From assembly GCF_030685535.1 (NCBI RefSeq), contig NZ_CP131599.1, forward strand, positions 1,364,001 through 1,428,000: a stretch of DNA of 64,000 nucleotides, written 5' to 3'. A program made the position numbers and the translations under genes. Origin of the DNA: Photobacterium leiognathi. Its GTDB lineage: Bacteria; Pseudomonadota; Gammaproteobacteria; Enterobacterales; Vibrionaceae. The notes under the pieces were generated by a model that was given only the letters and a program-made list of their open reading frames with translations, searched no databases and was not told the DNA's origin. This document shows, one piece after another, positions 1-64,000 of this stretch. Position 1 is the first letter of the stretch. The number at the start of each line of letters is the position of its first letter.

Positions 1-609
1 TTGTGCTGTGCCTGCTTTCATGCGCGAAGAACCCGTTACGACTTCAGCGCCCACCACAGGGGTGATCGCCACATCAGCCAGTGCTGCCATTGGGCTTTGT
101 GGATTACAGCTAATGCAAGCGACCATCGCGTTTTGTGATTTTGCATATTCCATTGCCCCCATGACATAAGGTGTACGACCACTGGCAACAATACCAACTA
201 ACACATCTTTTTCAGTAAAATTAAGATCAATCAGATCTTGCGCACCCATTTCACGATTATCTTCTGCGTTTTCAACCGCTTTTAAAATTGCTTGATGACC
301 ACCAGCAATTAAGCCGACCACTTGCTCTGGCTTGCTACCGTAAGTAGGTGGACACTCACTTGCATCTAAAATACCTAAACGGCCAGATGTGCCAGCGCCT
401 GCATAAATTAAACGCCCACCTTGCTGAAATGCTATCGCAATCGCATCAACTACTTGAGCAATTTCAGGTAACACCTGCTCTACCGCGAGTGCGACTTTTT
501 TATCTTCATTATTGATCACCTGTAACATATCTACTGTCGATAACATATCGATATTTTGGCTAGCAGTATTGCGGCTTTCAGTGACTAATTGGGTAAGATC
601 AATCTTCAA
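1..609 (-). CDS. murQ: N-acetylmuramic acid 6-phosphate etherase MurQ (5' part only)
   Basis: The first 203 codons of MurQ are present; the 3' part lies beyond the window. MurQ is a cytoplasmic SIS-domain enzyme that cleaves the lactyl ether of MurNAc-6-P to GlcNAc-6-P during cell-wall recycling. The conserved family stretches [23 protein letters not shown] and [12 protein letters not shown] are all visible. No ATG fits: the reading frame starts at a TTG (609-607) preceded by AGGAC at good spacing, and alignment from memory with E. coli MurQ supports this. It is divergent from a MurR/RpiR-type regulator, as expected for a MurNAc catabolic locus. Confidence 0.93.
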
Positions 610-766
610 GGTTTCGTCCTAGTTTTTATTCATTCTTTATCAATCATAATCAACAAGCATATCAGGCTCTAGCTTCTTGCATACAATTAACATAACACAA
701 TAAATATCACGGTAATTAAGCGTGGATCAGGCTATTATCAAAGCAAATGTTTGAACTGTTATTACC
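610..766. promoter_or_regulatory. Divergent murQ / MurR-like promoter region
   Basis: This 157-bp AT-rich gap separates two divergent starts and must hold both promoters. MurR/RpiR regulators usually bind such intergenic regions, so an operator is expected here. I could not pick out a convincing palindrome. Confidence 0.4.
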
Positions 767-1570
767 ATGACTGCACTTGATAAAATCGCCAGCCTACAAT
801 CACAATTCTCCCCTAACGGTCAAAAGATTGCGATCTTTGTATTAGCGCAGCCTGAATTGGTGGTGTCGCTTTCTTCTCAAGAATTGGCAACTGCGGCGAA
901 TGTCAGCCAATCAAGTATTGTGAAGTTTACCCAGCGAGTTGGGTTTAAAGGCTTTCCCGCTTTCAAAATGGCAATCAGTGAGGAGTTAGCTCGCCATAAT
1001 ACCATTGGTGGCAACGTGCTTAACCAATTGCCTACTCAACCAGAGACTAATAATACGCTTGCTAGTAGTTTAAGCAAAATGGCACAGCAAAAAGCCAATG
1101 CGATCATCGATACCACTAAGGCGATAGATGTTGATTTACTTGAGAAAATCGCATCAAGATTAAAATCAGCCACCCGCATTCAGTTAATTGGACTTGGCTC
1201 AAATGCATTAGTAGCTCATGATTTTAATGACAAATTACTTTCGTTAGGGCTACCTGTGATCCACAGTGCAGATCCATCACTACAAAGCACTATCGCTCAT
1301 ACGCTAACAGAGCAAGATGTGCTTTTTATCCTTAGCAATAATAGTGAACATCAAACATTACAGTTGGCGTCCCATGCAGCTAAACTTCACGGTGCTACTA
1401 TCGTTGTGATCACCACGCCTGATGATTTGCCATTAACCAGCCTTGCTGATTTAACCTTGCTGATGCACTGCGAGCCATCGCTACATAGAATCGTCAATCA
1501 GCCTTTTACCCTCCACCTTGCAGCACAGCAAACCTTAACCGATATTCTTTGCCTCGCAATACAAGAGTAG
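767..1570 (+). CDS. MurR/RpiR family transcriptional regulator
   Basis: This 267-residue protein has the RpiR-family layout: an N-terminal helix-turn-helix of about 75 residues (VSQSSIVKFTQRVGFKGFPAFK is the recognition region) and a C-terminal SIS sugar-phosphate-binding domain of roughly residues 120-250 (IQLIGLGSNALVAHDF, then VLFILSNNSEH). Its divergent position next to murQ suggests that it controls MurNAc-6-P catabolism and senses a recycling sugar phosphate. That role is inferred from context; the family assignment comes from sequence. The ATG has only a weak ribosome-binding site. Confidence 0.85.
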   Translation: MTALDKIASLQSQFSPNGQKIAIFVLAQPELVVSLSSQELATAANVSQSSIVKFTQRVGFKGFPAFKMAISEELARHNTIGGNVLNQLPTQPETNNTLASSLSKMAQQKANAIIDTTKAIDVDLLEKIASRLKSATRIQLIGLGSNALVAHDFNDKLLSLGLPVIHSADPSLQSTIAHTLTEQDVLFILSNNSEHQTLQLASHAAKLHGATIVVITTPDDLPLTSLADLTLLMHCEPSLHRIVNQPFTLHLAAQQTLTDILCLAIQE

Positions 1571-1600
1571 CGCCTGTCGATAATTTACTTTTTGTTACCA

Positions 1601-1609
1601 TTATCCACA
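1601..1609. promoter_or_regulatory. Single perfect DnaA-box-like 9-mer
   Basis: TTATCCACA matches the strict DnaA-box consensus exactly. It lies in the 157-bp gap between the MurR-like regulator and the AsmA-family gene. A lone 9-mer can arise by chance, and no companion boxes were noticed, so this is not an origin. Promoter control by DnaA is possible but unproven. Confidence 0.25.
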
Positions 1610-1727
1610 GCGTTCATGGAACCCTGTTTTTGATATACTGTCAGACTATAAAAATTTGGCATAAAACATTATTTTGCTAGTTATTTGCAGCACCGACTGA
1701 CACAGACGTTTCAAAAGAAGCGATCAC

Positions 1728-4700
1728 ATGCTGCTACACTCATTACCGAAAAAAGAAGTCTGGCGTATTATGAGTTCATCACGCATTCCATCTGCACCTG
1801 TTTCATCAACCGACAGTGATCACGCAGAGCAACCAACACCACAGCCGCCTAAGAAAAATAAATTAAAAAAGGTCGCTAAGTGGACATCCATCGCTTTACT
1901 CACGCCAATCATTGCAGCAACAGGTATGCTAGCTTACGGCGTTAAGATTGATTTAACCGAGCACCGACATGATATCAACCAATGGTTAAGTTCTACGTTA
2001 GATCGCGAAACAACCATTGGTGGTGACATGTCACTGACCTTATCGTTTAGCCCTGAAATTGAGCTTAGCGATGTCACCATTACGAATACCGAAGCCATGA
2101 AATGGGAACCGATGCTGAAATCGGGATATATTGGCGCGAAGATTTCGGTATTACCGCTGCTCTCTCACACACTAAAAATCGATTATCTTGATCTCAAAGA
2201 TACTTCCCTACATTTGGTCAAAGATAACCAAGGCAATCCAAACTGGATGTTTGGCAAAGATCCGCAAGCTAAGCCTAAGCAATCAACCAGCTCTACCCCA
2301 TTTAAGTTAGCGCTAAGTAACAATATTCAGGCGGATAAAGTTGCCGTTGATTACTTAGATCAACAAACAGGGCAATACACCAATGTGTACTTAGAGCAAT
2401 TAGCATTAACCAAACCAGATAAATGGCTATTACAAGCCAAAGGTAATGCAATGGGGAATGACTATGATGTCTCACTGGCTGGTGATTTAGAATCACTGAT
2501 CAATGAGCAACAAGGCAAACTCGATGCTACGGGCAGTTTTGCAGGAGCAAAGCTCAATATTGATGCCGATATTCATCCATTCCACAGTAGTACGTCGTCA
2601 AAAGCCAACGTAAAACTCGATTGGGTTGATACTGCACAACTGGAATCTCTACTTGATATTGATTTACGTCATGCGGCACCGATGTCGCTGACAACGCAGA
2701 TCACCGCATCTAGCAAAGGAATTTCACTGGCTGATATTGCGTTAACTAGCCCAATTACGTCAGCGAAAGGTTTCCTTGATATATCTCTGGCGCAAAGCGA
2801 CAAAGCGCTTAATCACATTAACGGTAAACTCAACATTCCATTGATTGATTTGCGCCCATGGCTACAGCCTCAGCCACCTGTGATGTACGGTGTTGGTTAT
2901 GCAGCCGCAGCTCCACAACAATCACCACTGCAAAAAGCACTTGATCAATGGTTAGTGAAAACCGAGACCCATCTTGATCTATCTATCGATGAGATCAAAG
3001 GCTTAGGCACGCCTGTCAATAACATCTCACTAAAAGTGGAAGGTGATAAAGGTAAACTTCATGCCCCAATGACCGCCAATATTGCCAATGTACCGTTTCG
3101 TGGTGCAGCCGATATTGATGCCACTCAATGGACATCAACCGTTGATGTTAAATTGGGGGCGAAAGATTCTCAGTTAGGTGAAATGGCAGGTTGGATTTCA
3201 GGCATTCCTCATGCAAAAGGACACCTTGAAAATGCCCAGTTACAGCTGACAACCCAAGGCACTAAACTTCAAGATTGGATTGATAACAGCCAGCTCGCGC
3301 TTAATATCGATAAAGCGCATCTTGATTGGGGAGCAAAAGCCTCGTTTGCCATCGATAAAGCAGTATTAACCTCAGGCATGGAACAACCTTTTAGCTCTGA
3401 CATTCAAGGTCAGATCATGGATATTCCCGTTAAGATCACCGCTAAAGCAGGCACATTATCCGACATTATTAATCATCGTAATTGGAGCCCATCGCTACAC
3501 TTTGCTAGCCCAGTGATCGATATTAAAGCCAACGGTGAATTCGTAAAAACTAACTGGCAAAAAGGCAGTTGGTTAGATTTAACCGTGCACAGTGATGATG
3601 CAGGTAAGCTGAGTCCGTGGCTCGGCACACGTGCATCAATGAATGGCAAAATCGATTTTAAAGGTAAGCTAACCAATACTGGTGATTGGCTGACATTAGA
3701 TATCCCGACCATGGCATTAATGCAAAGCCAAGGTAAAGTCGATTTTAAGTGGAAACAAAACACTAAAACGCCATTCTTAAAGCTCAATGCACAGTTTGAT
3801 ACTTTAAATTTCAATCAACTTGGACAATTTGTTGAACGCGAAAAAGTACCAACTGTTGAGCAAACCGTGCCAACACAAGGCGTAAACCTTGATATGCCAT
3901 TACTTAGCAACAAAGTTGTGATTGCTGATGCTGATGTAAAACTTGGCGTGAATAAGATGCTATGGGCTAATCAGCAAATTGATGATACCCAATTTAGCGG
4001 TCAGCTTCGTGGCGGTAAATTAGCACCCGCTCCATTTAGTGCACGTTACGCTGGTAGTTTATATCAAGGTGATATTTCACTGGATATCAATAATAACGCT
4101 ATCCAATCCCAGCTACATTTAGGGGTAAACAAGCCAAATATTGGTCAGATCTTAAAGCAATTCAACGTAACTAATGATCTTGGTATGACACTCGATAGCG
4201 CTAAATTATCTTTGTCATTATCTGGTCGTACTGTGCTTGAGTTGATGGAGCAAGCCAAAGTCGAAGCACAATTAAACGGTGGTAAGTTGCGTGTTGCCGA
4301 TACTTATACAGGCAAAGCATTTGATGTTGCACTTCGTCAAGGTAAGTTTATTACAGGTCCCGATACCGCCACTCACTTAACCATTTCAGGTAAAGCTGCT
4401 GATAAACCAGTTAACATCGTGATTGATTCAGTCTCACTGAAGCAAGCCAATGATGGACGCAAATCCGTGCCAGTGACATTGACAGCAAATGTGGGTGACA
4501 TTGCACTCAATGCTGAATCCGATGTATCACTTCCAATTAATCCACAAAGACTAAATTTAACTTTTAAAGCGACAACACCTAACCTAGATCGCTTCAATAC
4601 ATTTACTGGGCTAGAGCTGCCGCCTTATGGTCCTGTGACTGTTGCTGCTTCACTTTCAACCGATAAAGTCGGGTACCACTTGCGTAATATGCTGGTTCAA

Positions 4701-5744
4701 GTTGGCAGCAGTAAATTACAAGGTAAAGGTGATTTCTTACCGCCAATGAAAGGTCAAGATCGCCCAACTGTTTCGTTAGATCTTCGTGCGCCATTCATTC
4801 AAATTAACGATTTTAAAGTTAAAAATTGGCAAGCATGGTTACCTAAAGACAGCAAAGAAAATACTGAGCCAGCTAAAGCAACAACAGCAGATAAACCAGT
4901 ACCTGTGCTTAGCCCTGAAGGTCTAAATAAGCTAAATGCTAATTTCAAACTTAATGTTGGAGAAGTTCGTTCAGGGAAAGACTGGTTAGGGGCAGGAAAA
5001 TTAGACTGGACGTTACATAACGGCTTACTGAGTTTAAATCCGCTACATATCAAACTTCCGGGTGGTAATGTTGATATTAAAGGCTCAGTGAAAGCACAAA
5101 AAGAGTTGTTTGATATTCATTTAGAAGGCTTAGTGAAAAACTTCGATTACGGCATTATTGCTCGCCGTATTGATCCTAAAACAGATATGCATGGCAAAAT
5201 TAGCTTTAAGTTTGATTTAAACAGCTTGGCAAATACGCCAGATAGTTTAATGAATAACGCTAATGGCTTTATTGGTTTTGCAGCATTACCAAAAGCTTTC
5301 CAAGCGAACTTAATTGATCTTTGGGCGGTGAGCTTAGCCGATGCAGTGTTACCTAAGTTTATGAATAAAGATAACTCGGTATTAAACTGTGTTGCAGGTG
5401 GCTTTAATGTCAAAAATGGCAATATGACCCAGCGTGATCTACTGCTCGATACCTCACGAATTCAAGTTCATGGTGCATTTGATGCTAGCTATAAAAATCG
5501 TGATTTCAGCCTGTACTTATCGCCAAAATCAAAACGAGCACAAATTTTCAGCCTACAAACCCCTGTTGAGGTAAATGGTAGTTTTGAAAAATTCCATTTC
5601 GGTGTACCGCTATCAGCAATACTCGAAACCTCAGTACGCTTTACTACCAGCCCAGTAGTAGCACCACTGCAATGGTTATTTGAAAAGCCTATTGCAGCCA
5701 ATGGCTCTGCTGAATGTCAGCGTATTTGGCAAGGTAAGCCTTAA
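1728..5744 (+). CDS. Very large AsmA-family envelope protein
   Basis: This 1338-residue protein has a Pro/Lys-rich cytoplasmic N-terminus and one membrane anchor at about residues 51-73. The anchor is followed by a long periplasmic body rich in beta-type repeats. The start of the body fits AsmA (decorated with DVTITN, GYIGAKISVLPLL), and the end fits the AsmA_2 C-terminal domain (about residues 1130-1310). AsmA-like proteins (AsmA, YhjG, YdbH, TamB, YhdP) are thought to form hydrophobic grooves for lipid transfer between inner and outer membranes. At 1338 residues it is about twice AsmA and nearer TamB/YhdP in size. An alternative start at Met15 (1770) would remove only cytoplasmic residues. 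A strong terminator follows. Confidence 0.85.
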   Translation: MLLHSLPKKEVWRIMSSSRIPSAPVSSTDSDHAEQPTPQPPKKNKLKKVAKWTSIALLTPIIAATGMLAYGVKIDLTEHRHDINQWLSSTLDRETTIGGDMSLTLSFSPEIELSDVTITNTEAMKWEPMLKSGYIGAKISVLPLLSHTLKIDYLDLKDTSLHLVKDNQGNPNWMFGKDPQAKPKQSTSSTPFKLALSNNIQADKVAVDYLDQQTGQYTNVYLEQLALTKPDKWLLQAKGNAMGNDYDVSLAGDLESLINEQQGKLDATGSFAGAKLNIDADIHPFHSSTSSKANVKLDWVDTAQLESLLDIDLRHAAPMSLTTQITASSKGISLADIALTSPITSAKGFLDISLAQSDKALNHINGKLNIPLIDLRPWLQPQPPVMYGVGYAAAAPQQSPLQKALDQWLVKTETHLDLSIDEIKGLGTPVNNISLKVEGDKGKLHAPMTANIANVPFRGAADIDATQWTSTVDVKLGAKDSQLGEMAGWISGIPHAKGHLENAQLQLTTQGTKLQDWIDNSQLALNIDKAHLDWGAKASFAIDKAVLTSGMEQPFSSDIQGQIMDIPVKITAKAGTLSDIINHRNWSPSLHFASPVIDIKANGEFVKTNWQKGSWLDLTVHSDDAGKLSPWLGTRASMNGKIDFKGKLTNTGDWLTLDIPTMALMQSQGKVDFKWKQNTKTPFLKLNAQFDTLNFNQLGQFVEREKVPTVEQTVPTQGVNLDMPLLSNKVVIADADVKLGVNKMLWANQQIDDTQFSGQLRGGKLAPAPFSARYAGSLYQGDISLDINNNAIQSQLHLGVNKPNIGQILKQFNVTNDLGMTLDSAKLSLSLSGRTVLELMEQAKVEAQLNGGKLRVADTYTGKAFDVALRQGKFITGPDTATHLTISGKAADKPVNIVIDSVSLKQANDGRKSVPVTLTANVGDIALNAESDVSLPINPQRLNLTFKATTPNLDRFNTFTGLELPPYGPVTVAASLSTDKVGYHLRNMLVQVGSSKLQGKGDFLPPMKGQDRPTVSLDLRAPFIQINDFKVKNWQAWLPKDSKENTEPAKATTADKPVPVLSPEGLNKLNANFKLNVGEVRSGKDWLGAGKLDWTLHNGLLSLNPLHIKLPGGNVDIKGSVKAQKELFDIHLEGLVKNFDYGIIARRIDPKTDMHGKISFKFDLNSLANTPDSLMNNANGFIGFAALPKAFQANLIDLWAVSLADAVLPKFMNKDNSVLNCVAGGFNVKNGNMTQRDLLLDTSRIQVHGAFDASYKNRDFSLYLSPKSKRAQIFSLQTPVEVNGSFEKFHFGVPLSAILETSVRFTTSPVVAPLQWLFEKPIAANGSAECQRIWQGKP

Positions 5745-5780
5745 CCTTATATCTAATAAGTTAGATATTTAAAAAATAAA

Positions 5781-5813
5781 AGCCCCGATGAAATCATTCA
5801 TCGGGGCTTTTTT
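5781..5813. terminator. Rho-independent terminator after the AsmA-family gene
   Basis: An 11-bp perfect stem (5781-5791 with 5798-5808, AGCCCCGATGA) is flanked by an A-run upstream and a T-run downstream. It can serve the AsmA-family gene on plus and the small membrane gene on minus. Confidence 0.9.
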
Positions 5814-5831
5814 AAAAAATCGCTAATAAGG

Positions 5832-6044
5832 TTATCTATCACCAAGGTATTTACTTTTATACGTCGATGCTTTTGCAAATATAAAGATAGGGAAAAGAGC
5901 GACAATATAACCAAATGCGTATTCAATCTTGTTGTTTTGCAATAATTGATACGTGCATAAAATAAGAATAGAAAAAACCAATAAAATGTTAAACATATGC
6001 ACTAACGGATAATTTTTAGACAAACGAGCATACGCACGGATCAT
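5832..6044 (-). CDS. Small two-TM membrane protein of unknown function
   Basis: A 70-residue protein starting MIRAYARLSKNYPLVHMF carries two hydrophobic segments (about residues 17-35 and 43-60) and a basic C-terminus. I chose the ATG at 6044 because GAG precedes it at usable spacing. The frame stays open to 6161, but that upstream ATG has no ribosome-binding site. I do not recognise the family. The terminator at 5781-5813 closes the gene. Confidence 0.5.
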   Translation of the reverse strand: MIRAYARLSKNYPLVHMFNILLVFSILILCTYQLLQNNKIEYAFGYIVALFPIFIFAKASTYKSKYLGDR

Positions 6045-6323
6045 AGTTACTCTACTAACATTAATAGCCAAAAAGATTGGCAGATTATAAGTAAGTTCAG
6101 GGTTAAAAATAAGCAGATTTATACGCGTAAGATCACCAAACATTAAAACTATGAGATGCATTCAAACTTGGCGTCATTTTTAAATCATCATCAGCCTAAT
6201 AACGTTGTTTTTTTGACACTTTATGCATTGATATAACCTGATTTTAAAATAACAATGCACTGACAATAAATAACCCTGCTCTTTTTAAGCTATTTACCCA
6301 AACTCCCCTTATTGGAATATAGC

Positions 6324-6641
6324 GTGTTTAAATATAGTTTTCTGATCATTGCTTTGTTAGCACCTTCACTTTCATGGGCACATGGCCCGAAACATCATGG
6401 TCCACCACCTAGGGCACACTGTAAAAAAGGTCATCACCACAAACATGACTGTGATAAATATTATAGAAAGCATGAAAATAAACATGATGATCATCATGAA
6501 CCTTGGTATGAAAAACACCATTTGCCTGAAATTGCTACTTTTGCAGTGATCGCAGGAGCGACTTACGCCATTATCAATAATACCTACTACAAAAAAGACG
6601 GCGAACGCTACGTTTACAGCGAAAAACAGAACGCAAAATAA
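6324..6641 (+). CDS. Secreted histidine-rich small protein
   Basis: The protein has about 105 residues with a clear signal peptide ending near SLSWA-HG. A His/Lys/Asp-rich middle follows, with many HH pairs and two Cys, then a hydrophobic patch (IATFAVIAGATYAII) and a polar tail. The GTG at 6324 is preferred because GGA sits about 7 bases upstream; a TTG at 6312 is in frame but lacks a good site. The composition suggests periplasmic binding of Ni, Zn or Cu, which is inference. No recognised family. Confidence 0.65.
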   Translation: MFKYSFLIIALLAPSLSWAHGPKHHGPPPRAHCKKGHHHKHDCDKYYRKHENKHDDHHEPWYEKHHLPEIATFAVIAGATYAIINNTYYKKDGERYVYSEKQNAK

Positions 6642-6649
6642 GAAATAAA

Positions 6650-6700
6650 TTTAACGAACATAAAAGATGCATTTTAAATGCATCAAATTTATTTTCTTTG
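6650..6700. terminator. Palindromic hairpin after the His-rich gene
   Basis: A 9-bp perfect stem (6666-6674 with 6676-6684, GATGCATTT) is nested inside a longer imperfect AT pairing (AATAAATTT with AAATTTATT). A T-rich tract follows. It is probably a weak terminator ahead of norR. Confidence 0.45.
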
Positions 6701-6734
6701 TTCTAGATTAACTCTCATAGCCCACATCTGTGTT

Positions 6735-6745
6735 GTTATTAATAC
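6735..6745. promoter_or_regulatory. Possible NorR half-site pair upstream of norR
   Basis: GTTATTAATAC fits the GT-N7-AC core reported for NorR operators and lies about 30 bp before norR. The two sites upstream of hcp share the same core. Autoregulation is inferred; the motif is short. Confidence 0.35.
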
Positions 6746-6773
6746 ATCAAACACGACAACATAAGTGACAGCA

Positions 6774-8300
6774 ATGCGAGTAAATGTCGATAAGGTTCTT
6801 CTCAATATTGCCTTAAACCTGAGTGCTCATCTAGCAACTGATGAGCATTATCAAACCCTCATCGATGGCGTAGAAGCCGTCTTTCCCTGTGATGCCAGCG
6901 CACTGTTTGTACTCGATCACCACGGCTTTTTGACGCCTGTTGCAGTGAAAGGTTTATCTGCCGCAGTTTTAGGCCGTCGCTTCTTTCCTAAAGCGCATCC
7001 CCGCTTAGCAACCATCATGGCAAGCAAGCAACCTGTTCGCTTTGATGCCCATTCAGAACTTCCCAATCCTTTTGACGGTTTGTTATTAAATGAAGAAGTC
7101 AGTATTGATGTTCATGACTGCTTAGGCTGTAGCTTATATGTTGATGAACAGTTAGTTGGCGTGCTGACCTTAGACTCATTAACGGTTGGTGCTTTTGATG
7201 ATATTGATAGCGTCGCCATTGAGACATTTGCCGCTCTTGCTGCTGCGACCGTTCGTAATATCGCGCAATTTAATGCATTAAAGTTACAAAACAAAAAACA
7301 GCAATCACTCAATAAAACCTTGATCCAACAAGCACGTTCCCAACAAAACGAAATGATTGGTTTTAGCCCTGAAATGGCACAGCTTAAAACCAATATATCA
7401 ACTGTTGCTCAATCTGATTATGCCGTACTAATAAGCGGTGAAACCGGTACAGGTAAAGAGTTAGTTGCCCATGCTATTCACGCGCAATCCCATCGTGCTG
7501 ATAAAGCCATGATTTATGTAAATTGTGCAGCTCTACCTGAAAACTTGGCAGAAAGTGAATTATTTGCTCATGTCAAAGGGGCATTTACTGGTGCTAATAG
7601 TCATCGAGCAAGCAAGTTTGAGTTAGCCGATGGTGGCACACTGTTTTTAGATGAAATCGGTGAGCTTCCTCTACTACTACAAGCAAAACTATTACGTGTT
7701 CTTCAACAAGGTTATGTTCAACGGGTCGGTAGTGATAAACATCATCATGTTGATGTACGGATCATCGCAGCCACTAACCGCAATCTAGCGCAAGAAATCA
7801 CACTCGGTAGCTTTCGAGCCGATCTTTATCATCGTCTCAATGTTTTTCCGATAGCTGTTCCACCGCTTCGCCAACGACTCAGTGATATTCCGGTACTGGC
7901 TGGCTATTTATTGGAAAAAGTCCGACTACAATTTAATGTGCCTAACCTTCACATCAACCCTAAGGCATTGCGTTCTCTAGAAAACCAGCCATGGCTCGGT
8001 AATATTCGAGAGTTAGAGCACAGCCTTACGCGTGCGGCACTTAGAGCCATTCAAGAAGGGCAACAGACCATTACTTTAGTGCACTTTGACAATGAATTTA
8101 GCTCTATTGATGTAAAAAACACATCAAACCTATTTCCTGAACATTCTCAATCAATGCGTGAACTTGTAGAGAGCTATCAAAAACAGTTAATTCACCATAG
8201 CTATGAAAAAATGGATAAAAACTGGTCAAAGGCAGCACAATTTTTACAAATGGATCGTGGTAATTTGTACCGTATGGGGAAAAAATTTCAGATCCATTAA
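6774..8300 (+). CDS. norR: NO-responsive sigma-54 activator NorR
   Basis: The protein has about 508 residues. An N-terminal GAF domain (about 1-165) should sense NO through non-haem iron. A central AAA+ domain follows, with Walker A GETGTGKE (near residue 221) and the sigma-54-contacting loop GAFTGA (near residue 269). The C-terminus has a Fis-type HTH ending in GNLYRMGKK. The whole length matches E. coli NorR as recalled. A GTG at 6765 is in frame, but the ATG at 6774 fits the family N-terminus. It lies directly upstream of hcp-hcr, which has a sigma-54 promoter, so hcp is a likely target. Confidence 0.93.
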   Translation: MRVNVDKVLLNIALNLSAHLATDEHYQTLIDGVEAVFPCDASALFVLDHHGFLTPVAVKGLSAAVLGRRFFPKAHPRLATIMASKQPVRFDAHSELPNPFDGLLLNEEVSIDVHDCLGCSLYVDEQLVGVLTLDSLTVGAFDDIDSVAIETFAALAAATVRNIAQFNALKLQNKKQQSLNKTLIQQARSQQNEMIGFSPEMAQLKTNISTVAQSDYAVLISGETGTGKELVAHAIHAQSHRADKAMIYVNCAALPENLAESELFAHVKGAFTGANSHRASKFELADGGTLFLDEIGELPLLLQAKLLRVLQQGYVQRVGSDKHHHVDVRIIAATNRNLAQEITLGSFRADLYHRLNVFPIAVPPLRQRLSDIPVLAGYLLEKVRLQFNVPNLHINPKALRSLENQPWLGNIRELEHSLTRAALRAIQEGQQTITLVHFDNEFSSIDVKNTSNLFPEHSQSMRELVESYQKQLIHHSYEKMDKNWSKAAQFLQMDRGNLYRMGKKFQIH

Positions 8301-8317
8301 TCTCTTAAAATTGAACC

Positions 8318-8360
8318 TGATGTCATTAACACAACATAGCCTGTTGTGTTAATGACATCA
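8318..8360. promoter_or_regulatory. Inverted NorR-type operator pair upstream of hcp
   Basis: A perfect 19-bp inverted repeat (8318-8336 and 8342-8360) has a 5-base centre. Each arm contains a GT-N7-AC core (GTCATTAACAC, and its complement GTGTTAATGAC), the published NorR operator core. It lies 32-75 bp upstream of the -24 element, the usual place for an enhancer-binding protein. It could also fold as a terminator for norR, but it has no T-run. Confidence 0.6.
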
Positions 8361-8391
8361 AACAAAACCCTTAAATATCAACATATTAAAT

Positions 8392-8409
8392 TTGGCACAC
8401 TTAGTGCTA
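8392..8409 (+). promoter_or_regulatory. Sigma-54 promoter of hcp-hcr
   Basis: TTGGCACACTTAGTGCTA has GG (8394-8395) and GC (8406-8407) separated by exactly 10 bases, as in the -24/-12 consensus. It lies about 65 bp before the hcp ATG and downstream of the paired NorR-like sites. Confidence 0.8.
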
Positions 8410-8474
8410 TCTAGTATCAAAAAACGAAAGCTATTCGTTACAAACAACAGAATAAATTGATACTGGAGATTTTC

Positions 8475-10136
8475 ATGTTTTGTATTCAATGTGAGCAAAC
8501 AATTCAAACCCCACAAGTAAAAGGCTGTGCATTTGCCGCAGGTATGTGTGGAAAAACCGCTGAAGTCTCAGATCTTCAAGACGTACTTGTCTATGCCCTA
8601 CAAGGGGTTTCTTACTGGGCAGAGCTAGCAGCCAATGTCGATATCATCGATAATGAAATCAACCAATGGGCACCACGTGCATTCTTCTCGACATTAACCA
8701 ATGTTAACTTCGATCCTGCTCGTATCATTGAATTAGCCGAGCAAGCACAACACTATAAATCACGTTTACAAGAACAAGTTGTTAGCGCATATACCCTATC
8801 TGATAAAACATTGCCCGATTTACCTGCTGTCGCACTGTTTGAATTACCGCAATCTGCCGAAGCCATTTTAGCTTTCGCACCACAGGTCGCTGTAAATCGT
8901 GGCTATGACATATTAGATGAAGACGTTATCGGCTTACCTTTATTATGTTTATATGGTTTGAAAGGCGCGGCTGCTTATCTGGAGCATGCGCGAGTCCTTG
9001 AGCAAACGAATAATGATGTGTACGCCCAATATCACCAAATCATGGCTTGGCTGGGTACCGATCCAACTGCACTCAATGAGCTTCTCGACTGTTCAATGCG
9101 CATTGGGTTAATGAATTACACCATTATGGAAATGCTAGATACGGGCGAGACAACGACTTTTGGTCACCCTGAGCCACCCCAAGTTAATGTAAAGCCAGTA
9201 AAAGGAAAATGTATTCTTGTGTCTGGTCACGATTTACATGATCTGGAAAAAATCCTTCAGCAAACAGAAGGCACAGGTATCAACGTCTACACCAATGGTG
9301 AAATGCTACCAGCCCACAGCTACCCTGAACTGAAAAAATACCCGCATCTTGTGGGTAACTTTGGTAGTGCATGGCAAAACCAGCAAAAAGAATTTGCTAA
9401 CTTTCCTGGTGCCATTGTGATGACCTCTAACTGCTTATTGAACCCAAACGTGGGCCAATATGCTGATCGTATTTTCACGCGCAGTATCGTAGGTTGGCCT
9501 GGCGTGGCACACATTGATGGTGATGATTTTAGCCAAGCCATAGAATGTGCATTAGCGTTAGAGGGTTTTCAACATAATGAAATCGAACAAATGATCACTA
9601 TCGGTTTTGGTCGCAACGCACTCATGAGCGCAGCACCTGCTGTGATTGATGAAGTGAAGAAAGGCAATATTAGCCACTTTTTCCTTGTTGGTGGCTGTGA
9701 TGGTGATAAATCTGAGCGTAGCTACTACACCGATTTTACTGCAAAAGCACCTGAAGACTCAGTGATCTTAACCCTTGCTTGCGGTAAATATCGCTTTAAC
9801 AAAAATCAATTTGGCGACATTAACGGAATTCCTCGTCTACTCGATGTTGGTCAATGTAACGATGCATATTCTGCGATTCAACTTGCTTTGGCACTGGCAA
9901 AAGAGTTCGACTGTGACATCAATGAACTGCCGCTAACATTGGTACTGTCTTGGTTTGAACAAAAAGCCATTGTGATCTTACTGACGTTGTTCGCACTTGG
10001 TGTAAAAGGCATCTACACAGGCCCTACAGCTCCTGCATTCTTAACGGATAACTTACTCGCGATTATCCAAGAGAAGTTTGATATGCGTCCGATAACGACG
10101 GTTGAAGCTGATCTAAAAACCATCCTTGCCGCTTAA
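8475..10136 (+). CDS. hcp: Hybrid cluster protein / hydroxylamine reductase Hcp
   Basis: This 553-residue protein starts [12 protein letters not shown]. The N-terminal cysteines are C3, C6, C18 and C25 (C-x2-C-x11-C-x6-C), the spacing of the enterobacterial-type Hcp with a [2Fe-2S] cluster. Downstream signatures for the hybrid 4Fe-2S-2O cluster include [23 protein letters not shown] and LACGKYRFN. Hcp reduces NO (and hydroxylamine) during nitrosative stress and receives electrons from Hcr. The ATG has GGAG upstream; an in-frame TTG at 8457 is rejected. It is followed by hcr in the same direction. Confidence 0.97.
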
Positions 10137-10148
10137 TTTCCACCTCGT

Positions 10149-10187
10149 CTCTCCTCTTTCACTTAAAAAGAAAATGAAAGAGGAGAG
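10149..10187 (+). other. Intercistronic hairpin between hcp and hcr
   Basis: A perfect 13-bp inverted repeat (10149-10161 with 10175-10187) has a 13-base A-rich loop. No T-run follows, so it is more likely an mRNA stability or partial attenuation element than a full terminator. The right arm, AGGAGAG, ends about 20 bases before the hcr ATG. Confidence 0.55.
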
Positions 10188-10208
10188 CTACCACTTAAAG
10201 AGTTTTCC

Positions 10209-11261
10209 ATGTTAAGTACTTTGTTAGCGCCATGGCTAAAAAATCAAGCAGTGAAATTAACCTGTTGTGATAAGTGGCATGAAACCGAAGATACCATCAG
10301 TATTAAACTAGCCTGTACCGATGAGAATCACTTAGCGAAATTTAAACCCGGTCAGTTCGTTAATATCGGTCTACATATCGATGGGAAAATGGAGTATCGC
10401 GCATACTCATTAAGCTCAACACCTTTTGACACAGATTTACAACTTACCATTAAGCGTGTCGAAGGTGGGCAAGTATCGAACTATCTTATCGATCAGCTTC
10501 AGATCGGCGATTCTATTATGATGCTTCCACCTGCAGGTGAATTTAATAGTGTCGATCATCCACCGCGGCACAATAAAGTCTTATGTATTAGTGCTGGTTG
10601 TGGAGTAACACCTGTTTATTCCATGGCAAAAACCTGGCTAAGTCATAATCCGCACTGTGATGTTCACTTTCTTCATATTGCAAGATCACCAGCACACACG
10701 ATTTTCTTTAATGAACTAGAACAACTTCATCGTGATCATGACCGTTTCACGTTAAGCCTTTTATTAAAAGACAACTTGCAAACGTCATACCCTCAAGGGC
10801 ATTTAGATCAAGCGTGGTTAGAAAAACTTATCCCCGATCTGCATGATAGAACCGTCTATTTATGTGGACCAACTCAGTTTATGGAAGATGTAAAAAGTTA
10901 CCTAATTGATCTCGACTTTGATATGTCGCATTTCCATGCTGAAAGCTTTACTCCAACCACAAACACTCAAGACCACATAGATAAAAAGCCATCACAAACA
11001 ATGACGTTAACGGTACCGAGTTTCAATAAAACGGTTGCTATTGAATCCGGCAGCAATATTGCCGATGTATTAGAAGCGCAAGGCCTACCACTTATTATTG
11101 CTTGTCGCAGTGGCATTTGTGGCTCATGTAAGTGCAAAGCAACACTCAATAGCACAAACTCCACCAGTCAAGCGACACTCACTGCAGATGAAATTGAACA
11201 AGGCTACATTCTTGCTTGCTCCTCACAAATCATCAGTGATAGTGAAATTTCATTGGGATAA
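10209..11261 (+). CDS. hcr: NADH oxidoreductase Hcr
   Basis: The 350-residue protein has three parts. An FAD-binding barrel (about 15-115) carries the flavin motif RAYSLSS. An NAD-binding domain (about 120-235) carries SAGCGVTPVYS and YLCGPTQFMED. A C-terminal plant-type [2Fe-2S] ferredoxin domain (about 265-350) has cysteines in ACRSGICGSCKC plus a final ACSS. It transfers electrons from NADH to Hcp. It lies 72 bp after hcp, in the same transcription unit behind the sigma-54 promoter, and ends at a strong terminator. Confidence 0.93.
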   Translation: MLSTLLAPWLKNQAVKLTCCDKWHETEDTISIKLACTDENHLAKFKPGQFVNIGLHIDGKMEYRAYSLSSTPFDTDLQLTIKRVEGGQVSNYLIDQLQIGDSIMMLPPAGEFNSVDHPPRHNKVLCISAGCGVTPVYSMAKTWLSHNPHCDVHFLHIARSPAHTIFFNELEQLHRDHDRFTLSLLLKDNLQTSYPQGHLDQAWLEKLIPDLHDRTVYLCGPTQFMEDVKSYLIDLDFDMSHFHAESFTPTTNTQDHIDKKPSQTMTLTVPSFNKTVAIESGSNIADVLEAQGLPLIIACRSGICGSCKCKATLNSTNSTSQATLTADEIEQGYILACSSQIISDSEISLG

Positions 11262-11262
11262 T

Positions 11263-11292
11263 AAAAAAGCTACCCGCAGGTAGCTTTTTTCA
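11263..11292. terminator. Bidirectional terminator between hcr and the Lon-like gene
   Basis: AAAAAAGCTACC pairs with GGTAGCTTTTTT around a CGCA loop, giving an A-run and a T-run on either side. It ends both convergent transcripts. Confidence 0.9.
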
Positions 11293-11306
11293 ATTGAGGC
11301 AAATAA

Positions 11307-13682
11307 TTAGCGACGCAGTGAGTTTAGCTTCATTTGTGCAATGCCAAATACAGTATCATTTGGATACATACCTTGCTCAGCATCCACACCCGTCGGTTTG
11401 CCTGTAAAGATCTCAATAGCTTGAGATACATGGTCAATCGCCCAGATGTGGAACTCGCCTTTTTCAACCGCTTCAACAATATCTTTACGCAGCATCAGGT
11501 TATGTACGTTAGATTGCGGAATGATCACACCTTGCTCGGCAGTGCGGCCTTTGATCGCACATACATCAAAGAAGCCTTCAATCTTCTCGTTCACCCCACC
11601 AATTGGTTGTGCTTCACCAAATTGGTTCATTGAACCTGTGATCGCAATATCCTGACGTAAAGGCAAACCTGAGAAAGCAGAGACAATTGCACACACCTCT
11701 GCCATTGAAGCACTGTCACCATCAACGCCACCGTAAGACTGCTCAAAAGTCAGGTGCGTAGTCAGTGGGATCTTGGCCGTTTTACCAAATACCGAGGCTA
11801 AATATGCCGATAAGATCATCACCCCTTTCGAGTGAATACTCCCGCCGAGCTCAGCGCTGCGCTCAATATCAAACACTTCGCCAGAGCCATAAGCCGTGGT
11901 TGCTGTAATTCGACTTGGTGCGCCAAATTGATAATCTGATGTTGAAATAACTGACAGTGCATTCACTTGCCCTACCGCTTGTTTATCCACATCAATCAAG
12001 GTGGTGCCAGTAACGAAGTTCTGCATTACATGATCTTTTAAACGGCTAACACGCTGCTCTTGATTTTGTAATGCTTGCTCAACGTGATTGCTACGGATCA
12101 TCGTGGCATTGGATGATTTCGCAACATAGTTTGTTTCACGCAATAAATTAGCAATGTCTGCGGAGTGCAATGACAGTTTGTTTTGATCATCTGCCTGACG
12201 CGAGCTGTATTCAATGATCCGAGCAATGGCTTTACGATCACAATGCAGCATATCGCCATCATGAACAATGCTGGCAATAAAGCGCGCATACTGCTCTTCA
12301 GAGGTATCGGTACGCGGCATATCATCTTCAAAATCTGCCGTAACACGGAACAACTCTTTAAACTCTGGATCGTAATGTTGAAGCAATTGATAAGTTTGAT
12401 AATCACCAAACAGGATCAATTTAACGTTCAACGGAATTGGCTCTGGTTCAAGAGAAATAGTGCCAGATAGCGTCACCTCACGTTCAAGCGAGCTTAAATT
12501 CAACTTCTGAGCACGCAATGCACGTTTTAAACCGTCCCATACATAAGGACGCTCTAACACTTTCACCGCATCCATCATCAACACACCACCATTGGCACGG
12601 TGCAAACTACCCGGACGGATCAACGAGAAATCGGTAAATACCGTGCCTTTGAACGTCGCGTTTTCCACGTAACCAAAGATAGAGTGATAATTCGGACTCT
12701 CTTCTACTTCGATCGGGAATTTACGCTCAACGTCTTGATGCACCAATACATTTACTTGATAACGACGAGGCATTTTCTTATCTAACGAGGCGTAAGCAAG
12801 GGCAACTTGCTCTTCGCTTTCTTCCAAGAAAATATCAATATTCTCAAGGATATCGTCATACATTGCCGACAGATATGCTTTGATATCTGGCAATTTACTG
12901 TATTTGGTTTTCAGATCTTTAATACAGTGTGCGGTAACATCTTTAGCAATATCTTCATCAAGCTTTTGTTGCTTATCAGAATACTTCTCTTCCCATTCAG
13001 TTAGCTGACGAACAATACTGCGTAACTCAACTTCTAGCTCATTGATGGTATCTTCAAATTGCTGCTGTTCTTGCTCTGAAAGCTCGGCAAATGATGCTTC
13101 AGTATGTGGCTCTTCACCATTCATCGCCACAAGCTGATAGTCACCTTGCGTCGTAATGGTTAATGCAACACCGCGCTCTTCTGCGCCTTTTTTCATTGCC
13201 ATTAACGCACTTTCTTGTTTCTGCGCTAATTGTGTTTTCAGTTTTTCAGCACGGCTAATATAGAGTTCGTTATCAAACGCCATTGGAAACGCTTTAACTA
13301 AACGCTTCATCAGCTGTTCGATATCTTTTTTGAAAGCCGTACCCTGCCCAGCCGGTAGCTTCAGTACCTTAGGACAACGGGTATCATCGAAATTAGAGAC
13401 ATAACACCAATCATAGAGTGTATTGGCATTACCATTTGGATCATGACGATTTAGATAGCGCATCACCATAGTGCGTTTACCCAAACCATTACGGCCTATC
13501 GCATAAATGTTATAGCCTTTTTCTTTAATCGACATCGCAAACTCAACCGCTTGTTGCGCTCGCTCTTGTCCTACAATTTCATCTAATGGTGTAAGGTGTT
13601 TTGTTGACTTACACTCATCACTCAATCCATTCAATGCTGATACGCGATACAGCTTGTCACTTGATAGAGGTTTAACTGACAT
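11307..13682 (-). CDS. Lon-family (S16) ATP-dependent protease-like protein
   Basis: This 791-residue protein belongs to the LonB/YcbZ-like group of S16 peptidases rather than to classical Lon. A P-loop, GRNGLGKR, lies at about residues 63-70, a long coiled-coil insertion at about 130-270, and an ATPase region continues to about 560. The protease domain has the Ser-Lys dyad in DGDSAS (Ser657) and NEKIEG (Lys700). It is much longer than E. coli YcbZ (about 586 residues). The ATG is preceded by GAGAGG. The substrates are unknown; a role in protein quality control is inferred from the family. It stands alone between hcr and the PTPS-like gene. Confidence 0.88.
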   Translation of the reverse strand: MSVKPLSSDKLYRVSALNGLSDECKSTKHLTPLDEIVGQERAQQAVEFAMSIKEKGYNIYAIGRNGLGKRTMVMRYLNRHDPNGNANTLYDWCYVSNFDDTRCPKVLKLPAGQGTAFKKDIEQLMKRLVKAFPMAFDNELYISRAEKLKTQLAQKQESALMAMKKGAEERGVALTITTQGDYQLVAMNGEEPHTEASFAELSEQEQQQFEDTINELEVELRSIVRQLTEWEEKYSDKQQKLDEDIAKDVTAHCIKDLKTKYSKLPDIKAYLSAMYDDILENIDIFLEESEEQVALAYASLDKKMPRRYQVNVLVHQDVERKFPIEVEESPNYHSIFGYVENATFKGTVFTDFSLIRPGSLHRANGGVLMMDAVKVLERPYVWDGLKRALRAQKLNLSSLEREVTLSGTISLEPEPIPLNVKLILFGDYQTYQLLQHYDPEFKELFRVTADFEDDMPRTDTSEEQYARFIASIVHDGDMLHCDRKAIARIIEYSSRQADDQNKLSLHSADIANLLRETNYVAKSSNATMIRSNHVEQALQNQEQRVSRLKDHVMQNFVTGTTLIDVDKQAVGQVNALSVISTSDYQFGAPSRITATTAYGSGEVFDIERSAELGGSIHSKGVMILSAYLASVFGKTAKIPLTTHLTFEQSYGGVDGDSASMAEVCAIVSAFSGLPLRQDIAITGSMNQFGEAQPIGGVNEKIEGFFDVCAIKGRTAEQGVIIPQSNVHNLMLRKDIVEAVEKGEFHIWAIDHVSQAIEIFTGKPTGVDAEQGMYPNDTVFGIAQMKLNSLRR

Positions 13683-13810
13683 AATCGATCCCTCTCGTTA
13701 CGACGTCTTCCTTTCAGTCTACTCATAAAATATTGAAATTTTAGAGAGTTAAGCAGCAAAAATCGGTTTACGTCTCACTTTTCAATGTTTATTGCTGAAA
13801 TTTTAAACAT

Positions 13811-13871
13811 AAAAAAGCCCAACTTTACTTTTGTCACCTTAACTATAATGAACATAAGCTTGCTGGGCTGT
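13811..13871 (-). terminator. Possible long-loop terminator of the PTPS-like gene
   Basis: On the minus strand AGCCCA pairs with TGGGCT across a loop of about 40 bases, followed by a run of T. The stem is short, so confidence is modest. Confidence 0.4.
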
Positions 13872-13895
13872 TTTGTTAAGCTGTTAAAAACTTAG

Positions 13896-14774
13896 TTACA
13901 AGGTTGCCATTGCGCCTTTACCGACACCTTCATAAGCAACAACTTCTAGCACGTCACTGTCAGATAAACTCGGTTTAACTTTCTCGGCGATATAACCTGC
14001 CAATAGCTCAACCGTGGTATCTGTACTTAACATTTCAGTTTCTGAGCGTGCAATGGCTAATTCAAACTCACCTTGTGGCGCGGTATAACGGAAACCATAG
14101 TGTGTTTCATTAGTAACTTGTTTAGCGCATTCACTTAAATTAAGTTCTGTCACGCTCAATACATCTTCTTGCGAGCCAAGGTAGATATCTTGCCAACGCT
14201 TCGCCCACTGCTTTTCAAGCTCAGCATTACGTTCACCATTAACAATCAGCTCAATTGGAGAGCGATGACCATGGGCAATACGCTGACAGTTACCATCATG
14301 CTTTTTCAAACCATGGCTGTAATGGTAAAACGCACCATTGATCATTTCATGGCGTAGTGTGATCTCTAAACCTTGTACGTTTTCAGGTAAGTTACCTTTT
14401 AGTACTTGGTATACATGCTCAGTTACGCTCTCGATAGTGACGGCTTCCGCATCAATAAAGCAGAACGCTTGCTCTGGGCAATGAAGATGAATGCTTTTGT
14501 TCTCTCGCAAAAGATCAACCGTCGCATAACCGGTCGTTGTCGCGGCAGTGTTAATCGCTGGAGATTTAGCTGGCACAATTAGACGGTGATCAACATATTG
14601 ATCCACTAATTGTTTAATCTGTTTCTTAACACGACTGAAATCGAGCACCATGCTCATTTCATTTAACTCGCCCGACATCACCACATCAAGAATCCAACTT
14701 TCGCCTACCATACCACGCTCGGTACATAGGTAAGACGCATCAATTACAGTGAGATCTCTGACAAATAGCTTCAA
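13896..14774 (-). CDS. Duplicated 6-pyruvoyl-tetrahydropterin synthase / QueD-like protein
   Basis: The 292-residue protein contains two PTPS-like (T-fold) halves. The first (about 1-125) has the family phrase MVLDFSRVKK, followed by DHRLIVP. The second (about 140-290) has the HGHRSPIEL zinc-ligand-type motif and GFRYTA. QueD/PTPS is normally about 120-140 residues, so this is a tandem duplication in which the metal histidines are best kept in the C-terminal half. The start is TTG (14774) with AGGA 7 bases upstream. A role in pterin or deazapurine metabolism is inferred from family only; no que or fol genes adjoin. Confidence 0.75.
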   Translation of the reverse strand: MKLFVRDLTVIDASYLCTERGMVGESWILDVVMSGELNEMSMVLDFSRVKKQIKQLVDQYVDHRLIVPAKSPAINTAATTTGYATVDLLRENKSIHLHCPEQAFCFIDAEAVTIESVTEHVYQVLKGNLPENVQGLEITLRHEMINGAFYHYSHGLKKHDGNCQRIAHGHRSPIELIVNGERNAELEKQWAKRWQDIYLGSQEDVLSVTELNLSECAKQVTNETHYGFRYTAPQGEFELAIARSETEMLSTDTTVELLAGYIAEKVKPSLSDSDVLEVVAYEGVGKGAMATL

Positions 14775-14873
14775 AGTGAAGTCCTTAGTGATAATGGTTG
14801 TCGTTTCTAGGGGAATGCATTATACGCTGCTGAGGCGTTGAGTAAACAATCAAGATTATTTGACGTTAGGCAA

Positions 14874-14908
14874 TAAAAAAGCAGCCATTACTTTAATAGC
14901 TGCTTTCA
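14874..14908 (-). terminator. Terminator of the outer-membrane barrel gene
   Basis: AAAGCAGC pairs with GCTGCTTT, extended by ATT/AAT past a mismatch. The plus-strand A-run before it becomes a T-run after the hairpin on the minus strand. Confidence 0.75.
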
Positions 14909-14976
14909 TCGATTTCTGCCCGTTAAATAGGATTAAAAACGGTAATTTGCAGACATGTAGAACGCCGTGATGCTCT

Positions 14977-15660
14977 TTAAATCGGATTTAGTATTTTGAT
15001 TCCAGACCACGCTTCTTGCTCTTTACTTTGGGTAGCCGAGTGACGTGCCCCCATTTCTGCAGTGAAGTGATCTGACATACGCCATGCCACACCAGCTTGC
15101 ACACCTAGTAGCTCACCCGATTGCTTATAGCTACCGTAACCATCACCTTTACTGTCTGCGATCATGTAACCTACATGCGCACCAATAAATGGATTAATGG
15201 TTTTATCTGCACGGAAAATATAATCCGCACTGACTAAATGAAGCGATACATCGGTATCAATGGCTTTTTTGTCATTATGATCAGACTCACCACTCATTTT
15301 CTGGTAGCTATAGTAAATACGACCTTTTCCACCTGCGGTATAAAAACCAATATCAGCGCCAAATAAACCACTTGCGTCAGGTGATTGCAGTTTGTCTGCT
15401 CCAGCATTCACATCAAGGCTTAAGTCAGCCATACCGCCAGTGATACCAACGAAGTAATGCATGGTATCGTCAAATTTAGGGGCTTCTTCAGCCAATGAAG
15501 CATCATTTTCTTCTGTCACAACAGGTGTTAATACCAAAGGCTCACTTGGGGTATATGCCGCTGTTTGTGATGTTGATTGTTCTGCTGCAAAAGAGGTTGA
15601 AGAGAAAATAGCACTCAGCAGTAGGGTCGCAAGCAATGTCTTGTTCATAAAACGATCCAT
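14977..15660 (-). CDS. Outer-membrane beta-barrel protein with apparent 3' frameshift
   Basis: The open frame encodes 227 residues: signal peptide (Met5 start gives MNKTLLATLLLSAIFSSTSFAA), a short acidic linker, then beta-barrel strands (HYFVGITGGMADLSL, KGRIYYSYQKMSG, INPFIGAHVGYMI, GVQAGVAWRM). The frame ends abnormally with ILNPI. Shifting frame near 15000 continues into ITAFYMSANYRF and a stop at 14933-14935, a perfect outer-membrane C-terminal strand ending in Phe. The original gene therefore probably spanned 14933-15660 and lost one base (or gained two). Met1 has AGGA upstream, but Met5 gives the cleaner signal peptide. Confidence 0.75.
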   Translation of the reverse strand: MDRFMNKTLLATLLLSAIFSSTSFAAEQSTSQTAAYTPSEPLVLTPVVTEENDASLAEEAPKFDDTMHYFVGITGGMADLSLDVNAGADKLQSPDASGLFGADIGFYTAGGKGRIYYSYQKMSGESDHNDKKAIDTDVSLHLVSADYIFRADKTINPFIGAHVGYMIADSKGDGYGSYKQSGELLGVQAGVAWRMSDHFTAEMGARHSATQSKEQEAWSGIKILNPI

Positions 15661-15739
15661 TTCATCCTGTTTTATTGTAATGAAGCTTCAAGCGACTGTT
15701 TGTGCTCAAGCCTGTCTTTATTCCAATCAAGGTGCTGAT

Positions 15740-15781
15740 TATACCCAAGCCACTTCAAGTTACTAGGTTCAGCGAGAATAT
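15740..15781. repeat. Truncated end of a MITE-like dispersed repeat
   Basis: TATACCCAAG, ACTTCAAG and TTCAGCGAGA occur here in the same order as at the ends of the full copies at 18181 and 40216. The similarity stops after about 40 bp, so only one end remains. Confidence 0.55.
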
Positions 15782-15878
15782 CTTGGTTTGTAGGCAAGGA
15801 GATGATTTGAAGAGGAAAAATAAAACAAGTGATTTAAGTGGTGTAGAAAGCCAACGACACCATTTAATATTGATAGCA

Positions 15879-16259
15879 TTACGCCTCTTTTAACCAATTC
15901 AAGGCATCAATAGCATCGTCAAAATAACGCACTTCACCTGACATAAACCAATTGCCAATTTTAGCACCGAGCTCTTGCCAATGTTTATTGCCATAAAGTG
16001 CAACTTTGCGAAAACTTTTGCCATGCTTTAAACCCAGTTTAAGATCATCCCAAGCAGCATGGAGATCCCAGCCGTCGCAAGCCGTACCATCAAAATATAC
16101 ATCAACCACAGGCTTATCGATACCTTCCAGTGCCGTATCAATTTCAGGTGTGATCATCTGATAATCTTGATGAGTTAACTTACCTGTTGCCTTTATCTCA
16201 ACAAAGAATTTGCCATCGTTATTATCAATTTCAATTTGAATACCGTGAGACTTTGTCAT
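15879..16259 (-). CDS. SpoIIAA-like / STAS-fold protein
   Basis: The 126-residue cytoplasmic protein has the SpoIIAA-like (PF11964-type) pattern: an early beta strand FVEIKATGKLTHQDYQ, then VDVYFDGTACDGWDLHAAWDDLKLGL, then KVALYGNKHWQ and a C-terminal helix DAIDALNWLKEA. Members are small STAS-like domains with no settled biochemical role in proteobacteria. GGAG precedes the ATG. It is a single gene with no operon partner. Confidence 0.8.
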   Translation of the reverse strand: MTKSHGIQIEIDNNDGKFFVEIKATGKLTHQDYQMITPEIDTALEGIDKPVVDVYFDGTACDGWDLHAAWDDLKLGLKHGKSFRKVALYGNKHWQELGAKIGNWFMSGEVRYFDDAIDALNWLKEA

Positions 16260-16382
16260 GTCATCATCTCCTTGTTCACTTGCTAGCTGTATTTAGATAA
16301 AAGTTATTGATTGTTCTAGTATAGAACTTACAACTCTCCCAATTTTTCGATAGCAATATTGATGAAAAATGACTCTACATCG

Positions 16383-17321
16383 TTACAGGTTGACATAATG
16401 TGAAAGGTTTTTATCCCAATAGGGTGTCTCACCGATATACTCTTTAAAGAAACTTATTGCAGCCACTATTTTCTTCGGCAAATGCTTACGACTTGGGTAT
16501 ACCGCATAGAAGTGCATTCCTTGATTGGCCTCCCAATCATTGAGTAATTGGATCAGCTTTCCAGTTTTAAACTCATCGGTTAAAAGATAAGTGGCAAGAT
16601 AGGCAATGCCCCACCCTGAAACACAGGCATCACGTACCGCTTCAGCTAAATCAACCCGATAATTGCCTGATACTGTGACACACAAGCCTTCTTGATCACG
16701 TATAAACGACCAAGTGCCGTGATTCACCTGCCTATTTTGGTAAACCAAACAATTATGCTCTTGCAAATCACGAGGATGAGTGGGCGCGGAATGATGCATA
16801 AGATATTCAGGCGATGCTGCAACGATAAAACGGGTATCCGCTAAACGCTGGGCAACATAACCTTCTGGAATGTTTTCAACATTGGTGATCCACAGATCGA
16901 GTCCCTCTTCGACCATATTAGCGCGATGATCAAATAGGCTGACTTCGACATGAAGATCTGGGAACTGACGACGAAAATGTTCAATGGCAGGGATAATATG
17001 CATAGTGCCGAAAGACTGTGATAATCCCAAACGAAGTGTACCTGATACCTCATCGCGGATGTCAGCCATCATGGCATCTGCATCTAATACAGCAGATACT
17101 ACCTGCTCACAAAACTTGGCATATTCAATACCTTCATCAGTTAAGGTAAAGCTACGTGTCGTGCGTTGCACTAACTTCACTTGTAACTCTGCTTCTAATA
17201 AGCTCAGTTGCTTACTGACATGTGATGTTGATACTCCGAGTTTGTGTGCAGTCGATGTAAAGTTACCGCTATTAACCAAAGTATGAAAAATTGCCATTCG
17301 TCCGGCACGATCTTGAAGCAC
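16383..17321 (-). CDS. LysR-family transcriptional regulator
   Basis: The 312-residue protein has an N-terminal winged HTH (about residues 8-68, with LGVSTSHVSKQLSLLEAEL) and a periplasmic-binding-like effector domain (about 95-300). The start is GTG at 17321; the next Met is eight codons on (MAIFHTLV). It lies about 200 bp from a divergent SMR transporter, the usual layout for a LysR regulator and its target, so control of that efflux gene is inferred. Confidence 0.9.
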   Translation of the reverse strand: MLQDRAGRMAIFHTLVNSGNFTSTAHKLGVSTSHVSKQLSLLEAELQVKLVQRTTRSFTLTDEGIEYAKFCEQVVSAVLDADAMMADIRDEVSGTLRLGLSQSFGTMHIIPAIEHFRRQFPDLHVEVSLFDHRANMVEEGLDLWITNVENIPEGYVAQRLADTRFIVAASPEYLMHHSAPTHPRDLQEHNCLVYQNRQVNHGTWSFIRDQEGLCVTVSGNYRVDLAEAVRDACVSGWGIAYLATYLLTDEFKTGKLIQLLNDWEANQGMHFYAVYPSRKHLPKKIVAAISFFKEYIGETPYWDKNLSHYVNL

Positions 17322-17520
17322 TGCAGCTACCTACCTATTACCTGTCTATCCCACTCTCTCTGCTAGTGTACTGTAGAACACAAACGAACTCGCCATTATT
17401 CCTATAACAGATGTCAATTATTACTCAACAGCAAAAGTAATTTCACAAAACATACAATTATCATCTTAAGAGAAATAATTATAATCACTTCATCGTTAGA
17501 AATTAGATTGGAGTTTGGTT

Positions 17521-17850
17521 GTGAGTTGGTTATTTCTTTTATTAGGTGTGTTAGCAGAAGCGACGTCACACGTTGCACTTAAATCTGCAAATGGTTTTAC
17601 CAACCCATTACCAACAGCCGTTGTCATTCTTGGGCATATCACTGCCTTTCTATTTCTATCACAAGCAATGAAAAGTATTCCAGTAGGCATTGTCCATGCG
17701 TCTTGGGCTGGGCTTGCCATTATTCTCGTTACCACGCTTTCAAGCGTTATTTATAACCAACATATCGACACTAAAGTTTGGATTGGGATGATAATTGTTG
17801 CAGTGGGTCTTGCGGTTATGAATTTATCAGGCGCTGCACACCACCACTAA
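17521..17850 (+). CDS. Small multidrug resistance (SMR) transporter
   Basis: The 109-residue protein has four predicted membrane helices. The SMR signature is visible: the membrane-embedded Glu in LLGVLAEATSHVALKS near residue 13, GFT, the Trp in GIVHASWAG and a GMIIVAVGLAVMNLSG last helix. It should exchange cationic compounds or guanidinium for protons at the inner membrane. I chose GTG at 17521 because GGAG lies exactly 7 bases before it; a TTG two codons earlier is less likely. It carries a His-rich tail (AAHHH). The divergent LysR gene is its probable regulator. Confidence 0.88.
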   Translation: MSWLFLLLGVLAEATSHVALKSANGFTNPLPTAVVILGHITAFLFLSQAMKSIPVGIVHASWAGLAIILVTTLSSVIYNQHIDTKVWIGMIIVAVGLAVMNLSGAAHHH

Positions 17851-17875
17851 ACATCCCATATATACGGGGTTTATT

Positions 17876-18115
17876 ATGAATCAGCAACGAGCAGAAAATT
17901 TATATTACTACTTACGTAAACAAAATAGTTCTCAAAAAGAAATTAACGTAGTAATTAAACAATTAAGTGAAAATTACGGTATTAATTTATCCGATCTTGA
18001 TCGTCGTTATCGCTCACGCATCGGATATTCACCAAACCGATATGATATTAATACTTACGGTACCGCAGGTTCACGTACAATGAATCAAACTCGTGGTATG
18101 CAAAAAACACATTAA
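17876..18115 (+). CDS. Small basic polar protein of unknown function
   Basis: This 79-residue protein, rich in Tyr, Arg, Asn and Gln, has no signal peptide or membrane segment. The N-terminal half looks helical (QQRAENLYYYLRKQNSSQKEI). The ATG lies 25 bp after the SMR stop, with GGGG upstream, and a hairpin follows, so the two may be co-transcribed. No family recognised. Confidence 0.55.
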   Translation: MNQQRAENLYYYLRKQNSSQKEINVVIKQLSENYGINLSDLDRRYRSRIGYSPNRYDINTYGTAGSRTMNQTRGMQKTH

Positions 18116-18130
18116 TTATTTCCTACCTCA

Positions 18131-18166
18131 CATCGTCACTAATAAAAATATTAGTGACGATGTTCT
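18131..18166. terminator. Hairpin after the SMR / small-protein unit
   Basis: A perfect 14-bp stem (18131-18144 with 18149-18162) has an AAAA loop. Only a weak T-rich tract follows (TTCTCATAACTACTTTTC). Confidence 0.65.
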
Positions 18167-18180
18167 CATAACTACTTTTC

Positions 18181-18361
18181 TATACCCAAAGAACTTCAAG
18201 ATGCAGTGTTCAGCGAGACGAACTTAGTTCTCAGGCGCGGCAACGATTCGAAGATATAGTGGTTCTACATTGAGAATCGTTAACAAAGTCTGAGAGCTAA
18301 GGACGCCCGCCCTTTGGGAGCGTGTCACTGAATAAGCCACCTTGAAGTCACTTGGGTTTAT
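18181..18361. repeat. MITE-like repeat, short form (copy A)
   Basis: The 181-bp element has near-perfect terminal inverted repeats, TATACCCAA-x-x-ACTTCAAG at the left and CTTGAAGTCACTTGGGTTTA at the right. About 150 bp are nearly identical to the reverse complement of 40216-40484. Relative to that copy it lacks about 88 bp near its right end. An internal AACGATTC/GAATCGTT pair predicts a nested hairpin. No coding capacity. It lies upstream of the autotransporter gene. Confidence 0.8.
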
Positions 18362-18461
18362 AACATTATTTCTGATTTCTATTATTGCAATATCTTATAT
18401 TTACCCGCCATTTTTTTGACGCTAGTGTTTAATAATTGTTCATAACGAAGTAACAATAATA

Positions 18462-20012
18462 ATGAATCGATTAACTAAACAGCTACTTTGCTCAACGCCG
18501 CTTCTTATAGCCTGTAGTATTCATGCCGCAGTAATAAATAATGAACCTTTAGCTCAACCACAATCTCTCACTCAATCTAATGTGAACAATAATACCAATC
18601 ATCCAATGGGCGGTAATATTGTTATTAATCAATCAACGAGTTCGCCACTACCGAATGGGCAATATCAGAACACGGTAATTGGAACAGCTCCAACCATTAC
18701 AGGCTCTCATAATGTTGGGATTGGCTCAGGTGTAAACGTTGGTCATTATTCCCTTGCTGTTGGCGATTACAGCCATGCAAAAGATAATTCAGAAGCTTTT
18801 GGTACAAGCTCTAACTCATTGGATAATGGCGTAGCTATCGGCAATCAATCCTATGCTAATCATGCACTTGCTATAGGTGCCCATGCCTATGCAACAAACA
18901 ACAGCATTGCTATTGGTAACGATAGTAGAGCTGACGAAAAAGACACGGTGAGTTTTGGTGGTAAGGTCAATCACCAAACGGTGGTCGATGGAAAAGTTCA
19001 GGTAACAACAACAGATGTAACCCGTCGACTAACTAATGTTACCGCAGGTATCAATGCTACAGATGCAGTTAATGTTAGTCAGTTAACCGAGGCTAAAAAC
19101 ACCTTACAAGGTGAGATCACCCATAACAGTCAAAACATTAGCAACAACTCAAGTGAAATCACCCGTAACAGTAACGATATTAAAACTAACATGGTGAATA
19201 TTGAGCAAAACAATCAAGCAATTGATATCAATAAAAATATCATCGCTAACAATGCTAATAATATAGGTATTAACAAAGAAAATATAAATAAAAATATAAC
19301 CAACATTCAAAATAACACGCAGAATATTACAACCAACTCAAAACAAATCAGTCAAAATACAGCAGGTATTAATGATAATAAAACTGTAATCATTAATAAT
19401 GGTAATAATATTCAAAAAAACAGAAAAGATATTCTAAATAACACTAATTTAGTGAATAAAAACACGCAAACTATTACGAGCAATACTAATAATATTCAGC
19501 AGAATACAAGCAACATCAATAACAACAAAACAAATATAGCGAATAACAGTCAAAGTATTGAGAAAAACACGGCTGGTGTAAATACCAATGCTTATAACAT
19601 TAGTCATTTGCATAATGAATCGATTAGCTACACCAATAATCATGTAATGGCGTACTACAACAAGTCTAAGCAATACACTGATGAAAAATCGCAACAGACA
19701 TTACAGAATGCAAATAACTATACAGATCAAAGAGTCAACCAACTCTCTAACGTGTTTAATGAGAAATTAAAGAGCTTAGAAAACAGGGAAGATGCTGGTA
19801 TTGCATCTGCAATGGCAATGGCTGCTATTACGGCTAAACCAAATCACAAATATAATATTGGTATGGGGTTAGGCTATTATGGCGATCAAGATGCTATCGC
19901 AATGGCTGCGAAAATCAATACATCTCCAGACAGTGTAGTCACTCTTGATACCTCATATAACTCAAATCACAACGTCGGTGTTGCTGCAGGTATGACATTC
20001 GGCTTTAACTGA
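18462..20012 (+). CDS. YadA-like trimeric autotransporter adhesin
   Basis: The 516-residue protein has a signal peptide (about 1-22) and a head with YadA-type SLAVGDYSHA, GVAIGNQSYA, SIAIGNDSRA repeats (about 70-155). A neck (RRLTNVTAGINATDAVNVSQL, about 188-208) leads into a long stalk, and a C-terminal YadA anchor spans about 435-516, ending in Phe-Asn. The anchor trimerises into a 12-strand barrel in the outer membrane and displays the head for adhesion. The stalk is very rich in Asn (IxxNxxNIxxN pattern), as in polar coiled coils. It is closed by a terminator and follows a MITE-like repeat. Confidence 0.92.
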   Translation: MNRLTKQLLCSTPLLIACSIHAAVINNEPLAQPQSLTQSNVNNNTNHPMGGNIVINQSTSSPLPNGQYQNTVIGTAPTITGSHNVGIGSGVNVGHYSLAVGDYSHAKDNSEAFGTSSNSLDNGVAIGNQSYANHALAIGAHAYATNNSIAIGNDSRADEKDTVSFGGKVNHQTVVDGKVQVTTTDVTRRLTNVTAGINATDAVNVSQLTEAKNTLQGEITHNSQNISNNSSEITRNSNDIKTNMVNIEQNNQAIDINKNIIANNANNIGINKENINKNITNIQNNTQNITTNSKQISQNTAGINDNKTVIINNGNNIQKNRKDILNNTNLVNKNTQTITSNTNNIQQNTSNINNNKTNIANNSQSIEKNTAGVNTNAYNISHLHNESISYTNNHVMAYYNKSKQYTDEKSQQTLQNANNYTDQRVNQLSNVFNEKLKSLENREDAGIASAMAMAAITAKPNHKYNIGMGLGYYGDQDAIAMAAKINTSPDSVVTLDTSYNSNHNVGVAAGMTFGFN

Positions 20013-20034
20013 TTTTGCTCGTCAATTTAAAAAC

Positions 20035-20063
20035 AAAAAACCGACGTACACCGTCGGTTTTTT
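20035..20063. terminator. Bidirectional terminator after the adhesin
   Basis: AAAAAACCGACG pairs with CGTCGGTTTTTT around TACAC. It serves the adhesin on plus and the zinc-ribbon gene on minus. Confidence 0.9.
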
Positions 20064-20080
20064 ATTGAGCCTTGCAAAGC

Positions 20081-20428
20081 TTACTTCATGCGTTCCATAA
20101 CCCAAGGAAGCAATTCTAAATATGCATACCAACAACCCGTAGCGATTATAGCCGTCCATACAAGACGTGATAACCACTGAGAACGTTGAATATGACGAGA
20201 AGGATCTGGCTCACCACAATGAGGGCAAAAATGTGCACGGCGTGACACAACACCTTCACACGCAGGACAATCCGTTAAACGCTTTGAACGTGCAGTTGTG
20301 CCAGCTTTAGCTGATGATTTTGTAGTTTTTAGCGTGTGTGGACGCTGATCCGCACGCATGGGGATCATTACATCACTATTATCATCATCTAGTGCTGAAA
20401 ATTCAGTTGTTTTCACTTTATTCACCAT
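20081..20428 (-). CDS. Zinc-ribbon protein with C-terminal membrane segment
   Basis: The 115-residue protein has a polar N-terminus and a zinc ribbon with two CxxC knuckles (CPAC at about 54-57, CPHC at about 68-71). One membrane helix follows near the C-terminus (about 88-105). Such proteins are tail-anchored or single-pass with a cytoplasmic ribbon. No function known to me. Confidence 0.7.
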   Translation of the reverse strand: MVNKVKTTEFSALDDDNSDVMIPMRADQRPHTLKTTKSSAKAGTTARSKRLTDCPACEGVVSRRAHFCPHCGEPDPSRHIQRSQWLSRLVWTAIIATGCWYAYLELLPWVMERMK

Positions 20429-20649
20429 TCAGTCAATCTCTGCGCCCAATAATACTAAATTAAAGACTGAACAGCATACCTATTGGCATAATCTTTACTT
20501 AAGTTTCATTTAACACACGAAGATTTATCGTCACATAACGCGATTTATTGTAATTATATCAATCACTCACCAAAGTAAACTGTGACGTTCACTCTATAGA
20601 TGTTGATATCCACAAGCATCGCTTTCAACCTCTAAAAAAATAAAAGTAA

Positions 20650-20856
20650 TTAATTTACGCCCATTTGCATCTTATATTTTGATAATGATTTCTCACAAAA
20701 ATCTCGTTCATCATCATCTTCAATATTATTTATAAGCTCAGCAAAAGCTTCATAACCTACTTTACCATTCTTCACTTTCCATACGGTATAAGCAGCTTGC
20801 TTATCTAATTCAATGCGTGTTCTTTCACCATCAGATAGTAATGTAAGGTTATGCAT
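20650..20856 (-). CDS. Small acidic protein of unknown function
   Basis: This 68-residue soluble protein starts MHNLTLLSDGERTRIEL. It has a WKVKNG strand pair and an acidic stretch, IEDDDERDF. GAGA stands before the ATG. The codon and amino-acid use look coding. The family is not recognised. Confidence 0.5.
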   Translation of the reverse strand: MHNLTLLSDGERTRIELDKQAAYTVWKVKNGKVGYEAFAELINNIEDDDERDFCEKSLSKYKMQMGVN

Positions 20857-21055
20857 ATAAGTTTCTCATAGTAATAATCTGCACTAATTTTACCCAAAAA
20901 AGTCTCTGTTCAGAATAACCTCATGCATCTTATCTATGCCTGTATTAGAGCATGACTTGAACTAGTTATTTATCCATCACAAAAACAACACAGCCATCTC
21001 CTTTTCAACAGATTTAGTTAACAGCATGGCTTTTTATCAAAAACAGCCTAAATTA

Positions 21056-21071
21056 TGTGATATATATCACT
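21056..21071. promoter_or_regulatory. CRP-like operator upstream of deoD
   Basis: TGTGA-TATATA-TCACT matches the TGTGA-N6-TCACA consensus in nine of ten positions. It is centred about 92 bp before the deoD ATG. Nucleoside catabolic genes are classic CRP targets, so cAMP-CRP control is likely. Confidence 0.65.
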
Positions 21072-21155
21072 AGTTAGCGCTTTGTGGTTTCATAAACTGA
21101 ATCTATCAAAGCACAACAATAATGTTGATTAACTATTTTTATCTAGGAGCTCTTT

Positions 21156-21866
21156 ATGGCTACTCCACATATTAACGCTGAGTTTGGTGATTTTGCAGAA
21201 ACGGTACTTATGCCAGGCGATCCGCTACGTGCTCAGTTTATTGCGGAAACTTACCTAGATGATGTAAAGCGTGTGTGTGATGTTCGCAGCATGTATGGCT
21301 TTACAGGTACTTACAAAGGCAAACGTATTTCAGTGATGGGTCATGGTATGGGTATCCCATCATGTTCTATTTATGTGCACGAACTCATCAAAGATTTTGG
21401 CGTTAAAAACATTATCCGTATTGGTAGCTGTGGCGCTGTTCACGATGATGTAAAACTAATGGATGTGATCATCGGTATGGGCGCATCGACGGATTCAAAA
21501 GTAAACCGTATCCGTTTTGCTAACCACGATTTTGCAGCTATTGCAGATTACCATCTACTAGAAACCGCCGTTAACCAAGCTCGTGCACAACAAGTGCCAG
21601 TACGTGTCGGTAATGTTTTCTCTGCAGATTTATTCTACAGCCCAGAAAGCGATCTATTCGATAAGATGGAAAAGCTTGGCATTCTTGGTGTTGATATGGA
21701 AGCGGCGGGTATTTACGGCGTAGCAGCAGAGCTAGGCGCAAAAGCCCTAACCATTCTAACAGTTTCTGATCACATCAAACGTGGTGAAAAATTAAGCGCA
21801 GAAGATCGTCAAAAATCATTCAACGAAATGATGAACATCGCGCTAGAAACTGCCATCAGCCTTTAA
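21156..21866 (+). CDS. deoD: Purine nucleoside phosphorylase, DeoD type
   Basis: The 236-residue protein has the length and motifs of hexameric bacterial [47 protein letters not shown], a catalytic Asp region [10 protein letters not shown], and [21 protein letters not shown]. It splits (deoxy)purine nucleosides with phosphate into base and (deoxy)ribose-1-P for nucleoside salvage. GGAG precedes the ATG. It stands alone rather than in a deoCABD operon and has a CRP-like site upstream and a terminator downstream. Confidence 0.97.
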
Positions 21867-21873
21867 TTTTCCC

Positions 21874-21918
21874 ATAAGCGGGAAACATGCCTCCCAGACG
21901 GTTTTCCGCTTATTTTTC
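21874..21918 (+). terminator. Terminator of deoD
   Basis: ATAAGCGGGAAAC pairs with GTTTTCCGCTTAT (one mismatch) across a 14-base loop and is followed by TTTTT. The 250 bp between this and the next gene showed nothing else. Confidence 0.75.
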
Positions 21919-22169
21919 CAAATTTAATAACGAAAACTAAAGGGATGTTAGTTTAATGAATACGTTTAATTAATATAAAACCAGCTCGATAATGTAAAAT
22001 GTGGCGTCTTACACAATCATAGGTAACATATTCTTGAAACGTATTGTTCTCTGACAATGCTGAGTAAAATTTTACTCAGCCCCTTCTCACAAATCCTGTA
22101 ACCGTTTAGTAATAATTCTAAAAATATCATTATACTGCATCCAAAGATCGCGCAAAGATAAGGTTAGAT

Positions 22170-23660
22170 ATGTCTACATTTCTTACAACGCAAAATCCCA
22201 TCGAGCAGTTACCATTAGCTTTTAATGGCTACCAGTTTAATCACTGTAAGACACTGAGTTGTAAGAACTTTGGTTCACATAATCCCAACGACTACGTGCT
22301 CCAAAATAATAACCGTAATCGCCCGACTCTCGTATGTCGAGAATGTGGTGCTTTCCCACCATTATTAAATAACCAAGATGTGGTTGAAGAAACACTACGC
22401 TATCAAAGGCTTCAAAGTAGTGATTTACCTCGATGTACCAATAGTGAATGTGATAATAAACACTACCCTGCGCTAACACATCGTCACCTTTATCATGCGT
22501 TTGGGTTCAGTGGTGATAGACAACGTTACCGCTGTAAAGCCTGTGAGCAAACATTTGTTGATCGTTGGTCTGGTGCTAATAACAAACTTGCCATGCAACA
22601 AAAACTACTGGGGCTATTATTTACCGATTACCCTGTGCGTGATATTTGTCGACGCCTAGAGATCAATCCAAAAACCTTTTACGATCAACTCAATCATATT
22701 GCTGCTCGATGCCGTCGCCAGCTCGCCCTTTTTGATGAACGATTATTTAAACATCAACATCATGTTGAGCTTGCATCTAATATTAAGGACCTTCAACCTC
22801 AAAGCCACAATGGCGTAATGTGGGTTGCAAGTGCAGAGTCACAATCAGGCTATGTTGTCGCACAGCATATTAATTACCACGCCAATGATATTGCGTTATC
22901 TCATCTCTATCATGATGCCTATCAAGATTCAGCCCGTTTCATGTCGGCACCAAAGCACGATGAAACAGTATCTGATCCCTTTATTCCTAAAGGTATATTG
23001 GCAAAAGTTGATGCGACTTATCGTAAGATTTTCTCTCGCTCTAACATGGAGAATCCATTATCAGACGGCGCTAAAATTAATTATCCAACGAAGGGAACAT
23101 TGATCTACCCACAGTACACGGTATACAGCCATTATCTCTACTTGAAAGAGATGTTCCAGAATAACGAGTACCTCGCTATCTTTATGCCACAAGAAACCTT
23201 GTTGCGCTCGGCATGCATCTCTGTGTTTATTGACCATATCAAGCAAAAACGTATTGATCCTCTCTACGTGATAGAAGACGAGCAATGGCAGCATGGTGAC
23301 GATGCAAGTAAAGTCGATATTGTGTTATTAGGATGGTGGCAAGATCGTTGGGCATTCACTCATCTAGAAAATGCCAGTAAAGGAATCTGCCATTTAGGTG
23401 GTGAAACCAATGATGATAAGAAGTGGCTTAAACATGCCACCTATCGAGCAGTATCAAGTTACCAACATCGTTTTCAAGAGCAATTTAGCCAACTGATCAA
23501 TGAGCCGCGACGAAAATTGCGACCAGCAGGACTGTTACCGCTATTAGATATTTATCGCGCTTGGCATAATTTGTGTCGCCAAGATAAGTTCTCATTAACA
23601 CCAGCTCAACGATTAGGCTTGGCTTCATCCCCTATGACATTAGAACAACTGCTAAGTTAA
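22170..23660 (+). CDS. Zinc-ribbon/HTH protein resembling a domesticated transposase
   Basis: The 496-residue protein has two Cys-rich units in its first 130 residues (CKTLSC...CRECG; CTNSEC...CKAC, then QTFVDRW). The second resembles the InsA-type zinc ribbon of IS1-like elements. A helix-turn-helix follows (VRDICRRLEINPKTFYDQL, about 155-175). The long C-terminal region (about 200-496) contains DATYRK, VIEDEQW and HATYRAVSSYQHRF; I could not assign it to a known nuclease fold. It has its own terminator and no terminal inverted repeats nearby, so it looks like a resident gene rather than an active IS. Confidence 0.55.
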   Translation: MSTFLTTQNPIEQLPLAFNGYQFNHCKTLSCKNFGSHNPNDYVLQNNNRNRPTLVCRECGAFPPLLNNQDVVEETLRYQRLQSSDLPRCTNSECDNKHYPALTHRHLYHAFGFSGDRQRYRCKACEQTFVDRWSGANNKLAMQQKLLGLLFTDYPVRDICRRLEINPKTFYDQLNHIAARCRRQLALFDERLFKHQHHVELASNIKDLQPQSHNGVMWVASAESQSGYVVAQHINYHANDIALSHLYHDAYQDSARFMSAPKHDETVSDPFIPKGILAKVDATYRKIFSRSNMENPLSDGAKINYPTKGTLIYPQYTVYSHYLYLKEMFQNNEYLAIFMPQETLLRSACISVFIDHIKQKRIDPLYVIEDEQWQHGDDASKVDIVLLGWWQDRWAFTHLENASKGICHLGGETNDDKKWLKHATYRAVSSYQHRFQEQFSQLINEPRRKLRPAGLLPLLDIYRAWHNLCRQDKFSLTPAQRLGLASSPMTLEQLLS

Positions 23661-23669
23661 CAAAATAAA

Positions 23670-23714
23670 AAAGGCTTAATATCGCCACTCACTAGAGCTG
23701 ATATTAAGCCTTTA
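23670..23714. terminator. Bidirectional terminator between zinc-ribbon gene and ridA-like gene
   Basis: A perfect 14-bp stem (AAAGGCTTAATATC) has a 16-base loop. A-runs and T-runs on the flanks serve both convergent genes. Confidence 0.8.
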
Positions 23715-23740
23715 TATCAATAGTATTTTGCTATTAAAAA

Positions 23741-24088
23741 TTACTTTTCAGCAGCAACCACTGAGATTTCTACTAATAGAGCATCGCGTGCCATACTTGC
23801 TTCAACACAAGCACGAGCAGGCGCATGACCTTGTGGTACCCAGTTATCCCATACCGCATTCATTTCAGCGAACATGCTCATATCTTTAATATAAATCGTT
23901 GCTGAAAGCATGTGTTCTTTATCACTCCCCGCTTGAAGTAATAACGCTTCTACTTTATCTAACATGGTTTGAGTTTGCTCTGTGATACCTTTCGTAGCAT
24001 CTGCACAAACTTGACCACATAAGTAAATCGTACCGTTATGCTTAACAATGCGGCTCATGCGAGCACCTGTTTCTAAACGTTCAATCAT
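23741..24088 (-). CDS. RidA-family enamine/imine deaminase
   Basis: The 115-residue protein belongs to the YjgF/YER057c/UK114 family: [10 protein letters not shown], the Thr/Ile-rich strand [11 protein letters not shown], and PARACVEA with the Arg that contacts the substrate carboxylate. RidA proteins hydrolyse reactive enamine/imine intermediates, often made by PLP enzymes or amine oxidases. It lies just downstream of a PuuB-like amine oxidase on the same strand (123-bp gap), so clearing imines from that reaction is a plausible role. GGAA precedes the ATG. Confidence 0.9.
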
Positions 24089-24211
24089 GATATTTCCTGT
24101 TCGCTAATTAAGTTTGATAAGAATATAACTTTTTTAGCAAAAAACCAGTCAAAACACGGTAAAAAGTAAAATTTATTTGCAATAAATAATAATTTACACC
24201 GTAAATTTCAA

Positions 24212-25492
24212 TTAGCGACCTAATGAATCTTCTAACCGTGCTTTCCAAATCGCCATTGCAAGCGCAGGTTTACGTAAAATTTCAGGGGTTGGGATCCAGC
24301 CTTGTTTAATCTTCGCAAAGACATCAAAACGCTCAGCGGTTCCTGCCATCGCTTCTGCTACGACTTTACCTGCAATGTTCGTTAAGCCCACACCATGACC
24401 GGTGTAGCCATGTGATACATAAATATCATCACCTAAGTGATCAATCTGTGGCATGTAAGAACGTGTTACTGCAAATAAGCCGCCCCAATGGTACTCCATT
24501 TTCACGTCAGCCAATTGCGGGAACACAGTGATCATACGCTGGTGTAAACGCTCGGCTGAATCACTGTATTCACCATTAAATGGATGGTTAACGCCACCAA
24601 ACAAAATACGACCATCAGGTGTTGGACGATAATAATCCAAGCTATTGTTTAGATCAGACATTGCCATCATATTTGAGATTGGCTGACGATCACCTAATTG
24701 TTCGGTCACTGCAATATATGAAGCAACTGGCAATACAACACTTTGAGCCTTACGGTTCAGACCATCTAAATACGCATTACACGCTAATAGTACTTGTTTA
24801 GCTTTTACGCGACCTTTTGGCGTATGAATAATATGTGGGTTGCCTTTCTCAATCTTCGTTGCTGGCGTATTTTCAAATACCGATGCGCCTAGCGACATTG
24901 CAGCACTGGCTAAGCCTAAGGTGTAATTCAGGGGATGCATGTGTGCACTGTTTGAATCAAACAGACCACCAAGGTAGCGTTCAGTATTGGCTACTTGTTG
25001 AATTTGCTCTTTTTCCCACCAGCTTGCTGTTGGGTAATCGTAGCGCGTTTGCTTTAAGTCATACCAAGATTTTAATTCTTCTTCTTGGCTCTTTTTCAGT
25101 GCTAACTCGATATAACCTTGTTGGAAGTCGCAATCGATATTGAATTCTTGAATACGCTCACGAGCAATATCTACCGCTTCACAAGACAGATCCCACAGTT
25201 GTTTGCCCCATTCAGGGCCGTAAGTTTCATCAACTTCACGTAAGCCTAAACAGTAACCCACTAAACATTGACCACCGTTTCGGCCCGAGCCACCCCATGC
25301 TAAACGCTGAGATTCCAATACTACAACCGAAAAACCTTTCTGACGTAATTCGATGGCAGCATTCAAGCCCGTCATACCACCGCCAATAATACAAACATCT
25401 GCCTCGATATTTTGATCAAGTTCAGGTTGTTCTGGTAACGCATTAATTGTTGCTTGGTAATAACTATCAATATACTGACTACGCATTGACAT
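24212..25492 (-). CDS. FAD-dependent oxidoreductase, PuuB-like (gamma-glutamylputrescine oxidase family)
   Basis: The 426-residue DAO-family flavoprotein has a dinucleotide fold VCIIGGGMTGLNAAIELR at about 34-51, followed by WGGSGRNGGQ and a C-terminal GYTGHGVGLTNIAGK. The overall pattern is that of PuuB/OrdL amine oxidases, which oxidise gamma-glutamylputrescine or similar amines. The divergent PotD-like binding protein and nearby RidA fit polyamine use. The exact substrate is not proven. Met3 (25486) is an alternative start. Confidence 0.8.
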   Translation of the reverse strand: MSMRSQYIDSYYQATINALPEQPELDQNIEADVCIIGGGMTGLNAAIELRQKGFSVVVLESQRLAWGGSGRNGGQCLVGYCLGLREVDETYGPEWGKQLWDLSCEAVDIARERIQEFNIDCDFQQGYIELALKKSQEEELKSWYDLKQTRYDYPTASWWEKEQIQQVANTERYLGGLFDSNSAHMHPLNYTLGLASAAMSLGASVFENTPATKIEKGNPHIIHTPKGRVKAKQVLLACNAYLDGLNRKAQSVVLPVASYIAVTEQLGDRQPISNMMAMSDLNNSLDYYRPTPDGRILFGGVNHPFNGEYSDSAERLHQRMITVFPQLADVKMEYHWGGLFAVTRSYMPQIDHLGDDIYVSHGYTGHGVGLTNIAGKVVAEAMAGTAERFDVFAKIKQGWIPTPEILRKPALAMAIWKARLEDSLGR

Positions 25493-25607
25493 CCCAATTG
25501 CCTATATATATGAACAGGTAAAAAATCGCGCGGATAATGTCACGACATTTCAATAACAACAAGTAATTTATTACCGTGATACTGCTCAAATAAAACACCA
25601 ATTACTT

Positions 25608-25635
25608 TTGACATGGTTAAAGTTAACTCTATCAT
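25608..25635 (+). promoter_or_regulatory. Sigma-70-type promoter of the PotD-like gene
   Basis: A perfect TTGACA (25608-25613), a 16-base spacer and TATCAT (25630-25635) lie about 43 bp before the ATG at 25678. Confidence 0.6.
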
Positions 25636-25677
25636 CCGCCCTTCACTGACTTACCTGGTCATTTAGGGAATTAAAAA

Positions 25678-26712
25678 ATGAAAAAAGTATTTAAAGGGGT
25701 GACTACACTAACATTCGCACTTACAGCATTTAATGTTTCGGCAGAAAATGTTGTGCTTAATATTTACAACTGGGCTGAATATATGCCAACAGCTGTAATT
25801 CAAGCATTTGAGAAAGAATATAATGTCACCGTTAACTACTCGACTTTCGATAATAACGAAGCGATGTATACCAAATTAAAACTATTGGATAACAAAGGTT
25901 ACGATGTAGTTTTTGCTTCGACGTATTTTATCGAGAAGATGGCACGTGAAGGCATGCTTGCCAAGATAGATAAAACAAAAATGCATCATTTAAAAGATGT
26001 CTATCCTGGTTTATTGGGTCAACAATTTGACCCTAAAAATGATTACTCACTGCCTTACGTTTGGGGCGTAACTGGCATTTCTTACAACTCTGATAGCATC
26101 AAAAATGATCAGGTAACTGGCTGGAACGATTTATGGAATAGTGATTTCCAACGTCAAGTCATGCTATTAGACGATGTTCGTGATGTATTTGGTATGGCAT
26201 TAAAAGCGCAGGGCCATAGCATTAACAGCACCAACGAAGCTGAAATTAAACAAGCATACGAGAAACTACGCGACTTACGTCCTAACGTAGTTGTCTATAA
26301 CTCAGACGCACCACATGTCCCTTATGTGACAGGTGAAGCAATGCTAGGTATGCAATGGAATGGTAATGCTTATTTAGCCAAGCAAGAAATGCCAGAGCTA
26401 AAATTTGTTTATCCTAAAGAAGGTTCAATTCTTTGGATGGATAACTTTATTGTGCCAGAAGGCAGTGCAAATAAAGATTTAGCCTTTAAGTTTATTGATT
26501 TCTTTATGCGTCCAGAAAACCAAGCAAAATTAGTTGAAGAGCTCGGTTTCCCAGCGCCAAATAAACAAGCTAAATCATTTTTACCTAAAGCATTACAAAA
26601 CGATCCAATGATCTTCCCAACAGATGAGGAAGTAAATAAAGGTGAGTTTACTAATGATGTTGGTGATGCAGTCAATATTTACCAAAAATACTGGCAATTG
26701 CTGAAGAGCTAA
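25678..26712 (+). CDS. Polyamine-type ABC substrate-binding protein (PotD/PotF-like)
   Basis: The 344-residue periplasmic protein has a signal peptide ending ...NVSA-EN. The start of the mature protein, VVLNIYNWAEYMP, is typical of PotD/PotF. Further family stretches are GYDVVFASTYFIEKM, SLPYVWGVTGISYN and LWMDNFIVPEGSANKDLAFKF. It should deliver putrescine or spermidine to an ABC importer, but no permease or ATPase gene adjoins, so it must use subunits encoded elsewhere. It is divergent from the PuuB-like oxidase, which suggests joint use. Confidence 0.9.
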   Translation: MKKVFKGVTTLTFALTAFNVSAENVVLNIYNWAEYMPTAVIQAFEKEYNVTVNYSTFDNNEAMYTKLKLLDNKGYDVVFASTYFIEKMAREGMLAKIDKTKMHHLKDVYPGLLGQQFDPKNDYSLPYVWGVTGISYNSDSIKNDQVTGWNDLWNSDFQRQVMLLDDVRDVFGMALKAQGHSINSTNEAEIKQAYEKLRDLRPNVVVYNSDAPHVPYVTGEAMLGMQWNGNAYLAKQEMPELKFVYPKEGSILWMDNFIVPEGSANKDLAFKFIDFFMRPENQAKLVEELGFPAPNKQAKSFLPKALQNDPMIFPTDEEVNKGEFTNDVGDAVNIYQKYWQLLKS

Positions 26713-26718
26713 TAAAAG

Positions 26719-26749
26719 AAAGGGCAATAACAATGTTATTGCCCTTTTT
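26719..26749. terminator. Bidirectional terminator after the PotD-like gene
   Basis: AAAGGGCAATAAC pairs with GTTATTGCCCTTT around a three-base loop. T-rich tracts occur on both outer sides. Confidence 0.9.
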
Positions 26750-26763
26750 GCTTATTAATATAA

Positions 26764-27798
26764 TTACAATGTTCTAGACACTAACTGCACCAACTTCGCC
26801 GCTAATTTCGCAGTTTGATTGGCATAATCGTATTCAGGGTTTAACTCGGCAATATCAACTAACTTCACTTTGCCGCTTGCCATAATGTATTTAATTGCCC
26901 ACTCGACCATGGGTAAACCTACCCCCTGCATTTGGGTCATATTAACGCCTGGCGCAATAGATGCTGAAAATACATCAAGCCCAATACTTAAATGAATAAC
27001 ATCTACACTATCAATATATTTATCGAGTTTAGCTTGTACCGCTTTTTTATTGCGTGATGTCATTTGACTATCAAGTAACCACTCACAGCCCAGATCTTCT
27101 GCTAATTTAAACATAGCTTGGGAATTTGCATGATCACAAATCCCTAAACCCAGGTAGTGAAATTCTCGCTGCTGCTCTTTGCTATAGCACAATGCGGTAT
27201 GAAAAGCAGAGCCAGAACGTACCGCTAAGGTTGGTCGCAATTCAAAATGGGCATCAAAATTAATAATACCGACACGAGACTGGCATGGTTGCATCGAAGT
27301 ATCTTCAAGCGACTCAGAACTATATTCGGTATTACTCGTATTCGTTTCCGGCACTAACCATTCGGTATGTGTGTGAGCGATTTCAGTAGCATGATCAGAA
27401 AGCGCTTGATAACTAGCAATCGAGATTTCATGTCCACCACCGAGAACAATAGGAAAATGCCCTGCTTTTAAAATTGCACTTAATGCTTGCGCCTGCTGCT
27501 GGCTTAATGATGAAAAATTCATATCATCATTAAGTGCCTCAATATCTCCAGCGTCATAAAGCGGCAGTTTTGAATGAGAATGTGTTTGCGGCAAAATACG
27601 TCGAATACTGGAAGGCCCCTCTTTTGCGCCCTGTCGTCCTCGATTCCAGCCAATACTGAGATCAGAAATAACACCAAGTAATACCACACCACGTTCTCGT
27701 TGTTGGGTGTAAGGGGAAATTAACGTATGCGTTCGATGTTGACCATGAGGTTTCGTCTCATTCGGTTTAAAGAGTTTTTTTAACTGATCTACAAACAT
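26764..27798 (-). CDS. Ureohydrolase, HutG (formimidoylglutamase)-like, with altered metal ligands
   Basis: The 344-residue arginase-fold protein is closest to HutG by its early WNRGRQGAKEGPSSIRRIL. GGGHE (His123) is intact. The second motif reads NFDAHFELR (Asp182, His184, Glu186), where arginases have Asp at the last position. The third reads SIGLDVF (Gly273, Asp275), where the family has Asp-x-Asp. Two of six usual Mn ligands are therefore replaced, one of them bridging. The gene may be active with a modified site, or non-catalytic. The ATG has GGGAAGA upstream. The neighbours are IclR and polyamine genes rather than a hut operon. Confidence 0.75.
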   Translation of the reverse strand: MFVDQLKKLFKPNETKPHGQHRTHTLISPYTQQRERGVVLLGVISDLSIGWNRGRQGAKEGPSSIRRILPQTHSHSKLPLYDAGDIEALNDDMNFSSLSQQQAQALSAILKAGHFPIVLGGGHEISIASYQALSDHATEIAHTHTEWLVPETNTSNTEYSSESLEDTSMQPCQSRVGIINFDAHFELRPTLAVRSGSAFHTALCYSKEQQREFHYLGLGICDHANSQAMFKLAEDLGCEWLLDSQMTSRNKKAVQAKLDKYIDSVDVIHLSIGLDVFSASIAPGVNMTQMQGVGLPMVEWAIKYIMASGKVKLVDIAELNPEYDYANQTAKLAAKLVQLVSRTL

Positions 27799-27832
27799 AC
27801 GTTTATCTTCCCTTGATCAAAAGCGTGATCAA

Positions 27833-28561
27833 TTAATGTTGAGGCGGTAGTGCACGAGCTGCCTGTAATACGCACATAACAATTTTATTTTTACGGCTAT
27901 TGATACGCTCTGCTGGTGCCATAACACTTACGGCACCTGCAACTTTATTACCCATAAAAACAGGTGCACTTACACCGGACACCCCTTGGTCAATTTCAGA
28001 AGTACTGATCGCAAATCCATCTTGTTTGATCAGATCCAGTTCTGTTAGCCATGCATCAACTTGCTCTTTCTCTGTGATCTCATAGTGATTCAAAATTCTC
28101 ATCTGACGAGATAATGGTAAATAGGCAAGAATCACTTTTGCAGAAGCACCACGGATCAATGGCTGACTTTGTCCCTTTTCATAACTACAGCGAAGTGCGT
28201 ATGGGCTATCAATACTATCGACACACAATGCATTAAAACCAACAGGCACCATATACGCTGACATTTCACCAGTTTGCTGCTGTAGCCGCTTTAAGATAGG
28301 TCGCACACCGTCAGGCAAGGGTGAATGCATATGGAAATTGCGTTGCAACTGCAATGCGGCAGGGCCTGCGCTGTATGTATTCTGACCGTGATTTTCTTCA
28401 ATTAAGTTCCAATCTCGCAATAACGCTAAATAGCGATAAAGACTACTAATTGGCATGTTCATTTCAGAACTTAACTGCTGTGCTTGTAATGGAAATGGTG
28501 AAGCAGCGATATGAATTAATACTTGTAGCAGCTTTTCATTAGCACTAAGAGAGTTTGTCAC
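27833..28561 (-). CDS. IclR-family transcriptional regulator
   Basis: The 242-residue protein has an N-terminal winged HTH (about 8-65, MNMPISSLYRYLALLRDW) and an IclR effector domain (about 80-240: CVDSIDSPYALRCSYEKGQSQPLIRGASAKVILAYL is the family region). The start appears to be GTG. It lies 34 bp upstream of the HutG-like gene in the same direction, so the two form an operon and IclR probably controls it in response to a metabolite. Confidence 0.88.
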   Translation of the reverse strand: MTNSLSANEKLLQVLIHIAASPFPLQAQQLSSEMNMPISSLYRYLALLRDWNLIEENHGQNTYSAGPAALQLQRNFHMHSPLPDGVRPILKRLQQQTGEMSAYMVPVGFNALCVDSIDSPYALRCSYEKGQSQPLIRGASAKVILAYLPLSRQMRILNHYEITEKEQVDAWLTELDLIKQDGFAISTSEIDQGVSGVSAPVFMGNKVAGAVSVMAPAERINSRKNKIVMCVLQAARALPPQH

Positions 28562-28977
28562 GATGATGGCTTCTTATTTTTGTATGATGATTTGTTTTAA
28601 CCAATAAAAGGTTAACTCGCAAATACAATTCTTACTATATGAGAAACACAAATTATTAAATAATCTTTATTCTCAAATTGTAAGAATATAAGTTGCAAAA
28701 ACACCTGTAATACCGCTTTTTGTCAGAACTGAATCTTACTCAGTAGTAATCTAACGAGTGTCATTTACATAGACGTTTTCAATTTGTTAATGAATGGCCC
28801 TTTAAGATCACAGGATTAGATAGTTGTAAATAATTGGATAATTATCACTTCTTTATAGTGATAAAAAATAAGGTTTTACTAAGCTAAATAGCAGATCACG
28901 CTAGCAATAACAGGGGGGTTGCTGGTAAAATCCCTGCAAAATTGACCGTCACACATAGTAAAAGAGAGTGATTCCTC
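28562..28977. other. Divergent intergenic region, iclR-like / yeeN
   Basis: This 416-bp AT-rich region must hold both promoters. The only structure seen is TTATCAC (28842-28848) pairing with GTGATAA (28858-28864) and followed by A-rich sequence. I found no coding potential or known RNA. Confidence 0.4.
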
Positions 28978-29700
28978 ATGGGAAGAAAGTTCGAAGTACG
29001 CAAATTGTCTATGGCAAAAACCCAAGGCGCTAAGATCAAAGTTTACTCGAAGTACGGTAAAGAGATCTACGTTTGTGCTAAGAACGGTAGCCCTGATCCA
29101 GATGCTAACCTAGCCCTTCGCCGTCTTATTGAAAAAGCGAAGAAAGATCAGGTGCCTAGCCACGTTATCGAAAAAGCAATTGATAAAGCTAAAGGTGGCG
29201 GCGGTGAAGATTACGCAACAGCACGCTACGAAGGTTTTGGTCCTGGTAACTGCATGGTTATCGTTGACTGTCTAACTGACAACAACAACCGTACTTTCAT
29301 GGACGTTCGCCAAGCATTCGTTAAGAACAATGCAAAAATTGGTAGCCCAGGTACTGTTGGTCACATGTTTGAGCACCAAGCTGTATTTGAGTTCAAAGGT
29401 ACTGATGAAGAAGCAGTATTAGAGAACCTAATGATGGAAGATGCTGATGTTACTGACATCACTTGTGAAGATGGCGTGATCACTGTTTACGCTCCTCACA
29501 CTGAATTCTTCAAAATCAAAAATGCACTTGCGGCAACAATGCCAGAAGTAACTCTTGATGTTGAAGAAATCTCTTTCGTTCCTCAAACAATGACTGAGCT
29601 TTCAGGCGATGACATCCCAGCATTCGAGAAATTCCTTGATGCACTGAACGATTGTGATGACGTACAAAACGTTTACCACAACGCTGAAATGGCTGACTAA
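28978..29700 (+). CDS. yeeN: YebC/TACO1-family protein, YeeN subgroup
   Basis: The 240-residue protein opens with MGRKFEVRK, then [20 protein letters not shown], the YeeN-type N-terminus (YebC has AGHSKW). [24 protein letters not shown] and [11 protein letters not shown] are family hallmarks. The family has been described both as DNA-binding regulators and as ribosome-associated factors that relieve stalling; the role of YeeN is less clear. It is a single gene with a terminator. Confidence 0.92.
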
Positions 29701-29721
29701 TTATTAGTTTGCTATTGATAT

Positions 29722-29752
29722 AAAAAAGGTCACCTGATGGTGACCTTTTTTG
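29722..29752. terminator. Terminator between yeeN and the efflux operon
   Basis: AAAAGGTCACC pairs with GGTGACCTTTT around TGAT, with A- and T-runs outside. It works for both convergent units. Confidence 0.9.
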
Positions 29753-29774
29753 TTTCTGTTGAATGATTATTGGC

Positions 29775-30926
29775 TTAGCGACTTACTTTTCGTGCTCGTG
29801 ACATTAACCAAAACGCTAAAGTACCAAAACCTAATGCTTGTAACCATAATTGCTGCCACCAGCCAATCATCTGAGCAAATGTCGCTCCCATCTGATTTAA
29901 GCCAAGAAAACCATTGATTGCAGGCGTAGAAGGCGCTAATTGCGATAATTCACGCAGTAAAGTCGGTAATTCTGATGCTGGACAGATAAAACCCGCGGTA
30001 AATACTAGCGGTAACGAGCTAAGTAGTACCACTAATGTCACTAACTCACAACGTGGGATCAATTGTCCTAACACCATGCCTAGCATAATCACAGCTAGCA
30101 AGAATGCTATTGTCATCGATACTAAGTCAGGAATAGACGCTAAGCGGTTTACACCATAATAAGTAAAGGTAAAACCAAAGTAGTAACAAGCTAATACCAG
30201 ATAAATCATCACGAAGATAAACGCACGTACCATCATGATCATCCATACTGGATATTCAGCCCAGTAACCCGTTTTACCCGCAGCACGAGCCTCGTTTTCA
30301 GATGCTCCCACCATGCCGACACCAATTAACAGTGTTTGATGCAAAATCAGTACAAATACCGCAGGTACGACGTAATTGATATAACCCATTGTCACGTTAA
30401 ACACAGGACGCATATTGAGTTTCATCGCACTGTATTGCTCTGAGGCTTGAACGAAGTTATCCCCTTTCAAAACCAAACGGTTAATTTTAGCATGAACACC
30501 TAAATCGGTTCCTGCCGAGCTTAAACCCTCAACAATCGTACCGTACACCAAGAACAATGCCGCATTACCTGCATATGCCAGTGTTGGACTAGTGCCTAAC
30601 ATCACGTCTTTGTAGAAATCATGAGGGATCACTAAAATCCCTTCGACTTGTCGATCTAATAACGCCTGTTTAGCCGCATCAATACTGCCTAAATGCTGAG
30701 CAATATGAACCTGTGGTGTGGCATCTGCCATACGGATTAATTCGCGACTCATCTGCGTTTGATCAAGATCGACAACGGCCACTTTCTGATCACGAGGAAG
30801 CTCATTGGTATAAGGTAATGGGTATAAAAACGAGTAGAAAACCACACCGCCAAATACGGTAAACACCAAAGAAACATTAGTAAAAATGGCTTTTAGCTCA
30901 TGCTTAAATAAATTTAACCATCCCAT
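29775..30926 (-). CDS. ABC-2-type efflux permease (second of pair)
   Basis: The 383-residue inner-membrane protein has one N-terminal helix, a periplasmic domain of about 150 residues (VAVVDLDQTQMSRELIR, VEGILVIPHDFYKDV) and five helices in the C-terminal half. This is the YhhJ/YbhR type. It is the last gene of a TolC-HlyD-permease-permease operon and abuts the preceding permease with no gap. It would form a heterodimer with that protein. No ATPase is encoded next to it. Confidence 0.87.
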   Translation of the reverse strand: MGWLNLFKHELKAIFTNVSLVFTVFGGVVFYSFLYPLPYTNELPRDQKVAVVDLDQTQMSRELIRMADATPQVHIAQHLGSIDAAKQALLDRQVEGILVIPHDFYKDVMLGTSPTLAYAGNAALFLVYGTIVEGLSSAGTDLGVHAKINRLVLKGDNFVQASEQYSAMKLNMRPVFNVTMGYINYVVPAVFVLILHQTLLIGVGMVGASENEARAAGKTGYWAEYPVWMIMMVRAFIFVMIYLVLACYYFGFTFTYYGVNRLASIPDLVSMTIAFLLAVIMLGMVLGQLIPRCELVTLVVLLSSLPLVFTAGFICPASELPTLLRELSQLAPSTPAINGFLGLNQMGATFAQMIGWWQQLWLQALGFGTLAFWLMSRARKVSR

Positions 30927-32096
30927 CTAGGCTTCCCCTTTTACAGCATTGCCACTTAATGCTTTACGACGATGGACTAACATCAACATCACTGCTAATA
31001 CCATTGCAACCATAAACCACGACAAAACAAACAATTGATGAGATGCCTGATACCAACCCGTGCCGTAATCCACTTGCTGCAATTGCACTTCAATATAATG
31101 GCTGACTGGCAATAAGCTACGCCACATTTTAGCAATAACAGGCATATCTGTTGCTGGGAAGGTAATACCCATAAAAGCAAACGCAGGTGCGGTAAATGCG
31201 GCAACAAAACTCATTGCACGAGGCACTTCCATTGCTAGAAAATAAATGAATGCTCCCATACTTTGACATGCCAGCACCATTAGTAATTGTGCGACGATCA
31301 AAATATGCCAATCACCATGCATCGGCCAATCGAGTGCTACATACATCCACCATAAGAACAACAAACCCTGGATCAGAAATAGTCCAGTATAGGCAGCTAA
31401 CTTACCCATTAATTTAGAAACAGGTGATGTTTGTAGCCATTGCCACAGCCCTTGCGTTCTTGCTTCATGAGCAATAGCTAGCACCGTGGTTGCCACAATC
31501 AAGATCTGCCAAATAGATGGAATAATGGCAGAAACTAAGAACTGACCATAATGACTATTACTGTTAAATAACGGCGTAATTTGCCCACGTATAGGTACGG
31601 CTTGTCCCATCGCCTGTAAAGGTACTGGAGCCCCTGTTGCCATATTTTTAACGGTTTCAACCCCTGCATTAAATGTACCTTCTGCAAGTAACATTGCGGA
31701 GTTGATCAATTTACCGATCAGAATAAATTGCCCGTTATAAAACGTGGTGATCTGTGGCGAATAACCTAACTTGGTGTCTTTTTCAAAGTTATCGGGGATC
31801 ACCACCATGGCGTAGATCTCGTTCGCTCGCATCGCTTCACTAGCCTGATCTGGGCTAGTAAATTGGCGTGTCACCGCCATCGTCGGACTTGCATCCACAT
31901 AGCGAGTGAAATGGCGTGACAACTGGCTATGATCGAGATCGACAACCCCGACAGGCAAATTATGAGCGATACCAGCCGAAAAAATAGCCCACATAGTGAG
32001 AAATAACACTGCAGGTAACCACAGTGTTAATGCTCGTAGCCAGCCATCTTTCCATATGTTTCGCCATTCTTGCTTCACATATTGAAAGCCATTCAT
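30927..32096 (-). CDS. ABC-2-type efflux permease (first of pair)
   Basis: The 389-residue paralogue of its downstream neighbour has the same layout: an N-terminal helix, a periplasmic domain with VGVVDLDHSQLSRHFTRYVDASP and IYAMVVIPDNFEKD, and a C-terminal bundle of about five helices. Its start lies one base after the HlyD-like stop. Likely exports drugs, lipids or siderophores together with the HlyD and TolC proteins; the substrate is unknown. Confidence 0.87.
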   Translation of the reverse strand: MNGFQYVKQEWRNIWKDGWLRALTLWLPAVLFLTMWAIFSAGIAHNLPVGVVDLDHSQLSRHFTRYVDASPTMAVTRQFTSPDQASEAMRANEIYAMVVIPDNFEKDTKLGYSPQITTFYNGQFILIGKLINSAMLLAEGTFNAGVETVKNMATGAPVPLQAMGQAVPIRGQITPLFNSNSHYGQFLVSAIIPSIWQILIVATTVLAIAHEARTQGLWQWLQTSPVSKLMGKLAAYTGLFLIQGLLFLWWMYVALDWPMHGDWHILIVAQLLMVLACQSMGAFIYFLAMEVPRAMSFVAAFTAPAFAFMGITFPATDMPVIAKMWRSLLPVSHYIEVQLQQVDYGTGWYQASHQLFVLSWFMVAMVLAVMLMLVHRRKALSGNAVKGEA

Positions 32097-32097
32097 A

Positions 32098-33075
32098 TTA
32101 CTGCTCTACAATTACGCTCATACCGACACGTAGACCATCAATTGGCTGTGTTGGACGTGCTTCAACTTCGAAAGTACGCATATCAAAACCTTTCGCAGTA
32201 TCAGTCGCACGCCAAGTGGCAAAATCCCCCATTACAGCAACATGCGACACTTTGAAGGTATAGGTTTTATCACCTAATGCAGGAATCGTTGCCTTGAACT
32301 CTTTCCCTTCTTGGTAATCTCTTAGCTTATCTTCACGAACGTTAAACACTGCCCACGCATCGTGAATATCAATGATATTCACAACAGGGAAGCCTTGAGG
32401 TGCTAGCTCACCGTCGTGCAGTAAAACTTGAGAAACCTCACCTTGGTGCCAGCTAGAAATCTTAGTATCAGCAACATACGCTTCAACTTCTGCTACTGCA
32501 CCAGCCGCCATTTTCACTTTCTCTTGTGCTGCACGTTTTGTCTCAACTCGTGCACCTTCTTTCGCCATTTCATACATTTGGTAAGCGGCACTTTCGGTAT
32601 ATTGTGCGGCTTGCCATTGTGTGAAAGCTTCATCGCGTTTTTGCTCTGCGATAACACCATCTTTATAAAGATTGTTCACACGAATATAGGTTTTATGCAT
32701 CAACTTCGCAGCAGCTGTTGCCTTACGCCATTGATCTTCTGCAGCTGCAATTTGTTGACGACGCGCACCTTTTTCCGCTTCTTCAGCCAATGCGCCAGCG
32801 GCAGATTCACCAGCTTTTGCTTGCTCTAATTTGGCATCAATTTCCGGACTTAAAATGGTGAAAATAAGTTGTCCCGGTTTCACCTCATCACCTTTACGTA
32901 CAAGCACTTGATCAATACGGCCTGGTACTTTCGATGAGATATTATATTGCTGCGCTTCAATCTGACCTTGCATACGTTCAGGTTGAGGCTGGTAAGCGTG
33001 CCAGAAGGTGTAACCCAACCAACCCACAACAGCGATCACTGGAACCGCCACTGCCATAGATTTCAACTTACTCAT
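32098..33075 (-). CDS. HlyD-family membrane fusion protein
   Basis: The 325-residue periplasmic adaptor has an N-terminal membrane anchor (about 7-27). A lipoyl half-motif follows (ISSKVPGRIDQVLVRKGDEVKPGQLIF), then a helical hairpin (about 75-190, Ala/Glu/Lys-rich) and the second barrel half with VSQVLLHDGELAPQGFPVVNI. It bridges the inner-membrane permeases and the TolC-like channel. It lies 4 bp after the TolC gene, in one operon. Confidence 0.9.
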   Translation of the reverse strand: MSKLKSMAVAVPVIAVVGWLGYTFWHAYQPQPERMQGQIEAQQYNISSKVPGRIDQVLVRKGDEVKPGQLIFTILSPEIDAKLEQAKAGESAAGALAEEAEKGARRQQIAAAEDQWRKATAAAKLMHKTYIRVNNLYKDGVIAEQKRDEAFTQWQAAQYTESAAYQMYEMAKEGARVETKRAAQEKVKMAAGAVAEVEAYVADTKISSWHQGEVSQVLLHDGELAPQGFPVVNIIDIHDAWAVFNVREDKLRDYQEGKEFKATIPALGDKTYTFKVSHVAVMGDFATWRATDTAKGFDMRTFEVEARPTQPIDGLRVGMSVIVEQ

Positions 33076-33079
33076 GTTT

Positions 33080-34516
33080 TTAAACCTCTATACCTTGATA
33101 TTGCTGATAGTTGTTAAAAGTGTTCATCTCACCGCTTATTGCGAGTAAGCGAGTAAGACACATAACGTATTGATAAGCCGCTGCAAGACGCTGAGTTTTC
33201 ACAGCCGATAGATAAAGCTCGGCATCTACCACATCCAGTGATGTCGATAATCCTTGGCTAAAGGCTTTTTCACGTAAACGAATATTTTCTTTTGCCAATG
33301 CTAGGCTTGACTTCAAACCGTTATATTCTTCTAACGCTTGATTTGCTTCACGGTAGGTTTTTTCTACTAGAACACTTAGATCTTGCTCAGCTTGAGCCCG
33401 TAAGTGATTCACTTGTGTCACCATCGAATGGGCAGCTTTGACTTTGCCTGAACGACCAGAGCTATCAATAAGAGGAACACTAACACCAATACCAACAGCC
33501 CAATCAGGTGCCATTTTTGCTGCTAAGCTATCGCTCTCATACAAATTGTAATCACCGTATAAGTAGACTTCTGGGTAGTATTTCCCTTTCTCAACATCGA
33601 TTAAGCCATCAGCCTGCTTGCGTTTTGCATCTAAAATATGAAGGCCAGGATAACTTGCAAGTGTCTTATTGATAAAGGATGACATCGGAGGCAAGGAGCT
33701 ATTAATAAATAACTTAGTGGTAGGTACTGTTGTAGAAGATTGCTGTAATAGTTTTGTTAGTGCAACTTGAGCGATTTCTAGATCTCGTACCGACTTTTGA
33801 GTATCGACTTTCGCTTTATCGTAAGCAGATTCAGCTTGCAAGCGCTCAACTTTGGCGATCTGACCTTGCTGCTGCAGCTTTACTGCGTCTTCATAATGAC
33901 GTTTTAGCCCTGCTTCAACCTCTTTACGGGTTTCAACGACTTTCTCAGCCAGTACAACACCAAAGTAAAAGCGGGATAAATCTTCAAATTTCGCCTGCTG
34001 CATCATGGCTAACATGTATTTCGCTTCTTGGGTTTTCCCTTGAGCAATATCTTGTGCAGCACTTATGCGACCACCAGTAAAGATAGGCCAAATCGCACGA
34101 ACAGAGCTAGTTAAGACATCACGATCTGCAATTGTAGAAGTAAATGCATTATTCAATTGACCAGCAAATGAGGCTATCTCTGGATTATTACTAATTATAC
34201 GACCAATGACTTTTTGGAGTTCTGCATTTTGGGAAGCAGGCATGCTACCAAACAAATCTGATGGTGATAGTTTTACATCTTGATCAAGTCGCGTGTAATT
34301 CGCGCCAACCGTCACGGTTGGTAAATAGAGATCACTTGCGGCATCTTGCATGTGCTCCGCTTGCTCAACATTAGCGCGCTTGGCTGCCAAGCCATCATTC
34401 TTTGTAACGACGGTATGCCAAGCATCGCTGAATGCGATTGGCGATGCATAAATACTCGGCGTAATAGCAAGTAATGCGACAGCCAATGGCTTAACCATAA
34501 ATGGTTTTATTCTCAT
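33080..34516 (-). CDS. TolC-family outer-membrane efflux channel
   Basis: The 478-residue protein has a signal peptide ending ...SIYA-SP and two OEP repeats with long helices (about 60-260 and 270-470). The second has the conserved SLSVPLIDSSGRSGKVKAA-like barrel strand pattern. It should trimerise into the outer-membrane exit duct. It is the first gene of the four-gene efflux operon. It has its own promoter region, because a terminator separates it from the TetR gene upstream. Confidence 0.9.
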   Translation of the reverse strand: MRIKPFMVKPLAVALLAITPSIYASPIAFSDAWHTVVTKNDGLAAKRANVEQAEHMQDAASDLYLPTVTVGANYTRLDQDVKLSPSDLFGSMPASQNAELQKVIGRIISNNPEIASFAGQLNNAFTSTIADRDVLTSSVRAIWPIFTGGRISAAQDIAQGKTQEAKYMLAMMQQAKFEDLSRFYFGVVLAEKVVETRKEVEAGLKRHYEDAVKLQQQGQIAKVERLQAESAYDKAKVDTQKSVRDLEIAQVALTKLLQQSSTTVPTTKLFINSSLPPMSSFINKTLASYPGLHILDAKRKQADGLIDVEKGKYYPEVYLYGDYNLYESDSLAAKMAPDWAVGIGVSVPLIDSSGRSGKVKAAHSMVTQVNHLRAQAEQDLSVLVEKTYREANQALEEYNGLKSSLALAKENIRLREKAFSQGLSTSLDVVDAELYLSAVKTQRLAAAYQYVMCLTRLLAISGEMNTFNNYQQYQGIEV

Positions 34517-34559
34517 AAGGTAACCCTTTGATACCCATCTTTCATGTACACGTTGAACA

Positions 34560-34581
34560 TTTTAGAGCAACGACTCTAAAA
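34560..34581. promoter_or_regulatory. Palindrome upstream of the efflux operon (possible TetR operator)
   Basis: TTTTAGAG pairs with CTCTAAAA around CAACGA, 44 bp before the TolC-gene ATG. TetR-type repressors bind such palindromes over promoters. The adjacent TetR gene makes it a candidate target, but the motif could also be a leader hairpin. Confidence 0.4.
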
Positions 34582-34712
34582 CAAAACAGTTTTTTATTAG
34601 ATATCTTTTCAGTCTATAAATATAAAACGATAGATACATTAATGTTAAATATGATAGTACCTTAAAAACAGTTACATACCATTACAGTATTCTACGATTT
34701 ATCAATAGATAT

Positions 34713-34743
34713 AAAAAAACCCACTTTAAATGGTGGGTTTTAT
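34713..34743 (-). terminator. Terminator of the TetR-family gene
   Basis: AAACCCAC pairs with GTGGGTTT across 8 bases. The plus-strand A-run provides the T-run for the minus transcript. It separates tetR from the efflux operon. Confidence 0.8.
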
Positions 34744-34786
34744 GCAATATGAAATCATTCGTAAAAATAAGATCTCAATAAAAGAA

Positions 34787-35248
34787 TTATCGAGCAAGAC
34801 GGATTAATGAACGACCTAATAGTCTTTCTAGTTCATCAATACTTTGCTGACCATAACGCTCTTCACATAGGGTAAATAAGCGCTCAATACCGCGATGGGC
34901 AAATTCGTGGGAAGTTTCAGCAGAAGAGATATGGTGGAAAAGTAAACGTAGAATCGCACGGAATTTTTCATCATCTAGTGCAACTGACCAGCTTGCAGAA
35001 AATGCCGCTAGATCCCCTGTTAAATCGAGTTTATCAACAAACAGTTGATAAATACGCCCGTCAAGCGCATGCGCAAAGTCTTGCTTCTTCGGAAAATGAT
35101 GGCTAATGCCAGTACGAGAGATCCCTGTTTGATTACTTAATGTGGTGTACGACATTTTGTCATAACCTAGGGTAAGGATTTGATCAATCACGGCATCCAT
35201 AATCGTTTGGATGGTTATCTCTGTGTCTTCTTTACTACGCTTTGGCAT
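34787..35248 (-). CDS. TetR-family regulator, short
   Basis: The 153-residue protein has a TetR-type HTH at about 10-60 (ITIQTIMDAVIDQILTLGYDKMSYTTLSNQTGISRTGISHHFPKK region) and a C-terminal ligand domain. That domain is short for the family, which normally has about 190-210 residues. It lies just upstream of the efflux operon on the same strand and is probably its repressor. Confidence 0.85.
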   Translation of the reverse strand: MPKRSKEDTEITIQTIMDAVIDQILTLGYDKMSYTTLSNQTGISRTGISHHFPKKQDFAHALDGRIYQLFVDKLDLTGDLAAFSASWSVALDDEKFRAILRLLFHHISSAETSHEFAHRGIERLFTLCEERYGQQSIDELERLLGRSLIRLAR

Positions 35249-35457
35249 AATGAGTTGACTCTATTCTAATCATTCTATGCAACAGTACGATTTCAATAAT
35301 TGCCGTCATTGAAATCAGTGGCTCGCATTAGTATTACAAAATGTTATTCCCTTAACTAGCGTAAACTGGGATTTTTAACTACATCGTGCTGTATATGGTT
35401 AAAAATCACCACATACCATGTAAATATTTACTTCTTACACCACGCTTTTAGCTAAAA

Positions 35458-36159
35458 CTAGCGTCCAAATTTACGCGCTTCCTGCTCTATATTACGATAT
35501 AAAATCTGGGTCCAGAACGGCTGATTTAATGCCGCTGTCAGCTTCCCTTTCTTTGGATCACGAGGGCTGATCACAACTTCAATATTATCAACCCCTGTTC
35601 TTTCTGCTAATACAAATAGCTCTTCAATACTATAGTCACCCATGGCTAAACACCCAGTAGAGGCTTGTTTACCATGAATAAAAATATTGCTGCCCGGTGA
35701 TGTTCGCCCTTCTAATCGTGCATATTTGCGATCAAATGCATTGGGATAATCCAGCTTCATTGACAGATGAAAACGGCTATTGGGATTAAGCAACGATACA
35801 CGATAAATACCTTCAGGAACTTGTTTATCCCCTTCACGAAGTTTAGGTCCTTTTTTACCGCTAATTTTCTCGATATCGTAACGCTTTACATAAGACCATT
35901 TACCCTTTTCTTCAGCCCATAGCTCTAACGACATTTCTTCTTTCATCGCAAAAAGAGCAATATTTTTAGGGGGATAAGTAAGACCAACACTCTCGAAGTA
36001 ACGTTTTATACGAGGTTCAACAAAAGGAGAATAACGTTTCATTACATCATCTACTGTTCGACTTCCCGCAGGCGGATACGTCGCATATGAAGATGCTGCT
36101 TGAGCATCAGTTACAACAGTAAACATAACCAGTAATGGTAATAACGCTTTTTTAAACAC
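35458..36159 (-). CDS. L,D-transpeptidase-fold murein protein (YafK/DpaA-like)
   Basis: The 233-residue exported protein has a signal peptide ending ...TDAQA-AS and a YkuD catalytic domain (about 60-200). The active-site motif is FIHGKQASTGCLAMGD, with the catalytic Cys near residue 168. The YafK/DpaA type cleaves or edits links between peptidoglycan and the Lpp-type lipoprotein. The start is GTG with GAGGGTTCT just upstream. It is divergent from the LRR-kinase gene. Confidence 0.87.
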   Translation of the reverse strand: MFKKALLPLLVMFTVVTDAQAASSYATYPPAGSRTVDDVMKRYSPFVEPRIKRYFESVGLTYPPKNIALFAMKEEMSLELWAEEKGKWSYVKRYDIEKISGKKGPKLREGDKQVPEGIYRVSLLNPNSRFHLSMKLDYPNAFDRKYARLEGRTSPGSNIFIHGKQASTGCLAMGDYSIEELFVLAERTGVDNIEVVISPRDPKKGKLTAALNQPFWTQILYRNIEQEARKFGR

Positions 36160-36417
36160 AGAACCCTCGGAATTAGCTAACTCGCCTACAAAACAAACGA
36201 AAATAGGAGATGAGAAACATCAAAAATAAGGCGCTAGTTTACTGAGGTTTGACGGGGGTGCAACTGCTTCAATGGACATTTTTACAACAAAATATTGCAT
36301 TGTATTTTCAACAAAAGATAAGTCGTTCATATCCCTATCGCAATTTCAAAAATTGGCATTTACGCTACACACGTTACAATAGCGCAATTCACTTCCCAAT
36401 TCGTAGGCATCTCGATT

Positions 36418-37665
36418 TTGCACACATTAGAACAAGTACGCTCAGGTGAGCTGGCAGGCATTACCCGATTAAAGATCTCACAACAGTTAACCTCTTTCCC
36501 ATCAGAAATTTTAACGCTCGCTGATAGCTTAGAGATCCTAGATCTAACAGATAACCGACTTAGTCAGTTACCCGACGATTTTGCCAAGCTAACCAAGTTA
36601 CGCATCGTATTTATGTCTAATAACTGTTTTACTGAATTACCGAAAGTATTGGGTGCCTGTCCGAACTTAGAAATGATTGGATTTAAATCCAACCAAATCA
36701 CAACCGTTGATGAAACTGCGCTACCGGAAAAGTTACGTTGGCTTATTTTAACCGATAATAAGATCACTCAATTACCTGATAGCTTAGGTCTACGTCCTCG
36801 CTTGCAGAAACTGGCTCTAGCCGGAAACCAGCTTACCGAGCTACCGGCAACCATGGCGCAATTACACAACCTTGAGTTGATCCGCTTATCGGCCAACCGA
36901 CTGCAAGCATTCCCTATCCAGTTACTAGATTTACCTAAACTGGCATGGTTAGCGTTTTCTGGTAATGATTTTAACCGTCACCAACAGGTCGATAATGATT
37001 TACCTCAAGTATCACCAGCTGATTACCAGTTACAACATGTGTTAGGACAAGGGGCTTCAGGCGTTATTTCATTGGCGACATGGCGTAATAATGCTCACCA
37101 GTTAGCTGATGATATTGCCGTGAAAGTGTTTAAAGGTGAAGTGACTTCTGATGGTTACCCACAAGATGAATTAAATGCCTGTTTAAAAACAGGACGTCAT
37201 CCAAACCTTGTTCAGTCTTTAGCCCACGTAACAGATCCTAAACACCTCGCTTTAGTGATGGCACTGATCCCTGCGCATTTTAAAAACCTAGGACTACCGC
37301 CAACGTTTGAAACCTGTACTCGAGATACTTTCCCTGACGGCTTCGAACTTACGATTAAACAAATCGATAGCATGGTAGCGCAAATGACGGATGTGATTAC
37401 CCATATGCAAAACCAAGGCGTTTCTCACGGTGATATCTATGCCCATAACGTTTTATTTGATGACGAAGCAAATATTCTCGTGGGTGATTTTGGTGCAGCC
37501 TCTATTTACGATGATCAACCAAAAGAAATACAACAAAAAATGAAAACTATTGAGTCTCGCGCACTTGGTTATTTCATTGAAGACTTACTCAGTGTTTGCC
37601 AAACACAAGATCGCACCTCGCCAACCTTCCAAAAACTGCATAACCAAGCGCAGAATTTAATCTAA
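36418..37665 (+). CDS. Leucine-rich-repeat protein kinase
   Basis: The 415-residue protein has about eight LRRs (residues 15-190; L..L.L..N.L..LP pattern) fused to a Ser/Thr kinase-like domain (about 200-400). Kinase residues are intact: glycine loop GQGASG (from 209), Lys236 in AVK, His-Gly-Asp at 337-339 (HRD equivalent) with Asn344, and DFG at 357-359. The start is TTG at 36418; no ATG occurs for the next 65 codons. A kinase on an LRR scaffold with no membrane segment should act in the cytoplasm. Targets unknown. The gene is a single unit with its own terminator. Confidence 0.87.
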   Translation: MHTLEQVRSGELAGITRLKISQQLTSFPSEILTLADSLEILDLTDNRLSQLPDDFAKLTKLRIVFMSNNCFTELPKVLGACPNLEMIGFKSNQITTVDETALPEKLRWLILTDNKITQLPDSLGLRPRLQKLALAGNQLTELPATMAQLHNLELIRLSANRLQAFPIQLLDLPKLAWLAFSGNDFNRHQQVDNDLPQVSPADYQLQHVLGQGASGVISLATWRNNAHQLADDIAVKVFKGEVTSDGYPQDELNACLKTGRHPNLVQSLAHVTDPKHLALVMALIPAHFKNLGLPPTFETCTRDTFPDGFELTIKQIDSMVAQMTDVITHMQNQGVSHGDIYAHNVLFDDEANILVGDFGAASIYDDQPKEIQQKMKTIESRALGYFIEDLLSVCQTQDRTSPTFQKLHNQAQNLI

Positions 37666-37684
37666 AGCATCCAAAAATAACAAT

Positions 37685-37735
37685 AAAAGCAACAATCAGC
37701 GTTCATTATTACTAATAACTGGTTGTTGCTTTCTT
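37685..37735 (+). terminator. Terminator of the LRR-kinase gene
   Basis: AAAAGCAACAATCAG pairs with CTGGTTGTTGCTTTC (one G-U), with a loop of about 22 bases and a T-rich end. Confidence 0.7.
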
Positions 37736-38037
37736 CTAAATCATTCCCACACAAACATGATCTTTGTAACAAATATGATACAAAGTTTTTATTTTAACTC
37801 TGCCCGTTTTATTAAAGTTTTCATACAACCGTTTAAAATAATTGATTGATTTTAAGTCAGTTAATTTATTTTTATAAATACTATTCGTTGTGAAACCCGA
37901 TTTATCTTACTGATTTTCCTTATGCTACACCTTGACTAGCACCTAAAATAAGCATTAAATTTAACAACATAATAACAAATGATGTTTTCCTCTGGACACA
38001 TCCTTTACTTGTAGCAATCCATTTAAGGGAAATTAAT
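37736..38037. other. AT-rich gap before the acyl-CoA synthetase
   Basis: This is 302 bp without coding signs. GGGA lies just before the next ATG. I saw no clear operator or RNA. Confidence 0.4.
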
Positions 38038-39658
38038 ATGGCTCAACTGCTACCCAATGACATGATCCTAAAATGGGCGGAAGAACGTCCAAACGACATT
38101 TACCTCCGTCAAATCATTAACCGTCAATTTGTCGATTACACTTATGCAGAAGTGGCAGACAAAGCGCTGCGCTTGGTCAGTGCCTTTCGAGACCTTGGTA
38201 TTCAACCCGGTGAGCGTATTGCGCTAATTTCAAAAAACTGTGCTGAATGGTTCATTAGCGATCTCGCAATGATGCTTGGTAACTACATCAGCGTACCTAT
38301 TTTCCCAACAGCAGGCGCTGATACCATTGAGCATTGTGTTACCCATAGTGATAGCAAGTTGATCATTATTGGTAAACTCGATAGCCCAGATGCTATTAAT
38401 AGCGTAACCAATAAACTATCACATATCCCTACAATTTCATTGAGTTACCCAGGAACACCTCAAGGACAATACACCTTTTCACAGTTGATCAGCGAACATC
38501 AACCAAGTGAAGAGCGTCCAACCCACAATGATGATGAGTTGATGTCGATTGTTTATACATCAGGCACTTCAGGGTTACCGAAAGGTGCGATGTTAACCTA
38601 CGGCTCATTTGCTTGGGCATCACATCAAATTACTCAACACATAGGCTTGGGCGAATCAGAACGTCTGTTCTCTTACCTGCCCCTAGCCCATATTACTGAG
38701 CGCGTATATATTTTTGGCTCTTCAATTATGTCAGGACTTCAGGTCGCGTTTCCTGAATCACTTGATACCTTTATTGATGACGTGAAAATGCACCGTCCGA
38801 CAGTTTTTGTTTCTGTACCAAGGCTTTGGACATTGTTCCAACAACGTATTCAAGAAAAACTTCCACCAGCGAAGCTCAATTTATTACTAAAAATACCGCT
38901 TATTTCAGGCTTAATTAAACGTAAACTAGCCGATGGGTTAGGGCTTAATGAAGCACGTGTACTCGGTTGTGGTTCAGCCCCTGTATCTGCTGGCCTATTG
39001 CGCTGGTACGAAAGTATTGGACTCAATATTACTGAAGCATGGGGCATGACCGAGTCCTTTGCTTACAGCACCCTAAATTATCCTTATCGAAGCGATAAAG
39101 TGGGCTCAGTAGGTAATGCAGCACCAGGTATTGAACTGAAAATAGCTGCTGATGATGAAATACTGGTTCGCAGTAAAGGGCTATTTTCTGGTTACTACAA
39201 CAACGAGGAAGCCACTAAGGAATGCTTCGACCAAGATGGTTGGCTACATACCTAGTGATATTGGCTTTTTAGATGAAGAAGGCTATCTCACTATTCAAGG
39301 CCGTAAAAAAGATACATTCAAAACTGCCAAAGGAAAGTTTGTTTCCCCTGTTCCTATTGAAAAGCGTCTATTTGAGTTGAGTAATGTTGAGATGATGTGT
39401 TTAGTTGGATCGGGCATGCCTGCACCAATTTTGCTGGCACTGCCTCACGACTTCCCGAACTTTGATCGTAAGCGTTATGAAAAACGGGTACACCGCGTGA
39501 TTAATACCATAAACAATGAGCTTGAATCTCACGCTAAAATTAAAGGCGTGCTGATGATCAAAGAACCATGGTCGATTGAAAATGGCATCTTGACTCCAAC
39601 ACTTAAAATCAAGCGTCATGTACTTGAGAAAAAATACGCAGATATTGGTCACGACTGA
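38038..39658 (+). pseudogene. AMP-binding acyl-CoA synthetase, broken by a frameshift
   Basis: Two frames together make one AMP-forming ligase of about 540 residues. The first (38038-39255) has the P-loop YTSGTSGLPKGAML, the family motif SYLPLAHITERVYIFG and the AWGMTES adenylate motif. It stops right after DGWLHT. The second frame continues with DIGFLDEEGYLTIQGRKKD and runs to 39658, ending in PTLKIKRHVLEKKY. The normal sequence would be HTGDIG; one extra base at about 39254-39258 causes the break. Such enzymes activate long-chain fatty acids to CoA thioesters. It is either a recent pseudogene or a base error. Confidence 0.85.
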
Positions 39659-39719
39659 CCAAGTGATCAATTAGTCCAATGGGAAGAATAGTGAATCATA
39701 TTCTTAAGTAAAAAATAAT

Positions 39720-39762
39720 AAAGCCTGATAACGCCTTCCAGCATTTGTTATCAGGCTTTCAT
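39720..39762. terminator. Terminator of the acyl-CoA synthetase gene
   Basis: AAAGCCTGATAAC pairs perfectly with GTTATCAGGCTTT across a 14-base loop; a T-rich tract follows. The remaining 280 bp up to the bTHX-like gene hold only an AT-rich palindrome near 39790-39827. Confidence 0.85.
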
Positions 39763-40041
39763 TTACATTTCTTACGACTTAAGAATCTAGCGAATATATA
39801 TTGAAGATAGCTCATTCATATATATTTCAAAATAATGGTCGCATTTTGGAAAATATATTCCTATCTACTTAATTGACGAAATAATCTGTCGTTATATCTA
39901 AGTTATCTATCATAAATTGTACGTTTTTATTTACACCACTTGTTTTATACCACCAGCCTGAGAACCTTGAAGCATAATGAGAAATATTTATCATACAAAT
40001 ATCTTCTTTGTTCTAATGCTTTAATTATTAAGGATTTAAAA

Positions 40042-40146
40042 ATGGCTAAAGGCGATATGAAAACATGTAAAGGTAAGCGTCGTGCACATTCACATGGCAA
40101 TGCTCGTTTAACCACAGAAGGTAAACGTAAGCATCACCACGAATAA
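40042..40146 (+). CDS. Very small basic protein, possible bTHX-like ribosomal protein
   Basis: The 34-residue protein starts MAKGDMKTCKGKRRAHSHGNAR. The pattern KGDxKTxKGK...G...R recalls the bacterial 30S protein bTHX (Thx), which inserts into the 16S head. AGGA lies 8 bases before the ATG. The frame is open upstream to 39940, but that part has no ribosome-binding site and unlikely composition. It may instead be an unrelated His/Lys-rich mini protein. Confidence 0.5.
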   Translation: MAKGDMKTCKGKRRAHSHGNARLTTEGKRKHHHE

Positions 40147-40215
40147 TTTCGTACTATAATCGATCTTGCTAATACTCCTATTACTAAGTCCTGTTATATT
40201 TCAGGACTTAGTATT

Positions 40216-40484
40216 TATACCCAAGTGACTTCAATATGCCTGATTCAGAGCGAGGTAACTGAGTTTAATTCAAGGAAGACAACGAAGCGGAATAGCGAGC
40301 TCTTTCCAAGTTGTCTGACGCAAGAAGTCGGCTCAGTGACACGCTCCCAAAGGGCGAGCGTCCTTAGCTCTCAGACTTTGTTAACGATTCTCAATGTAGA
40401 ACCACTATATCTTCGAATCGTTGCCGCGCCTGAGAACTAAGGTCGTCTCGCTGAACACTGCATCTTGAAGTTACTTGGGTATAT
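40216..40484. repeat. MITE-like repeat, long form (copy B)
   Basis: The 269-bp element is inverted relative to copy A at 18181-18361. Its terminal inverted repeats are TATACCCAAGTGACTTCAA and CTTGAAGTTACTTGGGTATA. Apart from an extra block of about 88 bp near the left end, the two copies are nearly identical. A nested AACGATTC/GAATCGTT hairpin and inner inverted blocks suggest a folded RNA or DNA structure. The right end overlaps the last codons and stop of the PNPOx-like gene. Confidence 0.8.
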
Positions 40485-41136
40485 ACCAGCGTTCTCCATA
40501 GACTGATGAATAATCTGGCTGAGGAATACTTCTATCATCCTCAACATCGTCTATTAAGGGGCCAACAATCGTTCTGTAAGGCAATACTCCTGCCCATACT
40601 GGAACATCTTTGTCTTTTTCTTCATCACCAACGCCGTTATTGCTTATCTTCACCGATGCCTCAGTCAATGGCATCGTTAATAATTCTGTGGCAGTTAATT
40701 CCTTCTCATCACCTTGGCGAACCAATTCACTTCTTCCTGGCGCAATTTGCTCAATAAAATGATTCAATAATTGATTCTTTTGAGCATTACTTTCAATGGT
40801 CTCGAACTGACCAAATACCATTGCCGAACGGTAATGTGCACTATGATGAAAAGCTGAACGCGCCAATACCCAGCCATCAAATAAGGTAAAAGTTAAACAA
40901 CACGATTGGCCTTGTTTTAACGCTCGCATCAAACGACTATTTTTAGCGCCATGCACATAAATATTGTTATCTACTCGCCATACCAGCATAGGAATAACAA
41001 AAGGCTGATCATCTTGGTTAATAGCAATATGAGCGATCAGGCTCTCATCAATAATTTGATATAGCTTTGCTGTTTCAAATACTGCTTTCTTTTGACTCTT
41101 CTTTATTTCGGTTCTTTTGGTGTTTGATAGCATCAT
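40471..41136 (-). CDS. FMN split-barrel (pyridoxamine-phosphate-oxidase-like) protein
   Basis: The 221-residue protein has a split-barrel fold like Pyridox_ox_2/NimA proteins: HIAINQDDQPFVIPMLVWRVDNNIYVHG, then KNSRLMRALKQGQ and a C-terminal VWAGVLPYRT. Such proteins bind FMN or related cofactors and act as small-molecule reductases. AGGA precedes the ATG. The last codons (YIPK-stop) lie inside the right end of a MITE-like repeat, so the repeat supplies the stop codon. It is divergent from a MocR regulator, probably its controller. Confidence 0.82.
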   Translation of the reverse strand: MMLSNTKRTEIKKSQKKAVFETAKLYQIIDESLIAHIAINQDDQPFVIPMLVWRVDNNIYVHGAKNSRLMRALKQGQSCCLTFTLFDGWVLARSAFHHSAHYRSAMVFGQFETIESNAQKNQLLNHFIEQIAPGRSELVRQGDEKELTATELLTMPLTEASVKISNNGVGDEEKDKDVPVWAGVLPYRTIVGPLIDDVEDDRSIPQPDYSSVYGERWYIPK

Positions 41137-41223
41137 GATGTCCTTCTCTGCTCACAACTTAAATGGCGTCGGATAGACATAACATCAAATTTTGGTACTG
41201 TGGATAAGAGCCAGTTTTGAATA

Positions 41224-42684
41224 ATGGATGGATCCAGTTTGAAAATAGATATTGGGGATTTGGCGCTGTCTGCACAACAAAGCTCTCGCCAAACAGCGCT
41301 GTTTATTGCTATTAGAGATAAGATCACCCAAGGCTACTGGGAAACCAATAGCAAACTACCATCAACCCGACAGTTATCACAAGCATTGTCAGTTAGCCGC
41401 AATACTGTCATTGCCGCTTATGAGCAATTAGTCGCTGAAGGCTATATTCAAAGTAAAGCCAGCAGTGGATACTATATTTCAGCGCGCCTACCTGAACATT
41501 ACCTCACAACAGCACATAACCAACACGCCTTAGCACCAACATCACTACAGCCGCAGGTAAATAATACCAATAATGCTTTTGCGCCCGGTGTTCCTGATCT
41601 CGCTCATTTTCCTTCAAAGAAATGGCAACGCTTATATCAACAACAATTTGATAGAAAATCATTTCTTGGGTGCAATGATTTACAAGGCGATATCAATTTT
41701 AGACAGGTATTAAGCCACTATTTAAAAACATCCCGTTCAGTGAACGTAAGTGCAGAGAGGATCATCGTTACATCAGGGGCTCAACAAGCCTTGATGATGA
41801 CAATAATGGCGACAACACAACCTAACGACACGGTATTAGTGGAAAATCCGGGGTATACCCAAATGCGCAAAGCGCTTTCTCTTTGTAATGTAAATATTGC
41901 GCCTCTGCCTGTTATCCCTTTTACTGGCATAGAGATGGATCAACTGACTCAAACCAAGGCAAAAGCTATCTATATAACCCCAAGTAACCAATATCCATTA
42001 GGCACAACACTTAATATCTCGCAACGAATACAATTACTTGAATGGGCAAGCCTCCATAACGTCACAATCATTGAAGATGATTATGATAGCGAATTTCAAT
42101 ACGCTCACCGACCTTATCCCTCACTACAAGGGTTGGCTTATCAAACAGGCATAAAGGTCAACATCATCTATATTGGTACCTTTAGTAAAATCATGTGTAA
42201 CAGCATTAGGCTTGGTTATATGGTGGTGCCAAAGCCCCTCGTCTCTCGCTATCTTGAAATAAAAGATGCCTTGAGTGGTGAAACCCAGATCCAACTTCAA
42301 TTAGCCATGACTGAGTTTATTCAAGCTGGAGATTTACTGCGCCATATTCGAAAGATGCGACGGCTTTATCAAACCAAACACCAACATATGCTGCAAAGTA
42401 TAGAAAAATACAGCTCCAAACATTGGCAAGTGATCAGTCAAGCTGCGGGGTTACATGTCACGGTGAAATGGCAAGTTCCTGTGTGTGAAAAGCGGTTTGC
42501 GAAATACGCATTACAACAAGGAATTATTAGCCGTCCACTTAACTATTACGAACAACCAGATACAAAACGAGATTGGCATGGGGTCGTGCTAGGTTTTGGT
42601 AACACTTACCTAGATGATATACCCGCGCTCATTTCTAAACTTTATACTATTTTCATCTCACTACTTAATGAGCAAATTCAATGA
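41224..42684 (+). CDS. MocR/PdxR-type regulator (GntR HTH fused to aminotransferase)
   Basis: The 486-residue protein has a GntR winged HTH (about 15-85, KLPSTRQLSQALSVSRNTVIAAYEQL region) and a fold-type I aminotransferase domain (about 115-480). EDDYDSEFQY and the PLP-lysine region YIGTFSKIMCNSIRLGY are present. MocR proteins bind PLP and often control vitamin B6 or amino-acid genes. It is divergent from the PNPOx-like gene and overlaps the cupin gene downstream by 4 bp. Confidence 0.9.
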   Translation: MDGSSLKIDIGDLALSAQQSSRQTALFIAIRDKITQGYWETNSKLPSTRQLSQALSVSRNTVIAAYEQLVAEGYIQSKASSGYYISARLPEHYLTTAHNQHALAPTSLQPQVNNTNNAFAPGVPDLAHFPSKKWQRLYQQQFDRKSFLGCNDLQGDINFRQVLSHYLKTSRSVNVSAERIIVTSGAQQALMMTIMATTQPNDTVLVENPGYTQMRKALSLCNVNIAPLPVIPFTGIEMDQLTQTKAKAIYITPSNQYPLGTTLNISQRIQLLEWASLHNVTIIEDDYDSEFQYAHRPYPSLQGLAYQTGIKVNIIYIGTFSKIMCNSIRLGYMVVPKPLVSRYLEIKDALSGETQIQLQLAMTEFIQAGDLLRHIRKMRRLYQTKHQHMLQSIEKYSSKHWQVISQAAGLHVTVKWQVPVCEKRFAKYALQQGIISRPLNYYEQPDTKRDWHGVVLGFGNTYLDDIPALISKLYTIFISLLNEQIQ

Positions 42685-43004
42685 ATATTTTCAGTCAGCT
42701 CCCCAATGAAATACAAGATGAAGAGTTTATCGACTTACTGAATACAGGCTCTGTCCGTATTGAACGCATAGTATCAAAGGGGCACATAACCCCAGCAGAT
42801 AAATGGTACGATCAGAGTGAAGATGAGTGGGTAATTGTATTAGAGGGTAAAGCAGAGATCACCTTTGATAATGATGAAATAGTAACATTAGAAAAAGGCG
42901 ATCATCTCCATATTCCTGCTCATAAAAAGCATCGTGTTAGCTGGACAGATCCTAAGCAATTAACCATTTGGCTAGCGGTATTCTTTGATGTTATAGAAAA
43001 CTAA
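42681..43004 (+). CDS. Cupin-domain protein
   Basis: The 107-residue single cupin shows motif 1 (WVIVLEGKAEITFDN) and motif 2 (GDHLHIPAHKKHRVSW). The usual metal ligands are partly present: His in GDHLHIP and KKHRVSW, Glu in DEWVIVLEG. Its ATG overlaps the MocR stop by 4 bp (ATGA), so it is translationally coupled. A function in small-molecule binding or as a cofactor partner of the MocR/PNPOx pair is inferred only. Confidence 0.82.
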   Translation: MNIFSQLPNEIQDEEFIDLLNTGSVRIERIVSKGHITPADKWYDQSEDEWVIVLEGKAEITFDNDEIVTLEKGDHLHIPAHKKHRVSWTDPKQLTIWLAVFFDVIEN

Positions 43005-43007
43005 CCA

Positions 43008-43577
43008 TTAACAATCAGAGAGGTGTAATTCAAAGTGACTCGTTTGATGATTAAATGTTGTAGCTGGAATATATTCTAACGAGCACTGTTTTATTTCTCC
43101 TTTATCTGACCAAAATCGATCTGTTTTAGGAAAAATATAAAAGCCACCATCACCCGTTACAACCAAGTTGAAATCTGCTTTACCTTCATTACTTTTCGCA
43201 TCATAAGATAGATCAATATCGGCAAGCGCTTGAATATCTTTTAATGGTTTATCTTTGCTATCACCAGCATATAGCGGAAGAAGAATTAACGGAAAGTTAT
43301 CTATATCATTAATACGAATTTCTTGACCGTTTATTTTCAAAAAACGTACTGACGTACCGCCAAGTTGCTTAGTAATTATCTTGCTATTGGGCATATCAAC
43401 TTTTGCAGAAAACATTGAAAAAGCAGACGTTAATGCACCTTTAGCTCCTTTTAAAGAAGCTATCCTTGCATCTTTTTGAATATTTAGGAATTTAGGAGCT
43501 GCAACCACAGCAAGAATACCTAATATAACAATAACAACGTTCAGTTCGATTAATGTAAAACCAGAATCACGCTTCAT
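43008..43577 (-). CDS. Type IV pilin-like (MshA-type) prepilin, orphan
   Basis: The 189-residue protein begins MKRDSGFTLIELNVVIVILG, a classic type III signal with Gly before Phe and Glu at +5. It is followed by AVVAAPKFLNIQKDARIASLKG as in MSHA-type major pilins and pseudopilins. The C-terminus has two Cys (QCSLEY and DC at the end) that could form the D-region disulfide. There are no pilus assembly genes nearby, so it must use machinery encoded elsewhere. A GAG site precedes the ATG. The two adjacent tRNA genes lie upstream on the same strand. Confidence 0.85.
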   Translation of the reverse strand: MKRDSGFTLIELNVVIVILGILAVVAAPKFLNIQKDARIASLKGAKGALTSAFSMFSAKVDMPNSKIITKQLGGTSVRFLKINGQEIRINDIDNFPLILLPLYAGDSKDKPLKDIQALADIDLSYDAKSNEGKADFNLVVTGDGGFYIFPKTDRFWSDKGEIKQCSLEYIPATTFNHQTSHFELHLSDC

Positions 43578-43737
43578 TTGAGCTCTCTAAATTTTCTAGG
43601 TATTTATATAAAACACAAAATAATTTCTGTTTTTCATACAGTATTATTTCAAAAGTGGTCTTATTAATGACAGCAGTCAGTTCGACAGAGTTTGTAGATG
43701 TAATATATCAATAAATGATTTAGATAGGCATATAATG

Positions 43738-43766
43738 AAAAAGCCCGATGCTTTCGCATCGGGCTA
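43738..43766 (-). terminator. Terminator of the tRNA unit
   Basis: AGCCCGATG pairs perfectly with CATCGGGCT around CTTTCG; the plus A-run gives a T-run on the minus strand. It lies just after the tRNA-Asp. Confidence 0.9.
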
Positions 43767-43772
43767 AATCAG

Positions 43773-43849
43773 TGGCGGAGCGGACGGGACTCGAACCCGC
43801 GACCCCCGGCGTGACAGGCAGGTATTCTAACCAACTGAACTACCGCTCC
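43773..43849 (-). tRNA. tRNA-Asp (GUC)
   Basis: This 77-nt tRNA has an acceptor GGAGCGG/CCGCTCC, discriminator G and encoded CCA; the anticodon loop CTGTCAC gives GUC. The anticodon stem reads CCTGC against GCCGG, so the 29-41 pair is U-C, a mismatch. E. coli has a paired U-A there. The T-arm and D-arm are normal. Confidence 0.93.
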
Positions 43850-43889
43850 AATTCTTTGTGAAACCCGATTTCATCGAATCTCTAGAATA

Positions 43890-43980
43890 TGGCGGAGAGA
43901 TAGGGATTTGAACCCTAGATACGCTATTAACGTATGCCGGTTTTCAAGACCGGTGCTTTCAACCACTCAGCCATCTCTCC
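43890..43980 (-). tRNA. tRNA-Ser (UGA)
   Basis: This 91-nt class II tRNA has an acceptor GGAGAGA/TCTCTCC, encoded GCCA, anticodon loop TCTTGAAAA within a CCGG stem (UGA), and a long variable arm ACGTTAATAGCGT. It is 40 bp upstream of tRNA-Asp and co-transcribed. Confidence 0.95.
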
Positions 43981-44117
43981 GTAAGTGCTGCGAATAATAC
44001 AGAGTACCGAACTTTCTGTAAACCCTATTTTTTAATAAAAATTACCGTTCGTTCAAAAAACAACCTTTACTCGCTGTTTTTCATTATACTTTGTACACCA
44101 CTCGTCTTAACTATTCG

Positions 44118-44774
44118 TTATCCTGCTAATTTATCAGCGTTTAATTGTGATGCTAACAATTCACGTCCTTGCGGTGTAATACGCAAACACTCCTCAAACT
44201 GCGGATAACGCTGACTTTCAATTTGGTAATATGCCGCTAGCAACTCAGGCTCTAAACCAACTCGCTCTCTTGCCTCTTTCAATGTCAGATCCATTAACTC
44301 TGAATAGTTAATTTTATCTAACGGTTGGCAATCTGAGACATAGCCTAAATGTGCCGCTTTCTTAAAAACGACTATATCTTCATCAGAAAATTTATAAGGC
44401 CCCGGGTACAGGTACTTCGCTGCAAAGGTGTACATTTTCTTTTCTGCAGTCGTCATCCTATTAGAAGACCCCATAGTAAAACCAATCACGAACGCTTCGT
44501 CTTTTGGCAACATACCTCGACCTAATAAAAGATGAATCACGTCATGATCTTCAAGACTTACCGCACCGTTAAATAAATTAATTCCCGGTATATCGAATTT
44601 TGGATTTTCAATTAACCTAACAATTAAAGGAATATCAGCACTACCAGCAGCAACTGGCGCTTGAGTTGCTAAACATTCACGTACCGTGGCATTTTCTTCT
44701 TCTAAAGGTACGTACCACTTTTTCCAATGTGTTCCTTTTACTGGCAGTAAGCTCTTTTGTTGTTGATTATCCAT
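44118..44774 (-). CDS. Coq4-motif protein, last gene of the envelope operon
   Basis: The 218-residue soluble protein is unrecognised overall. It contains His77-Asp78-x-x-His81-x11-Glu93 (HDVIHLLLG...E), exactly the HDxxH-x11-E metal motif of Coq4, including the Gly four residues after the last His. Its later LKEARERVGLEPE also resembles the Coq4 end. Coq4 acts in ubiquinone biosynthesis. AAGGATG precedes the ATG, which lies 18 bp after the telA-like stop. Function here is not known; a metal-dependent role on a lipid or quinone-like substrate is inference. Confidence 0.7.
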   Translation of the reverse strand: MDNQQQKSLLPVKGTHWKKWYVPLEEENATVRECLATQAPVAAGSADIPLIVRLIENPKFDIPGINLFNGAVSLEDHDVIHLLLGRGMLPKDEAFVIGFTMGSSNRMTTAEKKMYTFAAKYLYPGPYKFSDEDIVVFKKAAHLGYVSDCQPLDKINYSELMDLTLKEARERVGLEPELLAAYYQIESQRYPQFEECLRITPQGRELLASQLNADKLAG

Positions 44775-44792
44775 CGCTTCATCCTTTTAGCT

Positions 44793-45971
44793 TTATAATT
44801 CAATTAACTGAGACAGATTACTTTGAATTTCTTTACCTTTTTCAGCATCTTTAATGCGATTTTCCATCTGCTCGGTTAAATGATCCATTTCCAAAATAGA
44901 TTCCGCCATTTGCGGCAGTGCTTTCACACGGTATTGGCTAATATCATTTAATGCGGCATTGATATTAGAAAACGCTTGTTTAAGCTTAGTAATATCTAAC
45001 TGACTTTCAGAGGCTTGTTTTTGAATCGTCACCCCTTGATCTCGAAGTTGCTCACTGGTTTGTAAAATCAAATCATTGGTTGTTTCATTGACCGCTTGCG
45101 TTGCTTTTAAGAGCTTCTTTTGATGTTGCAGAGCAATAGACATCACTGATGCTGTTTCAAGCGCAGAAACCGTAACGTTAATAGCACGATCAACACCACG
45201 AATAAGTTCACGGTTATTTTGCATGATCACCTCTGTAGTGATCACTGCTTGCTGGTTCACAGCTAAAGTTTGCTGTAAGTCCATGACACGCTGACGCAAT
45301 GGAAATAGTACTTGTTCTTGTAAAAACTTAACTTGGCTTTCAGCTAAGCTTTGCGTCTCAAGCGTTCCACTTACTTTGGTATCAAGTAGTTGACCAAAAC
45401 GAACATAATCTTCTAATAAAAACGTCAGTTCACGATAACGAATTTGATCATCTTCTAGCGTGATATTGTCACGTTGTAATTGCGCTTGCCCGCCACGAAG
45501 TGATTGCACAATGTCTTTGATCACCCCTTCTGCTGTTTGGTAACGAGCAAACCATTTCGCAATAGGCGTACCGATAAAAGGAAGAAAGCTCAATAATCGA
45601 CGGATAGTTCCCATCGTAAAATCGGTACGATTAGGGTTAACCGCATTCACTTGCTGTTGCAGATCCAACAAGCTTTTCGCCGTTCCGCCGCCATCTTGCG
45701 CATCATCGACTAAAGTATGTAACGGAGTTTTCAATAATTGGCTGCATTGCGCTAACTGACGACAACTATCTTCGCCCAACGATGAAATTAAATTAGCCAT
45801 ATCACGTTGTTCAGTAAGATCCCGCTCACCAATCGCCAATAGCGCAGTTAAGGTATCTTCAACTTTACGGGTTATTTTGTCACTTGATTCTGAACTAGAA
45901 ACAGGGATATCTAATGTCTTTTTTACAGTATCAGGTGTCGCTAATATTAATGTCGTGTCTTGTTGTGCCAT
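44793..45971 (-). CDS. TelA/KlaA-family (toxic anion resistance) protein
   Basis: The protein has about 392 residues and starts MAQQDTTLILATPDTVKK. It is strongly helical with coiled coils. The PF05816-type core includes RRLLSFLPFIGTPIAKWFARYQTA and later blocks of Leu/Gln-rich helices with VIMQNNRELIRGVDRAINVTVSAL. TelA proteins are cytoplasmic, linked to tellurite or toxic-anion resistance in plasmids, and often paired with XpaC. I chose the ATG at 45971 (AGGAT upstream). The frame is open further to 46046 but would overlap the upstream gene. It lies 10 bp after that gene. Confidence 0.88.
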   Translation of the reverse strand: MAQQDTTLILATPDTVKKTLDIPVSSSESSDKITRKVEDTLTALLAIGERDLTEQRDMANLISSLGEDSCRQLAQCSQLLKTPLHTLVDDAQDGGGTAKSLLDLQQQVNAVNPNRTDFTMGTIRRLLSFLPFIGTPIAKWFARYQTAEGVIKDIVQSLRGGQAQLQRDNITLEDDQIRYRELTFLLEDYVRFGQLLDTKVSGTLETQSLAESQVKFLQEQVLFPLRQRVMDLQQTLAVNQQAVITTEVIMQNNRELIRGVDRAINVTVSALETASVMSIALQHQKKLLKATQAVNETTNDLILQTSEQLRDQGVTIQKQASESQLDITKLKQAFSNINAALNDISQYRVKALPQMAESILEMDHLTEQMENRIKDAEKGKEIQSNLSQLIEL

Positions 45972-45981
45972 TTTTCTATCC

Positions 45982-46782
45982 TTAACGAGTACTGTATTTT
46001 TGTGCACGTTGAGCAAGTAGACGTAACTCTTCCATCGCAGTTTCAAGCTCCATGCCCTGCTGCGAAGAAATTAATGATAGTTGCGTCGTTACACGATCAA
46101 GCTCAGTCATCGCTTGCTCGTTTTCCGTCAATACGGTGGAAATATGTTGCTGAGATTGTTGGTAGATCTCGACACGCTTTTGCAGCGCATCCATTTGTTG
46201 TTCAATAAGAGGAGATGATTCTACCGACGTTACTCGCTCGGCTTTTAAGCTCTGTATTTGTTGATTAATGTGCGCATAATCAATACCAGATAACGCTTTA
46301 GCGCTGACTACTACGGCTCGAAGATTATCGAGAGCACCAACAAAGACCGCTTCAGCCATCGTTAAATAACGTGAATACGCCAACTCATCTTTATTTAATT
46401 TGCTATCAAGCACATGCTGAAAGGCGGCAAACTTTCGGCTTAACTGCTCAAGCTGTTTTAACGCATCGGCTTGCTTGATCTCATTTAATGCCTGTTGTAG
46501 ATCAGCCAGTGCTTGTTCACGCTTTAGCAATAAAGAACGGTGATAATGTTCAACAATCTCTAACGCATGATGCTGATACTTAACTTGATATCCCCAACAT
46601 ATTTTCGCAAAACATACGGTGCCAGCAGTAAGGCTGATGCCCCAACTTAAAACACTGCCATCAAACAACACGCTATACACAGTTCCGACAACAGCAATCA
46701 CACCGCTATACAATACGCTCGGTGCTTGAATGCTTTTAGAAATAACCTGTTTTCTTATTGCTTCAGGTGAAAGAAGATCCAA
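45982..46782 (-). CDS. XpaC-like membrane coiled-coil protein, TelA partner
   Basis: The 266-residue protein has two membrane helices near the N-terminus (about 22-42 and 46-62), then a long helical/coiled-coil cytoplasmic part. Size, topology and position directly before telA fit the XpaC-like partner often encoded next to TelA. The start is TTG at 46782 behind a perfect AGGAG. Its role is unknown; it may anchor TelA to the membrane. Confidence 0.6.
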   Translation of the reverse strand: MDLLSPEAIRKQVISKSIQAPSVLYSGVIAVVGTVYSVLFDGSVLSWGISLTAGTVCFAKICWGYQVKYQHHALEIVEHYHRSLLLKREQALADLQQALNEIKQADALKQLEQLSRKFAAFQHVLDSKLNKDELAYSRYLTMAEAVFVGALDNLRAVVVSAKALSGIDYAHINQQIQSLKAERVTSVESSPLIEQQMDALQKRVEIYQQSQQHISTVLTENEQAMTELDRVTTQLSLISSQQGMELETAMEELRLLAQRAQKYSTR

Positions 46783-46793
46783 AATAACTCCTT

Positions 46794-48320
46794 TTAATAG
46801 GTCTCACTTAACAGTGCGATTTCCACTCGCATTAACCTATTGGCATAACGACGCTGACTTTCCCCGCTTAATCGCTCAAGCGGCTCCTTGCTACCTTTGC
46901 CTATTGCGTGGATACGGCTCGCTTCAAACCCCAACTCATTGACTAAATAATGTTTCACAGCTTTAGCTCGTTGCGCAGAAAGCTGCTCATTTAATGCTTT
47001 GTCACCACGTAAGCCAGTATGGCCTTCAACTAAAATCCTAAATTTAGGGTAATGCGTTAAGCTTTCAGCCGTTTGTTTAAGTTGTTTTTTTCCGTTTGCA
47101 GTCAGTTGATCACTACCACTTGAGAAAATGACAGGCCGTGTTTTTAAGGTGCCAATTTCAGACATGTGAGACCACTGAAGATCCGTTAATGCCTTGAACG
47201 ATAGTGATGTTGATAATTGCGGGTTTTCTTGCAGACCTAAGTTATTCAGTGTCTTTGCTACTGTTTGTATTGGTAGCGAGTTAATCAATCGATAAGGATC
47301 GTTATCAGGTAACCATTGCTCCGCTTTGCCAGAAGTATCGTTAATCACACCAATCGTGCTTTCAATCGTATCTATCAACAATTGCTGCTGACTAAACCAT
47401 CCCTGTGTATTACCTTTTAGCCCAACCCATTCCACACCATTAAGTAATTGCTTCACTTGTTGCTGTGGTAAATCCGTAACATTCTCTAGCTCGTTAACCA
47501 ATTCAGATGGATGATCACGATAATATTTCAGCACTTTAAAATAGGTTGCTAAAAGCGAATCTAACTGCTCGGGTTTATTTTTAATGAAGGTTTTATTAGC
47601 AAGTAATACATCTACAATTAAGTTTTTAGTCTCTGCTGTGCTGATAACTGTCGTGAAATTACCTTTAGCAAGTGCGGTTGATACATCCGGTTCCCACAAC
47701 ACCGCAACATCTAATTTTCCCTTTAGCAGTTGCTCTAACGCGTTACTTGAACCTGATGTGGGGATACGATCAATATGGCTTGCTTTAAAAACATCTAAGT
47801 CAAAATGCGAAGAAATAGCTCGAAGCAAAAACTCACTAGGCGAGTCTTGGGTATAACCTAACGATAAATCTTTCGCTTTTTTTAAGTCATTTATTGATTT
47901 AACTGCATCACTGTTAGCAACAATGACATCACCACCTTTTGATTCATCGATTACTGCTACAATGCTGGCAGGATAACGAAAATCATGCCCTGCCGTGATA
48001 TAAGCATCAACAGTAGCAACCGCTAAATCAAGCTCACCTGTTTCTAACCCTTTCATGCGCTTTAAATAGTCAGCACCATCATCAATACATGACAGACGGT
48101 AGCCTTCACGACGCATTAAACGACGCATCTCTTTAGAACAAAGTGGATAATAGCCAACCCAGTTATCAACCCCTATCGTAATATCCCCTTTTGTTCCTCG
48201 GGCATCAGAGGTATCGGCATATAAATGTTCATCAATATGCGGTTGCATAACTTTGTAGCCAATCAATGCCAATACACCAGCCACTAAGATAAAGAGAGCA
48301 ATTTTGCTGTGCTTTTGCAT
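46794..48320 (-). CDS. Membrane-anchored substrate-binding/OmpA fusion protein
   Basis: The 508-residue protein has an N-terminal signal anchor (about 7-25) and a NitT/TauT/NMT1-like substrate-binding domain (about 45-330: VDNWVGYYPLCSKEM, GELDLAVATVDAYI, KLDVAVLWEPDVSTAL). A C-terminal OmpA-like peptidoglycan-binding domain spans about 390-503 (EGHTGLRG, LNEQLSAQRAKAVKHYL, GKGSKEP, NRLMRVEI). The join of a solute receptor and murein-binding domain is unusual. It is paralogous in layout to the gene at 49121-50836. AGAGGAAAGG precedes the ATG. Confidence 0.85.
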   Translation of the reverse strand: MQKHSKIALFILVAGVLALIGYKVMQPHIDEHLYADTSDARGTKGDITIGVDNWVGYYPLCSKEMRRLMRREGYRLSCIDDGADYLKRMKGLETGELDLAVATVDAYITAGHDFRYPASIVAVIDESKGGDVIVANSDAVKSINDLKKAKDLSLGYTQDSPSEFLLRAISSHFDLDVFKASHIDRIPTSGSSNALEQLLKGKLDVAVLWEPDVSTALAKGNFTTVISTAETKNLIVDVLLANKTFIKNKPEQLDSLLATYFKVLKYYRDHPSELVNELENVTDLPQQQVKQLLNGVEWVGLKGNTQGWFSQQQLLIDTIESTIGVINDTSGKAEQWLPDNDPYRLINSLPIQTVAKTLNNLGLQENPQLSTSLSFKALTDLQWSHMSEIGTLKTRPVIFSSGSDQLTANGKKQLKQTAESLTHYPKFRILVEGHTGLRGDKALNEQLSAQRAKAVKHYLVNELGFEASRIHAIGKGSKEPLERLSGESQRRYANRLMRVEIALLSETY

Positions 48321-48337
48321 CCTTTCCTCTTTATGAC

Positions 48338-49111
48338 TTAATTAAAGCTAGAGACATCAAATTGCGCAGATTCAGCAAGCACACTCTGCAAACCTGCTAA
48401 TAACTTCTCAGGGTTATTGGCAGATTGGTAATAAGTGATCCCTTCCGCGTTCAGTGCATGTCGATTGCCGATACAAAAGCCAATAGTATGAATGGTCACA
48501 GGCGAGTTTTGATAAATACGGCTAATGGCAACTTCCGGCTCTTCACCTACACTCGCATCACCGTCAGTCACGATGACGACATTATATTCACCATAACCTA
48601 ATTGCTTTTCCGCCTGCTTTTCTAATGCGGTGTACCCAGATGTTAATGAGCTTTTTAGCGGTGTCGTCCCGCCTGCTTTCACGTCATAAATAGCTTGTTT
48701 TAATGTCGCACGATTATTGATACCTAATGGCACTCGTAGCGATGAATCAGCATTATCAAAGACATATAAACCAACATTCGCATCTTGTGGAATATCATTA
48801 ATAAAGGTTTGCATCGCTTCTTTAGCGGCAACAATTTTTCTCTGACCATTACCACAATTGGTATTATCCATCGAACCACTACCATCAAAGATCAATAAAT
48901 AGTTCGCCGCTAACCAGTTATCACTCGATGAGGTTTGAGTATTATTCAGCGTCGGCCAATTATTTTTTAATGCATCAAAACCATAACCAGTTGAGACAGC
49001 AAGCAAACTCGGTGCAGACACTAACTGTTGTGATGTCGGCTTATCTTTCATGCTCTTATTAATAAAGAACGCCGCTAATCCGACGCATATAAATAAAGTA
49101 AATTTATTCAT
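48338..49111 (-). CDS. Membrane-anchored von Willebrand factor A domain protein
   Basis: The 257-residue protein has an N-terminal membrane helix (about 4-18) and a vWA domain (about 70-245). The MIDAS metal site is intact: Asp76-x-Ser78-x-Ser80 (DGSGSMDN), a Thr in GGTTPLKSS and an Asp in VTDGDASVGEE. It is probably periplasmic or membrane-associated and mediates Mg-dependent contacts with partners. It is set between the two substrate-binding/OmpA fusions (gaps 9 and 17 bp). Confidence 0.88.
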   Translation of the reverse strand: MNKFTLFICVGLAAFFINKSMKDKPTSQQLVSAPSLLAVSTGYGFDALKNNWPTLNNTQTSSSDNWLAANYLLIFDGSGSMDNTNCGNGQRKIVAAKEAMQTFINDIPQDANVGLYVFDNADSSLRVPLGINNRATLKQAIYDVKAGGTTPLKSSLTSGYTALEKQAEKQLGYGEYNVVIVTDGDASVGEEPEVAISRIYQNSPVTIHTIGFCIGNRHALNAEGITYYQSANNPEKLLAGLQSVLAESAQFDVSSFN

Positions 49112-49120
49112 GACCAGCCC

Positions 49121-50836
49121 CTATAATGGTTGGAATACATCAGATTCAGCTTCAAGCTGAATAATTCGAAACACAACACGCATATTTGAACGCCATTCAG
49201 CTTCAGTTGCTGGCGCACAAGGATCGCCACCGCACATGCCTGTTTTAGGATTACCAAAACCGTGTCCAACAAGAGCAAACTGACTTGAATCAAGTGCTAC
49301 GCCTTGATCTGTTGCAAATATCAGGACACTTTCTTTTACGCTCTGCGCTCGTGACAGGCTGATATTGCGATTCGATTGCTTAATGCGGTTAAGCACCACA
49401 CCAGTTTCGCCTTTTTTCTTTGAGCGTAAGTATTTAAGCGGATCACTATGTCCTTCCACAGTGATCACAGCGCCACCATAAGTTGAAGCAAGCTCAATCA
49501 CTCGTAAGAACTCTGACTTATACAGTTGCGGATCAAATTTGTTTTGGTTCGGTTGGAAAGCAACTTCAAAAGAAAATAGCTCGCCATCTTCTAATGAATT
49601 CTGTTGCTGTTTTTTAGCAACGACCGAAGCAACACGTTCGCTGTTAAATCGTGATTTGTTACTGAATGCCACATCAGCCCCTAATTGAGAAAAATCCCAA
49701 TTGGCTAATAATGGCAGTTGCGTAGCTGATGTAAGCCCAAGCGTTTTTAGTGTGCTTTGTATTTCTTGGCTTACTTTAGTGATATTTCGTGGGTAGGCTT
49801 TATCGGTAAAAAGTTGTTTATTTGCATTAATGCCTAAATGCTCAGCATCTGCGTAAAGACCTTTCACATCTTCATGAGCGTCTGGGGAATCTAATAGTAA
49901 ATCTGCTGAATATGTCAGTAACGGTGTTACCTGCGCACTAGTGTTAGCGGTATTAGTGAATAATGTTTTTACTTCCGCTATTGCTGTATTTAACGCTTTT
50001 ACAAAATTCATCACTTCAGCACGATGACTTTTAAAGTAATCAGCACGAACAGCATACACATCTGCAATAACTCTGTTCGCTGTCTTTGTTGACATCAATA
50101 TTTTGGCGCCTTTCACCGAATCCTCAGCGCCCGTTCCCACCGTGCCGCCAGATGTTAACGCTAATGCATCCGGCAAAATAACAAATACCGCATCAACATC
50201 AACTTCGTATAAGGCACTAAATGGACTGTTGTCTGTACCTGTCAGATCTGGCAGCCATTTAATCGTGACATCTGAAGGTGTGAGTCCTGCATCTTTTAAT
50301 ACCGCTCCCATATAATCGACATGCGGTCCATAAGCTTGCAAGGCGATTGTTTTCCCTTTTAGATCGGCAACCGTACGAATATTTGGCTTCACTACTAACG
50401 CATCACCACCCGATGACCATGATAATTGATGAATTATCACAGGCTGTACAGCAGGTTTATTGGCAAGTAGATCCGACGCGGCATTAATCATGCCTAATGT
50501 GCCACGTAAGTAAGGAGTTTGACCTGATAAGTAATGAGAAAGCTGATCTGAGAATGTGTCATTACGCTTTAACGTATATTTCAAACCATAACTAGCAAAA
50601 AGAGAATCTGCTGAGGTTATCGCTTGGCTGCCATTAGCATAAATCGTATTAATATCAGCCCCCCATGTAATAACAGGTAGTGCATGGGGTTGATTTTTTA
50701 CCGAAGATACAGGGGTAGTGATCAACTGTTCTAGAGGAATGGGGTCTATATATTTAGGTTTAGCAACAACATGTGTTGATGTAGCAAACACTATTAGCGC
50801 AGCAAAATAGCTAGCATATCTCTTCATCAATCCCAT
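49121..50836 (-). CDS. Secreted substrate-binding/OmpA fusion protein
   Basis: The 571-residue protein has a signal peptide ending ...THVVA-KP and a substrate-binding domain (about 50-365, TVADLKGKTIALQAYGPH, VDVDAVFVILPDAL). A long C-terminal OmpA-like domain spans about 420-560 (VITVEGHSDPL, NRNISLSRAQSVKESV, GHGFGNPK, NMRVVFRI). It is the first gene of a six-gene operon; GAGGGAT stands before the ATG. It resembles the downstream fusion in design, but a clear signal peptide suggests that it is freed from the inner membrane. Confidence 0.85.
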   Translation of the reverse strand: MGLMKRYASYFAALIVFATSTHVVAKPKYIDPIPLEQLITTPVSSVKNQPHALPVITWGADINTIYANGSQAITSADSLFASYGLKYTLKRNDTFSDQLSHYLSGQTPYLRGTLGMINAASDLLANKPAVQPVIIHQLSWSSGGDALVVKPNIRTVADLKGKTIALQAYGPHVDYMGAVLKDAGLTPSDVTIKWLPDLTGTDNSPFSALYEVDVDAVFVILPDALALTSGGTVGTGAEDSVKGAKILMSTKTANRVIADVYAVRADYFKSHRAEVMNFVKALNTAIAEVKTLFTNTANTSAQVTPLLTYSADLLLDSPDAHEDVKGLYADAEHLGINANKQLFTDKAYPRNITKVSQEIQSTLKTLGLTSATQLPLLANWDFSQLGADVAFSNKSRFNSERVASVVAKKQQQNSLEDGELFSFEVAFQPNQNKFDPQLYKSEFLRVIELASTYGGAVITVEGHSDPLKYLRSKKKGETGVVLNRIKQSNRNISLSRAQSVKESVLIFATDQGVALDSSQFALVGHGFGNPKTGMCGGDPCAPATEAEWRSNMRVVFRIIQLEAESDVFQPL

Positions 50837-51257
50837 TTTTATCCCTCATAACAGCTAATCAAATGCACAACGTCCTTTTGAGTAGCAGATACGATACCGA
50901 ATAAAAAATAACCTTCAGGTATGTAGCACGAGAATAATGTTAAATTGCGATTGATTTCATAGTAATTAAATGAATCTTTTTATCATTTTCATAAATATTC
51001 AAGAAAAGACGCCAATATAGCTATTAAAACCATAAAAACAGTCAGTTTATTCAAATTAAATGCCCTATTTCGCTAGAAATGTAAAAGCACAGTCCGAGTA
51101 ATGTTAGCTTAACGTCAAACCAAACTGTTCAATAAAACACCTTACAAAACACTGACATTCACCACCTGAATACATCATATTCTCCTCATCGCAGTCAGTG
51201 ATGCCCAAGAGTTAGAGTATTAACTCCTGGGTACAAATATGAATAATAAAGGAAATT
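50837..51257. other. Divergent promoter region, envelope operon / OM barrel
   Basis: This is 421 bp without coding signs. A hairpin lies near the right end at 51204-51231 (CCCAAGAGTTA with TTAACTCCTGGG), probably in the 5' leader of the barrel mRNA. Promoters for both sides must lie here. Confidence 0.5.
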
Positions 51258-51821
51258 ATGATGAAAAAGATTCTATTACCATTAGCACTTGTTCTTACAA
51301 CAGCATCTGGTGCAGCACTTGCCGATCAGACTGGTCCATACGTAGGTGCAAGCCTTGGTAATGCAACAACGGATCTTAAAGCAGATAATTGGGATTATAA
51401 CTACGACGAAAATGTTGTTGCATACGGCCTATACGGTGGTTACAATTTCACTGAAAACCTTGGTCTTGAAGCAACACTAGGCCAAACTGGTGAAAAAGAT
51501 AATATTAAGAAAGGTTACGCGACTCTGACTCCTCGCGTAATGATGCCACTTAACGATCAGTTCTCTCTATTTGCTAAAGCGGGTGTTGCTTACGTAGCGG
51601 CAGACGGTAACTGGCAAGATATTGAGAGAGCTCACATTGATGTTGATGGTTGGGGCTGGACAGCAGGCGCAGGTGTTAACTTCGCAGTTGCTGAACACGT
51701 AGACGTACGCGCAGGTATCGACTACCTATCTACAGATCTAAAGAACGCTGATAACGATAAAGATTTAAACCTAGATTCAGAAACAACAATGTACTACGTT
51801 GGTGTTAACTACAACTTCTAA
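51258..51821 (+). CDS. Small outer-membrane beta-barrel protein
   Basis: The 187-residue protein has a signal peptide (MMKKILLPLALVLTTASGAALA) and an eight-strand barrel of the OMP_b-brl type: GPYVGASLGN, YGLYGGYNF, ATLTPRVMMPL, FSLFAKAGVAYVA, WTAGAGVNFAV, and a final YYVGVNYNF ending in Phe. It is a single gene with AGGA before ATG and a terminator. Role: porin-like or structural; not determined. Confidence 0.88.
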   Translation: MMKKILLPLALVLTTASGAALADQTGPYVGASLGNATTDLKADNWDYNYDENVVAYGLYGGYNFTENLGLEATLGQTGEKDNIKKGYATLTPRVMMPLNDQFSLFAKAGVAYVAADGNWQDIERAHIDVDGWGWTAGAGVNFAVAEHVDVRAGIDYLSTDLKNADNDKDLNLDSETTMYYVGVNYNF

Positions 51822-51842
51822 TCAATTAGTTGTAACTAAAGA

Positions 51843-51875
51843 TAAGCCATTAGCGAGAGCTAGTGGCTTTTTATT
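51843..51875 (+). terminator. Terminator of the small OM barrel gene
   Basis: AGCCATTAGC pairs with GCTAGTGGCT (one mismatch) around GA, with T's following. Confidence 0.75.
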
Positions 51876-52289
51876 ATATTATATACCCTCTCTTTGTATC
51901 CCCTTTATCCAACACTTCGTGCATTTTGCTTTTCTTTTAACCAATCCTAATAGCAATAATGAACATTTGATCAAAAAAAGGATCATATGTTCACAAATAA
52001 AAACAACTCAGATAATAATAAAAAGCAATTAAACACTACTAAGTAACGATAATCACAGTTTTTATGAGATCTAAACGTGATTTATTCGCATTTTGAATTG
52101 ACAAAAAACCTTAAAAAGACAATTATCGATTTATCAAATGCTCTCACACAAACCATCCGCTCATTAGGCGTGTAAAAGGTTCTGTATGAAGACGTTAAGA
52201 ATAAGTAATAATTCTTTTGAGCATGACAGCATTTCACGTTATAAATAGTGGCTGGCATGGCATAAGCCCTATAAACAAGGTCAATAGAT
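51876..52289. other. Promoter region upstream of tal
   Basis: About 410 bp of AT-rich DNA. I saw no ORF or known RNA; the promoter for tal-tkt must be here. Confidence 0.4.
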
Positions 52290-53240
52290 ATGAGCACAAA
52301 ATTAGAACAGCTACGCGCACTAACAACTGTTGTTGCAGATACTGGTGACATTAAAGACATCACAAAATACCAACCAGAAGATGCGACGACTAACCCTTCA
52401 TTGATCTTAAAAGCAGCGCAAATCGCTGAATACGCACCTTTAATCGAAGCTTCAATTGCTTACGCAAAAGCACAAAGCAGTGATAAAGCACAACAAGTTC
52501 AAGACACTTGTGACATGCTTGCTGTAAACATCGGTAAAGAAATCCTAAACGTAGTACCTGGTCGTATTTCTACAGAAGTAGACGCACGTCTTTCTTACGA
52601 CACTGAAGGTAGCGTGGCAAAAGCTCGTCAGCTAATCAAAATGTACAACGATGCAGGTATCAGCAACGATCGTATCCTGATCAAGCTAGCTTCTACTTGG
52701 GAAGGTATCCGTGCGGCAGAAATCCTAGAGAAAGAAGGCATCAACTGTAACCTAACGCTTCTATTCTCATTTGCTCAAGCACGTGCATGTGCTGAAGCAG
52801 GTGTTTACCTAATTTCTCCATTCGTTGGTCGTATTATGGACTGGTACAAGGCGAAAGAAGGCCGTGATTTTGCACCACAAGAAGATCCAGGTGTGATTTC
52901 TGTAACGAATATCTATAACTACTACAAAGAACACGGTTACAATACCGTGGTTATGGGCGCAAGTTTCCGTAACACTGGTGAAATTCTAGAATTAGCAGGT
53001 TGTGACCGCTTAACTATCAGCCCACAACTACTTCAAGAGCTAGAAGAAGCGCAAGGTGAAGTTGTTGAGAAACTAAAAGCAGCAACGGAACTGAAAGATC
53101 GTCCAGCAGCTATGACTCATGCTGAGTTCCTATGGGAGCACAACCAAGATGCAATGGCTGTTGAAAAACTAGCTGAAGGTATTCGTAATTTCGCGATTGA
53201 TCAGGGCAAACTAGAAGCAATGATCGCTGAGCGTCTGTAA
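52290..53240 (+). CDS. tal: Transaldolase
   Basis: The 316-residue cytoplasmic enzyme is a class I transaldolase: [25 protein letters not shown], the Schiff-base Lys in [13 protein letters not shown], and [18 protein letters not shown]. It transfers dihydroxyacetone units between sugar phosphates in the non-oxidative pentose pathway. It is the first gene of tal-tkt, with an 81-bp gap. Confidence 0.97.
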
Positions 53241-53321
53241 TTACAGAAATAACTATTTCAGAAAGCGGCCTTAAATGCCGCTTTCTTAAGTTTAAAATTC
53301 AAATATTTTGGTGGAAACACT

Positions 53322-55316
53322 ATGGAACATAAAATGTTAGCGAATGCTATTCGTGCGCTAAGCATGGATGGTGTACAACAAGCAAATTCTGGTCACCCTG
53401 GCGCACCTATGGGTATGGCTGATATCGCTGAAGTACTTTGGCGTGGTCACATGAACCACAACCCACAAAACCCACAGTGGGCTGATCGCGACCGTTTTGT
53501 ACTATCAAACGGCCACGGTTCAATGCTTATCTATTCGCTACTTCACCTAACAGGTTACGATCTATCTATCGATGATCTGAAGAACTTCCGTCAACTTCAC
53601 TCTAAAACACCAGGTCACCCAGAGTACGGTTACGCGCCAGGTGTTGAAACGACGACTGGTCCTCTAGGTCAAGGTATCACTAACGCGGTAGGTATGGCGA
53701 TTGCTGAAAAAGCAATGGCTGCACAATTTAACCGTGAAGGTCATGACGTTGTTAACCACCACACTTACGCTTTCCTAGGCGACGGCTGTCTAATGGAAGG
53801 TATCTCTCACGAAGCATGTTCACTTGCAGGTACTTTAGGTCTTGGCAAACTGATCGCTTTCTGGGATGACAACGGTATTTCTATCGATGGTCACGTTGAA
53901 GGTTGGTTCACTGATAACACACCTGAGCGTTTTGAATCTTACGGCTGGCACGTAATTCCTGCTGTTGATGGTCACGATGCAGCAGCAATCAACGCAGCAA
54001 TCGAAGCAGCAAAAGCTGAAACAGACAAGCCTACGCTAATTTGTTGTAAAACAATCATCGGTTTTGGTTCTCCTAACAAATCAGGTTCTCACGACTGTCA
54101 CGGTGCTCCACTAGGCGCTGATGAAATTAAAGCAGCACGTGAATTCCTAGGTTGGACTTACGGCGCATTTGAAATCCCAGCAGAAATTTACGCTGAGTGG
54201 GATGCAAAAGAAGCAGGTAAAGTGAAAGAAGCAGCATGGGATGAGAAATTTGCAGCATACGCAGCAGCTCACCCTGAACTAGCAGCAGAATTCAAGCGTC
54301 GTATGAACGGCGAACTACCAGCGAACTGGGATCAAGTAACATCTGAAATCATTGCTGATCTTCAAGCTAACCCAGCAAACATCGCTTCTCGTAAAGCATC
54401 TCAAAACGCACTAGAAGCATTTGGTAAGCTACTACCTGAATTTATGGGTGGTTCTGCTGACCTTGCGCCTTCTAACCTAACCATGTGGTCTGGCTCTAAG
54501 TCAATCACACCAACAGATGCATCAGGCAACTACATTCACTACGGTGTACGTGAATTTGGTATGACTGCAATCATCAACGGTATCGCACTACACGGTGGTT
54601 TCGTTCCTTACGGTGCAACATTCCTAATGTTCATGGAATACGCACGTAACGCAATGCGCATGGCTGCGCTAATGAAAGTGCAGAACATCCAAGTTTACAC
54701 GCACGACTCAATCGGTCTTGGTGAAGATGGTCCTACGCACCAACCTGTAGAGCAAATTGCTTCTCTACGTCTAACACCAAACATGAGCACATGGCGTCCA
54801 TGTGACCAAGTTGAATCAGCAGTAGCTTGGAAATACGCTATCGAGCGTAAAGATGGTCCTACATCGCTAATCTTCTCTCGTCAGAACCTAACGCAACAAG
54901 ATCGTGATGCAGCACAAGTAGCTAACATCGCGAAAGGTGGTTACGTTCTTAAAGATTGTGAAGGTAAGCCAGAGCTAATTCTTATTGCAACAGGTTCTGA
55001 AGTAGGTATCGCAGCAGAAGCTTACGCACAGCTAACAGCTGAAGGCCGTAAAGTTCGTCTAGTATCTATGCCAGCAACAGACCTATTCGACAAGCAAGAC
55101 GCAGCTTACCGTGAAAGCGTACTACCTTCTGACGTAACCGCACGTGTTGCTGTTGAAGCTGGTATTGCTGATTACTGGTACAAGTATGTTGGTTTTGATG
55201 GTCGTATCATCGGTATGACATCATTTGGTGAATCAGCACCTGCTGAAGAACTATTCAAAATGTTTGGTTTTACAACTGAAAACGTTGTAAACACAGCAAA
55301 AGAATTACTAGCATAA
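53322..55316 (+). CDS. tkt: Transketolase
   Basis: The 664-residue thiamine-diphosphate enzyme has the full bacterial transketolase layout: [16 protein letters not shown] near residue 25, [11 protein letters not shown], the ThDP motif GDGCLMEG...(WDDNGIS) at about 155-190, and the C-terminal [14 protein letters not shown]. It exchanges two-carbon units with Tal in the pentose phosphate pathway. Same operon as tal, followed by a strong terminator. Confidence 0.97.
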
Positions 55317-55332
55317 TATTGCCTTTAATAAT

Positions 55333-55363
55333 AAAAAGCCGAGCTAAATAGCTCGGCTTTTTC
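55333..55363 (+). terminator. Terminator of tal-tkt
   Basis: AGCCGAGCT pairs perfectly with AGCTCGGCT around AAAT, with A-run before and T-run after. Confidence 0.95.
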
Positions 55364-55405
55364 TTTTCTATCAAAAAATTACCACTCGAAATGTTACATT
55401 TTTAA

Positions 55406-55618
55406 TTATTGTTTACATACATTCACGTGAAGTAACTCTTCTCCATTTACTTCAAAACGCAGCTTTAAATGCCCTTCATCAGACAAATCTTTGATTAATT
55501 TAATCCCTTAACCAGCAAAACGCTGACTAATTAATTCGTGTATATCATTGATTAAATTAACTTTATCTTCACTAGATAAGACTGATTGTGATGATGATTT
55601 ATAAGTATTAAAAAACAT
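55406..55618 (-). pseudogene. Small gene interrupted by an in-frame TAA
   Basis: Read on minus from ATG 55618 (AGAG upstream), 71 codons run to a stop at 55406-55408. They are uninterrupted except for a TAA at codon 37 (55508-55510). The flanking halves look coding: SSEDKVNLINDIHELISQRF then GIKLIKDLSDEGHLKLRFEV, VNGEELLHV. A single C-to-T change in CAA would give the stop. The intact product would have 70 residues. Family not recognised. Confidence 0.55.
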
Positions 55619-55923
55619 AAACTAAGCTCTAAATAAACTTTAATTCACCATAGATAAAAAAACTCATCTATTCCATCTTTAATTTTATAAATTATGTAAA
55701 TATTGATTACTTGATTAAAACGGTTAGTTAAATATCAAAAATGGAATATTAATCTAAAGGAAAGCTTTAATTAATATACCTATTTTTTCATATCAGCAAT
55801 TACCAAAAATAAAAAGTTTGATCATTAAAAATGTCTATTGTTGATAATAAAAATAAGCGTAAATTAAATCGCATAGACAGACACCAACTTATTTTTTAAC
55901 GCTGTTTATCAAAGGATTTAGAT
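55619..55923. other. AT-rich gap upstream of the His-rich gene
   Basis: This is 305 bp with no convincing gene. A 22-codon ORF at 55831-55899 has no ribosome-binding site. AAGGA lies just before the next ATG. Confidence 0.4.
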
Positions 55924-56238
55924 ATGCCACATTTCAATAGCCAAGAGCACAAAGGTTCACAAAAAGGTCACCAACACGGTGCTGAATTTGAACATGAAAA
56001 AATGGAACGTCGTTACGATGATGGCGCAGAGCATAAACATAATCGTGACCACCACGAATTCCGTGAACACGAGAAAAGTCATCCACATACACAACATGGC
56101 GGCGCTCCAGTAGGTCATAAACACCCAGAGCAAACTCACCATAATCGCCATGAACATGATGAGCATCGTCACCATAAAACTAAAGAGCATGATCATAAAG
56201 AATCATCTCGTGAACATCACAAAACTTCTTCTAAATAA
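55924..56238 (+). CDS. Histidine-rich highly charged protein
   Basis: The 104-residue protein is made almost wholly of His, Glu, Lys, Asp and Gln, with many HxH and HH pairs. It has no signal peptide or membrane segment, so it should be cytoplasmic and disordered. Metal buffering (Ni, Zn, Cu) is inferred from composition. AAGGA precedes the ATG. Its composition recalls the secreted His-rich protein at 6324-6641, but it has no export signal. Confidence 0.72.
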   Translation: MPHFNSQEHKGSQKGHQHGAEFEHEKMERRYDDGAEHKHNRDHHEFREHEKSHPHTQHGGAPVGHKHPEQTHHNRHEHDEHRHHKTKEHDHKESSREHHKTSSK

Positions 56239-56276
56239 TAGTTTTGCTTTCTATCTTTTTGATTAGAGATAAGAAT

Positions 56277-56325
56277 AAAAAGCCCAATTAATACGTCTTT
56301 ACGGCTTATTAATTGGGCTTTTTTA
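56277..56325. terminator. Bidirectional terminator between His-rich gene and RibD-like deaminase
   Basis: AGCCCAATTAATA pairs with TATTAATTGGGCT across about 15 bases, flanked by A- and T-runs. Confidence 0.9.
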
Positions 56326-56335
56326 TTAAGTTGCA

Positions 56336-56776
56336 TTAATTTCGGATTAAATACGGCTCTATAAAGTCCAGGACTTCGTTTTCACACAATCCTACTTCCA
56401 CTTCAACACCAGCTTGCTCTAGCACCGCAATACCTTTTCCACTATTACGTGTATCAGGATCTAAAGTCGCAACTACAACTTTCTTGATCCCTCGTTCAAC
56501 CAATGTGTGCGCACAAGAAGGTGTTCTTCCAACAAAAGAGCACGGCTCTAGCGTTACATACGCTGTAACGTCATCTAAGCTTGCACCATAATTCGCCAAT
56601 GCCATTGCTTCTGCATGATGATGTCCTGGTCGTTGAGTAAAACCTTCACTAACTATCTGCCCATCTTTCACTAGCACACACCCTACAGGTGGATTTGGAC
56701 GACAAGCTGGTAATGCCTGATGAGATAATAATAGCGCTCGCATCATAAATGCTTGCTCTTGATGATCGCCGCTCAT
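56336..56776 (-). CDS. RibD-type pyrimidine deaminase, stand-alone
   Basis: The protein of about 146 residues corresponds to the deaminase half of RibD. The zinc motifs are HAEAMAL and PCSFVGRTPSC, and GIKKVVVATLDPDTRNSGKG follows. It lacks the reductase domain that full RibD has. It could deaminate a riboflavin precursor or another pyrimidine. I chose ATG 56776; a GTG at 56788 is in frame. Not in a rib operon. Confidence 0.85.
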   Translation of the reverse strand: MSGDHQEQAFMMRALLLSHQALPACRPNPPVGCVLVKDGQIVSEGFTQRPGHHHAEAMALANYGASLDDVTAYVTLEPCSFVGRTPSCAHTLVERGIKKVVVATLDPDTRNSGKGIAVLEQAGVEVEVGLCENEVLDFIEPYLIRN

Positions 56777-56968
56777 AACTCTATACACCTATATGAAAAA
56801 ACAATATCTAAATGAGTGAATAAAAATATCATGGCATGATTCAACACACTATTTAAAAATTCTATTCAAATTTTGTTTTTATTATGAATGAAATATGAAT
56901 AGTGGAATCACTCTTTATTCAGTCAGAATAACGTTTACTGTCTGCGTCTTAATTCTGAGAGGAAGACA

Positions 56969-57274
56969 ATGAAACGTGTAATCACAGGTCTAATTCTATC
57001 GTTAGCACTGCATTCACTATCCGCATTCGCTATAACGCCATCATCTCCCCACTCAACGAATATTATTGCTGAGAACACTATTGAATATCTTGACCATACT
57101 CATCGACTCAATCATGTACAGCAACAACAAAGTACAATGCTAACATCGATTAATAACAATAATTACCTCTTAACCAATGGGCATAAAGAAGGTCATATAG
57201 AACAAAAACGAGTAGAAGAAACCCGTATAAATCGGACGAACGCACGCTATAGAGCAGAAAAAAAGCATAAATAA
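56969..57274 (+). CDS. Small exported protein of unknown function
   Basis: The 101-residue protein has a signal peptide ending ...SAFA-IT and a polar mature part rich in Asn, His and Gln, basic at the end (ARYRAEKKHK). GAGAGGAAGA precedes the ATG. It ends before a hairpin. Family not recognised. Confidence 0.65.
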   Translation: MKRVITGLILSLALHSLSAFAITPSSPHSTNIIAENTIEYLDHTHRLNHVQQQQSTMLTSINNNNYLLTNGHKEGHIEQKRVEETRINRTNARYRAEKKHK

Positions 57275-57281
57275 TGATTTC

Positions 57282-57325
57282 AGCCCAAGTATTGTTCTTT
57301 GATAACCTCAATACTTGGGCTATTA
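57282..57325 (+). terminator. Hairpin after the small exported protein gene
   Basis: AGCCCAAGTATTG pairs perfectly with CAATACTTGGGCT across a 14-base loop. The T-run is weak. The remaining 300 bp to the M23 gene showed no other feature. Confidence 0.65.
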
Positions 57326-57625
57326 AATCACTAAGTCACTGAGATTAAATATAGAAAATGATTTAATTTCAACCTGAACGAACCGTCGAAACTTTTTATA
57401 AAAAATAATGTGTTTAATTTATATAGAAATATAAAACATCGTAAAATAAGTCATATTTTCAAGATATTATCTAATTTTATTAAAAATACAGTAAACAATT
57501 AGTGCTTGTAGTTTTAATTCATTTACGGTTCAGAAAAGCTATGTTTTCATACAAGCTCACAAAAATAAGCTAGTGCATTTAATAAGCACTCACTAAAAAT
57601 AAAATCAGACGAGCATTCAAAGTTT

Positions 57626-58951
57626 ATGTCTACGTTTAAAACGACAATTTTGAGCAAATTTATTAATTCTCGATATATTACTCTGGTAGGAATTTCGCTT
57701 CTTACCGTAGCAGCGGCGTTATCTATCAATACATCAACAACACAACATAAGCCAACTCAAGTACAACTACCCATTTCAAACACACCTGAAGTTGTTCTGA
57801 AAGCGCTATCACCAAAAGAAATGAAAAAGACGGTGGAACTACCACCAAGCTATGAATATAAGATCCAAAAAGGCGACACATTAAGTGAGATCTTCGCTCG
57901 TTTATCTATTCCTTATTCAACCATTCAAGACATCATGAAAGCGGACTTAAATACGCTTCAAATAGATAAACTAAAACCAGGTAACACATTACGTTTTTGG
58001 ATTAATGAAAGCGATCATAAGCTCAACAAACTAGAACTTGAATTTAGTTTGGCTCAGCGCATTGATTATATTAGACAAAAAGACGGTAGCTTTGATGTAA
58101 AAGAAATCACCTTACCTGGTGTATGGCACGAATCCGTAGCAACAGGCAGTATTCATGGCAGTTTTACCGCATCTGCACGCAAAGCAGGATTAAGCCACAG
58201 CGAAATCCAAGAAATCATGTCGCTGCTGAAAGATAAAGTAAATTTCAATCGCGATCTTAAAGCTGGTGATTTTTTTGAAGTCGTAACTAAGCGTAAATAT
58301 ATTCAAAATCATCTGACGGGTGATAGTGAGCTACAAGCGATCCGTATTTATAACGGTAAGAGTTTAATATCGGCTTATCTACACTCAGATGGTAACTTCT
58401 ACGACCAAAATGGTGAAAGCTTACAACGTGCCTTCCTTCGCTATCCATATCCAGCGTCGAAGCACTTCCGTATTAGCTCACCGTTTAATCCAAACCGTGT
58501 GCATCCAGTAACGGGACGTCGCCAACCTCACAATGGTGTCGACTTTGCAACACCATCAGGTACACCAGTATTAGCAACTGGTGATGGTGTCGTAACATTG
58601 GTTACCAATCACCCTTATGCGGGACGATATGTAGTGATCAAGCACAGTGCTAACTACAGCACTCGTTATCTTCACAATAGCCGTATCTTAGTAAAACAAG
58701 GGCAACATGTTAAACGAGGTCAAGAAATTGCATTATCAGGTCGAACAGGACGTGTAACAGGACCACATATCCATTACGAGTTCTTGATCCGTGGTAAAGC
58801 GGTAAACCCGATGACGGCGAAAATTCCACTAGCAGCTTCTGTTCCTCATAAAGAGAAGAAAGAATTTGAGTTGCAAGTCGCGCAATATAACAAGCTGATG
58901 AAACAAGCACTGGAAACCGACAAAAACCAAATTGCTATTGTAAAAAAATAG
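57626..58951 (+). CDS. M23 peptidoglycan DD-endopeptidase (MepM/ShyA-like)
   Basis: The 441-residue envelope protein has a membrane anchor or signal (about 19-36) and a LysM-type domain (about 77-125, YKIQKGDTLSEIFARL). A middle domain follows, then an M23/LytM domain (about 280-400) with zinc ligands in HNGVDFATPSGTP and HIHYEF. It cuts peptidoglycan crosslinks to let the wall grow; Vibrio ShyA and E. coli MepM share this layout and size. It is a single gene with a terminator. Close paralogues cannot be told apart here. Confidence 0.92.
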   Translation: MSTFKTTILSKFINSRYITLVGISLLTVAAALSINTSTTQHKPTQVQLPISNTPEVVLKALSPKEMKKTVELPPSYEYKIQKGDTLSEIFARLSIPYSTIQDIMKADLNTLQIDKLKPGNTLRFWINESDHKLNKLELEFSLAQRIDYIRQKDGSFDVKEITLPGVWHESVATGSIHGSFTASARKAGLSHSEIQEIMSLLKDKVNFNRDLKAGDFFEVVTKRKYIQNHLTGDSELQAIRIYNGKSLISAYLHSDGNFYDQNGESLQRAFLRYPYPASKHFRISSPFNPNRVHPVTGRRQPHNGVDFATPSGTPVLATGDGVVTLVTNHPYAGRYVVIKHSANYSTRYLHNSRILVKQGQHVKRGQEIALSGRTGRVTGPHIHYEFLIRGKAVNPMTAKIPLAASVPHKEKKEFELQVAQYNKLMKQALETDKNQIAIVKK

Positions 58952-58975
58952 CACTTTAACCACTCCCCCTGTAAA

Positions 58976-59009
58976 GAAGCACTGTCAGTCTAATGGCAGT
59001 GCTTCTTTA
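58976..59009 (+). terminator. Terminator of the M23 peptidase gene
   Basis: GAAGCACTGTCA pairs with TGGCAGTGCTTC (one G-U) around 6 bases, then TTTAT. Confidence 0.8.
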
Positions 59010-59251
59010 TTTTCCATAGAAGCGTTTAATCCTATTGTTACCGTTAAAATGCTTTCTGATAACAATCAAGAATACATTTGGAAACATATTGTTTGTTAGA
59101 TGCTGTAAAAGTGTGATCAAATTATCTATTTATAAATTCGATTTACGCTTATTCTTTTTGCCATTGTATGCGCCATGATTGACCTGCTTGTGTTATCGGC
59201 ATCCAACACCTTTTCTACCTTTATATAGACTACCGAATACAGGAAATATCT

Positions 59252-60304
59252 ATGGCTAAGAAAACGCCTCCGTTTGAATTTGCAGGCCTTACTATTGAGG
59301 CTGGTAAACATGTTAATTGTGAATTAGAAATCGCGCGTCTTTATACGCATTCACCACTTTCAGTTTCCGTTGATGTGCTTCACGGTAAGCACCCAGGCCC
59401 AGTGCTATTAATTAACGCAGCTATTCATGGTGATGAATTAAACGGTATCGAAGTGGTTCGCCAAGTGATCGATAAAATCGATTTAAACAAACTACACGGT
59501 ACTATTATTGCGGTACCTGTGGTTAATGTGTTTGGCTTTATTCATAAATCACGTTACCTACCCGATCGCCGTGACTTAAACCGTTGTTTCCCAGGTTCAG
59601 AGCGAGGCTCAATTGCTGGTCGTATGGCTTACCAATACTTTAACCAAGTGGTACGTCGTGCAACTCATGTTGTTGATTTACATACCGCAGCTATCTACCG
59701 TACTAACTTGCCACAGATCCGCGCGAACCTTGATAATCCATTAGCAAAAGAGATGGCAATGGCATTTGGATCACCTGTTGTGGTCGATGCAAGTTTGCGC
59801 GATGGCTCATTACGAGCAGCTGCTGAAGCATTTAACATACCCGTGATCACATTTGAAGCAGGTGAAGCGTTACGTCTTGACCCACATGCAGTAGGATCTG
59901 GCGTTCAGGGCGTACTTAAGGTGATGCGCCATTTAGATATGCTACGCACTAGCCGTAGTAAAAAAGTTATTGAACCAATGGTGCCAAAGGCAACCCGTTG
60001 GATCCGTGCCGACTATGATGGCTTGCTTCGATCCCATGTGGCCTTGGGTGAGAAGGTGTCGAAAGACCAGGTCATCGCCACAGTTAGCGATCCGGCTGGC
60101 AGTAGCGAAGTATCCGTTATTGCCCCACAAGGCGGGATCGTAATTGGTCAACAGACATTACCATTAGTTAATGAAGGTGATGCTATTTTCCATATCGCAT
60201 TCTTTGAAGAGCCAGATGGCCTTGTCGAAGAGCAAGTGGAGAACTACTTAGGTGAAGCCATTGAAGAGCTTGATGATGACCTTAAATGGGGTATGACAAA
60301 CTAA
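59252..60304 (+). CDS. Succinylglutamate desuccinylase/aspartoacylase (AstE/AspA)-family protein
   Basis: The 350-residue protein is a zinc carboxypeptidase-like hydrolase. AAIHGDELNGIE supplies the His and Glu ligands (near residues 59 and 62), VVDLHTAA the second His and DLNRCFPGS the substrate region. A C-terminal barrel-like tail (about 260-340) follows. Family members deacylate N-acyl amino acids. GGAA precedes the ATG. The substrate is not known; it stands alone between mepM-like and mrcB. Confidence 0.87.
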   Translation: MAKKTPPFEFAGLTIEAGKHVNCELEIARLYTHSPLSVSVDVLHGKHPGPVLLINAAIHGDELNGIEVVRQVIDKIDLNKLHGTIIAVPVVNVFGFIHKSRYLPDRRDLNRCFPGSERGSIAGRMAYQYFNQVVRRATHVVDLHTAAIYRTNLPQIRANLDNPLAKEMAMAFGSPVVVDASLRDGSLRAAAEAFNIPVITFEAGEALRLDPHAVGSGVQGVLKVMRHLDMLRTSRSKKVIEPMVPKATRWIRADYDGLLRSHVALGEKVSKDQVIATVSDPAGSSEVSVIAPQGGIVIGQQTLPLVNEGDAIFHIAFFEEPDGLVEEQVENYLGEAIEELDDDLKWGMTN

Positions 60305-60324
60305 GCTTTGTCTAAGTAAGAAAT

Positions 60325-60360
60325 AAAAAGGGAAAGCTGACATCAGCTTCCCCTTTTATT
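60325..60360 (+). terminator. Terminator of the AstE-like gene
   Basis: AAAGGGAAAGCTGA pairs with TCAGCTTCCCCTTT (one bulge) followed by TTATTT. Confidence 0.75.
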
Positions 60361-60382
60361 TGAACGTTAAAAAAGCATAAAT

Positions 60383-60415
60383 AAAAAGGCTAAGTGCGAA
60401 CACTTAGCCTTTCTT
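60383..60415. terminator. Terminator of mrcB (minus strand)
   Basis: AAAGGCTAAGTG pairs perfectly with CACTTAGCCTTT around CGAA. A-rich sequence on the plus side gives the T-run for the minus transcript. Confidence 0.85.
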
Positions 60416-60452
60416 ATTAAATATTAACTCGTTGTTCAACGAATATGCTTAC

Positions 60453-62801
60453 TTACCAGTTAAACAACTTATTAAAGAAACCTTCAACTTTCTTCTGTAC
60501 TTCTTGTGCTTGCTGTTTAACTTGCTGAACCTGACAGTTCTGCTTCAAGTCGCCATTTGGATCCCAAATCGGCATACGTGTAGTACCTGAACAATCTTCA
60601 GTATAGGTACCATTTGCTGCTACTGTATATTTCACCGCTTCAAGATCAGACGGTTGACGCAATACCAAAGGTTCAGGTTTTCGATGTTGAATGTAATCCG
60701 TATACAAACGAAGCGCACCTGTTGCACCTGTTAAGTGGGCAGACTTGTTATCGTCACGTCCCATCCAAACCGTGACAACTTCACGTCCATCAATACCTAC
60801 ATACCAGCTATCTTTACCATCGTTAGTTGTCCCTGTTTTACCCGCTAAGTGGCTATTAGGGAATAACTTATTCAATGAATGTGCCGTACCAAATTTCACC
60901 GTATCTTGCATTGCAAACATAGTTAACCACGCCGCTTGGCTTGGGACTACTGGTGCGGCTTTCGGCCAATTTTGATAAAGCACTTTACCATTTTCATCAA
61001 CCACTGCATTTAATGCTGTTAATGGTGCTAGGTAACCGTTATTACCAATCGCTTGATACATTTGCGTCACTTCTAATGGTGATAACGCAATCGAACCTAG
61101 GAATAACGATGGTACTTGTGGGATCTCTTGATAAGGAATACCCAGTTTCGTTAGCGTCGTAGAAACCTTATCGACACCTAACGCCATACCAAGGTTTACG
61201 GTTGGTACGTTATACGATTTCGCCAGTGCCATAAATAAAGGCACTTCACCACGGTATTTACGATCGTAGTTACGTGGGCTCCATGTCGCACCATCTTGCA
61301 TCTTAACCGACAGCGGCTGATCTTTAAGCGATGTAGCCAAGGTAAATTGCTCTGGCTCTTCCAACGCTGATAAGTAAATAGAAGGCTTCACTACAGAGCC
61401 GATTTGACGCTGCGCATTAATGGCACGGTTATAACCCGGGAAGTCAGGGTTACTACCACCAATCATGGCGCGAATTTCGCCCGTTGTGCGATCTGCAATA
61501 ACCATCGCCGTTTGAAGATCTTTACCCGAACGTTTTTCAACAATCGGGATCATTTTCTTCACAGCTTCTTCAGCTAGCTTCTGAGATTGAGGATCCAATG
61601 AGGTAAATAGACGGAAACCTTTACCTTCTTCAAACGCATCACCCACCTTTTCTTCCAACTCACGTTTAATTTGATCAAAGTAAGCAGGCTGGCGTTTTGC
61701 TAATTGTCCCTTCGCTTGAATATCAAGAGGCAATTTAATCGATGAACGGTACTCTTTTTCAGTGATCAGCTTGTTATCAAACATGATCTTAAGTACCACA
61801 TTACGGCGGTCTTTCGCACGCTCAGGATGACGCCAAGGATTGTAGTAAGACGGGCCTTTTACCATGCCAATCATTAATGCCATTTGATCTGGACGTAATT
61901 CAGATAACGGGCGATCAAAATAATAACGCGACGCTAACGCAAAGCCATGAATACCACGACCGTTATATTGCGCTAGATAAACTTGGTTCATGTAGGCATC
62001 AAGGACTTCATTTTTACCGTATTTGTAGTCAATGATGATCGCCATATAAGCTTCTTTAAACTTACGCCACAGGCTACGTTCGCTTGATAGGAACATATTT
62101 TTTGCCAGCTGCTGGGTTAAGGTACTACCACCTTGAACCGTACGACCAACTTTAATATTCGCCACAAATGCGCGGGCAATACCCACCAGAGAAATACCAT
62201 CATGCTCGTAGAAATGGCGATCTTCTGTATCAACCAAACCTTCTACTAATAATTTAGGCATTTTATCTTTTGGTAAATAGATACGCTGCTGATCAGAGCC
62301 GCTTTCAAGCATACCTAACATTTTTGGATCAATGTGTAGGAAGCCCAACTCTTTATTGGTATCTAAATCCATCATCTTACTGATCCCTTCGCTATTGAAA
62401 GAAACAGAAACATGACGAGCACCTTCAGCGCCTTCTTTAAAGTTAAATGGACGACGAACGAACTCAACGCTCCAGCCATTTGCCTTATATTCACCACTTT
62501 GATCTGGATGAGCTGCTTTGTGGTAACCCAATACTTTTAGCTCATTAACTAAAGCGTTATAGCTAATAGGAGAGCCTGGCTGTAGTGCTAATTCACGGGC
62601 ATAAACAACCGAAGGTAATTGCCAAAGTTGACCTGCAAACTTTTCGCTGATGGTTTTATTCAGGTTATTGCCTAAATAAGCCATGCCGACACCACCCACG
62701 ATGGCGACTGTCAGCAAACTGCGTTTAATGAAATGACGCGTCGAAGATGGTTGCGTCTTAGTGTCCTGCTTTTTATCAGGTTGTTGATTATTTGACGTCA
62801 T
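60453..62801 (-). CDS. mrcB: Penicillin-binding protein 1B (bifunctional)
   Basis: The 782-residue inner-membrane enzyme starts MTSNNQQPDKK at 62801. It has a short cytoplasmic tail, one membrane helix (about 30-45), and a UB2H domain (about 70-150). A GT51 transglycosylase follows (about 170-350, EDRHFYEHDG, QGGSTLTQQLAKN), then a transpeptidase with SxxK in GSVVKPS, SYN and KTGTT. It polymerises and crosslinks peptidoglycan with an Lpo-type activator. GGAT stands before the ATG; an upstream in-frame start at 62852 adds an odd 17 residues and is rejected. Confidence 0.96.
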   Translation of the reverse strand: MTSNNQQPDKKQDTKTQPSSTRHFIKRSLLTVAIVGGVGMAYLGNNLNKTISEKFAGQLWQLPSVVYARELALQPGSPISYNALVNELKVLGYHKAAHPDQSGEYKANGWSVEFVRRPFNFKEGAEGARHVSVSFNSEGISKMMDLDTNKELGFLHIDPKMLGMLESGSDQQRIYLPKDKMPKLLVEGLVDTEDRHFYEHDGISLVGIARAFVANIKVGRTVQGGSTLTQQLAKNMFLSSERSLWRKFKEAYMAIIIDYKYGKNEVLDAYMNQVYLAQYNGRGIHGFALASRYYFDRPLSELRPDQMALMIGMVKGPSYYNPWRHPERAKDRRNVVLKIMFDNKLITEKEYRSSIKLPLDIQAKGQLAKRQPAYFDQIKRELEEKVGDAFEEGKGFRLFTSLDPQSQKLAEEAVKKMIPIVEKRSGKDLQTAMVIADRTTGEIRAMIGGSNPDFPGYNRAINAQRQIGSVVKPSIYLSALEEPEQFTLATSLKDQPLSVKMQDGATWSPRNYDRKYRGEVPLFMALAKSYNVPTVNLGMALGVDKVSTTLTKLGIPYQEIPQVPSLFLGSIALSPLEVTQMYQAIGNNGYLAPLTALNAVVDENGKVLYQNWPKAAPVVPSQAAWLTMFAMQDTVKFGTAHSLNKLFPNSHLAGKTGTTNDGKDSWYVGIDGREVVTVWMGRDDNKSAHLTGATGALRLYTDYIQHRKPEPLVLRQPSDLEAVKYTVAANGTYTEDCSGTTRMPIWDPNGDLKQNCQVQQVKQQAQEVQKKVEGFFNKLFNW

Positions 62802-63157
62802 TAATTTATCCAATTCAACAGCACCACTGATTAAAAAGAAATTTATAATCAATGAGATAGAAAATAAAACTTGCTGCTAAATTATTGCCTTATATAGAAA
62901 TCAATATAGTTGTGCTAAACATAATCTGATTACTCAATGATCATGTCATCCGTATGTCAGTTCTGTATTGTATGATTTTTCCCATCATCTCGCAGTGACT
63001 TTTCATTACACGCCAATCCTCACCTTTACTATATGCCCTCTAATATCACTTGCGATTTGCGCTTTTATTCGCAATTTTGTCTTAAATCATCCAAAATAGT
63101 GCCCCTTTAATTACGCCAACGATCAATACCGATCAGGCAAGGCGCTCAGAGATATCT
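62802..63157. other. Divergent promoter region, mrcB / 148-residue gene
   Basis: This is 356 bp with no gene found. Starts of both neighbours face outward, so promoters lie here. No clear operator was seen. Confidence 0.4.
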
Positions 63158-63604
63158 ATGCAACGCGATTATACTTTAAACAGCCTATTAACAATGCCTC
63201 GTCATGAACTTGAGGAATTTAGCTTACGCGTGATCGGCCGTATGGTGCCTGAAGATGTGATGCAAGAAATCTTTACCTTCGAGCAAGAAGAAGTAGATAG
63301 CGAAGAACGTCTTAAATCAGCACAGTTTGATGCCATGCTACGTATGACAGCTGTCGCTTTAGGTGAAGTAAAAGAAGCCTTTTCAGAATCAGAGAATGCA
63401 AAACAGAATACAGAACGTATGACACGCCTTATTCTTTGGCACTTTTATGCTATTTCATTCCAGTTAGAAGAAGCGGTAACACTTGAGCAGCATTGTGCGG
63501 AGGTTGAGAAAATTTTGGCTAATGCACCTGAAAATGCATTTGGTTGGATCAGCGTATTAACTGAATTACTGCATCGTTACGCAGCCCTAAGCGAAGAAAA
63601 GTAA
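63158..63604 (+). CDS. Conserved-looking helical cytoplasmic protein, unknown function
   Basis: The 148-residue protein is Glu/Leu-rich and strongly helical, with no signal or membrane segment. It begins MQRDYTLNSLLTMPRHELEEFSLRVIGRM and ends TELLHRYAALSEEK. AGAG lies before the ATG. A terminator follows. I do not recognise its family. Confidence 0.7.
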   Translation: MQRDYTLNSLLTMPRHELEEFSLRVIGRMVPEDVMQEIFTFEQEEVDSEERLKSAQFDAMLRMTAVALGEVKEAFSESENAKQNTERMTRLILWHFYAISFQLEEAVTLEQHCAEVEKILANAPENAFGWISVLTELLHRYAALSEEK

Positions 63605-63627
63605 TAGCTACATTTTCTGCAGATAAA

Positions 63628-63660
63628 TAAAAAGGCGTATCCATGGGATACGCCTTCTTT
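63628..63660. terminator. Terminator between the 148-residue gene and the small basic gene
   Basis: AAGGCGTATCC pairs perfectly with GGATACGCCTT around ATG, with an A-run before and T's after. Works in both directions. Confidence 0.85.
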
Positions 63661-63690
63661 AAATCTTTTATTGCCGAGAACTAATCTGTA

Positions 63691-63852
63691 TTAATAATCG
63701 AAATCGCTGTACTCCGGACTCTCAGAACGTGAACGTGAAACACGACGTTTCTTCTTGTTACGAGATTGGTTCAAATCATAAAAATCATCATTAAATTCTG
63801 AGTTGAATTTTGATTTGCTGCCCTTATGAAACTTTTGGTCTAACTTAGCCAT
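63691..63852 (-). CDS. Small Arg/Ser-rich basic protein
   Basis: A 53-residue protein starts MAKLDQKFHKGSKSKFN. A basic middle (RNKKKRRVSRSRS) and an acidic aromatic end (SPEYSDFDY) follow. AGGA lies 7 bases before the ATG and a terminator closes it, so it is very probably real. It may bind nucleic acid; no family recognised. Confidence 0.65.
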   Translation of the reverse strand: MAKLDQKFHKGSKSKFNSEFNDDFYDLNQSRNKKKRRVSRSRSESPEYSDFDY

Positions 63853-64000
63853 TTGCGATTCCTGAACTACATCCAGATTGAGTAATTAATAAATAGAACA
63901 CACGCAATATTAATGCTCTATTGTGACAAATATACGTCGCTTTTCTTTAAAATCAGTGACAACTACCTTGTTTGTCTTTGCTCTGATTTATTAGCTCAAA

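Follow-up and report, generated by a model that had tools for sequence, protein, structure and literature searches.

A six-gene TelA operon of Photobacterium leiognathi as a candidate importer-less form of a recurrent trans-envelope module

What could the TelA protein do in an operon that also encodes two solute-binding/OmpA fusions and a vWA protein? Such an operon lies in a 64,000-nucleotide stretch of the Photobacterium leiognathi genome, hereafter the window, where the open reading frame list gives six minus-strand ORFs, g1-g6, spanning positions 50836-44118. The gaps between neighboring ORFs are 9, 17, 11, 10, and 18 bp and purine-rich stretches precede the starts, as described in the first-pass annotation of six same-strand genes with short gaps and ribosome-binding sites. 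A consensus scan for promoters of the operon gave no support (9 promoter-like sites versus 20.1 expected), so the single transcript proposed for g1-g6 is deduced from spacing alone. As the base composition of the operon is ordinary (GC 0.409 versus 0.404 for the window), its horizontal gain was rejected. In six congeneric genomes picked from 39 with a talB match, g1-g6 are absent from the 13.8-15 kb fetched beside talB, and thus the operon appears patchy among congeners.

The first three genes encode the putative receptor part of the system. The g1 protein (49121..50836, minus strand) combines a signal-peptide-like N-terminus, an NMT1/SsuA-type solute-binding domain (NMT1, 37.1 bits; Pfam cut-off 20.5), and a C-terminal OmpA-like domain. 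The latter scores 16.5 bits, under the Pfam cut-off of 27.2, but its residues D465, S493, and R496 (GHxD Asp, SxxRA Arg) are invariant in 19 aligned relatives. The GHxD Asp of the OmpA domain has a role in diaminopimelate binding, and g1 keeps this presumed peptidoglycan-binding residue in 19 of 19 proteins, so that the predicted wall contact by g1 is supported by sequence. The earlier assignment of g1 as a secreted substrate-binding/OmpA fusion is to be read with an OmpA part that is weak by Pfam. A Vibrio plasmid protein shares 45% identity with g1, and a search for the ligand class of g1 gave only taurine- and nitrate-type chains, all weak. The g3 protein (46794..48320, minus strand) fuses an NMT1-type domain (35.9 bits) to a clear OmpA domain (70.0 bits; cut-off 27.2) and has a single transmembrane peak at residues 7-25 in a hydropathy scan. 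Both domains and the membrane anchor thus agree with the first-pass annotation, but in the alignment, read by eye, the GHxD Asp is replaced in 19 of 19 relatives, which makes the notion of two wall-binding fusions doubtful. Between them, g2 (48338..49111, minus strand) encodes a vWA protein (VWA_2, 47.5 bits; cut-off 27) with an N-terminal hydrophobic anchor or signal. In an alignment of 18 vWA proteins, its MIDAS residues D76, S78, S80, T150, and D183 do not vary, which supports the intact MIDAS noted in the first-pass annotation; a lipobox-like GC near the N-terminus was read by eye in 7 of the 18 relatives and a C-terminal hydrophobic tail in 4.

The remaining genes encode a putative membrane link, TelA, and a small helical protein. 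The g4 protein (45982..46782, minus strand; start codon TTG) has one or more N-terminal membrane segments followed by a coiled-coil-like helical part, and belongs to no known family: its three weak Pfam matches are all under cut-off, and a PDB sequence search gave no solved relative with E < 0.1. It had been described as an XpaC-like protein with two transmembrane segments; the membrane and coiled-coil parts stand, whereas simple hydropathy scanning does not set the second segment apart, and the XpaC family (PF10112) is absent both from the three matches of the window protein and from the families shown (25 of 35) for 15 relatives, so that the XpaC label has no support. The g5 product (44793..45971, minus strand; ATG at 45971 preferred over an upstream TTG at 46046) is predicted to be cytoplasmic and is securely TelA, matching PF05816 with 216.3 bits (cut-off 30) over model positions 4-331 of 332, the only such match in its own genome. 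Its structural model is poor (mean pLDDT 65.0), with long helices at 136-206 and 211-299, and a PDB sequence search gave no useful relative. The g6 protein (44118..44774, minus strand) has no Pfam match, but its HDxxH-x11-E residues H77, D78, H81, and E93, which are shared with the Coq4 family (PF05019), are invariant in 75 aligned relatives. Foldseek with its model (pLDDT 91.2) ranks two Nostoc structures of the Coq4 family first, 3msq (E 0.25) and 6e12 (E 0.31), with TM-scores of 0.33, and a PDB sequence search gave no useful relative. Coq4 itself matches weakly in 24 of the 75 relatives (best E 2.4e-4), the window protein not among them, and the unrelated L27_N matches 11 relatives with a best E of 4.8e-5. 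Hence, the motif noted previously stands, and g6 is at most a remote Coq4-fold relative.

To what extent is this gene set conserved? Using the window proteins as phmmer queries, we found g1-g3 relatives at 22 of 80 g6 loci, in the stretch fetched around each (the best 80 of 146, with the near-copies L068-L071 counted among the 22) in several phyla and in varied order and orientation; these counts are not circular, whereas the profile searches of module loci partly are, because their profiles were derived from those loci. Oceanobacter and one verrucomicrobial genome (L143) have g1-g6 in exactly this order. The L143 proteins are 47, 33, 39, 25, 39, and 42% identical to g1-g6, respectively, and since this locus keeps the same six genes in the same order, the set is beyond chance. 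The order is thus not unique to the strain, and the first-pass view of one conserved unit survives the very check that it had proposed for itself. In a second layout, seen in three records (L032, L154, and L156), a SBP_bac_11-vWA fusion, named by PGAP 'substrate-binding and VWA domain-containing protein', lies beside TelA and a small unannotated, membrane-like protein. These clusters share TelA, a solute-binding domain, a vWA domain, and a small protein with the window operon, but with the solute-binding and vWA domains in one chain, which in L032 is without a Pfam OmpA match. Overall, the module is rare yet widely spread.

The comparison of module genomes revealed an either-or use of TelA and a PspA/Vipp1-like protein. 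In other lineages, the latter stands in TelA's place, usually together with a VCP-like AAA ATPase. Among 19 module genomes, from which the near-copies L068-L071 were left out, 9 have TelA only, 8 have the PspA-like protein only, none has both, and 2 have neither; many of these genomes are metagenome bins, so that an absence of either protein may reflect incompleteness, and the rows are not independent. The best eight PDB sequences for the PspA-like profile are all Vipp1/PspA (E 0.0033-0.017), and its members score under the Pfam PspA cut-off. The PspA-like loci L098, L106, L123, L127, L130, and L135 also have g2 and g6 relatives, and g4 relatives score just 30-44 bits in L093, L106, and L114. 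Homology of TelA as a divergent PspA was rejected on the basis of hhalign against the PspA-like family (probability 0.2, E 0.28). Foldseek with the poor TelA model gave an unspecific helical list without any match at E < 0.001, in which VIPP1/Vipp1 chains are found at ranks 5, 8, 11, 16, and 28 (E 0.12-0.30).

A relative of the module has been described. Ravi et al. 2024 (PMC11237479) note in a few sentences PspA/Snf7-AAA operons with an ABC ATPase, a permease, and a PBPB-OmpA protein. These operons share with the window the solute-binding/OmpA fusion and a sub-membrane coiled-coil protein, and their ABC transporter genes are also present in loci related to ours, whereas the window operon has no importer. 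The latter has TelA and g4 in place of the PspA-like protein and AAA ATPase (by Pfam, neither AAA nor PspA is among its six proteins) and adds the vWA protein; the terms 'vWA' and 'tela' each occur 0 times in the text of that paper. The literature searched, which covers few subscription papers, yielded no report of an operon that combines TelA with a vWA protein and a solute-binding/OmpA fusion. The statement of the first-pass annotation that no such system is described thus holds, in that literature, for the TelA version, but a PspA/AAA version has been noted.

The recurrent gene set and the alternation of TelA with the PspA/Vipp1-like protein in the genomes searched lead us to propose tentatively, with confidence somewhat short of even, that the operon encodes a membrane scaffold that is tethered to the wall and responds to a solute, with TelA in the PspA-like role. 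It would be the version of a conserved trans-envelope module that has TelA and lacks the importer. The trans-envelope layout proposed earlier agrees with the predicted locations of the proteins. According to this proposal, g1 at the peptidoglycan and g3 anchored in the inner membrane would bind a small solute of the nitrogen or sulfur type, like their NrtA/SsuA/TauA relatives, and their loading state would alter a contact with g2, the membrane-anchored vWA protein, that requires a divalent metal. Relay of the g2 signal across the membrane by g4 would then recruit or release TelA, a path from solute through vWA to TelA that we infer. TelA may assemble beneath the inner membrane into a scaffold stabilizing or remodeling it, the job that would be done in other lineages by the PspA/Vipp1-like protein with the AAA ATPase. 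In agreement with this role, PMC7824862 places TelA among the parts 'forming sub-membrane structures'. The g6 protein may handle a lipid or quinone near this scaffold, and in lineages with the importer the latter would take up the same solute.

Does g6 belong to this system? It could be a free-standing Coq4-like protein lying nearby by chance: 58 of the best 80 g6 loci of 146 have no g1-g3 in the fetched stretch, as do 23 of 39 full 20-kb loci, and the cores of G159 and of the Vibrio plasmid loci are without g6. Both the full loci and these cores indicate that g6 is optional. We nevertheless consider it somewhat unlikely that g6 stands outside the system, since it adjoins the core in many lineages in differing orders and orientations, which chance or descent of a single order explain poorly, although finding the loci by g6 inflates how often it is seen next to the core.

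The importer raises another alternative, in which g1 and g3 catch a scarce solute at the wall for high-affinity uptake by an ABC importer, and the vWA protein, g4, and TelA merely organize the importer complex. Importer genes for a third solute-binding protein (SBP3), a permease, and an ATPase occur in 12 of 23 module-linked loci. One linked locus, L114, has a contig that begins past g3 and was counted by its PspA-like, AAA, SBP3, permease, and ATPase genes. In three Vibrio plasmid records examined, the genes run ATPase-g1-g2-g3-g4-g5-SBP3-permease. In 5 of 7 sister modules scanned, SBP3 is TIGR03427, the 'putative urea ABC transporter' binding protein, above cut-off (417-535 bits), and the Vibrio g3 weakly resembles the same family (52.3 bits). 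On the other hand, a search of the window's genome gave no TIGR03427 protein at E 1e-5 and permease matches of only 20 bits, none close, indicating that a core without this importer is possible; Marinobacter SS21 also has no TIGR03427 match. Oceanobacter L072 encodes TIGR03427 proteins elsewhere in its genome, which counts against our main proposal. An unrelated importer might still be served, but overall we find the uptake role rather unlikely. As for the substrate, a PDB sequence search with SBP3 gave no useful relative, and at the gathering cut-off Rfam gave no riboswitch, for guanidine or otherwise, either in 14 sister loci or in the window, where the matches were just two tRNAs. The urea-carboxylase-associated transporter is the subject of a passage in PMC13296017, and we name no substrate because the idea of guanidine comes only from that passage and the TIGR03427 name.

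The family name of TelA suggests instead a system of resistance to toxic anions, in the manner of Ter, or to xenobiotics or phages, with TelA as effector. According to PMC7824862, Ter systems (TerC, TerD, TelA, and the vWA protein TerF) likewise pair TelA with a vWA protein, and a membrane-linked role is proposed for both. Weak PADLOC matches point the same way (TelA to JetA1, E 3.7e-5; the OmpA part of g3 to ZorB, E 9.7e-8), but PADLOC has no model for the gene set beyond these, and a defence system was rejected. The TerF vWA protein is cytoplasmic, whereas g2 seems extracytoplasmic, being periplasmic by its N-terminus. In addition, the six genes have no Ter domain, with no TerB, TerC, or TerD recognized among them, and add solute-binding and OmpA parts. 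We therefore regard resistance as quite improbable.

The solute-responsive scaffold with TelA in the PspA-like role thus remains our preferred reading. A bolder form of it, which we consider doubtful, would make TelA a functional counterpart of PspA/ESCRT-III-type scaffolds, and the operon a solute-gated membrane-maintenance machine without importer or AAA ATPase, in which wall- and membrane-tethered receptors act through an extracytoplasmic vWA clamp and g4 on TelA, with the Coq4-fold protein as a source or sink of a lipid or quinone at the scaffold. TelA is common, with profile matches at 1e-10 in 42 of 398 Pseudomonadota genomes searched, and its job is unclear; the operon offers a first concrete idea of its function. 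That TelA occupies, in one and the same gene neighborhood, the position of a PspA/Vipp1-like protein, with never both among the 19 genomes, turns this idea into a testable question on TelA. If the proposal is true, small-molecule binding tied to the cell wall would link to a coiled-coil protein under the inner membrane, and the few envelope stress systems described in bacteria would gain an input based on vWA and a solute.

The six genes g1 to g6 lie on the minus strand from 50836 to 44118 with intergenic gaps of 9-18 bp, and encode, in order, a protein with a solute-binding domain and a weak OmpA part (g1), a vWA protein (g2), an anchored protein with solute-binding and OmpA parts (g3), a membrane/helical protein without family assignment (g4), TelA (g5), and a 218-residue protein likewise without family assignment (g6). 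Because promoter-like sites at the operon were below expectation (9, versus 20.1 in shuffled sequence), it is the gene spacing that suggests co-transcription of g1-g6. Adjacent minus-strand genes for tRNA-Asp and tRNA-Ser are located immediately downstream of g6 (43773-43980), with a strong terminator-like hairpin beside them at 43765-43742.

The proposal of the first-pass annotation that these genes form one unit was borne out by conserved linkage. An alignment scan of species genomes with g6 yielded 146 loci, and among the best 80, which were kept, a relative of g1, g2 or g3 was detected in 22 using phmmer with the window proteins as queries, four of the 22 being Photobacterium near-copies. 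According to their record titles, the linked loci represent Pseudomonadota, Verrucomicrobiota, Poribacteria, Hydrogenedentota, KSB1, and SAR324, besides one Chloroflexi bin and one further bin. The order g1-g6 is retained in loci L068-L072 and in a verrucomicrobial genome (L143); in other linked loci, g6 precedes the other module genes, follows them, or lies on the opposite strand. None of g1-g3 was seen in 23 of 39 full-length g6 loci, thus g6 also occurs independently of the module. We regard it as rather unlikely that g6 is just a neighbour of the system, a question separate from that of mechanism. Many genes of the g6 family are unlinked to g1-g3 (e.g., in L109, L111, L116, L122, and L126), and SmpB and rhodanese-domain genes occur near g6 in six and five loci, respectively. 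Two metagenome bins carrying g5-g6, one of them (L105) with nearly the entire module and the other L115, are titled Bordetella parapertussis, which is probably a misassignment.

Identity of the window's g6 protein is 99% with the one encoded at a locus of Photobacterium lucens and 88% with its P. angustum counterpart. Among 150 sampled Vibrionaceae genomes, TelA is present in 31 and g1 in six, all from a single genus and all with the full six-gene order (five loci and the window); TelA genes elsewhere in the family have different surroundings. In 398 genomes of Pseudomonadota, g1 was found in two, g6 in one, and TelA in 42, including both g1-bearing genomes, in one of which (G159) g1 and TelA are 3.4 kb apart on the same contig. 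The module is therefore rare. At another Vibrionaceae locus (L039), a 1621-residue protein with DUF3686 and AAA domains is followed by a PLD-like protein and TelA, and the ORF sizes at L060 and L053 resemble this neighbourhood. In a locus from the window's genus (L033, 8030-10915, minus strand), a TerD protein is followed by two neighbouring TelA-family genes, one of them weak (60.6 bits).

In the remaining module type, TelA's position is occupied by a PspA-like protein of ~270 residues, usually accompanied by an AAA ATPase closest to the VCP/Cdc48 type. Vipp1/PspA chains were the best eight of 19 listed matches to its profile (E 0.0033-0.017), four of six members matched the Pfam PspA family, all below its cut-off, and some relatives are annotated as 'phage shock protein A'. 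Of 19 module genomes, several of which are bins and related rows of which are not independent, nine contain TelA, eight the PspA-like protein, none both, and two neither (L090 and L134). In a g1 tree of 21 rows, where several long branches have weak placement, the four Verrucomicrobiota rows are split across both sides, with DG1235 among the TelA types. Kinship of TelA with the PspA-like family was rejected, as the sequences show no likeness, and the predicted TelA structure was too poor for a fold claim; we therefore read the two proteins as analogues that replace each other. The PspA form is described in passages of Ravi et al. 2024 (PMC11237479), in which TelA, vWA, and g6, unlike in the window operon, do not appear. 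No account of the TelA form was found in the literature searched; to that extent, the earlier claim that no such system had been described holds for this form, but not for the PspA form.

Independent support for cooperation of the solute-binding and vWA parts is provided by proteins in which both are predicted in one chain. Four-gene clusters encoding such a fusion (L032 of the Vibrionaceae, 6540-10983, and L154, L155, and L156) also contain an unannotated ~360-residue and a ~205-residue protein; TelA is present in three of the four, namely those of L032, Variovorax, and Sphaerotilus, and absent from the viewed stretch of a Deinococcus plasmid. As the leading, still tentative mechanism, the solute loading state of g1 and g3 would be sensed by g2 via its metal site, g4 would relay the signal across the membrane, and TelA assembly beneath the membrane would be altered. 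In a review (PMC7824862), one passage names TelA, together with TerF, a vWA protein, as components that form sub-membrane structures.

An importer, comprising a permease, an ABC ATPase, and a third, OmpA-free solute-binding protein (SBP3), is encoded in 12 of 23 linked loci (the 22 found by phmmer and L114), and a role of the operon as an accessory to uptake is an improbable alternative to the mechanism above. That the operon is a Ter-like resistance system is less probable again. In three Vibrio plasmid records (L148, L149, and L151) the gene row is ATPase, g1, g2, g3, g4, g5, SBP3, and permease, the PGAP names being 'phosphate ABC transporter substrate-binding/OmpA family protein' for g3 and 'toxic anion resistance protein' for g5. 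These large plasmids carry an RctB-domain initiator, near whose gene the module lies, and a PRTRC gene; a fourth plasmid, found in V. coralliilyticus, holds no more than a diverged g1-g2 pair. SBP3 scored above the TIGR03427 cut-off in five of seven cases scanned. Among genomes whose operon has no importer, Oceanobacter encodes two TIGR03427 proteins above the cut-off on different contigs, DG1235 has a single match (147 bits), also on a different contig, and Marinobacter SS21 has none. The window's genome gave no TIGR03427 match at 1e-5 and permease matches of only 20 bits. In Photobacterium, at least, the core can thus occur in the absence of its importer.
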